From positions 1-52,057 of the forward strand of contig JABDKF010000072.1 in NCBI GenBank assembly GCA_013003155.1: a DNA stretch of 52,057 nt. The letters run 5' to 3'. The stretch's first letter is position 1, and every line of letters begins with the position of its first letter. This document shows, piece after piece, positions 1 through 52,057 of this stretch. The position numbers and the translations under genes were made by a program. The stretch is from Woeseia sp. GTDB taxonomy: Bacteria; Pseudomonadota; Gammaproteobacteria; Steroidobacterales; Woeseiaceae. The notes under the pieces were generated by a model, which did not search any database, was not told where the DNA came from, and worked only from the letters and a program-made list of their open reading frames with translations.

Positions 1-1160
1 TCGTTGGAGCCGCCGTAAATTGATGCTTTGCGGTTATTGAAGTAGCGCAGCGAACTGATGGTGTCGTTGCCATCACCGACCCGGTCATCGACCGGGAAAT
101 CTACTGAGTATTGCTCCGGGATATACGGCAACGCGTAATAGCCTGCGGCTTCAACAAACAAGGTGTCGAGTTCCTGTTGAATTTCGGTACCGCGAATTTT
201 CAGGATAGACGATTCAGGCCCAGGCGCCTTGCCAACAGCGACAGCGGCAAGTGTGCGCAGTTCGGTAAATTCCAGTGCATGCAGTTCCGCCCTCAACGCT
301 GCCAGCTTACGTGCAAAACTCGGATCATCGATCAGTCGCATTGCGCCATGCTCGGCTTGCGATGCCTTTTCATATAGCCGCGCCAAGCGGTACTTGGAAC
401 GCGCGACGCCGGCAATATTGGTGCGTTCGTGCTGCAACAGCACCTTGCCATACGTCCAGCCTTTGCCTTCTTCGCCGACCAGGTTTTCAGCGGGTACCCT
501 GACGTTCTCGAAATGCACCTCGTTGACTTCACGCTCGCCTTCAATCGTGATGATCGGCTTAACGCTGACACCCGGCGTCGCCATATCGATCAGGATAAAA
601 CTGATCCCTTCCTGCCGGCGTGCGACATCGCTCGACGTCCGGACGAGGCAAAATATCCAGTCTGCGAAATGACCCAGTGTTGTCCAGGTCTTCGTTCCGT
701 TAATAACATAGTGATCGCCGTCACGATCTGCTCGCGTCTTCAATGACGCAAGATCCGATCCGGATCCTGGTTCAGAATAACCCTGGCACCACCACACGTT
801 GCTCTCGAGGATGTCGGGAAGGAAACGCTCTTGCTGCGCCTTGTTGCCGAAAGTGTAAATGACCGGTGCAACCATCTTGACGCCAAATGGCACGATATCG
901 GGCGCATTGGCCACAGCCATCTCCGTCGCGAAGATGTATTGCTGAACTGCAGTCCATCCGGTGCCGCCGTGTTCCACTGGCCAGTTGGTCGCCGACCACC
1001 CTTGCTCGAACAGGATTTTTTGCCAGCGAACGTAATCGTCTCGTGACAGATGCACACCATTGTTTTGCTTCCGGCGAATGTCATCCGGGTACTTGTCCTG
1101 AAAAAAACTGCGCACTTCCTCGCGAAAGGCCAGTTCTTCGTCATTCAGGTTTACGTGCAT
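1..1160 (-). CDS. Acyl-CoA dehydrogenase, 3' end outside window
   Basis: FAD-dependent acyl-CoA dehydrogenase, which makes the alpha,beta double bond of an acyl-CoA and passes electrons to ETF. The minus-strand frame is open from ATG at 1160 to the window edge (386 codons). It shows the N-terminal helical domain (starting MHVNLNDEELAFREEV), the mid-domain SEPGSGSDLASL flavin/substrate motif followed by a beta-rich segment (GTKTWTTLGHFADW), and a C-terminal helical domain ending in IYGGSN, which normally lies about 10-20 residues before the stop. The wording resembles the pimeloyl-CoA dehydrogenase large-subunit branch, but substrate cannot be read from sequence. It is divergent from moaA. The ETF-QO at 18199 is a plausible end acceptor for its electrons. 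Confidence 0.9.
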   Translation of the reverse strand, partial: MHVNLNDEELAFREEVRSFFQDKYPDDIRRKQNNGVHLSRDDYVRWQKILFEQGWSATNWPVEHGGTGWTAVQQYIFATEMAVANAPDIVPFGVKMVAPVIYTFGNKAQQERFLPDILESNVWWCQGYSEPGSGSDLASLKTRADRDGDHYVINGTKTWTTLGHFADWIFCLVRTSSDVARRQEGISFILIDMATPGVSVKPIITIEGEREVNEVHFENVRVPAENLVGEEGKGWTYGKVLLQHERTNIAGVARSKYRLARLYEKASQAEHGAMRLIDDPSFARKLAALRAELHALEFTELRTLAAVAVGKAPGPESSILKIRGTEIQQELDTLFVEAAGYYALPYIPEQYSVDFPVDDRVGDGNDTISSLRYFNNRKASIYGGSN

Positions 1161-1505
1161 GGCAACTCCATTACGGCAATGGGAAATGGCTAGTTCGGCG
1201 ACCGTCACTGGGAGGGTGAGGGCGCGGTCGCGCTGATCTGAACCTGGAACTTACCATCTGGACCAGACTGGTCGCGCGCACGCAGTATATCGGCTGATGT
1301 TGCAATGCACAACCGGAGTCCTGGCAGGCAAACTATTGAGCTACTTGGATAAATTTGCCCTACGTTCAATTGCTACAGGCGCTTGAAGGCTTGTTTAGAG
1401 GAGGCCACGGGCGGCTCGCGGCTGCCCGCACACAAGGAACTATCGGTGCAGCAACAGGGTCCGACAGCGCTTATCAGGGTTCAGGTATTGGTGCAGAATA
1501 CCGTT
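1161..1505. other. Divergent intergenic region, acyl-CoA dehydrogenase / moaA
   Basis: 345 bases with no convincing gene. The moaA frame stays open upstream to 1383, but the residues encoded there do not look like MoaA, so I treat 1383-1505 as leader. The region must hold promoters for two divergent genes. The clearest element is a perfect 6-1-6 palindrome at 1261-1273. No -35/-10 pair is persuasive. A molybdenum-cofactor riboswitch could be expected before moaA, but I could not recognise its conserved core. Confidence 0.5.
1261..1273. promoter_or_regulatory. Perfect palindrome GACCAG-A-CTGGTC, possible operator
   Basis: A 13-base perfect inverted repeat, 101 bases upstream of the dehydrogenase start and 233 upstream of moaA. 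It has operator-like symmetry. The half-sites are in the opposite order to the FadR consensus (CTGGTC-N-GACCAG), so a FadR site is not claimed. The binding protein is unknown. Confidence 0.3.
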
Positions 1506-2561
1506 ATGACATTGCGGCCGACCCCCATTGACACTTTCGCCCGCGCCGAACCGCGCGATCGGCTCGGTCGACCCGTGCGAGATTTGCGCATCTCCCTACT
1601 CGATCGCTGCAATTACCGGTGTCCTTACTGCATGCCGGAGACAACCTTTCATGCAGACTACAAATTCTTGCAGCGCGACGCGCGTCTCGACTACGGGGAA
1701 ATTGTCAGGCTCGCAACGATTGCGGCAAAACTGGGCGTCACCAAGCTGCGCCTGACCGGCGGTGAACCGTTGCTCGACAAAAACGTTCCTGAACTGGTGG
1801 CGAGTTTGCGCCGGGTACCCGGAATCGACGACCTCGCGCTGACTACGAACGGCACGCTGCTTGCCAACTACGCAGAGGCTCTGGCAGCGGCGGGGCTCGA
1901 CCGGGTTACGGTAAGTCTCGATAGTCTCGACGAACAGCTGTTTCGGCAAATGAGCGGGAATCGCGGTGACCTGAAGTCAGTACTCCAGGGTATCGAGGCA
2001 GCCGAGGCGGCCGGTTTGCAGCCGATCAAAATCAATACTGTCGTACAGCGCGGTGTCAACGATCACAATGTGCTCGACGTGCTCGATCATTTTCGCGGCA
2101 CCGGCCACACTGTGCGACTTATCGAGTTCATGGACGTAGGCAATCGCAACGGGTGGCGCCTTGACCAGGTCGTCGCGTCCCGCGAATTGCGCGACAAGAT
2201 CACTGCGCGCTGGCCGCTTGAACCGGTAAATCCGGATTACGTAGGGGAGGTAGCCAGCCGCTACCGCTACTCCGACGGTGCCGGTGAAGTCGGTTTTATC
2301 TCGTCCGTGACGGAGCCATTCTGTGGCGACTGCAGCAGAGCCCGACTGTCAGCCGACGGGGTGTTGTACACCTGCCTGTTCGCAACAGCCGGCATGTCAC
2401 TTCGCGATCCGTTGCGATCTGGCGCCAGCGACGCTGAGCTCGAGGAACTGATGCGGAATTGTTGGCTCCAAAGACAGGACCGCTACAGTGAATTGCGTGG
2501 CAACGAAACCCCGACAGAGTACCCCCTGAGAAAAGTAGAAATGTACCGCATGGGCGGTTGA
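1506..2561 (+). CDS. moaA: GTP 3',8-cyclase MoaA
   Basis: Radical-SAM enzyme that, with MoaC, converts GTP to cyclic pyranopterin monophosphate, the first stage of molybdopterin synthesis. The predicted 351 residues fit the family. Visible are the SAM-cluster motif CNYRCPYC, the TGGEPLL motif, the C-terminal second-cluster cysteines (PFCGDCSRARL, then YTC about 14 residues later) and the terminal Gly-Gly (YRMGG) that MoaA needs for activity. I chose ATG 1506 because the protein then starts shortly before the conserved DRLGRPVRDLRISLLDRC block; the open frame to 1383 adds unrelated residues. The ribosome site is weak. First gene of the moaA-C-mobA-D-E run. Confidence 0.95.
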   Translation: MTLRPTPIDTFARAEPRDRLGRPVRDLRISLLDRCNYRCPYCMPETTFHADYKFLQRDARLDYGEIVRLATIAAKLGVTKLRLTGGEPLLDKNVPELVASLRRVPGIDDLALTTNGTLLANYAEALAAAGLDRVTVSLDSLDEQLFRQMSGNRGDLKSVLQGIEAAEAAGLQPIKINTVVQRGVNDHNVLDVLDHFRGTGHTVRLIEFMDVGNRNGWRLDQVVASRELRDKITARWPLEPVNPDYVGEVASRYRYSDGAGEVGFISSVTEPFCGDCSRARLSADGVLYTCLFATAGMSLRDPLRSGASDAELEELMRNCWLQRQDRYSELRGNETPTEYPLRKVEMYRMGG

Positions 2562-2623
2562 CGCCCGGACCCGCGAGACCACCGACATGCGGCACGAATC
2601 CGCGCACTTCCGGAACCTTCTCT

Positions 2624-3100
2624 ATGAGCAAACTGAGTCACATCGACGAGCACAATCAACCGGCCATGGTCGACGTCAGCGACAAGCTTGCGACGTTGCG
2701 CGAAGCCCATGCCCGCTGCTATGTCGAATTTCCGCCCGAGGTCTCGGCGCGCCTGATCGATGGTGATATTCAAACAGCTAAAGGGCAGGTCTTTACAACG
2801 GCAATAATCGCCGGCGTCATGGGTGCAAAACGCACACATGAATTAATTCCGTTCTGTCATCCGCTCGGCCTGAGCAATTGCAAAATTGAAATTCACGTGG
2901 ACGAAGACAAACGCGCTGTTATCGACTGCCATTGCAGAGTGCATCACCGGACCGGCGTTGAAATGGAGGCACTGACCGGTGCCAGTATTGCTGCGCTGAC
3001 GATCTACGATATGTGTAAGGCGCTGTCGCACCATATTCGAATTACCGAGGTCCGACTGATTGAAAAGACCGGCGGCAAACAGGATTTTCATGGTAAATGA
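2624..3100 (+). CDS. moaC: Cyclic pyranopterin monophosphate synthase MoaC
   Basis: MoaC rearranges the MoaA product into cyclic pyranopterin monophosphate. The 158 residues match the usual family length. Signature blocks are KGQVFTTAIIAGVMGAKRT, LIPFCHPLGLSNC and TGVEMEALTGASIAALTIYD followed by MCKA; the lysines in KGQVF and DMCKA correspond to the two essential lysines of E. coli MoaC. The start is ATG 2624, which gives the canonical N-terminus MSKLSHID. The upstream open frame from 2558 overlaps the moaA stop and is not needed. The last 11 bases overlap mobA, so the two are probably translationally coupled. Confidence 0.96.
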   Translation: MSKLSHIDEHNQPAMVDVSDKLATLREAHARCYVEFPPEVSARLIDGDIQTAKGQVFTTAIIAGVMGAKRTHELIPFCHPLGLSNCKIEIHVDEDKRAVIDCHCRVHHRTGVEMEALTGASIAALTIYDMCKALSHHIRITEVRLIEKTGGKQDFHGK

Positions 3101-3686
3101 GGCGCCACCTTTGTTCGGCCTGGTGCTTGCAGGCGGCGAGAGTCGCCGGATGGGCGTTGACAAGGCATTGCTGCGGCACGGCGACGAATCACAACTCGAC
3201 TACGCGGTACGCATGGTCAGCACGGTGGTTGCTGAAACGTGGGTTTCAGCTCGCAAGTCACAAGGCGGCGCCGAGCGCGCGCAGTATCCGCTCATCCTTG
3301 ACCGTTATGAAAATCTTGGGCCGGCTGCGGGCATTCTGTCGGCGATGGACCACGATCCGCGGGTCGCGTGGTTGGTCCTTGCCTGTGATTTGCCAAACGT
3401 TACGGCGTCGACGCTGCGTGCGCTGGTTGCCGGACGCGCCGAAAATCAACCGTTTACGGCCTTTCGCAGTAGCCACAATGACCTGCCGGAGCCTTTGTGC
3501 GCTATCTATGAGCCCGGCGCGCGTCAGCTCCTGGACGGATTCATCGCTGAGGGTATCAATTGCCCGCGGAAAGTAATGATTCGCTCCAATACTCGTTTGC
3601 TATCGCAACCTGACCCGGCTTCGCTCGACAACATCAACACGCCGCAGGACCTTGCGCGTAGCCCGTTGCAGCAAACCGCGCAATGA
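3090..3686 (+). CDS. mobA: Molybdenum cofactor guanylyltransferase MobA
   Basis: Transfers GMP to molybdopterin to form the guanine dinucleotide cofactor used by DMSO-reductase-family enzymes such as formate dehydrogenases and nitrate reductases. The 198-residue protein starts with the nucleotidyltransferase signature LVLAGGESRRMGVDKALL, has the central metal-binding stretch LACDLPNV, and ends with the NTPQDL block typical of MobA. ATG 3090 lies inside the end of moaC and the stop overlaps the moaD start (ATGA), both signs of one mRNA. It differs from the second, MocA-like transferase at 4373-4996, which probably serves the cytosine form. Confidence 0.9.
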   Translation: MVNEAPPLFGLVLAGGESRRMGVDKALLRHGDESQLDYAVRMVSTVVAETWVSARKSQGGAERAQYPLILDRYENLGPAAGILSAMDHDPRVAWLVLACDLPNVTASTLRALVAGRAENQPFTAFRSSHNDLPEPLCAIYEPGARQLLDGFIAEGINCPRKVMIRSNTRLLSQPDPASLDNINTPQDLARSPLQQTAQ

Positions 3687-3925
3687 AGTCCCTGACCGTG
3701 CGCTATTTCGCCGCGTTTCGCGAAAATGCCGGCCGCGACGAGGAGACCGTGCAGCTCGACGTGTTGACGACCGCCGACGTATTTCATGCCCTGCAAGAGC
3801 GCCATGGTTCGGCGGAACCGCTGGGCCACTGCAAGGTTGCCGTTAACGATGAAATGGCGAACTGGAAAACGCCGGTTAACGATGGAGACGTAGTGCTGTT
3901 GTTCCCACCGGTTGCCGGAGGTTGA
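3683..3925 (+). CDS. moaD: Molybdopterin synthase small subunit MoaD
   Basis: Ubiquitin-like sulfur carrier. Its C-terminal glycine is converted to a thiocarboxylate that donates sulfur to the pterin inside the MoaD-MoaE complex. The 80-residue protein ends in FPPVAGG, the required Gly-Gly tail, and starts with the beta strand LTVRYFAAFRE typical of MoaD. It overlaps mobA by four bases, and its stop lies one base before the moaE start. MoeB, which would adenylate it, is not in the window. Confidence 0.95.
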   Translation: MKSLTVRYFAAFRENAGRDEETVQLDVLTTADVFHALQERHGSAEPLGHCKVAVNDEMANWKTPVNDGDVVLLFPPVAGG

Positions 3926-3926
3926 C

Positions 3927-4355
3927 ATGATGCAGATGACAGCATCCGCTATCGATCCGCAATCGCTGCGCGAAAAGTTGTTCGATCCGCAGGCCGGAGG
4001 ATTTGCCTCGTTCGAGGGCTGGATTCGCAATCACAACGATGGACATGTCGTGACGCGCCTCGAATACGAAGCCTACGAGCCGCTGGCAATTCGCGAAGGC
4101 GCGCAGGTGATCCGCGAAGCGCAGGAACGATTCGATATTCTCAGCGCCTGCTGCGTGCATCGCAGCGGCTTACTCGAGATAGGTGAATGTGCCGTCTGGG
4201 TCGGCGTATCTGCCGCGCACCGCGATGCTGCGTTCCTCGCCTGCCGTTACGTCATCGATCAGGTCAAAGTACGGCTGCCAATCTGGAAGAAAGAACACTA
4301 CGCCAACGGTACCTCCGGGTGGGTCAACTGCGAGCGTTGCGCAGCGCATGGTTGA
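3927..4355 (+). CDS. moaE: Molybdopterin synthase catalytic subunit MoaE
   Basis: Large subunit of molybdopterin synthase, which inserts two sulfurs into cyclic pyranopterin monophosphate. The predicted 142 residues show the family blocks GWIRNHNDG, LEYEAYEPLA, HRSGLLEIGE and PIWKKEHYANGTSGWV; the KK pair includes the catalytic lysine. ATG 3927 follows a good GGAGG at about 3917 and sits one base after the moaD stop. A TTG start at 3912 is possible but would overlap moaD. Last gene of the operon, converging on mocA with 17 bases between the stops. Confidence 0.95.
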   Translation: MMQMTASAIDPQSLREKLFDPQAGGFASFEGWIRNHNDGHVVTRLEYEAYEPLAIREGAQVIREAQERFDILSACCVHRSGLLEIGECAVWVGVSAAHRDAAFLACRYVIDQVKVRLPIWKKEHYANGTSGWVNCERCAAHG

Positions 4356-4372
4356 GTCTCGTGGAGAAGTCG

Positions 4373-4996
4373 TTACAGGCTGTCGAGATCGGCAGGGTGA
4401 TCAACATCGAGGGCGGCTGCCTCGCAATCAACGATACGCAACGCCGTCCCATGTGCGATTAACAGCTTCCTGGCGCCACGGTCACCGGTGAGCGCCTGCA
4501 GTTCGTCGAAGTCGCTGGCCGGGAAAATGGCCGGCACGCCGATATCGCCGGAGTAACGGCTGGCGACGGCGCAATCAGGCGCAGTCCGCCAAGCGCTAGC
4601 CAGTGCTTCCAGATGGGCGATCGTGACTCGGGGTTGATCCGCCAGCATCACGAGCACGCCGTCGCTTGCATCACCTACCGCTGCGACCCCGCAGGCAATG
4701 GAACTACCCAGTCCGCTCGGATAGTCATCGTTCACCACGAGGTAGCCTTGCAGCGGCGCACAGGCGGCATGCACCTCGCGACTCGCATAACCGGAGACCA
4801 GTACGCTGCGTGCGGCGCACAATTGCTCCGCCAGGCGTGCTGCGCGCGCGACCAGTGTTTGCCCTCGCCAGATGGCCAGCTGCTTTATCGCACCAAACCG
4901 GCTGGCCGTGCCAGCCGCCAGCACGATCGCAAACAGGCGCGGCTGCGATTTTGCTGGCAGGTCGTTTTGTCGGCGGGAATGGTGTGAACGGGTCAT
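4373..4996 (-). CDS. mocA: MocA-like molybdenum cofactor cytidylyltransferase
   Basis: NTP-transferase-fold protein of the MocA/YgfJ type, predicted to transfer CMP to molybdopterin for xanthine-dehydrogenase-family enzymes. Evidence: IVLAAGTASRFG near the N-terminus, the metal-binding VMLADQPRVT, and the substrate-side GVPAIFP and LTGDRGARKLL motifs that separate MocA from MobA. ATG 4996 gives 207 residues; the open frame extends to 5047 but those residues look non-coding. Convergent with moaE. No cytosine-dinucleotide enzyme is in view, so its client is unknown; a YgfJ-like paralogue with another partner is possible. Confidence 0.8.
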   Translation of the reverse strand: MTRSHHSRRQNDLPAKSQPRLFAIVLAAGTASRFGAIKQLAIWRGQTLVARAARLAEQLCAARSVLVSGYASREVHAACAPLQGYLVVNDDYPSGLGSSIACGVAAVGDASDGVLVMLADQPRVTIAHLEALASAWRTAPDCAVASRYSGDIGVPAIFPASDFDELQALTGDRGARKLLIAHGTALRIVDCEAAALDVDHPADLDSL

Positions 4997-5122
4997 CGCG
5001 ACGGCAGTATAAACCCGCCCCAAGCCGCCGCAAATTTGCCCCGACACTTGCCCTGTCAGCAGCTTATGTGTATTCCTGTTGTCGCTTGGCAGGACCGCGA
5101 ATAAACAAAAAGGAACGAAATT

Positions 5123-5596
5123 TTGCCTATCATTCGATCATTTGAGGATGCGAAAGCGCTGGAAGGCACTGAGGTGGGTCTGTCCGAGTGGGAAGAAATA
5201 ACTCAGCAGCGTATTGACAAGTTCGCCGAGGCAACAGGCGATCATCAGTGGATTCACGTTGATGCCGAGCGCGCCGCACGGGAGTTGCCGGATGGCAAGA
5301 CCATCGCGCATGGCTACCTTACGCTCGCGTTAATTCCCGCCTTAACCAGCCAATTCGTCACTTTCGAGAATCTCGCTCGAGCCATAAATTTTGGCTGTAA
5401 CAAAGTGCGCTTCTATACAATGGTGCCGGTCGGGTCCCGCGTACGGGGGCGCGCAATCGTCAAGCAGGCTCGCATCCGTGCCGGTGCCCTGCACCTCCTG
5501 TCCGAAGTCCGGGTTGAGGTGGAAGGAGAGCGTAAACCCGCCTGCGTGGCCGAGACGCTCGGCATGTATTTTTTCGATAACAAATCGGCCGACTGA
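5123..5596 (+). CDS. MaoC-like (R)-specific enoyl-CoA hydratase
   Basis: Hot-dog-fold hydratase acting on trans-2-enoyl-CoA, or a related acyl thioester. The 157 residues carry the hydratase signature: ATGDHQWIHVDAERA with the catalytic Asp and His, then GKTIAHGYLTLALIPAL. The start is a TTG at 5123 preceded by AAAAAGGAACG, a good ribosome site at normal distance; no in-frame ATG precedes the catalytic motif. It begins a run of lipid genes and is followed 31 bases later by a small membrane protein. A role in polyhydroxyalkanoate precursor supply (PhaJ type) is possible, but no PHA synthase is nearby. Confidence 0.88.
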   Translation: MPIIRSFEDAKALEGTEVGLSEWEEITQQRIDKFAEATGDHQWIHVDAERAARELPDGKTIAHGYLTLALIPALTSQFVTFENLARAINFGCNKVRFYTMVPVGSRVRGRAIVKQARIRAGALHLLSEVRVEVEGERKPACVAETLGMYFFDNKSAD

Positions 5597-5627
5597 CAGC
5601 AGGGCTAAATTCGACAAGGGGGGCATT

Positions 5628-5804
5628 ATGGAAGTAAGCGGAATAGTAGGTTTTCTGATCCTCGTCGCAGACGTCTATGCGGTGCTACAAATTGCACAAT
5701 CGGAAACCGGCAACGGCCGCAAGGCGCTGTGGATCGCGATCGTTGTCGTCTTGCCGCTACTGGGTTTGATTCTTTGGTATTTGCTCGGTCCGAAACCGAG
5801 CTGA
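5628..5804 (+). CDS. Small two-helix membrane protein (PLDc_N type)
   Basis: A 58-residue protein starting at ATG 5628 after a purine-rich AAGGGGGGC site. It has two hydrophobic helices (about residues 5-23 and 33-53) joined by a short polar loop (SETGNGRKALW) and ends GPKPS. The LGLILWYLLGPKPS ending resembles the PLDc_N domain found alone in many small inner-membrane proteins; that domain has no known enzymatic activity. It lies between the MaoC hydratase and the acyl-CoA ligase on the same strand. Function unknown. Confidence 0.75.
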   Translation: MEVSGIVGFLILVADVYAVLQIAQSETGNGRKALWIAIVVVLPLLGLILWYLLGPKPS

Positions 5805-5889
5805 TGCAGCGCTGTGAAGTCTGAGTAAACTGTACTGTCTGAAGTATAGCGGCGAGTAACTGAAGAACTATTAACGTAGGGGGAAACAT

Positions 5890-7530
<1,641 letters not shown>

Positions 7531-7564
7531 GGCAAGCAAGAACTGAAAATACTAGTGAGGCTCG

Positions 7565-8302
7565 ATGAACGCTGAAGCAGGACGAATGTTTGGGATCAGG
7601 GTGTTGATCTGTGGTGCCGCAAACGGTGTCGGCGAGGCGATTGCCCGGACCTGCGTGCGTCACGATGCACGGGTTTGCGCGATCGATACGACGAGTACCG
7701 ACGTCGATGTGCGATTCAACAATGTCGCAGGCGTCAGCGGCATGGCCATGTCCATGGACGAGCCGCAGGCAGAGATTGACGCCGCGGTTGCCAAGCTGGG
7801 TGGCATCGATGCCCTGATTCTGTGCAGTGAACTGCAGCCCAAGCGACCGATCGGCGATGCGCCGACACAAGCTGAACAGACTCGTCTCTTGCTGAGTCGC
7901 GTCAAGAGTTACTACGACGCCGCTCTTCCTGTTTTGCAAAAGAGTCCGGCCGGACGCTTCGTCACGATCGGCATGTTGCGCAGTGCGTTTTCTCGAGATG
8001 GTCAGATACTGCGCGAGAACACAGAACATTCGCTCGCAACGTTGATCCGCCAACTCGCTGCCGGTTCCGGCGACCTCGGGGTAACGGTTAACTTCGTGCA
8101 GCCTGGCGCTATCATGACGCCGGAAAGTCGCGCGGTGTTCAAGGCCGACAAATCGCTGCGAGATTATTGCATCCAGCATTCGGCGGCCAAACGCCTCGGG
8201 GAAGCCCTGGACGTTGCCAGGGCCGTACTGTTTCTCGCCAGCGATGACGCGGCGTTTGTCAGCGGTACTGGCATTTATGTCGACGGCGGCAGGGCAAGCT
8301 AG
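7565..8302 (+). CDS. SDR-fold protein lacking the catalytic tetrad
   Basis: Short-chain dehydrogenase/reductase fold, 245 residues. The N-terminal nucleotide-binding loop is present in altered form (CGAANGVGEA), and the C-terminus is typical (FLASDDAAFVSGTGIYVDGG). The centre is degenerate: the NNAG motif reads LILCSEL, the active-site serine strand reads FVTIGMLRS, and the YxxxK helix reads RENTEHSL, with Arg and Glu where Tyr and Lys belong. The helix Asn also appears replaced. The frame is intact and long, so it is not an obvious pseudogene. It follows the acyl-CoA ligase; tesB starts 46 bases after its stop. I infer a non-catalytic binding or partner role. Confidence 0.85.
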   Translation: MNAEAGRMFGIRVLICGAANGVGEAIARTCVRHDARVCAIDTTSTDVDVRFNNVAGVSGMAMSMDEPQAEIDAAVAKLGGIDALILCSELQPKRPIGDAPTQAEQTRLLLSRVKSYYDAALPVLQKSPAGRFVTIGMLRSAFSRDGQILRENTEHSLATLIRQLAAGSGDLGVTVNFVQPGAIMTPESRAVFKADKSLRDYCIQHSAAKRLGEALDVARAVLFLASDDAAFVSGTGIYVDGGRAS

Positions 8303-8348
8303 CACCGTCCCCGGGCGAATCACGCGTCATCATCTACCGGATCATCAC

Positions 8349-9248
8349 ATGCACGCCGTTTTAAAAGACCTCCTCGTTCTCCTTGAACTGGAAGCGGTCG
8401 AAGACAATATATTTCGCGGCGAAAGTCGGGACATTGGCAGCGCGCAGGTTTTCGGAGGCCAGGTTCTAGGGCAGGCCTTGTCAGCAGCACATTCGACAGT
8501 CGAAGGGCGGGTAGCACACTCCCTGCATGCGTATTTTCTGCGCCGCGGTGATGTCAACGCGCCTATCGTCTATGAGGTTGATCGCTCGCGTGACGGCGGC
8601 ACGTTTTCCGTACGCCGGGTAGTTGCTATTCAGCATGGCCGTCCGATATTCAACCTGGCGGCGTCCTTTCAAAAACCGGAATCGGGCCTCGAACATCAGG
8701 CTGAAATGCCGCAGGTGAAAGGTCCCGAAGGTTTACCGGGCCTGAGCGACGTCGATCCCAATACACTGGCGAAGATGCCGGAAAAATTGAAGCGCTTCCT
8801 GACCGACAGGCGGCCCTTTGAATTTCGTCCGGTTCAGCCGCTACGATTCGACGTTGTCGAGAAACTGCCACCGGTTCGGCAGGTATGGATTCGTGCTGTC
8901 GACAAGTTACCGAACACGCTGGCGCTGCACCAAAATTTGCTGGCTTATGTGTCGGACTATGAACTGCTGGGGACCAGTACCCTGCCGCATGGGCTGCGTT
9001 TTGGCCGCGGCAACGTCATGATGGCAAGCCTTGATCACGCGTTGTGGTTCCACCGGGATTTTCGCGTTGACGATTGGCTGTTGTATTCACTCGAGAGTCC
9101 GAATGCGGCGGGAGCAAGAGGATTTGCCCGCGGGCAGTTTTTTAACGAGGCTGGTACGCTGGTTGCCTCCAGTGCCCAGGAAGGTTTGGTTCGAGTCATT
9201 GACGAGCAAAAACGGCGAACACGATCGGAGCCGCGCCTGCAGGAGTAA
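8349..9248 (+). CDS. tesB: Acyl-CoA thioesterase II (TesB)
   Basis: Double hot-dog thioesterase that hydrolyses acyl-CoA to free acid and CoA. The 299 residues match TesB throughout: N-terminal QVFGGQVLGQAL, the HAYFLRRGD block, and the C-terminal catalytic region with SLDHALWFHR (Asp), LYSLESPNA and VASSAQEGL (Gln). ATG 8349 gives the usual length; the open frame reaches back into the SDR gene but those residues are not TesB-like. Last gene of the lipid run, converging on the carbonic-anhydrase-like gene with 5 bases between. Confidence 0.94.
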   Translation: MHAVLKDLLVLLELEAVEDNIFRGESRDIGSAQVFGGQVLGQALSAAHSTVEGRVAHSLHAYFLRRGDVNAPIVYEVDRSRDGGTFSVRRVVAIQHGRPIFNLAASFQKPESGLEHQAEMPQVKGPEGLPGLSDVDPNTLAKMPEKLKRFLTDRRPFEFRPVQPLRFDVVEKLPPVRQVWIRAVDKLPNTLALHQNLLAYVSDYELLGTSTLPHGLRFGRGNVMMASLDHALWFHRDFRVDDWLLYSLESPNAAGARGFARGQFFNEAGTLVASSAQEGLVRVIDEQKRRTRSEPRLQE

Positions 9249-9253
9249 AAATC

Positions 9254-9781
9254 CTAGGCGTCAAGCGCCTCCAGGTCGTTACGGTATCGCTCGCTGTTCT
9301 TGATATAGACCGCCGCCGACGCGGCTAATAATTGACGTTCGTCTGTCGTCAGCTCGCGGACAATCCGCGCGGGTGAGCCGAGTATCAGCACTCCGTCGGG
9401 AAACTCTTTGCCCTCGGTCACCAGCGAATGCGCGCCTATTATGCAGTGCCTGCCAATTCGCGCATGATTCAGCACGGTGCTGCCGATTCCCACGAGACTG
9501 CCATCCCCGATATTGCAGCCATGAAGCATTGCCCGGTGTCCGACCGTTACCTCGTCACCGAGAGTCAACGGAATTCCCGGATCAGTGTGCAGAATGGCAC
9601 CGTCCTGAATATTGCAGTTGCGACCAATGCTGATCCAGTCGTTGTCGCCACGTATGACGGCGCCGAACCACACGCTGGCACCGGCGCCCATACGAACTTT
9701 CCCAATAACGGTTGCGTTCGGCGCAACAAAGTTTGCAGTTAAGTCTAGCTCAGGTTTGCTATCGCCGAGAGCAAATATCAT
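9254..9781 (-). CDS. Gamma-carbonic-anhydrase-like protein (YrdA/PaaY family)
   Basis: Left-handed beta-helix protein of 175 residues with hexapeptide repeats through most of its length (for example [32 protein letters not shown]). Three histidines at the expected zinc positions are visible in LHTDPG and [10 protein letters not shown]. The family includes true gamma-class carbonic anhydrases, YrdA, and PaaY thioesterase, so activity is uncertain. It is translationally coupled to gpmA: its ATG overlaps the gpmA stop by four bases. Confidence 0.88.
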
Positions 9782-10521
9782 CCGGCCTTTGCCTGGTTTG
9801 CAACCGCCGCTGCGGCCGCGGCCGCTGCCGCCGCATCGCCCAGAAATCGTCTCGACTTGGGCTGCAGGTCGGCGTCGAGTTCATAGAGCATGGGAATGCC
9901 TGTCGGAATATTAAATTCGGTAATTTCGTCCTCCGAAACGTTATCCAGCATCTTGACCAAAGCGCGCAAGCTGTTGCCGTGCGCAGCAATCAGAACATTG
10001 CGACCTGCGCGTAAGTCTGGCGCGATGCATTCCAGCCAGCTCGGTTTGACACGCTCCAGAGTTATTGCCAGTGATTCCGTTGCCGGCAGATTTTCTATTC
10101 CGGCGTAACGGGGATCGTGGCAGGGGTGTCGCTCGTCATCCGGTTCCAGGGCGGGTGGCGGTGTCGCGTAACTGCGGCGCCAAATATGTACCTGATCGTC
10201 GCCGTATTTCGCGGCGGTTTCGGCCTTGTTGAGCCCCTGCAGGGCGCCATAGTGGCGCTCGTTAAGGCGCCAGTCGCGCACGACAGGAATCCACACCCGA
10301 TCCATCTCGTCGAGCATTATCCACAGTGTGTGTATGGCCCGCTTCAGGACCGAGGTGTACGCAATGTCTATCGTGAAATCCAGGTCGTTCAGCAACTGTC
10401 CTGCGGCTTTGGCTTCTTGTCGGCCCTTCTCGGTCAGGCCGACATCCGTCCAGCCCGTAAACAGGTTTTTCAGGTTCCAGTCACTCTGACCGTGGCGACA
10501 GAGAATAAGTTTGCCAGTCAT
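9778..10521 (-). CDS. gpmA: 2,3-bisphosphoglycerate-dependent phosphoglycerate mutase
   Basis: Glycolytic/gluconeogenic mutase interconverting 3- and 2-phosphoglycerate through a phosphohistidine. The 247 residues include the catalytic [20 protein letters not shown], the [14 protein letters not shown] loop, and the second histidine in [17 protein letters not shown] 10521 is preceded by GGAG with five bases of spacing; the GTG two codons upstream is an alternative. The C-terminus is odd: after RRFLGD come ten consecutive alanines and then VANQAKAG. The gene lies 44 bases downstream of the large glutamate dehydrogenase and is coupled to the carbonic-anhydrase-like gene. Confidence 0.95.
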
Positions 10522-10565
10522 TTTCACTCCAGGATTTGATGTTTTGCGGCTTGCCCTGCGCCAGC

Positions 10566-13500
10566 CTACATTGAAACGAGTTTTCTAAGCTCCTGCGAAG
10601 CAACTGACAGGGTTGCAAAGTCAGCGACTTCCCGGCGTTTCATTTCTTCGATTATGGCTTCAAATTTCTCGACCGACGCCGCATTTTTATCCAGCCAGGA
10701 CTCGTATTCATCGATCGGTTTCTTTTTCTTGGCAGATTGCAACACGCGTGACGCCAGGTCGCGCCGCGCCCGATAGAAGTCATCACGTAAATTGCTCCGC
10801 GCCATCGCCTGCCAGCGACCCTCGACATGCAGATTTTCTACCTGCCGATGCAGCCAGACTATTCCGAGACGCTCGCTCAGTCGCGCGTACATGCGCGCCG
10901 TATCCATGATGGGCCGCTTGAAATCCATTGACAGGTCCGAAATATCCAGAGCACCGCGGGTCAGCATTAGCACCGCCATTTTGCGTGCAAGCGTTGTCGG
11001 GACCTTTAGAGCGGCCAAATCCGCCGCCGCCGATTTTTGGCGTTGTTTGCCCGATTCAACAACGATGCCGCTCGCACGCGTATACACAGTGTGCATGCCT
11101 GTTTTCAGGCGGGAAACGGCGTCGACAATGTCCAGTTCATCACCGTAACGTTCGATCAACCAATAGCACGCATGTCGCAGTGTGCGGCTGATATCGAATA
11201 GCATTGATTGTTGAACCGTCGCATCAATTTTGTTGTCGAGCGCTTCGATATCGCGCCATAAGACACTGGCCTCACAAATTTCGCGGGCCACGACGTATGC
11301 GCGTGCAATTGTTACGGGCGAAACGCCAGTGTCTTGTTGAATACGCTTGACGAATACAGGGCCCATGCGATTGACAATGTTGTTGGCAATCAAAGTCGCC
11401 AGAATTTCGCGACTCAAGCGATGGGCCGGGATCAGATCTTTATAACGGCGTCGCAGCAACTGCGGGAAATAGCGCTGCGGATCCGTTGTCAGAAAATCAA
11501 CGAGGTCTGATTTTGAAGCAATCAAACCGTTGTAAAGGTCGATTTTGGCGTAGCTCAAGACTACGGCAATTTCGGGCCGCGTCATGCCCTGCTTTTGTAG
11601 TCGGCGTTCTTCGATCTCCGCTTCGTCTGGTAGAAACTCCAGGTCGCGATCCAGCAGGCCCGTTTTCTCAAGATTAGTGATCAGGCGGGCGGTTTCGTCG
11701 AGGCGCTCACGTGCGCGCGCTTCCATCATGCTGATGGCCTGGGTTTGCAAATAGTTGCTGCGCAGCACAAAGGCTGCGACATCGTCGGTCATTTCTGCGA
11801 GAAGTTTGTTGCGGCGTGCGCGAGTCAGTCCCTTTTGTTCCTCTGCAGCGCGCAGCAGGATCTTAATGTTTACTTCGCGATCGGAGCTGTCTACACCAGC
11901 AGAATTGTCAATAAAGTCGGTATTTATTCGCCCACCGTTCAAACTAAACTCAATCCGCGCAAATTGCGTTAGCCCGAGGTTACCGCCCTCGCCGATTACC
12001 TTGCAGCGCAATTCGTCCGCGTCGACTCGCAGCGTATCGTTGCTACGATCGCCGACTTCCGCGTTACTCTCATAGCTCGCCTTTACGTAGGTGCCTATCC
12101 CGCCGTTCCACAAGAGATCAACCGGCATTTTCAAGATGCAGCGGATCAATTCGATAGGTTGGAGGCTGGTCGCTTTCGTATCGAGGAGTTTGCGCACTTC
12201 GGGCGAAAGACGAATCTTTTTCGCCTGCCGCGAGAACAGCCCGCCGCCCTTCGATATAAGTGCCTCATTGTAATTTTCCCAGCTTGAACGCGGTAGTTTA
12301 AATAGTCGCTGGCGTTCCTTGAAGCTCCTGGCCATGTCCGGATCAGGATCAAGAAAAATATGTTGGTGATTGAATGCGGCTACGAGTTTAATTTTTCGTG
12401 ACAGCAGCATGCCATTGCCAAAAACATCGCCGCTCATATCGCCGATACCCGCGACAGTGAACGGATCAGATTGTGTATCGAGGCCCTGTTCGCGGAAATG
12501 CCGTTTGACAGCTTCCCAGGCGCCGCGAGCGGTAATGCCCATTTTTTTGTGGTCGTAACCGGCCGAACCGCCCGATGCGAACGCGTCATCGAGCCAGAAC
12601 CCGTACTCTGCAGATATTGCGTTTGCAATGTCCGAGAATGTCGCGGTTCCCTTGTCTGCGGCGACGACCAGGTAGGGATCATCGCCGTCACGCCGCATTA
12701 CGCGAGGTGGCGGCACGATTTTGCCGTCAACGACATTGTCCGTGATGTCCAGCAGGCCCCTTATAAATGTCTTATAGCAGTCGATTCCTTCTTTCAGGAT
12801 CGCGTCACGGTCACCTGCTGGAAGATCCTTCGGCACGAATCCGCCTTTGGCACCGGTCGGCACGATGACGGTATTTTTGACGACCTGGGCTTTCATCAGG
12901 CCGAGTACCTCGGTACGGAAGTCTTCGCGGCGATCCGACCAGCGCAGCCCGCCGCGCGCTACCGCTCCGCCACGCAAATGCACACCCTCTACTTCCGGTG
13001 CGTAGACAAAGACTTCAAATCGCGGCCTTGGTAGCGGCGCTTCGGGAATCTCGCCAGACTTTAATTTGATAGACAGGCGCGATTTGTGTTGGCCATTGTC
13101 GTCCGTTTGGAAATAGTTGGTTCGCTTGGTTGCTTTTATCGCGCCGGCGAACGCCGTAAGAATGCGGTCTTCATCGAGATTACGCGCGCGCGCGATGGCA
13201 CGGCTTATAGACGCAACCGCGGCTTGTAAAGCTTCGTCTCGTTTTTTTGCAGGCAGATCCGGATTGAACTGCAGTTCGAACTGGTCGACGAGGTTGTGCG
13301 CGACACCCGCATGCGCAGACAGCACGTCTTCCATATAATTTTGACTAAACGGAATGCCAAGCTGTAGCAGAAACTTGGCATAACAGCGGATTAGCGTTAC
13401 CTGGCGCCAGTCAAGCCCGGCACGCAAAATCAACCGATTAAAACCATCATTCTCGGCGTCACCGATCAATGCATGGTGAAACCCGTCCTGAAAACGTTTG

Positions 13501-15395
13501 GCGGCGTCGTCGAGATCGATTTCTGCGATTCCGGCGAAATTTAGCGAGAAGTCCTGAATCCAGAATTTTCCGGAGCTGCGCGGCTGAATCTGGTAGGGCC
13601 GCTCGCTGTGTACCTCTGTCCCGAGGTCCTCTAGGATCGGCAGAACGTGCGAGAGAAGTAACGGTTCATCCTTACAAAACGTACGGAAATGAAGTTGATC
13701 GGTGTCCGCGTCTTTCGGTCGATAGAGCAGCAAGTAGTCGTTGTGCGACCCTTGCAACAGCCCGTCGATGCGTTTGACGTCCAGGCAAGCGACTGCAGGC
13801 TCTTCGTCCGCTTCATATGCAGCCGGAAAACTTTCACCGTATTCCCTGAAGAGCAGCGGACCGGCTTCTAATCCGAAGCGTTCGATAAGGTTGGCGCGCA
13901 ATTTATCGCGCCAGGTGACTACTGCCGCTTCTATTTCAGATTCGATGCTTTTCAGGCTGATACGGGGACGCTTGCCGACATTAGTCCGCACGATCAAGTG
14001 CACTCGTGCGAGCGGTGAATCGTAGAGCTGCACACTGGAATCTACGGCATGGCCGTCAAAGGCGTTCAGCAGAATCCCTTCTATTCGTCGGCGAACCGCC
14101 GTCGTATATTTTTCACGCGGCACATAGACGATGCATGAAAAGAACCGCCGAAATGCATCGCGACGCAGGAAAAACCTGACTCGATGTCGTTCTTGCAGAT
14201 TGAGAATGCCATTTGTGGTGCGCAAGAGGTCGTGGACGGAGCTTTGAAAAAGTTCGTCGCGCGGAAAGGTATCGAGTATGTGCATCAATGACTTGCCGCG
14301 GTGGCCTGCCGGATCGACTCCGGTGCGCGCCATTACCCGATTAACTTTGAGACGCAGAAGCGGAATATTGCGTGGGTTTTCACTGTAGGCAACTGAAGTG
14401 AACAAGCCAATAAATCGAAGTTCGCCGGCTGGCTCCCCTTTCTTGTTGTACTTCTTAACACCGACGTAGTCGAGGTAGCCTGAGCGATGTACTGTCGAGC
14501 GCGAATTAGCCTTGGTGATGATTAGCCAACTCTTGGACCGAGCATGACGGCGCATTTCGTTGGTTAATTCTATGGTGCCTCCGCCGCGCTCCTCTTTCGA
14601 CAGCAACCCAAGCCCGCTGCCTACAACGGACTTCAGCAGGTATTTTTCGCCTTTGGATTCCAGTTTGTATTCGCGAAAACCAAGAAACGTAAAGTGGTCC
14701 TCGACCATCCATTGCAATAGCTTGCGACTTTCCTCGCGTACCTCTTCGTCCATGCCCGCCGGCCCAAAATTCAGCACTTCTTTCGCCTGCGACATTTTTT
14801 CCCGCATTGCACGCCAGTCGCGGACAGCAGAGCGGACATCGCCCAGCACTTTGCGAATCTCATGCTCGAGAATACGCAGCTGCTGCGGATCAGACTCGCG
14901 ATCAATCGCAAGTCGAATAAAAGACTCCTCCTGACCCTCATCTGAGGTCAATGAGTGGATCGCGGTGACTCGATTTTTCCGGTCGCGACTCACTCGCACG
15001 ACGGGGTGAACCGTCATGTGGATCGTCATGTCGGATCTGTTGATTGCGGCAGATACAGAATCCACCAGGAACGGCATGTTGTCGTTGACCATTTCGATAA
15101 TGGTGAAGCCCGAATCATAACCATGCGATTTCATGTTCGGATTTGATACGCGAAGCAGCGCCTCGCCGCGTTTACGCACGGCAGCAAAATCGAGATGGGC
15201 GAGGGCGGCACTGCCCATAATGGCAGTTGACCGCTGCAGCATGTCTTCGATCGGGACATTCGCATAGTAAAGACGCAACCAGCGATTAATCTGCTTGCGG
15301 TCCTTCAACGTTTTCGAGCCAGGTTTCAAGCTAACAACTCGCTCGATTAGCTCATCCGTCAGGTCGCTGTCGCGACGTTGCGGCTGTTTCGACAC
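10566..15395 (-). CDS. Large NAD-dependent glutamate dehydrogenase (GDH-180 class)
   Basis: Oxidative deamination of glutamate to 2-oxoglutarate and ammonia with NAD+, usually a catabolic enzyme. About 1609 residues, the normal size of the class. A long N-terminal regulatory part with ACT-like segments precedes the catalytic core: [42 protein letters not shown] and [12 protein letters not shown] are visible. I chose GTG 15395, preceded by CGGAG at eight bases, because it yields family length and leaves 161 bases to the divergent dioxygenase. The open frame runs to 15674, inside that gene, and is unlikely to be translated. gpmA follows on the same strand. Confidence 0.92.
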
Positions 15396-15556
15396 GTAAT
15401 GCGCTCCGGCCGGAGGGTTAGGTCCGAAAGTCGGTGACTGCGACTCTATACCGGAACGATGATGTATTTCCAGAGATTCCGGCTCTTCCACGGATGAGGG
15501 TATGAGGTTTGGTCTGAAAGGTTCTACAATGCGCCTCTCGGTCAGCAGGCAGAATA

Positions 15557-16399
15557 ATGACACAGCGAAAAATGGAGCCCTCGATCCATACGAGGCTTGA
15601 TCGCGACAGCGACTATACGGCGTATTTGCGACTCGACAAGTTGTTGGACGCACAGTCTCCGCTAAGCGACCCACCTCACCATGACGAATTGCTGTTCATC
15701 ATTCAGCATCAGGTGACGGAGCTGTGGATAAAGCTCGTCATTCACGAGATCGAGGCGGCGATGGCCAACATGCGGTCAGATAATTTGCCGCCGGCGGTGA
15801 AAAAGCTGGCGCGCGTCAAGCATGTCCAAAACCAGATGTACAACCAGTGGACGGTGCTGGATACGCTGACGCCAAGTGAATACTCGCAGTTCCGGCAGGT
15901 TTTCGGGCAGGCGTCAGGCTTTCAGTCGCCGCAGTACCGCTTGCTTGAATTCCTGATGGGCAACAAGAGCCGCCAGACTCTCAAGGTCTTCAAGCAGCAG
16001 CCGGAATGGCTCGCTCGCCTCGAGCAGGCTCTACACGAGCGTGCGCTGTTTGACGAATTCCTGGCCTACCTGGCCAGACAAGGTCTGCCGGTGCCGGATT
16101 CGGCGCTGGAGCGGGATTTCAGCGTGGAACGGGTTGAAGATCCGGGGGTGGTTGCGATTCTCAGGGGCATTTATCAGCATCCGCAAGAGCATTGGCCCCA
16201 TTACGAAATGTGCGAAGCGCTGATGGATATTTCCAATAACTTTCAATTCTGGCGTTTTCATCACATGAAGACGGTAGAGCGCATTATTGGACACAAGGCG
16301 GGCAGTGGCGGCTCGTCCGGCGTTTCCTTCCTGAAGAAGGCAATTGATATTGAGTTTTTTCCCGAATTAATCCGGGTACGGACAGAAATCGATAGCTAA
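15557..16399 (+). CDS. kynA: Tryptophan 2,3-dioxygenase
   Basis: Haem enzyme opening the indole ring of L-tryptophan to N-formylkynurenine, the first step of the kynurenine route. The 280 residues are full length for bacterial TDO. Motifs seen: DELLFIIQHQVTELW (substrate pocket), ASGFQSPQYRLLEF, and FWRFHHMKTVERIIGHK with the proximal haem histidine, then GSGGSSGVSFLKKA. ATG 15557 is used; ATG five codons later is an alternative. No kynureninase or formamidase is in the window. Divergent from the glutamate dehydrogenase and convergent, with nine bases between, with the MarR gene. Confidence 0.95.
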   Translation: MTQRKMEPSIHTRLDRDSDYTAYLRLDKLLDAQSPLSDPPHHDELLFIIQHQVTELWIKLVIHEIEAAMANMRSDNLPPAVKKLARVKHVQNQMYNQWTVLDTLTPSEYSQFRQVFGQASGFQSPQYRLLEFLMGNKSRQTLKVFKQQPEWLARLEQALHERALFDEFLAYLARQGLPVPDSALERDFSVERVEDPGVVAILRGIYQHPQEHWPHYEMCEALMDISNNFQFWRFHHMKTVERIIGHKAGSGGSSGVSFLKKAIDIEFFPELIRVRTEIDS

Positions 16400-16408
16400 C
16401 GGCCAGAC

Positions 16409-16936
16409 TCAGTCGGCGGGCGCGCCAATGTGATCTGCTTTTTCGAGCAGTTGGTCCATAATCCGGTTCAATGCAATGATTTCCTGTTCTGACAGGCCTT
16501 CAAGCAGCGTGTCTTCAATGCCGAGCGCAAGCGGTGAAATCTCGTCCAGCACAGTCTTGCCTTTCTCCGACAGCGTCAGGATAGATCGGCGTCGATCCGC
16601 GTCGGCAAACTGCCGGTCGATACGGCCTTTCTTGATCAGGCGCGTGACCGCACGGCTGACCGCCACTTTGTCCATCAAGGTACGCTCCGCGACTTCTACC
16701 GCGGAGAGGCCCGGGTAGCGGCCCAGAATTACAATGACGCGCCATTCAGGGATTGTCAGGCCGAAACGCCGCGCATAAACCGTCGCAATCGAATTGCTGA
16801 CGGAGTGCGACAAAATGGCCAGACGGTACGGCAGGAATTTCTCAAGCAGCAGTTCGCGCGAAGGTTCGTCTTTTTTTTGAACGGGTGATGTCACGACGGC
16901 CTCGACCTGCGTTGAGCTGCTAATGGTCTTTATCAT
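16409..16936 (-). CDS. MarR-family transcriptional regulator
   Basis: Winged-helix dimeric regulator of 175 residues. The central part carries the MarR fold: LTIPEWRVIVILGRYP, the recognition helix MDKVAVSRAVTRLIKKG, and the wing DADRRRSILTLSEKGK. A polar N-terminal extension of about 30 residues precedes it. It converges on the tryptophan dioxygenase gene, so it may regulate aromatic catabolism, but proximity is the only evidence. The ligand is unknown. Its upstream side faces zapE, which lies on the same strand. Confidence 0.9.
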   Translation of the reverse strand: MIKTISSSTQVEAVVTSPVQKKDEPSRELLLEKFLPYRLAILSHSVSNSIATVYARRFGLTIPEWRVIVILGRYPGLSAVEVAERTLMDKVAVSRAVTRLIKKGRIDRQFADADRRRSILTLSEKGKTVLDEISPLALGIEDTLLEGLSEQEIIALNRIMDQLLEKADHIGAPAD

Positions 16937-16979
16937 ACTGATTGCCGGGGAAAAGCCAAATATTGAGGCTCCCTGTTTA

Positions 16980-18077
16980 TCACGCGCGGTGAGGGGCGTG
17001 CAGGTACTCCTGGCTCTGCATCTCTGTCAGCCGGCTGATTGTCCGCTGGAATTCGAACTTGAGTCGATTGCCGGTGTAGAGTTCCGCAGCGCGCGTTGCT
17101 GCTGCGAGCACCAGCTTTACGCGGCGGTCGTAAAACTCATCGACGAGTGCGATAAATCGTCTCGCAGCATCATCCGCCTGGGCATCCAGTTGCGGCACAC
17201 CTGAAACGATGACCGTATGATTCCAACGCGCTATTTCAATGTAATCCGCATGGCTTCGCGGTCCCTCGCACAGCTCAGCAAAATCAAACCAGGCGACACC
17301 CTTGGCAGCTCGCAGAGTCTCGACAGTGCGGCCGTTGATGTCGATGCGACGCGACTCGACAACCTTGCCGGGCGCGACGTCTTTAAAGAATCGCATCAGG
17401 CGCTCATCCGTATCAGGGCCTGGTGGCGTCAGGTAGGTGCCGGCGCGTTGCAGTAGCCGCAGCCTGTAGTCGTTGGCGCCATCCAGCGCAATCACCTGCG
17501 TGTGGGTCTTCAAAAGTTCGATCGCGGGAAGGAATCGTTCGCGCTGTAAGCCGCCGGCGTATAACTGGTCCGGAGGCAAATTTGATGTTGTTACCAATGT
17601 CACGCCGCGACTAAACAGACCATCGAGCAGCCGGCCAAGAATCATTGCGTCCCCGATATCGCTGACGAAAAACTCGTCAAAGCACAGCACGTGCGCCTCC
17701 CGGGCATACTGGCTCGCTACGAGGTCCAAGGGGTCGCGCTCGTCTTCCAACAGCCCCAATCGATGATGCACATCACGCATCATGCGGTGAAAATGAATGC
17801 GTTTTTTCTTCTTGTGATTCAGCGTGTCGAAAAACAAGTCCATAAGAAAAGTCTTGCCACGCCCGACTCCCCCCCACAAATAAATGCCGCGCGGCACGGC
17901 GGGGCGGGGCAGGAATGGCAAATTGCCGCGCACCTTTGACAAAAAGCCGGACTCTTCTGTGAGCGCGCGTTGCAAAGCTTCAAAAAGAATCACAATTGCC
18001 AGTTGCTCTGGGTCTTCCTGCAGTCCGGGTTGTTTTGCGTAGATTTCGGAAAGAGAAGGTTTCTTCATGTGTCTCAT
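16980..18077 (-). CDS. zapE: Cell division ATPase ZapE (AFG1-like)
   Basis: P-loop ATPase of the AFG1/ZapE family; in E. coli it acts on FtsZ rings under stress and is linked to respiratory protein quality control. The 365 residues include Walker A (GGVGRGKTFLMD), the HFHRMM block, Walker B (LCFDEFFVSD), the sensor TTSNLPPDQLY and the C-terminal VDEFYDRRVKL that marks this family. Start ATG 18077; ATG 18068, three codons in, is equally possible. Divergent from the ETF-QO gene. Confidence 0.93.
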   Translation of the reverse strand: MRHMKKPSLSEIYAKQPGLQEDPEQLAIVILFEALQRALTEESGFLSKVRGNLPFLPRPAVPRGIYLWGGVGRGKTFLMDLFFDTLNHKKKKRIHFHRMMRDVHHRLGLLEDERDPLDLVASQYAREAHVLCFDEFFVSDIGDAMILGRLLDGLFSRGVTLVTTSNLPPDQLYAGGLQRERFLPAIELLKTHTQVIALDGANDYRLRLLQRAGTYLTPPGPDTDERLMRFFKDVAPGKVVESRRIDINGRTVETLRAAKGVAWFDFAELCEGPRSHADYIEIARWNHTVIVSGVPQLDAQADDAARRFIALVDEFYDRRVKLVLAAATRAAELYTGNRLKFEFQRTISRLTEMQSQEYLHAPHRA

Positions 18078-18160
18078 TTTTGCGCGAATCGCGGCGGCAG
18101 CAAGGTTACCGTGCGCGCCGGCAAGCCGCCAGCAGTCATATCACAACGTGCGCCGAGCTC

Positions 18161-18169
18161 TGCTAGAAT
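18161..18169 (+). promoter_or_regulatory. Extended -10 promoter element (TGCTAGAAT)
   Basis: TG-N-TAGAAT, 29 bases before the ETF-QO start. No good -35 lies 17 bases upstream, as is usual for extended -10 promoters. The expected transcript start near 18176 leaves a leader of just over 20 bases. Based on sequence match only. Confidence 0.4.
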
Positions 18170-18198
18170 CTCGCTTTGCAAAGCACGGAATATCGAGA

Positions 18199-19860
18199 AT
18201 GCCCGAAACTCAAGAACGCGAATCAATGGAATTCGACGTTGTAATCGTAGGTGCGGGTCCAGCGGGCCTGGCTTGCGCCTGCCGACTCATGCAGCTCGCG
18301 CAAAAAAAAGGCGCCGAGTTTAACGTGGTCGTTGTTGAGAAAGGCTCCGAAGTGGGCGCGCATATTCTGTCCGGAAACGTGTTCGATCCGCGGGGACTTA
18401 ACGAACTGTTTCCCGATTGGCAAGATCGTGGTGCACCGTTGACTACAGAAGTTACCGGCGACGACTTTCATTACTTGACCAGCGATCGCGGCGGTCAGAC
18501 CGTGCCAGGTTTTTTCGTGCCCGCACCGATGCAAAATCACGGCAATTACATCGTAAGCCTCGGGGCAGTCTGCCAATGGCTGGCCGAGCAGTCAGAAGCG
18601 CTGGGCGTCAATCTGTTTCCAGGATTCGCGGCGTCCGAGATTCTTTATGACGACGAGGGCCTGGTTGCGGGCGTCGCAACGAGTGACATGGGAGTTGGGA
18701 AAAACGGCGAGCGCAAGGATTCGTATCAGCCTGGCTATGAACTCAAGGCAAAATACACCGTGTTCGCAGAGGGCTGCCATGGCAACCTCGGCAAAGAACT
18801 AATAGCGCGATTCGATCTGCGCAAGGGTCGAGATCCGCAACATTATGGTTTGGGGCTAAAAGAAATCTGGGAAATTGATCCGGCACTGCACGAGGAGGGC
18901 AAGGTCGTGCACACCTTGGGTTGGCCTCTCGATAATCACACCGAGGGCGGCGGCTTCCTCTATCACGCGGCCGGCAACAAGGTTTATCTGGGCATGATTG
19001 TTGCCCTCAATTACCGGAATCCGTACTTGTCGCCGTTCAACGAATTTCAGCGCTGGAAGCTGCACCCGCGCATCCGTCGGTATCTTGAGGGCGGCAAACG
19101 TATTGCCTACGGCGCGCGCGCAGTCAATAAAGGCGGCCTGCAGTCTCTGCCCAAACTCACGGTGCCGGGCGGCTTGCTAATAGGTTGCGATGCCGGCTTC
19201 CTTAACGGCGCGAAAATAAAGGGCTCCCACACGGCAATCAAGAGTGGCGCGCTGGCCGCTGAAAGTATTGCTGCAGCGCTGGCCGTTGGGGACCCCGGGC
19301 AGCGCGAGTTATACGACTATGAAGAAGCCGTCCGCGCCAGCTGGATCTACGAAGAGCTTCACCGTTCGCGAAATTTTTCCCCGGCACTCAGCAAGTTCGG
19401 AACGTTTTTCGGCGCAGCGTTTGCGTGGGTCGATCAGAATGTCTTTCGAGGCAAGTTGCCCTTTACCCTGCGAAACCCCGTGCCGGATCACGCAATTTTG
19501 AATGAGGCAAAGGACGCCAAACCAATCGATTACCCTAAACCGGACGGTGTGATCACCTTCGATCGTTTGTCGTCGGTGTTCCTTTCCAGTACCAACCATG
19601 AAGAGGACCAACCGTCGCACTTGTTACTGAAAGACGCCAGTATCCCGATCGAGCAGAACCTGCCGCGCTTTGCCGAACCGGCCCAGCGATACTGCCCTGC
19701 GGGCGTTTATGAAGTGGTGACAGAGGACGGCGCGCCGCGCTTTCAGATCAATGCGCAGAATTGTGTGCACTGCAAGTCCTGCGATATCAAAGACCCGGCG
19801 CAAAACATTGTCTGGACGGTGCCAGAGGGCGGGGGTGGCCCAAACTATCCGGGAATGTGA
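18199..19860 (+). CDS. Electron transfer flavoprotein-ubiquinone oxidoreductase
   Basis: Membrane-associated FAD and 4Fe-4S enzyme that takes electrons from reduced ETF and reduces ubiquinone. The 553 residues have the N-terminal dinucleotide loop VVIVGAGPAGLACACRL, the GCDAGFLNGAKIKGSHTAIK flavin/quinone region, and the C-terminal cluster ligands CVHCKSCDIKDP plus an earlier Cys in RYCPAGVYEV; it ends GGGGPNYPGM as the family does. ATG 18199 is chosen because it starts just before the FAD motif; the open frame begins inside zapE. It probably serves the acyl-CoA dehydrogenases. Convergent, with three bases between, with the SDR gene. Confidence 0.95.
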   Translation: MPETQERESMEFDVVIVGAGPAGLACACRLMQLAQKKGAEFNVVVVEKGSEVGAHILSGNVFDPRGLNELFPDWQDRGAPLTTEVTGDDFHYLTSDRGGQTVPGFFVPAPMQNHGNYIVSLGAVCQWLAEQSEALGVNLFPGFAASEILYDDEGLVAGVATSDMGVGKNGERKDSYQPGYELKAKYTVFAEGCHGNLGKELIARFDLRKGRDPQHYGLGLKEIWEIDPALHEEGKVVHTLGWPLDNHTEGGGFLYHAAGNKVYLGMIVALNYRNPYLSPFNEFQRWKLHPRIRRYLEGGKRIAYGARAVNKGGLQSLPKLTVPGGLLIGCDAGFLNGAKIKGSHTAIKSGALAAESIAAALAVGDPGQRELYDYEEAVRASWIYEELHRSRNFSPALSKFGTFFGAAFAWVDQNVFRGKLPFTLRNPVPDHAILNEAKDAKPIDYPKPDGVITFDRLSSVFLSSTNHEEDQPSHLLLKDASIPIEQNLPRFAEPAQRYCPAGVYEVVTEDGAPRFQINAQNCVHCKSCDIKDPAQNIVWTVPEGGGGPNYPGM

Positions 19861-19863
19861 CCG

Positions 19864-20631
19864 TTATTTCGCCTGCATCCGGATAGCGCCATCCAGACGT
19901 ATCGTTTCGCCGTTTAACATCGTGTTGCCGTAAATTGCAGCGACCAGGTCGGCATACTCGTCAGGCCGACCCATGCGCGGCGGAAACGGTACTTGCGCGC
20001 CCAATGACTGCTGAACTTCAGGCGGCAATCCGGCCATCATCGGCGTCAGAAAAATTCCCGGCGCAATCGTATTGACGCGAATGCCAAAGCGCGCCAGTTC
20101 GCGCGCGAGAGGCAGCATCATACTGACGACACCACCTTTCGACGCCGCATACGCAGCCTGACCTATCTGCCCTTCAAAAGCGGCGACGGAGGCGGTATTT
20201 ACAATCAGGCCCCGCTCGCCGTCTGCTGTCGGCTCATTGCGTTGCATGATATTGGCAGCCTCTTTCGCGAGAATGAATGAACCGACCAGGTTGATCATCA
20301 CCGTGCGCGTGAAGCTTTCTGCCGGCAGCGGTCCATCACGTCCAAGCGCACGCGCCGGCAGCAAAATACCCGCACAATTGACGGCGAGCGTAATGCCGCC
20401 CATGAATTCGGCCGCCGCGTTCATTGCCTGCTTCACCGACGCTTCATCGGAGACGTCTGTGCGGACAAAGCTCGCGCGATCACCGAGGGCATCAGCACTC
20501 TTGTTACCTTGTGCCTCGTTGATGTCGAGCAGAACGACCTTGCCACCGGCGGCAATGACATGCTCTGCCGTCGCCAACCCGAGGCCCGAGGCGCCGCCGG
20601 AAACGACGGCGTTTGCTGACGCTAATTCCAT
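19864..20631 (-). CDS. 3-hydroxyacyl-CoA dehydrogenase type 2-like SDR
   Basis: Classical SDR of 255 residues, intact in every motif: VSGGASGLGLATAE (cofactor loop), LAVNCAGI (NAG), NTASVAAFEG (Ser) and AAYAASKGG (Tyr and Lys). The wording, including the long GERGLIVNTASVAAFEGQIG segment, matches the HSD17B10 / 3-hydroxyacyl-CoA dehydrogenase type-2 group. It lies 47 bases downstream of a thiolase, consistent with the last two steps of beta-oxidation or branched acyl-CoA breakdown. Its substrate is not fixed by sequence. Confidence 0.9.
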   Translation of the reverse strand: MELASANAVVSGGASGLGLATAEHVIAAGGKVVLLDINEAQGNKSADALGDRASFVRTDVSDEASVKQAMNAAAEFMGGITLAVNCAGILLPARALGRDGPLPAESFTRTVMINLVGSFILAKEAANIMQRNEPTADGERGLIVNTASVAAFEGQIGQAAYAASKGGVVSMMLPLARELARFGIRVNTIAPGIFLTPMMAGLPPEVQQSLGAQVPFPPRMGRPDEYADLVAAIYGNTMLNGETIRLDGAIRMQAK

Positions 20632-20678
20632 GCTGATCTCCGAATACTGTTCTGCTGATGTAAGGACTAAGGGGTGCG

Positions 20679-21857
20679 CTACACTTCAATGCCGATCGCG
20701 ACCGCTTCACCGCCGCCGATGCAAAGCGATGCGATACCGCGGCCGCCGCCGCGCGCAATCAATGCATGAATTAACGTGACAATGATGCGGGCGCCGGAGG
20801 CGCCAATCGGGTGGCCCAGGGCACAGGCGCCGCCGTTGACGTTGACCTTTGCATGGGGAATAGACAAATCGTGCATCGCCGCCATCGTCACGCAGGCAAA
20901 AGCCTCGTTGATCTCATAGAGGTCGACGTTTTCTGGCGTCCAGCCCAACTGCGATTGCAGCGCCTTGATTGCAAACACCGGTGCTGTTGTAAACCAGGCG
21001 GGTTCGTGGGCGAAACCGGAATGTCCGACAATCTTCGCAATCGGCTCCAGGCCATGATGACGCGCGGCCGCTTCTTTCATCAGGATCAAACTCGCTGCGC
21101 CGTCTGAGATAGATGAGGAACTGGCCGCCGTTACAGTCCCGTCTTTTGCGAACGCGGGCCGCAATTGCGGGATTTTTTCTACATTTATGCTGCCTGGGCC
21201 TTCGTCCACGTCGACCACGACATCGCCTTTGCGCGAGCTAACGGTAACCGGGGCAATTTCATTCGCAAACGCGCCGCTAGCCGCAGCCTGTTTCGCTCGC
21301 GAGACTGATTCGACGGCAAACGCGTCCTGCTGCTCACGAGTGAATCCGTATTTTCGCGCAGTCTCTTCTGCAAAGTGGCCCATCATGTGGCCATCAAACG
21401 GGCTTTGCAGTCCGTCGTAAAACATGTGATCAAGCACTTCCTGATGGCCCATACGATAGCCGGCACGGGCTTTCGGCATTAGATACGGCGCGTTGCTCAT
21501 CGATTCCATGCCGCCACTCAATACAATTTTCGCACTGCCCGCGCGAATCAGGTCACTGCCAACCATTACGGTTTTCATACCGGAGCCACACACTTTGTTG
21601 ACCGTGGTGCAGGTCACGTTAAGCGGCAGGCCAGCTGCGAGCGCTGCCTGCCGCGCGGGCGCCTGGCCGAGCGCGGCGGGGAGCACGCAGCCAAGCAGCG
21701 CCTCGTCGATGTCTGCCGGGGCGATGCCCGCGTCGGTGATTGCCTGGCGTGTCGCAGCCGCCGACAGGTCCGTGGCTTTGACGGTGGATAGCGCGCCCTG
21801 AAACGACCCCAACGGGGTGCGCCGGGCAGCGACGATTGCGATTCTGTCGTTGGTCAT
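20679..21857 (-). CDS. Acetyl-CoA acetyltransferase (thiolase)
   Basis: Thiolase of 392 residues cleaving 3-ketoacyl-CoA with CoA, or condensing two acetyl-CoA. The three catalytic motifs are present: [12 protein letters not shown] (nucleophilic Cys), NEAFACVT, and [16 protein letters not shown] (His) with the C-terminal CIGGGEAVA (base Cys). It belongs to the short-chain AtoB/PhaA-like wording rather than FadA. The likely mRNA order is acyltransferase, thiolase, SDR, with 106 and 47 bases between. The 106-base upstream gap holds a perfect hairpin. Confidence 0.94.
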
Positions 21858-21885
21858 AGTATTCGAGTTCAGTTTGCGAAAGTTT

Positions 21886-21905
21886 GTCGCCCGAGCTGGG
21901 GCGAC
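21886..21905 (-). other. Inverted repeat before thiolase (7-bp stem, 6-nt loop)
   Basis: Perfect arms GTCGCCC / GGGCGAC around GAGCTG, between the acyltransferase stop and the thiolase start. Read on the minus strand it is followed by AAACTTT rather than a T run, so it is a poor intrinsic terminator; an mRNA-processing or attenuating hairpin is possible. Confidence 0.3.
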
Positions 21906-21963
21906 GCCGGGGCGCTACTTTCCCGTATCGGCGTGCGGGGCGCAATACATCGATACAAGTATT

Positions 21964-22758
21964 TCAGTTGCGATCGTGTTCTTCTGCGAGCAAATCCGGT
22001 TCGTCGAGCACCGCCAGGATCCGTTGCCGCGCCAGTTCTGCGAGCTGTTTCGCGTCTGGCGTTTTTGCCGGGTCAAGCGGGTCAAGGATTTCGACGCGCA
22101 GGGCAGTGCGGGCAGGCAGCAGGGTTGTCGCCGGCAGGAGCTGCCGCGTGCCGTGAATCACGACCGGTACGAGTGGCGACCGGGTACGCAGCGACGCCGC
22201 GAACGCCCCGCCACGAAACGCGCCGAGTCCGGGACGCGGCAGGAATGTGCCCTCCGGAAAAAACGCCAGCGAATCACCATTGTCAGCTGCCCGCAATAGC
22301 GTTCGCGCATCCCGCGCGCTGCGGCCTACCGTATTGCGGTCAACGAAGTGTGCCCCGATTCGCCGCAGCAGAAAGCCGATTACCGGCACGTTTTTCATCT
22401 CGCCTTTAATGACGTATGAGAAGCGCGGCGGCAGAAACGCTTGCAGAATAACTCCGTCAATATAGCTGGCATGATTTGCGACGACGATGCAGGGAGACGA
22501 AGGCAATTTGCCCGCACCCTCGATCGTTACAGGCACGCCGGCCAGAATAAACGGCGCCTGCGCGAAGCGTGTGACCCAATATCGGCGGCGCGACACACCC
22601 GGCAGCAAGAGCACGGCCAGCAAGGCGAACACCGCACAGCAAGCAAACGCGATCCACGCGTAAACGCCGTAGATCAGTCGAGCCAACGAGAATCGTCGGC
22701 GCGTTATTATCGCGGCGTCGCCCGTTGCAGGCCGCTGTCGCTCAGGCTGGTTGCTCAC
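21964..22758 (-). CDS. 1-acyl-sn-glycerol-3-phosphate acyltransferase (PlsC-like)
   Basis: Inner-membrane acyltransferase of 264 residues, predicted to convert lysophosphatidate to phosphatidate. It has a hydrophobic segment around residues 27-52 and the acyltransferase motifs NHASYIDGVIL (catalytic His and Asp), FPEGTFLPRPG, and a later LVPVVIHGTRQLLP. It shares wording with PlsC but could act on another lyso-lipid. Its promoter region faces xerD and contains two CRP-type palindromes, 53 and 92 bases upstream of its start. Confidence 0.88.
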   Translation of the reverse strand: MSNQPERQRPATGDAAIITRRRFSLARLIYGVYAWIAFACCAVFALLAVLLLPGVSRRRYWVTRFAQAPFILAGVPVTIEGAGKLPSSPCIVVANHASYIDGVILQAFLPPRFSYVIKGEMKNVPVIGFLLRRIGAHFVDRNTVGRSARDARTLLRAADNGDSLAFFPEGTFLPRPGLGAFRGGAFAASLRTRSPLVPVVIHGTRQLLPATTLLPARTALRVEILDPLDPAKTPDAKQLAELARQRILAVLDEPDLLAEEHDRN

Positions 22759-22810
22759 TCCTGCGATTTCCGTGACATACGGCTAAAATCTCCGGTGCCG
22801 GTTAGGTTTA

Positions 22811-22826
22811 TGTGACGCAAGTCACT
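22811..22826. promoter_or_regulatory. CRP-type site 1 (TGTGA-N6-TCACT)
   Basis: TGTGACGCAAGTCACT, containing the perfect inverted repeat GTGAC-GCAA-GTCAC, flanked by T/A-rich bases. It matches the CRP/Vfr/Clp consensus TGTGA-N6-TCACA at nine of ten defined positions. It lies 53 bases upstream of the acyltransferase start. No regulator gene is in the window. Confidence 0.5.
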
Positions 22827-22849
22827 TTATGTTAATGCTGTACTCAATA

Positions 22850-22865
22850 TGTGACAGCGATCACG
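22850..22865. promoter_or_regulatory. CRP-type site 2 (TGTGA-N6-TCACG)
   Basis: TGTGACAGCGATCACG matches TGTGA-N6-TCACA at nine of ten defined positions and lies exactly 39 bases after site 1. It lies 92 bases upstream of the acyltransferase start and about 180 bases before the chosen xerD start. Confidence 0.5.
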
Positions 22866-23044
22866 CCGGTTGGCGGGACTCATCATCATACTTAATTTCC
22901 TGTAAAAACTGTTGCTTGAGCTCAGGTGCGAGCTATCGCCAGCGACCTTGTTCGCGGCGAACCAGATCGTCCGACATGCTAACAGTCGTGCTGCCGCCGG
23001 TGTACGGTGAGGGCGCGCCAGGCAATCCGCGAAACTATCTAACG

Positions 23045-23989
23045 ATGATGGAAGATATGGCGAGCACGAAGCAAAAAAAACTTTCTGAGGAAATGCATGC
23101 TCGTTCGGAGAAGCTGGTTGATCGTTTCCTGGACGCGATCTGGATGGAGCGAGGACTCTCGGCAAATACGCTCGGTGCCTATCGAGCTGACCTCATGACA
23201 CTGGAACGCGGCCTTGCCGAACGTAACGTAGCTATCGAGAAGGCCGAGAAAGCCGATCTCTTGGAGTTTATCGCGCAGCGCGTGGAAAGCGGCGCCAAGC
23301 CGCGCTCAACGGCACGTCAGCTATCCAGCTTTCGCCGCTTCTTCCGCTACATCATGCGTGAAGGAATGCGCGATTCGGATCCGACCGCAGATATAGAAAT
23401 GCCGCGCATAGGTCGTTCGTTGCCGAAGTCTTTGACCGAAAGCCAGGTCGATGCTCTTCTGCATGCGCCAAATACCGACGAACCGCTTGGCCATCGCGAC
23501 CGTGCAATGCTCGAATTGTTGTACGCCACCGGGCTGCGTGTTTCGGAACTAATTAACCTGACGTTATCGCAGGTCAATTTCAATCAGGGCGTTATTCGCA
23601 TCGTCGGTAAGGGGGATCGTGAGCGACTGATCCCGCTGGGCGAGGATTCGCAGCGCTGGTTGCGGGATTTTATCGACGGCCCGCGTATGGAGATTCTGCT
23701 GGAACGGCAGACCGACTATATGTTTCCGACACGCCGCGGCGACCGGATGACTCGCCAGGCGTTCTGGCACATCATCAAGCGCTATGCTGAGAAAGCCGGA
23801 ATTGGCAAAAAGCTTTCCCCCCACAGTCTGCGACATGCATTCGCGACTCACCTTCTGAATCGCGGAGCTGACTTGCGTGTTGTGCAGCTATTGCTGGGCC
23901 ACAGCGATTTGTCGACGACCCAGATCTACACGCACGTAGCCCGCGAGCGCCTGAAGGACCTGCACAGCAGCCACCACCCGCGCGGTTAG
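23045..23989 (+). CDS. xerD: Site-specific tyrosine recombinase XerD
   Basis: Resolves chromosome dimers at dif together with XerC and FtsK. The SAM-like N-terminal domain (FLDAIWMERGLSANTL) and the catalytic domain are complete: Arg in ATGLRVSEL, Lys in IVGKGDRERL, HSLRHAFATHLL (His, Arg), LLGHSDLSTTQIYTH (His and the nucleophilic Tyr). XerD rather than XerC is inferred from the following dsbC. The start is uncertain: ATG 23045 gives 314 residues, and ATG 23093 gives 298, the E. coli length. Neither has a good ribosome site; the frame opens at 22829. Confidence 0.92.
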   Translation: MMEDMASTKQKKLSEEMHARSEKLVDRFLDAIWMERGLSANTLGAYRADLMTLERGLAERNVAIEKAEKADLLEFIAQRVESGAKPRSTARQLSSFRRFFRYIMREGMRDSDPTADIEMPRIGRSLPKSLTESQVDALLHAPNTDEPLGHRDRAMLELLYATGLRVSELINLTLSQVNFNQGVIRIVGKGDRERLIPLGEDSQRWLRDFIDGPRMEILLERQTDYMFPTRRGDRMTRQAFWHIIKRYAEKAGIGKKLSPHSLRHAFATHLLNRGADLRVVQLLLGHSDLSTTQIYTHVARERLKDLHSSHHPRG

Positions 23990-24020
23990 GCCTGCCTGGC
24001 GCCCCATTCCTGCGGGCTTT

Positions 24021-24076
24021 TGCTACACTTCGACCTGCCGGCAGTTGATGGGAACCCGCTGTCCCTTGGCCGGTCG
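24021..24076 (+). promoter_or_regulatory. dsbC leader: extended -10 and predicted hairpin
   Basis: TGCTACACT at 24021-24029 resembles an extended -10. Just after it, 24031-24039 (CGACCTGCC) can pair with 24068-24076 (GGCCGGTCG) with one mismatch, enclosing a GC-rich loop. This gives a possible promoter plus structured leader in the 152-base gap between xerD and dsbC. Hand-folded only. Confidence 0.3.
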
Positions 24077-24141
24077 AAACAGACTACCATTGACCCACAT
24101 CTCCCTGTGCCGCTAGGCGCCTCATATCTGGACTCCTGCTG

Positions 24142-24864
24142 ATGAAACCGATTCTTTATGGCCTGCTGATGGTCTCTCTGCTATTGCCTGTGGCGGCCGA
24201 TGCCGCCGAAGATGCCCAGCTGGAGGCTGCGCGCGACAAAATTTCGTCGATCTTTTCCGAGATACAACGCGAAAACGTGCACGCAAGCCCGATTGATGGT
24301 TGGTACACCGTACGCCGTGGCGCAATTATTGCCTACGTATCCGCAGACGGTCGCTACCTGCTACAGGGTGACCTTATCGATATTGACAATCAGGTGAACC
24401 TTTCAGAGAAAGAGCGTGACCTTGCGCGTCTTGAAATGATGGCTACGATCGACGACGACCACTCCATCGTTTTCACTCCCAAGAACGTGCAACACCGAGT
24501 CTCAATTTTTACGGACATCGATTGCGGATATTGCCGCCGCTTGCACAGCCAGATTGATCAATATCTCGAAGAGGGGATCGAGGTGCGCTATTTGCTGTAC
24601 CCGCGCAATGGCCCCCAATCGCCGTCCTGGACTAAAGCCGAGGAGGTCTGGTGTGCCAGTGACCGTAACAACGCGCTTACGCTTGCCAAGCAGGACCAGG
24701 AGTTTGAAACGCAGAGTTGCGATTCGCCGACAGTGAGCGACCATTACGCACTCGGGCAGGATATCGGCTTGCGCGGGACGCCCGCGATCGTGCTGGAAGA
24801 CGGCCGTTTGGTAAGCGGTTACCTGCCGCCTGACGGCTTGCTGGCCCGCATCAATCAAAAGTAA
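24142..24864 (+). CDS. dsbC: Periplasmic thiol:disulfide isomerase DsbC
   Basis: Isomerase that corrects wrong disulfides in the periplasm and is recharged by DsbD. The 240 residues include a signal peptide (about 1-22, cleavage near ADA-AED), an N-terminal dimerisation domain, and a thioredoxin domain with the active site FTDIDCGYCRRLH and the cis-proline loop RGTPAIV. An extra cysteine pair (WCASDRN and QSCDSP) matches the structural disulfide of DsbC. It follows xerD as in E. coli, but recJ does not follow here; a Nudix gene converges instead. Confidence 0.95.
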   Translation: MKPILYGLLMVSLLLPVAADAAEDAQLEAARDKISSIFSEIQRENVHASPIDGWYTVRRGAIIAYVSADGRYLLQGDLIDIDNQVNLSEKERDLARLEMMATIDDDHSIVFTPKNVQHRVSIFTDIDCGYCRRLHSQIDQYLEEGIEVRYLLYPRNGPQSPSWTKAEEVWCASDRNNALTLAKQDQEFETQSCDSPTVSDHYALGQDIGLRGTPAIVLEDGRLVSGYLPPDGLLARINQK

Positions 24865-24882
24865 ACGGGCGCCCTTGCCGCG

Positions 24883-25416
24883 CTACTCGCGGTGACGGCG
24901 AACGCTGTGCACGTGCAAGCCATTATTCTTGCCGCGGTCCTCGTAGTATTTTTTCAAGGCAAATTCACCGCTGCGAAACGCAATGTCGTGCCAGGGGATT
25001 TCGTCTTCACGAAATAATGCGACTTCGAGGCTTTCCTCGCCGGCGGCAAAATCGCCGAGCAGGTCGGCGGTGAAAAATACGTGAACCTGGCCCGCATCGA
25101 CGATATCGACGCTGGCAAACGGGTAGCCGATGCGTACCTCCGCACACGCCTCTTCCTGGGTTTCACGCGCTGCGCCCTCGGCCATTGTCTCGCCAAGTTC
25201 CATAAAGCCGGCTGGCACCGTCCAATAGCCGCGGCGTGGCTCTATAGCGCGCCGGCAGAGCAGCACCTTGTCGTCGCGTTTCGGCACGCAGCCGACCACG
25301 ATCAGCGGGTTCTGGTAATGAACGGTATTGCAGCCTTCGCAGCACCAGCGCTCGCGATTGTCACCGGCCGGGATTTTTCTGGTGACAGGCACGCCACATC
25401 TTGCACAGTATTTCAT
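24883..25416 (-). CDS. Nudix hydrolase with N-terminal zinc ribbon
   Basis: About 177 residues. The start MKYCARCG and WCCEGCNTVHYQNP form a CxxC/CxxC zinc ribbon, followed by a Nudix domain with the complete box G-x5-E-x7-REUxEE (GFMELGETMAEGAARETQEE). The combination is like the NudC-type/ADP-ribose pyrophosphatase-like group, but it lacks clear NADH-pyrophosphatase specificity residues, so the substrate is unknown. ATG 25416 starts right at the ribbon; ATG 25425 is an alternative. Convergent with dsbC, 18 bases between; tRNA-Leu lies just upstream. Confidence 0.88.
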   Translation of the reverse strand: MKYCARCGVPVTRKIPAGDNRERWCCEGCNTVHYQNPLIVVGCVPKRDDKVLLCRRAIEPRRGYWTVPAGFMELGETMAEGAARETQEEACAEVRIGYPFASVDIVDAGQVHVFFTADLLGDFAAGEESLEVALFREDEIPWHDIAFRSGEFALKKYYEDRGKNNGLHVHSVRRHRE

Positions 25417-25462
25417 GCTGACCATCGGATGGCGCAGGCGGTGCGCCGTTATTTAAATGCGG

Positions 25463-25549
25463 TGGTGCCGGGAGCGAGAATCGAACTCGCACTCTGTTTC
25501 CAGAACCGGATTTTGAATCCGGCGCGTCTACCAGTTCCGCCACCCCGGC
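25463..25549 (-). tRNA. tRNA-Leu (anticodon CAA)
   Basis: 87-base class II tRNA with encoded CCA. The 7-bp acceptor stem (GCCGGGG with CTCCCGGC) has one G-U pair. The anticodon stem CCGGA/TCCGG encloses TTCAAAA, giving anticodon CAA for UUG. The variable arm has a CTG-GAAA-CAG stem, and the T arm is GCGAG-TTCGATT-CTCGC. It lies between the Nudix gene and the ECF sigma gene and points toward the Nudix gene. Confidence 0.95.
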
Positions 25550-25684
25550 CGGAAGGCGCTAAGTATAGGGACGCGCCGCGGGTCCCGCCACCCTGTTCGA
25601 GCGCTGCGCCGCGGGAGCCTTGTGAACCCCGGATTGGCTGCTTTTGCGACGAATTTGGCCGCCGGGGCATCTAGACTGACAAGC

Positions 25685-26290
25685 ATGAGCAGATTCCTCG
25701 ACATCGATATCGATCAGGCTATCGTCAAGCGCGCCGCACGCGGCGATCGGCGCGCGCACGAAATAATCTACCGCGCCTTTAGCGCGCCTGTTTATTCGGT
25801 CTGCCTGCGCTTTACCCGGGTACCTGCGCATGCCGAGGATCTTACTCAGGACACTTTTATCGAAGTGATGCGCAGCATCGCGTCATTTCGCGGCGATGCG
25901 CCGCTTGGCGGTTGGATTCGACGAGTCGCGGTGAGCAAGGCCTTGATGTTTCTGAGATCTGCCTGGCAACAGCGCGGTACAAGCCTGCGCGATGAATGCG
26001 ATGCGCTTGTGCCGGACGATCTCGTCAAACATGGGGTTGCGGCGCAACCGGATATGGCCATCGATCTGGAGCAGGCATTGGCAGGCCTTTCGGAAATCAG
26101 TCGAGCGGTCGTGTGGCTGCACGATGTCGAGGGTTTTACGCACAAGGAAATCGCAGCACAAATGGGCAAGTCCGAGAGTTTTTCGAAATCGCAGTTGTCG
26201 CGTGCCTATCAGCGCTTGCGACCGCTGCTGGAGGCCGAGGTAGCGACGACTGAACCCGGCAGCGTTGAGACATTGCCGGGTGTTTGCTGA
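25685..26290 (+). CDS. ECF-type RNA polymerase sigma factor
   Basis: Alternative sigma factor of 201 residues. Region 2 lies at about 10-85 (HAEDLTQDTFIEVMRSI, FRGDAPLGGWIRRVA), and region 4 at about 130-180, with the helix-turn-helix GFTHKEIAAQMGKSESFSKSQ and RAYQRLRPLL. There are no regions 1 or 3. ATG 25685 gives the standard ECF N-terminus; the frame opens at 25622. It is followed by a single-span membrane protein and a secreted PDZ protein, the usual arrangement of sigma, anti-sigma and envelope partner. The target promoter sequence is unknown. Confidence 0.92.
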   Translation: MSRFLDIDIDQAIVKRAARGDRRAHEIIYRAFSAPVYSVCLRFTRVPAHAEDLTQDTFIEVMRSIASFRGDAPLGGWIRRVAVSKALMFLRSAWQQRGTSLRDECDALVPDDLVKHGVAAQPDMAIDLEQALAGLSEISRAVVWLHDVEGFTHKEIAAQMGKSESFSKSQLSRAYQRLRPLLEAEVATTEPGSVETLPGVC

Positions 26291-26340
26291 TCAGGCGAGT
26301 GGAGTTTAAGTAATTGAATCGAGACACAGCGAGGAACGGA

Positions 26341-26886
26341 ATGAACAGTGGCCTGGGAACAGCGGAGCGTGACTTGTTGCGACAGAAGTTTGACGCCCTT
26401 CCCGATACGCCGCCGCCGCGGGAAGTATGGGAGCGGGTTTCTGCGCAGGCGGAGGCGGAAGGTTTGTTTCGGCAACCCTTTGGCAAACAGCCTCAGCACT
26501 GGCTGGTCGGTGCCGGACTTGCCGCGGCAGTCCTGCTCGTCGCCGTGCGACTGCCGCAGCCTGCGTTCGACGAGGGGTCTTTTCCTACCGAGCCCGTTTA
26601 CATGGCGGAAGGCGACAGCGGGTCGCTCGATGCATTGATTGTGCAGTCTCGACTGCTGGAAAGCGATTTACGCGCGTTGCCCAACAAACCGCAGGTAATG
26701 CGCGGCGGCACGGCGGTGACGATCAGCGAACTCGAGGACCGAATAGCAGCAATTGATCGGGTTTTGAACGACCGGTCCGCCGGGCTGACAGACGACGAGA
26801 CCAAGACCTACTGGCGCGAGCGGGTGCGCCTGATGGATTCGCTGGTGCAGGTGCGCTATGTGCAGGCGCGTCGCAATTCCCTGTAG
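26341..26886 (+). CDS. Single-span membrane protein, putative anti-sigma factor
   Basis: 181 residues, no domain I recognise. The N-terminal cytoplasmic part (about 1-52) contains DLLRQKFDALPDTPPPREVW; one membrane helix spans about 54-70 (WLVGAGLAAAVLLVAV); a periplasmic part of about 110 residues is rich in charged helices (ISELEDRIAAIDRVL, YWRERVRLMDSLVQVRY). There is no zinc HxxxCxxC anti-sigma motif. Its place 50 bases after the ECF sigma gene and its topology suggest an anti-sigma factor. ATG 26341 has a good GAGGAACGG site; a TTG at 26314 is an alternative. Confidence 0.7.
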   Translation: MNSGLGTAERDLLRQKFDALPDTPPPREVWERVSAQAEAEGLFRQPFGKQPQHWLVGAGLAAAVLLVAVRLPQPAFDEGSFPTEPVYMAEGDSGSLDALIVQSRLLESDLRALPNKPQVMRGGTAVTISELEDRIAAIDRVLNDRSAGLTDDETKTYWRERVRLMDSLVQVRYVQARRNSL

Positions 26887-26945
26887 TCAATTTGTGACAG
26901 AAATTTTCGGTGCCCGTTTGAGTTGCCGATTTGGAGGTTGATGGA

Positions 26946-27935
26946 ATGATCATACGAACATTTTTTTCTGCATGCCTGATAGCTACGTTATTCGCTGCTG
27001 ATGGCATCGCGCAGGAGGACGGCGTTGATAAAGATCGCCGTGATGCAGAGACGCAGCTGGATTTGGCCGCGGAAATGCGCGCAGCCGAAGAACGCCTTGA
27101 AGAGGCGGCACGCCGCATCGCTGAGCTCAGTACGCGGCAGCTGCCGACGCCTGGTGGCCGGCAATGGGCATTCGCTTTCAGTGACCGACCGATGCTGGGC
27201 ATTACGCTGGACGAAAATGTTCAGGAAGGGCCGGTTTCCGGCGTGACCATTCGTGGTGTTACACCGGGCGGCGCGGCATTTGATGCCGGATTGCGTTCGG
27301 GCGACACGATAACTTCGATCAACTCGGAAGCCATGAGCGCGGCATCCGCGGCTGCTGCGAATGAAAAGCTGTTAGCTTTTATGGATGGCCTGGAAGAGGG
27401 TGACTCGCTCGATATCGAGTACCTGCGAGATGGCAACGTGGCAAGAGTTGAAGTGACGCCGCGTGCAAACACGGAGCACCATTTCGCGTTCGGTGCGCCC
27501 GGGCATGCGCCGCGGGCACCGGCCGCACCCATGGCACCGATTGCGCCTCGAGCGCTGATTGATCGCCAGGTTTTCCGCTGGCATGGCGGCATGGGTTGGC
27601 GCGACATGGAGCTGACGCCGTTGACTCCCGACCTAGGTCAGTATTTCGGTACCGACAAAGGTCTGCTGGTTGTGCGTGCTCCGGCGGGCGGTGAATTACA
27701 GCTAAAAGACGGTGATGTAATTAACTCGATAGACGGCCGGGAGCCTGAATCGATCTCGCACGCGATGCGAATTCTGGCTTCATACCAACCGGGCGAGAAA
27801 ATCAAGCTTGAGATCATGCGCAGCAAGCGACGCAAGACACTGGACGTGGAAATGCCGGACGATCGGCAAAGCGGGGTGTTCACCGAGGGTGATCCGATCG
27901 TCAAGCGCGTTATTCACAAACAGGTTGTGGATTAA
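26946..27935 (+). CDS. Secreted double-PDZ protein
   Basis: 329 residues. Signal peptide about 1-22 (MIIRTFFSACLIATLFAADG), a charged helix about 30-62 likely to coil, PDZ domain 1 about 80-172 (RPMLGITL, GGAAFDAGLRSGDTITSIN), a Pro/Ala/His-rich linker about 177-203, and PDZ domain 2 about 222-304 (GLLVVRAPAGGELQLKDGD). There is no trypsin-like protease domain, unlike DegP/DegS, and no membrane anchor after the signal. GGAGG eight bases before ATG 26946 supports the start. It lies 59 bases after the putative anti-sigma gene, suggesting a periplasmic sensor or adaptor of the same unit. Confidence 0.85.
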   Translation: MIIRTFFSACLIATLFAADGIAQEDGVDKDRRDAETQLDLAAEMRAAEERLEEAARRIAELSTRQLPTPGGRQWAFAFSDRPMLGITLDENVQEGPVSGVTIRGVTPGGAAFDAGLRSGDTITSINSEAMSAASAAAANEKLLAFMDGLEEGDSLDIEYLRDGNVARVEVTPRANTEHHFAFGAPGHAPRAPAAPMAPIAPRALIDRQVFRWHGGMGWRDMELTPLTPDLGQYFGTDKGLLVVRAPAGGELQLKDGDVINSIDGREPESISHAMRILASYQPGEKIKLEIMRSKRRKTLDVEMPDDRQSGVFTEGDPIVKRVIHKQVVD

Positions 27936-27981
27936 AACGGCGCAACTGCCGCCATCGTCGGCGGATGCAGGCGCGCCCCTC

Positions 27982-27990
27982 TGCTAAGAT
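27982..27990 (+). promoter_or_regulatory. Extended -10 element (TGCTAAGAT) before queA
   Basis: TG-N-TAAGAT ending eight bases before the queA ATG. A start seven bases downstream would give an almost leaderless message, and no ribosome site is visible between. Sequence match only. Confidence 0.4.
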
Positions 27991-27998
27991 GCGCGCCC

Positions 27999-29027
27999 AT
28001 GCGTCTTGCCGACTTCGACTATTCATTGCCAGATGAACTGATCGCGCGTTATCCGACAGAGGAGCGACGTGCAAGCCGCCTGCTGTTGCTCGATCCTGCG
28101 TCCGGAGCATGCAACGATCGACGGTTTGACGAATTGCCTGAGTTGTTGCGGCCAAATGACCTGTTGGTCTTTAATGACACCCGCGTAATCAAGGCACGGC
28201 TGCATGGCAGAAAAGACACGGGAGGTCGCGTCGAAATATTGATCGAGCGTCAGCTCGATGACCGCGAGGCGCTCGCGCATGTGCGTTCCAGCAAGACGCC
28301 AAAATGCGGATCGAAACTGCAGTTCGGCAACGCATGCACTGCGGTTGTGACGGCGCGCCATGGTGCACTAATGCACTTGCAATTTGATCGACCGTTAATG
28401 CCGTTCCTCGAGTCGCACGGTGAAGTCCCGTTGCCACCGTATTTGCAAAGAGCGGCTGATTCGCGCGATGACGAGCGCTATCAAACCGTCTATGCCCGCA
28501 GGGCGGGAGCTGTAGCCGCGCCGACGGCCGGCCTGCATTTTGATGAGGAAATGCTCGCCGAATTGGCGCGTGCCGGCATACGCCAGGAATTTGTGACCTT
28601 GCACGTTGGTGCCGGCACGTTTCAAAACCTGCGGGAATCGCAGGTGGAGGAAAACAGCTTGCACGGTGAGCGGGTGGAGGTTAGCCAGGCTGTCTGCGAC
28701 GCGGTTGCACAAACGCGCGCGCAAAACGGCAGGGTGGTTGCCGTCGGGACAACGTCGGTGCGTGCGCTGGAAGCAGCGTCAACTGGCCGCGAGCTGGCGC
28801 CGTTTCAGGGTGAAACTGATTTATTCATTCGTCCCGGCTATACGTTTCAGACAGTCGACGCAATCCTGACAAATTTTCATTTGCCGCAATCATCCCTGCT
28901 GATCCTGGTTGCCACTTTTGCCGGGCTACAAACTACGTTGCAGGCATACAGGCACGCGGTTGCAGCCCGCTACCGATTTTTCAGCTACGGTGATGCCATG
29001 CTCATCCAGTCACGGGCCAATCAGTAA
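27999..29027 (+). CDS. queA: S-adenosylmethionine:tRNA ribosyltransferase-isomerase QueA
   Basis: Transfers and isomerises the ribosyl part of SAM onto preQ1-modified tRNA to give epoxyqueuosine. The 342 residues carry family blocks: the N-terminal DFDYSLPDELIARYP, LLVFNDTRVIKARL, GAVAAPTAGLHFD, FVTLHVGAGTFQ, and the C-terminal TNFHLPQSSLLILV. The stop TAA is followed directly by the tgt ATG, so both queuosine enzymes are on one message. queC/D/E/F and queG are not in the window. Confidence 0.96.
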   Translation: MRLADFDYSLPDELIARYPTEERRASRLLLLDPASGACNDRRFDELPELLRPNDLLVFNDTRVIKARLHGRKDTGGRVEILIERQLDDREALAHVRSSKTPKCGSKLQFGNACTAVVTARHGALMHLQFDRPLMPFLESHGEVPLPPYLQRAADSRDDERYQTVYARRAGAVAAPTAGLHFDEEMLAELARAGIRQEFVTLHVGAGTFQNLRESQVEENSLHGERVEVSQAVCDAVAQTRAQNGRVVAVGTTSVRALEAASTGRELAPFQGETDLFIRPGYTFQTVDAILTNFHLPQSSLLILVATFAGLQTTLQAYRHAVAARYRFFSYGDAMLIQSRANQ

Positions 29028-30158
<1,131 letters not shown>

Positions 30159-30257
30159 ATCGCGAGGCTACGCCCCCACGTCGCTTTGACGTGTGCCATA
30201 ATAGCGCGCTGCGTTCCCCGTGACCGCTGGTTTTCCCTCTTAAGGCATTGAATTAAC

Positions 30258-30581
30258 ATGGATTTCTTCATATCTAACGCGTATGCACAGGGCGCACAGC
30301 AAGGCGATCCGTTTGGCTTTTTGCTGCCGATGCTCATCATCTTTGGTGCTTTTTACTTCCTGCTTATCAGGCCGCAACAGAAGCGCCAAAAGGCGCATAC
30401 CGAGCTCGTCGGCGCGTTGAAAGCGGGCGACGAAGTCTTAACGGCCGGTGGAATTCTCGGCCTTGTAACCGCCGTCAGTGATCACTACGCGACACTCAAG
30501 ATTTCTGACAACGTCGAAATCAAGGTGCAAAAGTCCACCGTGTCTGCCGTTGTGCCGAAAGGCACGATCGACGCTGCATGA
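30258..30581 (+). CDS. yajC: Sec translocon accessory subunit YajC
   Basis: Small inner-membrane partner of SecDF, 107 residues: a short N-terminal stretch ending AYAQG, one membrane helix about 20-38 (FGFLLPMLIIFGAFYFLLI), the RPQQKRQKAH motif at the cytoplasmic face, and a small cytoplasmic domain (LKAGDEVLTAGGILG). secD starts ten bases after its stop. A CATAAT at 30197-30202 may be its -10, but I find no fitting -35. Confidence 0.95.
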   Translation: MDFFISNAYAQGAQQGDPFGFLLPMLIIFGAFYFLLIRPQQKRQKAHTELVGALKAGDEVLTAGGILGLVTAVSDHYATLKISDNVEIKVQKSTVSAVVPKGTIDAA

Positions 30582-30591
30582 GGCGGTCGGC

Positions 30592-32403
30592 ATGAATCGA
30601 TACCCGGCGTGGCTGAACCTGCTGCTGCTTGGCATCGTGCTGTTGGGGATCGTGCTCGCGCTGCCCAACATCTACGGCAGCGTGCCTGCTCTGCAACTCG
30701 CGCCCATCGACAGCAGCGAGTTTCAGGAAGAGCGGCTCAAGCAAGTCGTTAGTGGCCTGGAAGCCGAAGGACTGTCGCCGGAGACTGCCTATATCGTCGA
30801 CGGTCGTGCGGTTTTGCGTTTCGCCTCGGTCGACCAGCAGCAAAAAGCCAGCGTCACACTTGGCGACCGCCTGAGCCGTGAAGCCAGCGTTGCCTTGACT
30901 TTGGCGCCCGCACTGCCGGCCTGGTTGCGGGCGTTAGGGCTACAACCCATGAGCCTGGGTCTCGATCTGCGCGGCGGTGTTTATTTCTTGCTCGAAGTGG
31001 ATATGGACGCGGCAATCGAAACCCGTCTCGAGAGCTATCGACAAACGCTGGCAGATTTGTTGCGAGACGGAAGATTGCGCAATCGCGTTGATCTTGACGG
31101 CCGGGAAATTACAGTTCGCCTGACGACAGCAGAGGACGCTGCAAGCGCAAGTGACCTGATTCGTGACGCGGATCCCGATTTGCTCGTTCTTGACGGCGAC
31201 GACGACCGCACGTTGCGTGTGCGAATGAGCGAGCAGCAAATCAAGGATCGTCAGGATTTTGCGATCGAGCAAAACATCACGACGCTACGCAATCGCGTTA
31301 ACCAGCTTGGTGTTGCGGAACCTCTCGTGCAGCGGCAGGGTGTTGACCGCATCGTTGTTCAGTTACCTGGCGTGCAGGACCCCAACCGACTCGATGATAT
31401 TCTGACGGCGACCGCAACGCTCGAGTTCCGGCTGGTCGATACAGCCGGTGACTTGCCAGGATCGCGCCGTTACGAGGGGCGACCCGGTGAGCAGGCGCAA
31501 ATACTGAAGCGCGAGGTCATTGTCTCGGGAGACCAGATCATTGACGCCGAATCCGGTTTCAGTGAGGGCAGCCCCGCCGTATTTATTACGCTCGATGCGT
31601 CCGGCGGCGAGCGCATGCTGGCCACGACCCGCGCCAATATTCAAAAGCCGATGTCAGCCGTGTTTATCGAATCTCGTCGCGAGGCGATTGAGTCCAACGG
31701 GCAAATTGAATACCAGACTGTACGCTCTGAAGAGATCATCAATACTGCGACGATCCAGGGTATTTTCAAAAATCGATTTCAGATTACGGGGCTTACGCCG
31801 GTCGAAGCACGCGACCTGGCGCTGCTGCTGCGTGCCGGCGCACTGGCTGCGCCTGTCTATAAAGTAGAAGAGCGCACGATTGGTCCCAGCCTTGGTCAGG
31901 ACAACATTAATCGCGGTTTCAACGCGGTCAAAATAGGATTTATTGCAGTAATCGTGTTCATGGCGATTTACTACCGCGGTTTTGGTCTCATCGCGAACCT
32001 TGCGTTGTTGGCAAATCTCGTATTCATCGTGTCATTGTTGTCCCTGTTGCAAGCTTCGCTGACGTTGCCCGGTATTGCCGGCATCGTGTTAACGGTCGGC
32101 ATGGCCGTCGATGCAAACGTGCTGATTTTTGAGCGCATTCGGGAAGAGCTCGCGGCCGGGACGGTACCGCAGCAGGCAATTACCTCCGGATATGACAAGG
32201 CGTTGTCATCAATTGCGGATGCGAATATCACCACCTTGATCGCTGCGATCGTACTGTTCGCATTTGGCACGGGCCCCATCAAGGGCTTTGCGATTACGCT
32301 GTCGCTCGGCATTGTCACATCGATGTTTACGTCGATCATCGGCACCCGGGCGGTTGTTAACTTGTTGTTCGGCGGCCGCAAGCTGTCGAAACTGTCGGTG
32401 TAG
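30592..32403 (+). CDS. secD: Protein translocase subunit SecD
   Basis: With SecF uses the proton gradient to pull secreted proteins through SecYEG. The 603 residues start with a membrane helix (WLNLLLLGIVLLGIVLAL), then GLDLRGGVYFLLEVDMD, a large periplasmic P1 domain, and a C-terminal block of five helices with GIAGIVLTVGMAVDANVLIFERI and the TTLIAAIVLF region. ATG 30592 is supported by GAGG at eight bases; the open frame reaches back into yajC. secF starts seven bases later. Confidence 0.97.
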   Translation: MNRYPAWLNLLLLGIVLLGIVLALPNIYGSVPALQLAPIDSSEFQEERLKQVVSGLEAEGLSPETAYIVDGRAVLRFASVDQQQKASVTLGDRLSREASVALTLAPALPAWLRALGLQPMSLGLDLRGGVYFLLEVDMDAAIETRLESYRQTLADLLRDGRLRNRVDLDGREITVRLTTAEDAASASDLIRDADPDLLVLDGDDDRTLRVRMSEQQIKDRQDFAIEQNITTLRNRVNQLGVAEPLVQRQGVDRIVVQLPGVQDPNRLDDILTATATLEFRLVDTAGDLPGSRRYEGRPGEQAQILKREVIVSGDQIIDAESGFSEGSPAVFITLDASGGERMLATTRANIQKPMSAVFIESRREAIESNGQIEYQTVRSEEIINTATIQGIFKNRFQITGLTPVEARDLALLLRAGALAAPVYKVEERTIGPSLGQDNINRGFNAVKIGFIAVIVFMAIYYRGFGLIANLALLANLVFIVSLLSLLQASLTLPGIAGIVLTVGMAVDANVLIFERIREELAAGTVPQQAITSGYDKALSSIADANITTLIAAIVLFAFGTGPIKGFAITLSLGIVTSMFTSIIGTRAVVNLLFGGRKLSKLSV

Positions 32404-32410
32404 AGAATTC

Positions 32411-33355
32411 ATGCGCTTCCTTAGCAAGAAACCAAGATTTGATTTCCTTAGCCGCACTCGCCGCAACGTAGCGATTGTGCTCTCCGCGGTGATGATTCTG
32501 ACGTCACTGGTATCGTTGGCTACGCGCGGGCTCGATTTTGGTATCGACTTCACCGGCGGTGTTTTGCTGGAAGTCGGTTATCCGCAGGCGGCCGATCTCG
32601 ATCGCATTCGTTCGTTGATGGCGGGCGCAGGATTCGAAAACGCACAGGTACAAAAATTTGGCGCCGCGACCGACGTCATGGTGCGCCTGCCGCCGCAGCT
32701 CGATGCAGATCCCAACGCGATTCGGGATACCTTGCGGGACTTGCTGGCGACCGACGAGCCCCAGGTGGAATTGCGCCGCGTTGAGTTCGTGGGTCCGCAA
32801 GTGGGTGAGGAGCTAACCGAGCAGGGCGGTTTGGCGATGATTTTCGCGCTGCTGATGATTTTTGCTTACGTAATGTTCCGCTTTCAGTGGAAATTTGCGG
32901 CCGGCGCGGTCGTCGCCCTGGTTCATGATGTCATTATCACGCTGGGCTTTTTTTCTATATTCCAGTTTCCGTTCGATCTGACCGTAGTCGCGGCGGTTCT
33001 GGCGGTGATCGGTTACTCGCTGAATGACACCGTGGTCACTTTCGACCGAATTCGCGAAAACTTCCTTAAGTTGCGCGGCACGGAATCGGAAGAATCCATG
33101 AATACGTCGATCAACGAGATGCTGGCGCGTACAATTATTACCGGCCTGACGACGCTTCTGGTATTAACGGCATTATTGCTGCTGGGTGGCGAGTCGGTTG
33201 GCCCGTTCTCTATCGCATTGATTGTTGGCATCATCATTGGTACCTATTCGTCGATCTACATTGCCAGCACCACAGCATTGTTGCTCGACGTTAATGCCAA
33301 GGATCTGCTGCCACCGGTAGAGGCGGATCCGGATCTGATTGACGATCTGCCGTAA
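32411..33355 (+). CDS. secF: Protein translocase subunit SecF
   Basis: Partner of SecD; 314 residues with a first membrane helix (VAIVLSAVMILTSLVSLA), the GLDFGIDFTGGVLLEV motif, a small periplasmic domain, and five C-terminal helices including LTVVAAVLAVIGYSLNDTVV and VTFDRIREN. ATG 32411 is seven bases after the secD stop. It ends three bases before the convergent suhB stop. Confidence 0.97.
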   Translation: MRFLSKKPRFDFLSRTRRNVAIVLSAVMILTSLVSLATRGLDFGIDFTGGVLLEVGYPQAADLDRIRSLMAGAGFENAQVQKFGAATDVMVRLPPQLDADPNAIRDTLRDLLATDEPQVELRRVEFVGPQVGEELTEQGGLAMIFALLMIFAYVMFRFQWKFAAGAVVALVHDVIITLGFFSIFQFPFDLTVVAAVLAVIGYSLNDTVVTFDRIRENFLKLRGTESEESMNTSINEMLARTIITGLTTLLVLTALLLLGGESVGPFSIALIVGIIIGTYSSIYIASTTALLLDVNAKDLLPPVEADPDLIDDLP

Positions 33356-33358
33356 GAC

Positions 33359-34174
33359 CTAGTCGCCGCCGGCAGCCTTTGCGAACATGTCGCGCACATC
33401 GTCATTAAAAAGGCGCGTCAGCGCCGTGTAGATTTTCGGTGAACCCGCCAGCACGTGGCCGGTTTCCAGGTAGTCGTCACTGCCGTCCAGTCCCGAGATG
33501 ATACCGCCGGCCTCACGAATGAGCAGGGCGCCCGCCGCGATGTCCCAGCTTTTCAATCCGGTTTCCCAAAAGCCATCGATACGACCGGCGGCTACATAAC
33601 AAAGATCCAACGCGGCTGAGCCAGGTCGGCGCACGCCGGCGGTATTCTCCAGCGCTTTCCTGAACATGGCGAGATACGCGTCAAGATCAAGGTTTGAGTC
33701 GCGGTAGGGGAAACCGGTACCGAGCAAGGCACGTTCCAGGATGCTGGTCTTGCCGACGCGAATGCGGCGACCGTCGAGCTGGGCACCTTCGCCTTTCGAC
33801 GCGGTGAAGAGCTCCTGCCGCAGGGGGTCGTAAACGACTGCGTGTTCGGGCTTGCCCTTATGCAACACGGCAATCGAAACGCAAAATACCGGAAAGCCGT
33901 GCAGGTAGTTCGTTGTGCCATCGAGCGGGTCGATGACCCACACGTACTCCGATTCTCCCTGTTGACCGCTCTCTTCGGCAAGGATTGCGTGTTCGGGGTA
34001 GTGCTTTTCGATAGCGCTCAACACCGCGCGCTCGGCGGCGCGATCTGCGTCACTGACGAAATCGTTACGGCCTTTTTGCTCGATCTTCATTTTGTCGAGC
34101 TTGTTCATATTGCGCAGCAGTGTGTCTCCACCGCGCCGCGCCGCCATGATGGCAACATTGAGCAATGCATGCAT
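33359..34174 (-). CDS. suhB: Inositol-1-monophosphatase SuhB
   Basis: Mg-dependent inositol monophosphatase; in E. coli SuhB also joins the rRNA antitermination complex. The 271 residues carry the metal motifs: AEESG, WVIDPLDGTTNYLHG and WDIAAGALLIREAGG. ATG 34174 is chosen over a TTG at 34192. It is divergent from trmJ, a common order in Gammaproteobacteria, and convergent with secF. Confidence 0.94.
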   Translation of the reverse strand: MHALLNVAIMAARRGGDTLLRNMNKLDKMKIEQKGRNDFVSDADRAAERAVLSAIEKHYPEHAILAEESGQQGESEYVWVIDPLDGTTNYLHGFPVFCVSIAVLHKGKPEHAVVYDPLRQELFTASKGEGAQLDGRRIRVGKTSILERALLGTGFPYRDSNLDLDAYLAMFRKALENTAGVRRPGSAALDLCYVAAGRIDGFWETGLKSWDIAAGALLIREAGGIISGLDGSDDYLETGHVLAGSPKIYTALTRLFNDDVRDMFAKAAGGD

Positions 34175-34253
34175 CGTGTTCGATTCCGTCAAATTTGCAA
34201 AGAACGAGGCGGCCCCTGCGGGTACCGCTGAGGCGCGCTAGAATACCAGACCG

Positions 34254-34274
34254 GGCAGGCGATCCAAGCCTGCC
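34254..34274 (+). other. Inverted repeat in trmJ leader (7-bp stem, 7-nt loop)
   Basis: Perfect arms GGCAGGC / GCCTGCC around GATCCAA, 34 bases before the trmJ start. A TAGAAT (34239-34244) just upstream could be the -10, which would place the hairpin at the very 5' end of the message. The role is unknown; it may be a protein-binding site instead. Confidence 0.3.
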
Positions 34275-34308
34275 GCGCTTCAAGACGCTCATCGAAAGGA
34301 AACGTTGA

Positions 34309-35034
34309 ATGACCCCCGCTGTGCGAATCGTGCTGGTTGGAACCACCCATCCAGGCAACATCGGCGCCTGTGCCCGGGCGATGAAAAACATGGGGCTTGC
34401 GGACCTGGCGCTGGTGCAGCCGCGCTATTTTCCGCATGAGGATGCGACCGCGCGTGCTTCGGGCGCCACAGATGTGCTCGATGCGGCCCGGGTTTTCGAT
34501 ACGCTGGATGAGGCCATCGGCGGCTGTATCTACGTTGCCGGCGCAAGTGCACGCTCGCGCACCATCGGTTGGCCTACGCTTTTGCCGCGCGAGTGTGCGC
34601 AAGAATTGCTGAAACAGGCGCAAACCGGCACGGTCGCGGTGGTCTTCGGGCCGGAGAAATCCGGGTTGACGAATGACGACCTGGATCGTTGCCATACTTT
34701 GTTGACCATACCGACCGATCCCGACTTTAGTTCGCTTAACCTCGCAATGGCGGTGCAGGTACTGACCTACGAAATGCGAGTGGCACTGCTGAACGGCACC
34801 GTGCCGACTTTTGCGCCTGAGGCGCCGCTCGCCACCGCGGCAGAGCTCGAGCATTTCTATTCACACCTTGAGCAAGTCATGACACGCAGTGGCTTCCTGG
34901 ATCCGGCCAACCCGCGGCACCTGATGCGCCGCCTGCGCCGGCTTTTCGTGCGTGCCGCGCCGGACCAGAACGAGATTAATATCTTGCGCGGCTTGCTGGC
35001 GGCGCTTGACCCGGCAAAGCAGGGCGATCGCTAG
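34309..35034 (+). CDS. trmJ: tRNA (cytidine/uridine-2'-O-)-methyltransferase TrmJ
   Basis: SPOUT-fold enzyme methylating the ribose of residue 32 in tRNA. The 241 residues include IVLVGTTHPGNIGACARAMK, VVFGPEKSGLTNDDL and the knot motif IPTDPDFSSLNLAMAVQVL, then a C-terminal helical extension with DPANPRHLMRRLRRLF. In E. coli the gene sits just before iscR-iscSUA; here iscS follows directly and iscR is absent. Confidence 0.95.
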   Translation: MTPAVRIVLVGTTHPGNIGACARAMKNMGLADLALVQPRYFPHEDATARASGATDVLDAARVFDTLDEAIGGCIYVAGASARSRTIGWPTLLPRECAQELLKQAQTGTVAVVFGPEKSGLTNDDLDRCHTLLTIPTDPDFSSLNLAMAVQVLTYEMRVALLNGTVPTFAPEAPLATAAELEHFYSHLEQVMTRSGFLDPANPRHLMRRLRRLFVRAAPDQNEINILRGLLAALDPAKQGDR

Positions 35035-35048
35035 TGTCGGACTCGTCT

Positions 35049-36227
35049 ATGCCCCGCGCAATTTATCTCGATCATGCGGCGACCACGCCGGTGGCAACGG
35101 AAGCCGTTAGCGCAATGACGAAGTGCCTCGAGGACCCGCTGCGCTTTGCAAATCCGTCCTCTATTCATGCCGCCGGCCAGGCGGCGGCCAGCGAAGAGAA
35201 GCACGCGCGCGAGCAAGTGGCGAACTTGATCGGTGCCGACCCTGCAACTCTTTTGTGGACGTCAGGTGCGACGGAGGCGAACAACCTTGCCATACTTGGC
35301 GGAGCCCGCTTTCGCGCGCATCGTGGCCGCCACCTGGTGACGATGCGAACCGAGCACAAGGCCGTCGTTGATCCGTTCAAAGCACTGGAAAAAAACGGAT
35401 ATGAGGTGACCTGGTTGACGCCCGATGCCGGTGGTTTGCTGTCTTTCGACGAACTGCGTGCCGCAATTCGCAATGACACACAGCTGGTGTCGATCATGCA
35501 CGTCAACAACGAGACCGGCGTAATCCAGGACGTCGGGGCCATTGGTGAATTGTGTCGCGAACACGATGTTCTCTACCACTGCGATGCGGCGCAATCTGCC
35601 GGAAAATTGCCGCTGGATGTGATGTCCGCAAAAATAGATTTGTTGTCGCTGACCGCGCACAAATTTTACGGTCCCCCTGGCATTGGTGCCTTGTATATAG
35701 CCAATCGCGACGGCTGCGGCGTCGAACCAATCCTGTACGGCGGCGGTCAACAGCGGCGATTGCGACCCGGCACGTTACCAGTGCATTTAATCGCCGGTTG
35801 TGGCGCAGCCGCCGGGCTGATGGCGAACAACAGGAGTCGCAATCTCGCGCATGTGCAAAAGTTATACGAGGTGCTGTGGGACGGAATTAAAGGTTTGCCT
35901 GATATTTTTCTCAACGGCAATGCGGAGCAGCATTTCCCCGGCATCCTGAACGTCAGTGCTGCAGGTGTGGAGGGTGAGAGCTTGCTGCTGGCGCTTGAGC
36001 CATTGTGCGTCGCCAGCGGCTCGGCCTGTAACTCACTGAGTAGCGAGCCCTCCTATGTATTGCGGGCCCTGGGGCGGTCCGATCAACTGGCGCAAAGTGC
36101 CATTCGCTTTAGCTTTGGGCACGACACCGCACTCAAGGACATTGAATTCGCCCGGGATCGCTATATATCTGCGGTGAGGCGGCTGCGCGAGGTCGCGCCG
36201 CCTGCTCACCAGGATAGCCGCGCATGA
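35049..36227 (+). CDS. iscS: Cysteine desulfurase IscS
   Basis: PLP enzyme that takes sulfur from cysteine as an enzyme persulfide and supplies Fe-S assembly and tRNA thiolation. The 392 residues show YLDHAATTPV, MHVNNETGVIQD, HCDAAQSAGK, the PLP lysine in LTAHKFYGPPGIG, GGGQQRRLRPGT, and the catalytic-cysteine loop ASGSACNSLSSEPSYVL. ATG 35049 matches the spacing to YLD in IscS; a GTG at 35034 overlapping the trmJ stop is an alternative. It overlaps the IscU-like gene by four bases. Confidence 0.93.
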   Translation: MPRAIYLDHAATTPVATEAVSAMTKCLEDPLRFANPSSIHAAGQAAASEEKHAREQVANLIGADPATLLWTSGATEANNLAILGGARFRAHRGRHLVTMRTEHKAVVDPFKALEKNGYEVTWLTPDAGGLLSFDELRAAIRNDTQLVSIMHVNNETGVIQDVGAIGELCREHDVLYHCDAAQSAGKLPLDVMSAKIDLLSLTAHKFYGPPGIGALYIANRDGCGVEPILYGGGQQRRLRPGTLPVHLIAGCGAAAGLMANNRSRNLAHVQKLYEVLWDGIKGLPDIFLNGNAEQHFPGILNVSAAGVEGESLLLALEPLCVASGSACNSLSSEPSYVLRALGRSDQLAQSAIRFSFGHDTALKDIEFARDRYISAVRRLREVAPPAHQDSRA

Positions 36228-36592
36228 CCGCCGCAACGACCTATAACGAACGCGTTCGGCAATTGTTCGCTGCGCCCGCCCACGTCGGCAATCTCGGTGG
36301 CCCAGTTGCCGACGTCGCTCGTGGCGGCAGCCGCGTTGTGTTGAGCGCGGAAATTGAAGGCACTCAGGTCAAGCGACTGGCGTTTCGGGCGTTTGGCTGC
36401 CCGCACCTGATCGCGGCCGCCGAGCGCTTTTGTGATGAATTCGAGGGTCGCCCGGCCAGGGATATGACAGCATCCCCTGCGCGCGATTCTTTGCAAGAAC
36501 TTGAAATTCCTGTCGAGAAAACCGGTCAAATCCTCTTATTGGAGGATGCGGCGCTCGCGCTACAGGCAAGTATTGCAGCACGCTACTCGTAA
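36224..36592 (+). CDS. IscU-like protein lacking two of three cluster cysteines
   Basis: 122 residues in the genomic position of IscU and alignable over its length (YNERVRQLFAAPAHVGNL; FRAFGCPHLIAAAERF). IscU binds its cluster with three cysteines and an aspartate. Here the ACGD motif reads ARGG, the GCGSAI cysteine is kept (FGCPHLI, residue 59), and the third position (HCSILAEDA in IscU) reads GQILLLEDA. The LPPVK HscA-binding motif is also lost (EIPVEK). One extra cysteine occurs at 70. Coupled to iscS by ATGA. It may retain IscS binding and persulfide acceptance without holding a conventional cluster. Confidence 0.82.
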   Translation: MTAATTYNERVRQLFAAPAHVGNLGGPVADVARGGSRVVLSAEIEGTQVKRLAFRAFGCPHLIAAAERFCDEFEGRPARDMTASPARDSLQELEIPVEKTGQILLLEDAALALQASIAARYS

Positions 36593-36613
36593 AACCGGCA
36601 ACATAGGCAACTC

Positions 36614-36937
36614 ATGGCATTATCACTCACATCTCCTGCCGCTGAACGCGTCAAAAGCTACCTGGATGCCCGCGGCAGCGGCATCGGACTGCGCGTGGGC
36701 GTCAAGAAAACCGGCTGCAACGGCTTCGCGTATATCGTCAATTACGCTGATTCGGCGAACGACAGCGATGCTATTTTCGAAGATCGCGGGGTCAAGCTCG
36801 TCGTCGACAAAAAGAGCCTCGAGCTGATCGACGGGACGGAAATCGACTTCGTCAAGGAAGGCCTGAACGAGGCATTTCGCTTCCGCAACCCGAACATCAA
36901 GGGAGAATGCGGCTGCGGTGAGAGTTTTAGCGTCTGA
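36614..36937 (+). CDS. iscA: A-type iron-sulfur carrier IscA
   Basis: Fe-S carrier delivering clusters to apoproteins; 107 residues with all three cysteines of the family: KKTGCNGFAYIVNYAD and the C-terminal GECGCGESFSV. The FxxGxGESF-type tail fits IscA. It lies 21 bases after the IscU-like gene and ends the cluster; hscB, hscA and fdx do not follow. Confidence 0.93.
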   Translation: MALSLTSPAAERVKSYLDARGSGIGLRVGVKKTGCNGFAYIVNYADSANDSDAIFEDRGVKLVVDKKSLELIDGTEIDFVKEGLNEAFRFRNPNIKGECGCGESFSV

Positions 36938-37078
36938 GCGCACCATCGCGCGCGTTGCCTGACTCCAATTATCCACGTAAAATTACGGGCTTACGTTTGG
37001 CCCGGCGGTATCGTTCGCGTCGTCGCCGGGTGCCCGCCATAATTTTTGTATCCCGACTAAACCTTAAGGAATTCAAGT
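36938..37078 (+). other. iscA-ndk intergenic region with inverted repeats
   Basis: 141 bases. Contains ACGTAA-N10-TTACGT (36976-36997) and a longer hairpin CCCGGCG (37002-37008) / CGCCGGG (37024-37030) with a 15-base loop, followed after about ten bases by TAATTTTTG. The second could be a weak terminator for the isc message. CATAAT at 37038-37043 may be the ndk -10, without a good -35. Confidence 0.3.
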
Positions 37079-37510
37079 ATGTCCGTTGAGCAAACGCTCT
37101 CGATTATCAAGCCCGATGGTGTCCAGAAAAACCTGATTGGCGAAATTTACTCCCGTTTCGAAAAAGCAGGCCTGGAGATTGTCGCCGCCAGGATGCTGCG
37201 TCTCAGCAAGCAACAGGCCGAAGGTTTTTACGCGGTGCATGCGGAGCGGCCCTTTTTTAAAGATCTCGTCAGCTACATGACATCCGGTCCGGTCATGGTT
37301 CAGGCGCTGCAGGGCGAGGACGCCATCGCAAAGAATCGCCAGATCATGGGGGCGACGAACCCGGCGGAAGCCGACAAAGGCACCATTCGCGCAGATTTTG
37401 CCGATAGTATCGAAGAGAATATCGTTCACGGCTCGGATGCTGCAGACACCGCGCAACAGGAAATTGCGTTTTTCTTCGGCGATGACGGCGTTTGCGAGAG
37501 GACACGCTGA
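37079..37510 (+). CDS. ndk: Nucleoside diphosphate kinase
   Basis: Balances NTP pools by phosphate transfer through a histidine. 143 residues with [18 protein letters not shown], the [17 protein letters not shown] block, and the catalytic His in [17 protein letters not shown]. First of the ndk-rlmN-pilF-rodZ-hisS run, with AAGGAATTC about eight bases upstream. Confidence 0.97.
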
Positions 37511-37537
37511 GGCCTTACCGAGGTTTCGCCTATCGCC

Positions 37538-38644
37538 ATGAACCCTGCCAGCCAAAAACAAAATCTGCTCGGCCTGCCACAAGGTGGGCTGGAAGCGTTG
37601 CTGGCCGAGTTCGGCGAAAAGCCTTACCGCGCGCGGCAACTGCTGCAGTGGTTGCATCAGCGTGGCGCTGCGGATTTCGAATCAATGACAGATCTACCAA
37701 AAAAGCTGCGTGAACGGTTAGAGACAGCGGCTGTCATCGATGGCCCCACATTAATGTCGGAAAAAGTGTCTGCTGACGGCACCGTAAAGTGGCTGTTCCT
37801 GTCCGGTGCCGGACAGGCTGTAGAGACGGTTTTTATCCCGGAAGCAGCGCGCGGCACCTTATGCATTTCTTCACAGGTTGGCTGCGCGCTCGACTGCGCC
37901 TTTTGCGCTACCGGTGCGCAAGGGTTCAATCGCAATCTGACAACGGCTGAGATAGTCGGCCAGGTCAATCATGCAAATCGCACCTTGCCACGACGGAGCA
38001 ATGGCGAAGCCGCGATTACCAATGTCGTTTTCATGGGCATGGGCGAGCCGCTGGCCAATTACCGCAACTTGCGGCCGGCGATCGAGCTGCTGATTTCCGA
38101 CCACGCGTACGGGCTGTCGCGGCGTCGTGTCACGGTCAGTACGTCCGGGATCGTGCCGCAAATCGACAAGCTCGGCGACGAATGCAATGTTTCTCTCGCT
38201 GTCTCCTTGCATGCGCCTAACGACGCTTTGCGGAATCGTCTGGTGCCGATAAATCGGGTACACCCTATTGCCGAGTTGCTCGATGCCTGCTGGCGGTATG
38301 CAGACAAGCACGCACGGCGTTTTATTACCTTCGAGTACGTCATGCTGCGCGGCGTGAATGACGGCACACAACATGCAGAACAACTGGCAGATTTACTGAA
38401 TAACAAACCGGCAAAAGTGAATCTGATCCCGTTTAACCCGTTTCCGGGCAATGAGTTCAAGCGTTCATCCCGCGACACCATCGAACACTTCCAAAACCGA
38501 CTGCGTGCAAGAGGCCTCGTGGCGACGACACGCAAGACGCGCGGCGACGATATCGACGCAGCCTGTGGACAACTCGCAGGTAAAGTAAAGGATCGAATAC
38601 GCGTGCGGCTTAGTGAAAAGAACAGCAGAGTGGTATCGGCATGA
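37538..38644 (+). CDS. rlmN: Dual-specificity RNA methyltransferase RlmN
   Basis: Radical-SAM enzyme making 2-methyladenosine in 23S rRNA (A2503) and tRNA (A37). The 368 residues include the cluster motif [44 protein letters not shown], and the C-terminal catalytic cysteine in [10 protein letters not shown]; the first catalytic cysteine is in [11 protein letters not shown]. The stop overlaps the pilF start (ATGA). Confidence 0.96.
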
Positions 38645-39414
38645 TGACTTCGAGGCACATAGTTGCATTGATCGCGTTACTTGCATTAACAGCTTTGCAG
38701 ACCGCTTGCGTGTCAACCACTACGGGCCGGATTGGTGCTGAGCCGGCCAGTAACGAAGAAGCTGCGAATCAGTACTATCAACTGGGTGCACGTTATTTTC
38801 GCAACGGTACCTACGAGCTTGCGCGAGATCGCTTGCAGCGGGCTATTGAACTCGACCCGGAGCTCGCTGTCGCGCATTCTACGCTGGCGCTGACCTACGA
38901 GCGCCTTGATAACATGCGACTGGCAGCCGAATACTACGAGAGCGCTGTCAAGGTCCAGCCGGACAGCATCGACGCGCGAAATTCCTATGCGGTTTTTTTG
39001 TGCCGGCAACGGCGTTTTGATGACGCAAACAAGCAATTCGAACGCATACGCCGCATTGACGATTTGAACGCGCCTGAAATCATGCTGACGAATGCCGGTG
39101 TCTGTATGGTGCAAAAGCCCGATCTTGACCTTGCCGAGACCTACTTTCGGGAAGCGCTGGATTTCAAGCCCAGCTACGGTGAGGCACTGCTGCAAATGAC
39201 GTTGCTAAAACGCGCGCAGGGCGAGCACCTCGCAGCGCGCGCGTTTTTGCAACGGTATATGTCCGCCAACGTTTCAACCCCGGCAGTGTTATTGCTCGCT
39301 GTGCAGGTCGAGCGCGATATTGGTGACGAGCGTGCCAGTAGCGATCTGGCCAGGCGCCTGCTTCGTGACTTTCCGGAGTCGCCGGAAGCGCGGCGCGTCC
39401 TCAAGGATTTTTGA
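38641..39414 (+). CDS. pilF: Type IV pilus biogenesis lipoprotein PilF/PilW
   Basis: Outer-membrane lipoprotein of TPR repeats; in Pseudomonas the pilotin for the PilQ secretin. The 257 residues have a lipoprotein signal with Cys23 (LQTAC) and about six TPR-like helices from residue 42 ([33 protein letters not shown]). The gene position between rlmN and rodZ is the usual one. No other pilus gene is in the window, so its pilotin role here is inferred from the family. Confidence 0.92.
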
Positions 39415-39429
39415 CCGGTATGCGTCGAC

Positions 39430-40278
39430 ATGAATGAGCGTATGGGGCAATCAGACGAGGAGGGCGCGGTTGGACCCCTGGCCGGTGAACGGCTGGCCGA
39501 GGCGCGCAGATTAAAAAAAATTTCCTTGCCCGATATCGCGCGCGAACTGCACCTGGACGAGCCAAAAGTGCAGGCGCTCGAGGAAAACCGTTTCGACATA
39601 CTGGGTGCGCCCGTCTTCGCCAAAGGCCATCTCCGCAAGTACGCCGAGATTGTCGGCATTTCAGTCGACACCGTAATGACGGACTACCAAGCGTTGACGA
39701 ACGCAGATATTGCTCCGCCCGTCGTCGGTGAACCGCGCAAGCGGACGCAGGATTTAAATCTCGGACCATGGCTTTTCGCGATACCGGTAATCCTCGTAAT
39801 TATTGCAGCGGTTTATTGGTGGCTGGGTCGATCGCCGGCGCCGCAGCAATCGCGCGAGGTTCCTGCCGCTTTAGTCCAACCGCAGCCGGTTGAGCGCGAA
39901 CCGGTCGCAGTCGAGTCGCTGCCGGATCCCGTCGTTCAGGTCGAGCCCAGCGCGCCAGCGGGCGCGGCAGGCGAGACTTTGCCGCTGCTTGCGGAGCCTG
40001 TACCGGTCACGGACAATGCTGCGCCCACCGTCAGTGGCAACGTTGAGCTGCGGCTCGCTTACAGCGGCGATTGCTGGACCGAGGTGACGGATGCTGCCGG
40101 TGAACGCCTGTTCTTTGACCTCGGACGCAGTGGCCGCACGGTGCGCGTAAGCGGCACCGCGCCACTTCGGGTGCTGCTGGGCGACAGCAACAATGTGAGT
40201 CTGACAGTAAACGGCCAGGCATATTCCATCGACACGGCAGAATTCCGCGGCGACACGGCGCGTTTGACCATCAACTAG
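39430..40278 (+). CDS. rodZ: Cytoskeletal membrane protein RodZ
   Basis: Links MreB to the wall-synthesis machine. The 282 residues have an N-terminal helix-turn-helix (RLKKISLPDIARELHLDE, FAKGHLRKYAEIVG), one membrane helix about 114-132 (LFAIPVILVIIAAVYWWL), a Pro/Val/Glu-rich periplasmic linker and a C-terminal DUF4115-type beta domain (VELRLAYSGDCWTEVTDA, PLRVLLGDSNNV). In many relatives ispG lies between rodZ and hisS; here only 52 bases separate them. Confidence 0.92.
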   Translation: MNERMGQSDEEGAVGPLAGERLAEARRLKKISLPDIARELHLDEPKVQALEENRFDILGAPVFAKGHLRKYAEIVGISVDTVMTDYQALTNADIAPPVVGEPRKRTQDLNLGPWLFAIPVILVIIAAVYWWLGRSPAPQQSREVPAALVQPQPVEREPVAVESLPDPVVQVEPSAPAGAAGETLPLLAEPVPVTDNAAPTVSGNVELRLAYSGDCWTEVTDAAGERLFFDLGRSGRTVRVSGTAPLRVLLGDSNNVSLTVNGQAYSIDTAEFRGDTARLTIN

Positions 40279-40330
40279 TCCAGGTCGACGCGTGCAGCGC
40301 CGATTACGGGCAAACAGAGAACCTGGCTAA

Positions 40331-41605
40331 GTGAAATCACAAGCGATCCGCGGCATGAACGATGTGCTACCTGAGGAAGCGGCCACCTGGCGCTTCCTGC
40401 TGGATGCCGTGCGTGATCTGGTAGAGGCCTACGGTTACCGGGAAATTCAGCTGCCCATCGTTGAATACACCGAGCTTTTTCGTCGTTCGATCGGCGATAC
40501 AACCGATATCGTGGAAAAGGAGATGTATACGTTTCTGGACCGCAACGGGGAAAGCCTGACACTGAGGCCTGAAGCGACCGCCAGTATGGTGCGTGCCGGC
40601 ATTACCAACGGCCTGTTGCACAACCAGCGCCAGAAATTGTGGACCTCCGGCCCCATGTTTCGTTACGAGAAGCCGCAACAGGGCCGCTATCGCCAGTTTC
40701 ACCAGATCGACGTCGAGGCACTCGGCTTTGCCGGGCCGGACGTCGACGCGGAATTAATTATCCTGAGCGCGCGGATGTGGCGGCGCCTCGGTATAGATCG
40801 CCTATCCCTCGAAATTAATTCCCTCGGGGATCCTGACTCGCGAGCCCGCTATCGGTCAGAGCTGGTCAAGTACTTCTCGGCCGTGAAAAAGGAGCTGGAT
40901 GAGGATAGTATGCGCCGGCTCGAGAAGAATCCGCTGCGGATACTGGACAGCAAAAACCCCGCCATGCAGGACGTCGTGGCCGGGGCGCCGGTCATGCTGG
41001 ATTTCCTCGATGAGGCGTCTGCCCTGCATTTCAGTCAGCTCAAGGGGCTGCTGGATGCGGCGGAAGTCGCGTACACGGTCAATCCGCGGTTGGTTCGCGG
41101 CCTCGACTATTACAATCGGACGGTCTTTGAATGGGTCACCGATGCGCTGGGGTCACAGGGCGCCGTGTGCTCCGGTGGGCGCTACGACGGGCTCGTCGAA
41201 AAGCTGGGGGGCAAGCCAACGCCTGCCATTGGCTGGGCGATGGGCGTAGAGCGTCTGGTGGCGCTACACGCCGTCTGCGGCGGTGACGTAAAACCGCCGG
41301 CGCCCGATGTTTACGTCGTAACCGTGGGGCAGGCGGCGGAACAGGCTGGTTTTGAATTGTCAGAACAGCTGCGCGATGCCATTCCAGGGGCACGCTTTGA
41401 ACAAAATCTGGGGGGCGGCAGCTTCAAGTCGCAGCTAAAGCGCGCCGACAAGAGCGGCGCAGGGTACGCGCTGATTCTCGGCGAAGAAGAGGTCAGCAAC
41501 GCGACGGTGGGGTTGAAACCTTTGCGCAAAAAGGAAGACCAAACGCCTGTTGCGCGTGCGGACCTGGTTAAGGTGTTGGCCGAACGCTTGAGCGATTCGG
41601 CGTAG
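40331..41605 (+). CDS. hisS: Histidine-tRNA ligase
   Basis: Class II synthetase charging tRNA-His. The 424 residues show motif 1 region ([17 protein letters not shown]), motif 2 ([18 protein letters not shown]), the histidine motifs [14 protein letters not shown] and [14 protein letters not shown], and motif 3 ([10 protein letters not shown]), then an anticodon-binding domain. The start is GTG 40331, which gives the expected [11 protein letters not shown]-terminus. Confidence 0.97.
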
Positions 41606-41663
41606 TCAATCGATGTTGCACGCGGTCTTCAACGGGCCGCACATTTAATTAAAGGCAGTAGTA

Positions 41664-42383
41664 GTGAACGATTTATCCGAAAAAGAGCAAATAGATGAGT
41701 TGCGCGGCTGGTGGAAAGAGAACCGCGCCTGGGTATTGAGCGGCATTGCGATCGGTCTCGTGGCGATTATTGGCTTTCGTATGTACAAAACGCAGCAGCT
41801 GACCTCCGCGCTGCAGGCGTCCGTTCGATTCGAAGAGCTAGTCGACGCTGTTGCGGACAACAAGCTGGAACAGGCGAATTCAATCGCTGGAACCATTTTT
41901 TCCGAGAACAGCGAGACGGTTTACGCGAGCCAGGCACGATTGGCGATGGCTCGTTTATACATGGATCGCGGTCGCGACGCTGACGCGGTCGAGGTGTTGC
42001 GGCCGCTGGCGACGGCCAGTGGTAACGACCCGGTACAGCTCGTTGGTCGCCTGCGAATGGCGCGCGTGTTGTTGTATCAAGGCAAGCCGCAGGAAGCGCT
42101 CGACTTACTTGATGAGCCGGCTGACACCGCATTCGCTGCGCGCTTTCGCGAGCTGATCGGCGATGCGCATGCCGAACTGGGCAATGTTGCCGAAGCCGCG
42201 ACTGCTTACCAGTCAGTGCTCGGTGACGTGGCAGCCCAGCAAACGGTCAACGTGCAGCTCGTCCAGATGAAGCTCGACGACCTGCCTGACCTGAACGCAC
42301 CGACACGGCCTGAAGCCACAGACGATGCTGCAAGCGCAGATGCGGCAGTGGAAGAATCAGCAGCGGAAGAAACCACGGAGTGA
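41664..42383 (+). CDS. yfgM: YfgM-like membrane chaperone-associated TPR protein
   Basis: Inner-membrane protein of the YfgM/ancillary SecYEG type; in E. coli YfgM binds PpiD and the translocon. The 239 residues have a short cytoplasmic start (KEQIDELRGWWKENR), one helix (AWVLSGIAIGLVAIIGF), and a TPR-like periplasmic region (ARLAMARLYMDRGRDAD, LRMARVLLYQGKPQEAL). The tail is acidic and Ala-rich. Start GTG 41664 and position between hisS and bamB support the call. The stop overlaps the bamB GTG. Confidence 0.9.
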   Translation: MNDLSEKEQIDELRGWWKENRAWVLSGIAIGLVAIIGFRMYKTQQLTSALQASVRFEELVDAVADNKLEQANSIAGTIFSENSETVYASQARLAMARLYMDRGRDADAVEVLRPLATASGNDPVQLVGRLRMARVLLYQGKPQEALDLLDEPADTAFAARFRELIGDAHAELGNVAEAATAYQSVLGDVAAQQTVNVQLVQMKLDDLPDLNAPTRPEATDDAASADAAVEESAAEETTE

Positions 42384-43570
42384 TTTCCACCTCGCGCCTC
42401 GTAGTGCTGTTGCTTGCGGTCTCTGCGCTGTCCGGCTGCAGTTTGTTCGGCGGTAAGGATGACAAGGAACTGGAGCCAAAGGAGCTGGAATCTTTCGAGC
42501 AGACTTTGGAGCTCAAGCGCCTTTGGCAAGCGAAGGTTGGCGGCGGTTCCGAGTATCTGCGTCTTGCCCTGATGCCTGCCGGCGACGGCAAGCGTATTTA
42601 CGCCGCGGCCTACGATGGTGTCGTCAGCGCTTTCGATCCCGAGTCGGGCAGGCGTCTCTGGAGAATCAAAACGGATGCGCGCCTGTCGGCCGGGCCCTCG
42701 CTCTCAGACGGGCGTGTCATCGTGGGCGGCGTTGATGGCGACCTTATCGCGCTTTCATCGGAAACCGGTGAAGAAGACTGGCGCAGAGATATTGGTGGAG
42801 AGGTGCTGGCACCGCCGGTGGCAAAGGACGACTTGCTCGTCGTCTATACGATCGACGGCAAGTTACATGTCTTGTCAGCTTTCGATGGCAGCGAACGCTG
42901 GTCACTTGAGAAAAGCCTGCCGCCTTTAACCTTGCGCGGATCGTCCGTGCCCGTTGTCGTAGGCGCGAGCGTTATTGCGGGTTTTGACAACGGACGCATC
43001 GTTGCGACCAACTTGCTCGATGGCGTGACCGAATGGGAGGTGGTCTTGTCTCCGCCAAGCGGTCGCTCGGATCTCGAGCGCCTGTCAGACATTGATGGCA
43101 CGATTAGCGCCGTAGGTCAGGACGTTTACGCGTCCGGCTACCAGGGGCAGATCGCTGCACTGGCAGCCGAGTCAGGCCAGCTCCTCTGGGAACGCGAGAT
43201 CTCTTCCTACGCAGGCGTTAGTGCCGACTGGAACAACGTCTACACGACCACAGACACGGGCGAGGTCGTCGCATTGGCTCGCCGCAGTGGCACGGAGTCA
43301 TGGCGCAACGATTCCTTGTTGCGGCGTGATCCGACCTTACCTGTGCCGTTCGATCGCGCGGTCGCTGTGGGTGATTTTGACGGTTATGTGCATTTCCTGA
43401 GTAACATTGATGGCGACGTCATTGCGCGCAAACGGGTTGGCAAAGGCAGGATATCCGGCACGCCCGTCGTAATTGGCAGCGTGCTTTATGTGCAGAGCGA
43501 GAACGGCTCGTTGTCTGCCTTCACTGTGCCCCAGCGCGCCGCCCCGGCCGAGGCGAGCGACGAAAACTGA
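42380..43570 (+). CDS. bamB: Outer membrane protein assembly factor BamB
   Basis: Lipoprotein of the BAM complex inserting outer-membrane proteins. The 396 residues have a lipoprotein signal with Cys20 (VSALSGC) and an eight-bladed PQQ-type propeller, with repeats such as [33 protein letters not shown] and [17 protein letters not shown]. The start is a GTG at 42380 overlapping the yfgM stop. der follows 29 bases later, as in E. coli. Confidence 0.95.
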
Positions 43571-43599
43571 GCCGGGCCCTTAAGGCTGGATTCGATATC

Positions 43600-44991
43600 A
43601 TGCTACCTGTCATTGCACTTATCGGTCGTCCCAACGTCGGTAAATCGACACTTTTCAATCGGCTAACCCGCTCCCGCGACGCGCTGGTGGCGGATGTCCC
43701 GGGCCTGACCCGCGATCGGCAATACGGTTTTGGCCGCCTGGGACCGGTGCCCTATCTGGTCATCGATACCGGTGGAATCGCCGGTGGTGAAGAAGGCATC
43801 AGCGAGCTGATGGCGGAGCAAACGGTGCAGGCGCTCAAGGAAGCGGACGTAGCTATCGTTATGGTCGATGGCCGCAGTGGACGCACGGCTGCGGACGAAT
43901 TTGTTGCGGATCTCGCGCGCAGGCACGCCAAAAAAACGTGGTTGGTCGCCAACAAGGCCGAGGGTCTCGACTACGCGATGGCTGGCAGCGAGTTTCACGG
44001 GCTGGGACTTGGCGAACCTGTCGCGGTTTCGGCTGCACATGGTGACCGCATCAGTGCTTTGATGGACGAGGTGTTGGCGCCGTTTGTGTCAGACGCCGAG
44101 CCGCCTGACGAAGAAGACGACAAGGCTTTGCGAATTGCCGTGATTGGCAGGCCCAACGTCGGCAAATCAACGTTAATAAACAGGCTCCTCGGCGAGGAGC
44201 GACTGGTGGTGTTTGACCAGCCCGGCACCACGCGCGACAGCGTCGCCGTGCCTTTCGAAAAAAACGACAAGCAATACGTGCTGGTCGATACCGCTGGCGT
44301 GCGACGCCGGGCGCGCGTCCACGAGGCTATTGAAAAATTCAGCATCGTGAAAGCACTGCAGGCGATGGAGCGCGCGCAGGTCGTTCTGGCAGTGCTGGAC
44401 GCACAGGAAGGCGTTACCGAGCAGGACGTCAGTCTGATGGGACTCTGCGCCGAGCGTGGGCGCGCGTTAGTCGTTGTCACCAATAAGTGGGACGGCTTGT
44501 CCGGAGACCAGCGCCGCCACGTAAAAAGCGAGCTGGACCGCCGCTTGCCGTTCCTGGAGTTTGCTGAGCGACTGACAATCTCCGCGCTGCACGGCACGGG
44601 CGTTGGTGATTTGTTACCGGCCGCAGAACGCGCCTATCGTGCTGCAACCCGCGACATGCCGACCCAGGAGCTCAACCGTGCGCTCGCCGACGCGATGACG
44701 GCTCACGCGCCGCCGATGGTCAGCGGACGACGCATACGCCTGCGTTATGCGCATCAGGGCGGGCGTAATCCCCCGGTTATTGTTGTGCACGGCAATCAGA
44801 CGGAAAAGCTTCCGGATGCCTATCGCCGCTACCTGATCAATTACTTTCGGAAAGTTTTCAAATTGAAAGGCACGCCGGTGCGCCTGGCGTTGAAGACCAG
44901 TGATAATCCTTTTAAGGGTCGACGCAATAAACTAACGCCTCGTCAGGAATACAAGCGCAAGCGCCTGATGAAGCACGCCAAGCGCAAATAG
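43600..44991 (+). CDS. der: Ribosome biogenesis GTPase Der (EngA)
   Basis: Double-GTPase needed for 50S assembly. The 463 residues contain two complete G domains, each with GRPNVGKST, a DTAG/DTGG switch ([23 protein letters not shown]) and an NKxD/NKAE motif ([20 protein letters not shown]), then a C-terminal KH-like domain and a basic tail ([17 protein letters not shown]). Last gene of the run. Confidence 0.98.
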
Positions 44992-45012
44992 GTACACCGG
45001 GATCCGGAGACT

Positions 45013-46113
45013 ATGAGTATGGCCAAGGGCAGCAAACTGCTTCAATTGACGGGTCGCTTCCCCATGCACCACGGTGGCTTCCTGCAGGAGCCGGTGATCG
45101 CCTACGAGACGTGGGGGACTCTTTCAGAGCATGCCGACAACGCCATTCTGCTGTTCGGCGGACTGTCACCGTCCGCGCATGCCTCCTCTTCGCCGCAGAA
45201 TCCGGCGAGCGGCTGGTGGGAAGACATGATTGGTGCCGGCTTGCCGCTGGACACGGACCAGTTTTTTATCGTCTGCATCAATTCACTCGGCAGCTGTTTC
45301 GGCTCGACGGGGCCGGCATCCGTTGATCCTGCAACCGGCGAGCGCTACCGCCTCAATTTTCCGGCGTTGACCCTGGAGGACGTGGCAGCCGGTGGATATG
45401 AGGTGCTTAAGCACCTGGCAATAGAGCGCCTCCATACCGTGATCGGCTGTTCGATGGGCGGCATGAGCGCTCTCGCTTTTTGTACCCTGTACCCGAACGC
45501 CGCGCATGGACTGATCCTAATTTCGTCTGCGGCTCGCGCGTTGCCATTCGCGATCGCGGTGCGTTCCCTGCAGCGCGAAATGATTCAGAAGGACCCCAAA
45601 TGGCTAGGCGGGAACTACGATCCCGCCGATCCGCCGCTGGTTGGCCAGCGTCTCGCAAGAAAGCTGGGCATGATTACCTACCGTTCTGCCGCGGAATGGC
45701 AGCAGCGATTCGGGCGTGAACGAATCGCGGGAGAGGGCGATCCTGCGACGCCGTTTTACGGGGACTTTGCAGTCGAATCTTATCTCGAGGCCCAGGCGAA
45801 CAAGTTTACCGGGCAGTTCGATCCGAACTGCTATCTCTACCTGTCGCGAGCGTCCGACCTTTTTGATCTCGCCGAGCACGGCGGCTCGCTGCAGGCCGGG
45901 TTTGCAAAAATGCGGCTACAGCGCGCGCTGGTTGTCGGCGTCACGTCGGACATCCTGTTTCCACTGCAGCAGCAGCGGGAACTCGCGCTGGGACTGGAAA
46001 ACAACGTCAGCCGGGTGCGATTCGAAGCCCTGGACTGCATTAAGGGGCACGACTCGTTCCTCGCCGACATGGATGCGTTCCGGCCGGTCGTCAGCCGATA
46101 TTTCGACGATTAG
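45013..46113 (+). CDS. MetX-family acyltransferase, possible serine O-succinyltransferase
   Basis: Alpha/beta-hydrolase acyltransferase, 366 residues. The nucleophile Ser147 is in GCSMGGMSAL, and the other catalytic residues are expected in VGVTSDILFP (Asp) and IKGHDSF (His). Homoserine O-acetyltransferases share the fold, but the wording SAHASSSPQNPASGWWE and NSLGSCFGSTGPASVDP is like the xanthomonad serine O-succinyltransferase group as I remember it, which makes O-succinylserine for cysteine synthesis. Specificity is therefore inferred. ATG 45019 has a better-spaced GGAG than 45013. The thiol dioxygenase follows. Confidence 0.82.
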   Translation: MSMAKGSKLLQLTGRFPMHHGGFLQEPVIAYETWGTLSEHADNAILLFGGLSPSAHASSSPQNPASGWWEDMIGAGLPLDTDQFFIVCINSLGSCFGSTGPASVDPATGERYRLNFPALTLEDVAAGGYEVLKHLAIERLHTVIGCSMGGMSALAFCTLYPNAAHGLILISSAARALPFAIAVRSLQREMIQKDPKWLGGNYDPADPPLVGQRLARKLGMITYRSAAEWQQRFGRERIAGEGDPATPFYGDFAVESYLEAQANKFTGQFDPNCYLYLSRASDLFDLAEHGGSLQAGFAKMRLQRALVVGVTSDILFPLQQQRELALGLENNVSRVRFEALDCIKGHDSFLADMDAFRPVVSRYFDD

Positions 46114-46193
46114 GTGAAAAATGTTAAAGCGTTGTTTCGATGCGGCAATGGTCGCGTTATCATGCTCGCCACAGAGCAGGTAGAGAAGAAGTC

Positions 46194-46757
46194 ATGACAA
46201 CGCCCGGTACCGCGGAACTGATTCGCCTTGTTGATGATGCCGTGTCGAGAGATTCGGTGTCTGAGACGGTCGAGGCAATTAAAGGCAGTCTTTGCAAGTT
46301 AATTCGCTCTTCGCAAATCGAGCTTCCGGCGGAGTTCACAGAACCGGTTGACGGTCACTATGCGCGCCGACTGCTGCACATCAATGATGATCTCGGTTAC
46401 AGCATCGTCGTGATGACCTGGGGCCCGGGTCAGAAAACACCCATCCACGACCACTCAGGCATGTGGTGTGTAGAGGGCGTATGGGGCGGCAGTATCGATG
46501 TGCAGCAATACGAATTGACCGAGGAAAAGGCCGGACACTTCCGGTTTGAACCACGCAATTCTTACGAAGCAGGCGTCGGTAGTGCAGGCTGTCTTATTCC
46601 GCCGTACGAATACCACAGTATCAGCAATGCCTGCGGTGACCGGCCCGCCGTGTCGCTGCATATTTACGGTGGCGAAATGAAATGCTGCAGCGTTTTCGTC
46701 AAGCAGCCGAACGGCAGTTTCAAGCGCGCCGAGCGACAGCTTGGTTACGACAACTAG
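46194..46757 (+). CDS. Cysteine dioxygenase-type thiol dioxygenase
   Basis: Cupin non-haem iron enzyme oxidising cysteine, or a related thiol such as 3-mercaptopropionate, to the sulfinate. The 187 residues hold the iron site: PIHDHSGMWCVEGVWGG (His85, His87) and PPYEYHSISNA (His141), with the downstream SLHIYGGEM strand. ATG 46194 is preceded by TAGAGAAGAAG; the frame opens at 46140. It lies 80 bases after the MetX/SST-like gene on the same strand, pairing possible cysteine synthesis with thiol oxidation. Cysteine versus mercaptopropionate preference cannot be read with confidence. Confidence 0.87.
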   Translation: MTTPGTAELIRLVDDAVSRDSVSETVEAIKGSLCKLIRSSQIELPAEFTEPVDGHYARRLLHINDDLGYSIVVMTWGPGQKTPIHDHSGMWCVEGVWGGSIDVQQYELTEEKAGHFRFEPRNSYEAGVGSAGCLIPPYEYHSISNACGDRPAVSLHIYGGEMKCCSVFVKQPNGSFKRAERQLGYDN

Positions 46758-46760
46758 CGG

Positions 46761-47558
46761 CTATTGTCGTCGGGGCACGAGCAACAGCGCGGGGTTAACC
46801 GGCGTGCCATTCAGGTAGGTTGCGAAGTGCAAATGCGCGCCGGTTACGCGGCCGGTCGCGCCAACCTCCCCGAGCTTGTCACCCGTCCGCACGACGTCCC
46901 CTTCAGCTACCGCAATGCTGTCGAGATGCGCATAAAGCGAAACAAGGCCCGCACCATGATCGAGAAAAACCGCATTGCCCGTAAAATAGAAGTTTCCCGT
47001 CAGCAAGACTTTGCCGTCAAGCGGTGCGCCTATCGGAGTACCACGGCCCCCTGAGATATCCATGCCGCGATGCGGCGACCGTGGTTCGCCGTTGAAGAAC
47101 CGGCGCGAGCCAAAACTATCGCTCCGCTTGCCGGGAACAGGCGCTTGCAGTCGCAATGCAGGCGGAGCTTCGCTACTAAAATGATTTTTCGCTGCCGCGA
47201 TCAACGCGCTTTCGCGTCCGATCCGCTCCAAGGCTGCCGGGTCGGGATTTACGTACGACGGTTTTACCGTTAGATGTTGTTCGCGGTACTTATGCGGCTC
47301 AATTTCAAATTCAATGCCCTGATCACCTACCAGAAGGGTTGCGGTGCCGGTCGGTTCGTCGAGAGGGATGCCAACAACGGCTACCCAGCCATCCTCCTCG
47401 CGTGTCACGAGCACGGGATTTGAGCGGAACCGCACGTCAGGTCGCTCAGCGTATGGCCCCAAGGCGATCACCGCGATGCCACCGGGATAGGGTGCGCTTG
47501 GCGGTGCTGACAGGGCGAGCGCTGGCAATAAGAGCGCGCACAAAAAAAGTCTAGTCAT
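46761..47558 (-). CDS. M23 family metallopeptidase (LytM domain)
   Basis: Secreted peptidoglycan endopeptidase-like protein, 265 residues. It has a signal peptide (about 1-17, RLFLCALLLPALALSA), an N-terminal beta domain, and a C-terminal M23 domain with SPHRGMDISGGRGTPI (zinc His and Asp), LYAHLDSIAV and GAHLHFATYLNG (HxH). All zinc and catalytic positions of active M23 enzymes are present. ATG 47558 overlaps the end of xseA by eight bases, so it is probably translated from the xseA message. Convergent with the thiol dioxygenase gene, three bases between. Confidence 0.92.
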   Translation of the reverse strand: MTRLFLCALLLPALALSAPPSAPYPGGIAVIALGPYAERPDVRFRSNPVLVTREEDGWVAVVGIPLDEPTGTATLLVGDQGIEFEIEPHKYREQHLTVKPSYVNPDPAALERIGRESALIAAAKNHFSSEAPPALRLQAPVPGKRSDSFGSRRFFNGEPRSPHRGMDISGGRGTPIGAPLDGKVLLTGNFYFTGNAVFLDHGAGLVSLYAHLDSIAVAEGDVVRTGDKLGEVGATGRVTGAHLHFATYLNGTPVNPALLLVPRRQ

Positions 47559-48918
47559 CCTTGCGCTCAATATGATCCACCGTTGCAATCAGACTACCGC
47601 GCGCCAGGCGGGCGCGCACGGCAGAGCCGACTTGCACCTTGCGCGTATCCGTTAGCACGTTATTCGACTCGGCAACGCTGACGATCGCGTAGCCGCGCTC
47701 CAGGGTCGCGAGCGGACTGACCGCGTTTAGGGCGCGTGCGTTGAGTTTCAGGCGCTGTTGCAAATTGTCGATGAGCTTATGCCCGGCACTCCCAAGCCGC
47801 GCGCGCAGGTCACGGAATTGCCAGCCATCGCGTTCAAGCTGCATGGCGGGTGATTGTCGCAACAGGCGTGCATTGAGTTGCACGGCACGGTGATTCGTTG
47901 CGGCGACGGCGTGGCGGATGGCGATTGCCAGCCGGATACGTGAATTCTTCATGCGCTCTGCCTGCCGCGCTACCGTTGTGATAGGACTGCTCTGGGCGAG
48001 CCGTTTCGCCAACCAGTCCAGCGTCTGTGCCTCTTCTTCCAGCTGACGCCGCATCAATGACGACAGTGTCCCGGTCAGGTTTGCGAGTCCTCGCAACCAC
48101 TCTATTCGGTCCGGCACGACAAGTTCTGCGGCACCTGACGGTGTCGGTGCACGCAGGTCGGCCACGAAGTCTGCAATCGTAAAGTCGACTTCGTGCCCCA
48201 CGGCACTGATGACGGGAATAGGACTCTGCCGAATCGCGCGGGCCAGAGCTTCGTCGTTAAAGGCCCACAAGTCTTCGAGCGAGCCGCCGCCGCGGCAAAG
48301 GATTAGCACGTCACATTCGGCGCGACGGACCGCGGCCTGCAGCGCGCGTAAAAGCTCTCCGGGCGCCGCGTCACCCTGTACCGCCGACGGGTAAATCGTA
48401 ACCGGCACCACCGGGAAGCGGCGTTGCAAGACGGTCAGTACGTCGCGAATTGCTGCGCCCGATGGCGAGGTAATGACGCCGATGCGACGTGGCACCGCCG
48501 GCAGCGGCCGCTTCAAATCCTCATCAAACAATCCTTCGGCGGCCAGCTTGCGTTTCAGCAGCTCAAAGCGCCGCCGCAGCTCGCCTTCGCCGGCCGGTTC
48601 GAGGCGCTCGATGATGAGCTGATAATCGCCACGGGCCTCGTACAGGCTTACCCGGCCGAGCGCGAGCATTTGATCGCCGTCTGACAAGCCAAGCGTCGGG
48701 CCACGCTGGCGCTGCCTGAAAAAGGCGCAGCGCACCTGGGCCGACTTGTCCTTTAGCGTAAAGTAGACGTGGCCTGAAGCCGGCCGCGCCAGATTCGAGA
48801 GCTCACCTTCCACCCAGACGCGCGCAAGCCCTCGTTCCAGCAGCGTTTTTGCCTGCCGGTTGAGTTCTGACACGGTGATGGCATCTGCAGACTGTGCTGT
48901 GACAGTGGAATCTTTCAT
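47551..48918 (-). CDS. xseA: Exodeoxyribonuclease VII large subunit
   Basis: Large subunit of the single-strand-specific exonuclease VII. The 455 residues (E. coli about 456) include an N-terminal OB-fold (VWVEGELSNLARPASGHVYF), then the nuclease core with PRRIGVITSPSGAAIRD, LILCRGGGSLEDLWAFND and PVISAVGHEVDFTIADFVA, a long coiled-coil and a C-terminal LERGYAIV segment. ATG 48918 gives the family length; the frame opens at 48987. The small subunit xseB is not in the window. Divergent from guaB. Confidence 0.95.
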   Translation of the reverse strand: MKDSTVTAQSADAITVSELNRQAKTLLERGLARVWVEGELSNLARPASGHVYFTLKDKSAQVRCAFFRQRQRGPTLGLSDGDQMLALGRVSLYEARGDYQLIIERLEPAGEGELRRRFELLKRKLAAEGLFDEDLKRPLPAVPRRIGVITSPSGAAIRDVLTVLQRRFPVVPVTIYPSAVQGDAAPGELLRALQAAVRRAECDVLILCRGGGSLEDLWAFNDEALARAIRQSPIPVISAVGHEVDFTIADFVADLRAPTPSGAAELVVPDRIEWLRGLANLTGTLSSLMRRQLEEEAQTLDWLAKRLAQSSPITTVARQAERMKNSRIRLAIAIRHAVAATNHRAVQLNARLLRQSPAMQLERDGWQFRDLRARLGSAGHKLIDNLQQRLKLNARALNAVSPLATLERGYAIVSVAESNNVLTDTRKVQVGSAVRARLARGSLIATVDHIERKDD

Positions 48919-48976
48919 TACCGCAGTATAAAGGCTGGTCGAATGCGTCGCGCCGCCAAATAAATCCGAATTGGCG

Positions 48977-49005
48977 TTTACCGTCAAATGCCTGCCGCGT
49001 AGAAT
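48977..49005 (+). promoter_or_regulatory. Predicted sigma-70 promoter for guaB
   Basis: TTTACC (48977-48982) and TAGAAT (49000-49005) are separated by 17 bases and end 34 bases before the guaB ATG. The -10 matches at five of six positions and the -35 at four of six. This is the best -35/-10 pair I found in the window. Confidence 0.45.
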
Positions 49006-49021
49006 TGCCCGTTTACCTTGA

Positions 49022-50509
<1,488 letters not shown>

Positions 50510-50513
50510 TGCA

Positions 50514-52057
50514 ATGAGTTCCGCTGCGCCCGCGAATATCAATACCGACATCCATGCTCACCGCATTTTGATCCTGGATTTCGGGAGCCAGTACACGCAG
50601 CTGATTGCGCGCCGTGTGCGCGAGTGCGGCGTTTACTCTGAAATACTTCCCTGGGACACGAACGAGCAGACGATTCGCAGGTTTACACCGGCAGGCATCG
50701 TGCTGTCCGGCGGGCCCGAGTCGGTAAACCTCGCCGATCCGCCCAGAGTCGCGCAGGTCGTCTTTGAGCTCGACGTGCCGGTACTGGGCATTTGCTATGG
50801 CATGCAGGCAATGGCCGCCGCACTCGGCGGCAGCGTCGCGGCGTCCGCGCATCGCGAATTTGGCTACGCCGAAATTTCACCGCAAGAATCCGAGTTGTTG
50901 CACGGGTTGAGCGACGTCAGCCGCGATTCTCCCCCGCAGCTCAAGGTCTGGATGAGTCACGGTGACCGCGTTGAGAAGTTGCCCGAAGGGTTTGCGACGA
51001 CGGGCGCAAGCTCAAATTCCCCTCTCGCGGCAATGGAAGATCGTGAGCGCCGCTACTACGGTTTGCAGTTTCACCCGGAAGTGACGCATACCCTGCAAGG
51101 GCAGATGATCATTGAACGGTTTGTTCGAGAAATATGTCAGTGTGCGGGTGACTGGACGGCCGGGAATATCGTGTCCGATGCGATCACTCGAGTTCGCGAA
51201 CAAGTGGGTGACGGCAAGGTCTTGCTCGGCCTGTCGGGCGGTGTCGATTCCTCAGTGGTCGCAGCTTTGCTGCATGAAGCGATCGGCGACCAGTTGACCT
51301 GCGTTTTCGTTGATCACGGCTTGCTGCGCTACAACGAGGGCGACCAGGTTATGGCTACCTTCGCCGAGCACCTCGGCGTCAACGTCATCCGCGTCAACGC
51401 CGCAGATCGTTTTTTTGCGGGCCTCAAAGGCGTCAGCGATCCTGAGGAAAAGCGGAAAATCATTGGTGGCTTGTTCGTTGAAATCTTCGACGAGGAAGCG
51501 CAAAAACTGACGGATACCGACTGGTTGGCGCAGGGCACGATCTACCCCGACGTTATCGAGTCGGCCGGTGCAGCTACCGGCAAGGCGCACGTTATCAAGT
51601 CGCATCACAACGTCGGCGGACTGCCGGAACACATGCGCATGAAGCTGATTGAGCCGCTGCGCGAACTGTTCAAGGATGAGGTGCGCAAGATCGGTGTTGA
51701 ACTTGGACTGCCGCCGGCCATGGTGTATCGGCACCCGTTTCCCGGGCCTGGGCTAGGCGTACGCGTGCTCGGCGAGGTCAGGCCGGAGTTCGTCGGGAAA
51801 CTGCAGCTTGCCGATGATATTTTTATCCAGGAGCTGCACAGGCACGGCCTCTACGACAAGACCAGCCAGGCCTTCGCTGTTTTTCTGCCGGTGCGATCGG
51901 TCGGCGTGATGGGCGATGGCCGACGCTACGACTATGTTATCGCCTTGCGTGCCGTGGAGACGATCGACTTCATGACGGCGCGCTGGGCACGCTTGCCCTA
52001 TGAGTTCCTGGAGCTTGTATCCCTGCGCATCATCAACGAAGTCGACGGCATCTCACG
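50514..52057 (+). CDS. guaA: GMP synthase (glutamine-hydrolysing), 3' end outside window
   Basis: Aminates XMP to GMP using glutamine and ATP. 514 codons are present to the window edge; roughly the last 15-20 residues are missing. The class I amidotransferase domain shows [27 protein letters not shown] (Cys) and [11 protein letters not shown] (His, Glu); the synthetase domain shows the pyrophosphate loop [25 protein letters not shown] and [16 protein letters not shown]. There is a short N-terminal extension (about 15 residues) before the conserved start. ATG 50514 is four bases after guaB. Confidence 0.97.

Follow-up and report, generated by a model that had tools for sequence, protein, structure and literature searches.

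Organization of the isc locus

The window analysed here, a stretch of 52,057 nucleotides from Woeseia sp. (contig JABDKF010000072.1), contains an isc locus in which the gene downstream of iscS encodes an IscU homologue without the cluster site. We call this gene, located at 36224..36592 on the forward strand and encoding 122 aa, iscU*, and its product IscU*. The genes of the region run in the order suhB (reverse strand), trmJ, iscS, iscU*, iscA, ndk, rlmN, pilW, rodZ, and hisS. Upstream of the isc genes, trmJ (34309..35034, forward strand; NCBIfam PRK15114, 3.3e-83) serves as a marker, and ndk (37079..37510) and rlmN (37538..38644), both on the forward strand, mark the downstream side; the synteny of trmJ and rlmN is conserved among relatives. 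iscS (35034..36227, forward strand) starts with GTG and encodes a cysteine desulfurase with the active-site Cys332 at 36027-36029, and iscA (36614..36937, forward strand) encodes an A-type carrier (NCBIfam PRK09502, 1.5e-45; TIGR02011, 1.7e-44). None of hscB, hscA, fdx, and iscX was found between iscA and ndk in the window. The neighbourhood resembles the usual one of E. coli and Pseudomonas, minus iscR, hscB, hscA, fdx, and iscX.

Both in the window and in the loci of its relatives, iscU* takes the place of iscU in the order iscS-iscU-iscA. Homologues were found at the same place in 60 of 60 relatives, with unchanged gene order across the relatives' loci examined. The ATG of iscU* at 36224 overlaps the iscS stop codon TGA (36225-36227) in an ATGA junction, and a start with this 4-base overlap was present in 26 relatives' loci among those examined, so the iscS/iscU* junction is conserved. 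An earlier note on this DNA had described an IscU-like protein in the iscU position, translationally coupled to iscS. Its open reading frame, coordinates, and gene context were all confirmed, and coupling itself is what we infer from the conserved overlap.

Homology of IscU* to IscU

The only Pfam match of IscU* was NifU_N (PF01592), for which the protein scored 22.0 bits, exactly at the cut-off of 22, and 21.4 bits in the genome search, while its relatives pass; PF01206 (TusA) was not matched. Against the NCBIfam iscU model (TIGR01999), IscU* scored 20.3 bits compared to a cut-off of 192.4, which places it outside that family. A profile of IscU* built from 30 relatives, however, matched canonical IscU with 99.5% probability and an E value of 5.5e-23, and IscU* is on this basis a homologue of IscU. 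Since the match spans residues 5-121 of 122, it also upholds the end-to-end alignment that had been proposed from the single sequence. IscU, IscS, and SufE of E. coli served as reference sequences, and the first two were consistent with PDB alignments. AlphaFold, run on two sequences, gave a pLDDT of 44 and no reliable structure. No description of an IscU*-type protein was found in the literature searched, which covered phylogenomic surveys incompletely.

Loss of the ligand site

Residue conservation was counted over 61 sequences, the window and 60 relatives of the same order, and is given in E. coli IscU numbering. At the informative positions the window protein has G37, G38, S39, C63, P64, H65, P100, K103, G105, and Q106, and thus retains one of the five ligands C37, D39, C63, H105, and C106, namely C63 (Cys59 of IscU*). 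C37 and D39 were lost in all 61 sequences, H105 in 60, and C106 in 59, while C63 was kept in 58 and P64 in all 61. The 58 sequences detected by similarity all combine C63 and P64 with the loss of the other ligands.

The remnant of the ACGD motif lies at 36320..36331 (forward strand) and reads Arg33 Gly34 Gly35 Ser36, with C37 and D39 lost (0/61 each) and G38 kept (54/61). The earlier note had read Cys37 as changed to Arg and Asp39 to Gly; both losses hold, but the clade-wide alignment assigns the replacements to Gly34 and Ser36 rather than Arg33 and Gly35. At 36506..36529 (forward strand), the counterpart of LPPVKIHC is IPVEKTGQ, in which Pro96 (P100) and Lys99 (K103) are kept, H105 is replaced by Gly101, and C106 by Gln102. 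The change of Cys106 to Gln was therefore read correctly, and H105, missing from the earlier list of lost ligands, has to be added to it. To call the HscA-binding LPPVK gone was too strong, since IPVEK has altered P101 and V102 and retains P100 (60/61) and K103 (54/61, with Arg in 4), which are among the best-conserved positions of the protein.

As had been noted, the C63 equivalent and one extra cysteine remain, and Cys59 and Cys70 are the sole cysteines of IscU*. Cys59 (36398..36400, forward strand) is followed by Pro60 and His61, the latter at position 65, which is His in 46 of 61 sequences and Tyr in 8. Cys70 (36431..36433, forward strand) is a feature of the window's family, in which it occurs in 36 of 37 members, compared to 3 of 24 elsewhere in the order. 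The one family member without Cys70, G007, is also without C63.

With these ligands gone, cluster assembly on IscU* is unlikely. A cluster or metal might still be bound through new ligands, for example in a dimer with Cys59 and His61 contributed by each subunit, and the GCPH motif would fit such a site, as would Tyr3, which is kept in 55 of 61 sequences and which human ISCU2 needs for dimerisation (PMC8617193). His61 is the best candidate besides C63, but His occupies its position in only 46 sequences, and no conserved Cys, His, or Asp was found near the site in the 61 sequences beyond those that IscU also has. As SUF and SufU are also present in this genome (see below), we consider binding through new ligands highly improbable, and of the roles suggested earlier, a scaffold with a new ligand set is disfavoured by the lack of a conserved ligand set.

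Spread, selection, and origin of the decay

A search with one sequence recovered iscU* in 57 of the 60 relatives, and the remaining three were recovered by gene position. Absence of the gene in these three (G007, G047, and G049) proved a wrong reading: all of them carry it between iscS and iscA, in a form too diverged for BLAST to detect and with C63 replaced by Gly in G007, Pro in G047, and Asn in G049. C63 was considered as a universal residue, and this was rejected, as it is lost in these three genomes and in other orders. A sequencing or frame error at iscU* is ruled out by about 60 homologues.

The dN/dS ratio was 0.10-0.34 in nine close pairs, measured over the iscU* domain because the overlap with iscS inflates values for the whole open frame, and iscU* is therefore under purifying selection. 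This bears on whether IscU* could be a decaying relic without function. Divergence is fast, ligand loss is graded, and some lineages have lost even C63, all of which a relic would show; the dN/dS values, the intact frames, the place held in 60 of 60 relatives, the invariant P64 (61/61), and the near-invariant P100 (60/61) speak against it, and we regard a functionless relic as very unlikely.

Loss of the ligands is clade-wide, as the alignment of homologues across relatives showed, and it recurs across the class. Among 143 gammaproteobacterial genomes, sampled mostly at one per family, 58 had a canonical IscU over the cut-off. Outside the window's order, at least 24 gammaproteobacterial families have a decayed IscU in the same place. 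In 22 of the 24 families read it adjoins iscS or is fused to it. C37 was kept in none of the 24, C63 in 6, D39 in 8, H105 in 9, and C106 in 7; C63 was thus lost in 18, and Pro at position 64 was present in 17. Intermediates such as G172, G123, and G126, which have D39 and C106 but have lost C37, indicate that the decay of the ligands is graded. Four loci (L154 in G096, L158 in G083, L163 in G098, and L147 in G087) have two adjacent iscS-like genes next to the decayed iscU.

On the IscS tree, which includes only 21 canonical genomes and is built from a protein that is no independent marker, the canonical-IscU genomes form one clade (support 98) with one state change, so that a single origin of IscU decay is possible. 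C63 has been lost several times, the best tree requiring 11 changes, of which well-supported branches force at least 2.

Partner proteins and the SUF system

Neither HscA nor HscB was found over the cut-off in any of the 60 relatives, in searches that included the window's genome (G000); the matches obtained were DnaK-like proteins and J-domain proteins, respectively. CyaY was likewise found in 0 of 60, with E. coli as positive control. TusA was present in 11 of the 60 genomes (G000 to G059) and missing from 49. IscS therefore appears to have lost most of its known partners.

SufB was found in 57 of 60 relatives. The window's genome has SufB, and on contig C66 it encodes SufD, SufS, SufU, and SufT. 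On the same contig (L001:203-3015), sufS-sufU-sufT is followed by a gene that was named by eye as a SixA-like phosphohistidine phosphatase. As the earlier note had proposed, this genome was searched for a second, canonical iscU or suf genes. No canonical iscU was found; the other NifU_N gene, a candidate for it, is sufU, which lies beside sufS and encodes three cysteines and a CGD motif.

The sparse distribution of TusA raises the possibility that IscU* substitutes for it, passing the sulfur of IscS on to MnmA in tRNA thiolation. MnmA was over the cut-off in 54 of 60 genomes (the window's genome, which is 89% complete, yielded a fragment only), so that sulfur may reach 2-thiouridine by some other route than TusA. 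In B. subtilis, however, MnmA can take sulfur directly from a desulfurase, and IscS and MnmA are enough in vitro (PMC11784392). The C63-less genomes G007, G047, and G049, moreover, have MnmA and gave no match to TusA. tRNA thiolation is thus a possible destination for the sulfur that co-occurrence in the C63-less genomes leaves unsupported, and substitution for TusA seems to us unlikely.

Association of IscU* with IscS

In the crystal structure of the E. coli IscS-IscU complex, IscU contacts include Tyr3, Tyr11, Gly38, Val40, Lys42, Lys59-Gly64, and Lys103, and the exchange K103E abolishes binding (PMC2854127). IscU* has Tyr7, Phe15, Gly35, and Lys99 at the positions of Y3, Y11, G38, and K103, and within the order Y3 is kept in 55 of 61 sequences, G38 in 54, and Y11 is Phe in 57. 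Comparison of the E. coli contacts with order-wide conservation thus indicates that the best-kept IscS contacts survive while the cluster ligands are lost. Taken together, the contact positions had a conservation of 0.39 compared to 0.29 for other positions, and because this excess is slight, the argument from contact residues is suggestive, no more.

Fusion of the two genes gives another indication. iscS and iscU* share one open frame in four genomes (G045, G047, G072, and G081). No ATG separates the two parts in G045 and G047, although GTG or TTG/CTG starts are possible; in G072 and G081 the IscU part has an ATG in front of it, and the fusion is ambiguous. The frame of G045 (L056:2991-5387) takes in trmJ, iscS, and iscU* as 799 continuous residues, a possible triple fusion. 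In G047 (L103:1402-2979), iscS continues in frame into an IscU remnant without the N-terminal helix or C63 (GPP for GCP). Synteny, overlap, and open-frame fusions support a direct partnership of IscS and IscU*, and we consider this link well supported, if indirectly.

One observation goes against such docking. The C-terminal segment of E. coli IscS is part of the interface with IscU, and deletion of residues 374/376-404 abolishes binding (PMC2854127). The tail 386-404 (LWEMYKQGVDLNSIEWAHH) was present in 21 of 21 canonical-IscU genomes for which iscS was read, and was missing in every carrier of a decayed IscU, the window included, although G130 and G161 may have remnants of it. Carrier IscS retains residues up to about 385.

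If IscU* is a partner of IscS, it could be a non-catalytic subunit or regulator, acting as a stabiliser, an allosteric activator, or a gatekeeper of the persulfide loop, with a cysteine that is incidental or structural. The gene stays where C63 is lost, the fusions suggest a stable stoichiometry, and Pro at position 64 occurs with or without Cys, in 61 of 61 sequences of the order and 17 of 24 families elsewhere. Such a subunit is a possible but rather doubtful explanation, as C63 (58/61, despite the loss of the other ligands) and Cys70 (36/37) are too constant for an incidental cysteine. In addition, G007 lost C63, Cys70, P100, and K103 together, and these four residues therefore seem tied to one function.

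Comparison with known systems

IscU* resembles IscU (TIGR01999) in full-length homology, in its place between iscS and iscA, and in most key IscS-contact residues, but differs in the loss of C37, D39, H105, and C106, in a score of 20 against a cut-off of 192, and in the missing IscS tail and the HscA, HscB, and CyaY that were not found. Like IscU*, SufU is a NifU_N member, and it works with a cysteine desulfurase and not as a scaffold; its Zn, however, is held by three Cys and an Asp, and it has an insert of 18-21 residues (PMC6006206). IscU* has only Cys59 of the Zn site and no insert between the second and third Cys, and the window's genome encodes a separate SufU in its suf locus.

With SufE and CsdE, IscU* would share its proposed way of working, in which a single essential cysteine accepts the persulfide of a desulfurase. 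In SufE the cysteine lies ahead of the first strand (GCQS) and seems to correspond to IscU C37 and not to C63. Identity with SufE by position was rejected, since the cysteines do not correspond (in an alignment that was non-significant), and the IscU* profile gave no significant match to E. coli SufE. IscU* would also resemble TusA, a small sulfur carrier that binds IscS and has a single acceptor cysteine, but the two proteins fall into different Pfam families, and TusA occupies another docking site on IscS (PMC2854127).

Proposed role of IscU*

Our best explanation is that IscU* is a former Fe-S scaffold that has become a dedicated IscS partner, and for the package as a whole, including a persulfide role for Cys59, our confidence is evenly balanced. 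Gene position, the in-frame fusions with iscS, and the kept contact residues favour a partner role. Homology, ligand loss, conservation, synteny, open-frame fusions, and partner co-loss are observed directly, while docking, persulfide transfer, and the final acceptor are what we infer from them. According to this explanation, SUF, of which SufB, SufD, SufS, SufU, and SufT were seen, would carry out cluster assembly in the window's genome, and after it took over cluster building the old scaffold would have been recast as a helper of IscS. The isc locus would have shrunk to iscS-iscU*-iscA, accompanied by the loss of HscA, HscB, CyaY, and the IscS tail. IscU* would dock on IscS through its retained surface residues and would be unable to bind a cluster. 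In the window's clade, Cys59 would take persulfide sulfur from Cys332 of IscS and pass it on to an acceptor. Alternatively, Cys59 may speed up IscS turnover, as SufE does for SufS, with the cysteine placed differently. The missing IscS segment 386-404, which in E. coli partly contacts IscU, counts against this explanation.

In E. coli IscU, C63 is a candidate persulfide acceptor, about 13.5 Å from the modelled Cys328 and second choice after C37 (PMC2854127). The acceptor of human ISCU2 is C138 (PMC8617193), the counterpart of C106, which is lost in the window's IscU*. Within the order, the presence of C63 in 58 of 61 sequences favours a thiol function, as does, in the window's own family, the additional cysteine present in 36 of 37 members, and Cys59 of the window's clade probably accepts persulfide sulfur from IscS, although lineages without the cysteine weaken this. 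Since C63 is gone in G007, G049, G047, and 18 of 24 other-order families, whatever function all members share cannot depend on a thiol, and the base function of the family presumably needs no C63. Of the roles suggested earlier, persulfide acceptor and IscS regulator both stay compatible with these data.

For the class as a whole we suggest, more tentatively and with somewhat less than even confidence, that in SUF-reliant Gammaproteobacteria the isc locus was repeatedly converted from cluster building into an IscS sulfur-delivery unit with a ligand-less IscU as dedicated effector of IscS. The window's order would represent a one-cysteine persulfide carrier, with two conserved cysteines in the window's own family, and a sulfur-relay family not yet described.

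IscU is among the most conserved Fe-S proteins, and its cysteines have been treated as its essence. Families across the class in which selection maintains iscU in the absence of these cysteines would offer natural separation-of-function variants, which set the service of IscU to IscS apart from clusters. Annotation pipelines may wrongly label such genomes as ISC-positive, affecting surveys of ISC versus SUF. Finally, because the IscS tail tracks canonical as opposed to decayed IscU, being found in 21 of 21 canonical-IscU genomes and, possible remnants in G130 and G161 aside, in no decayed carrier, its distribution points to the purpose of this tail.
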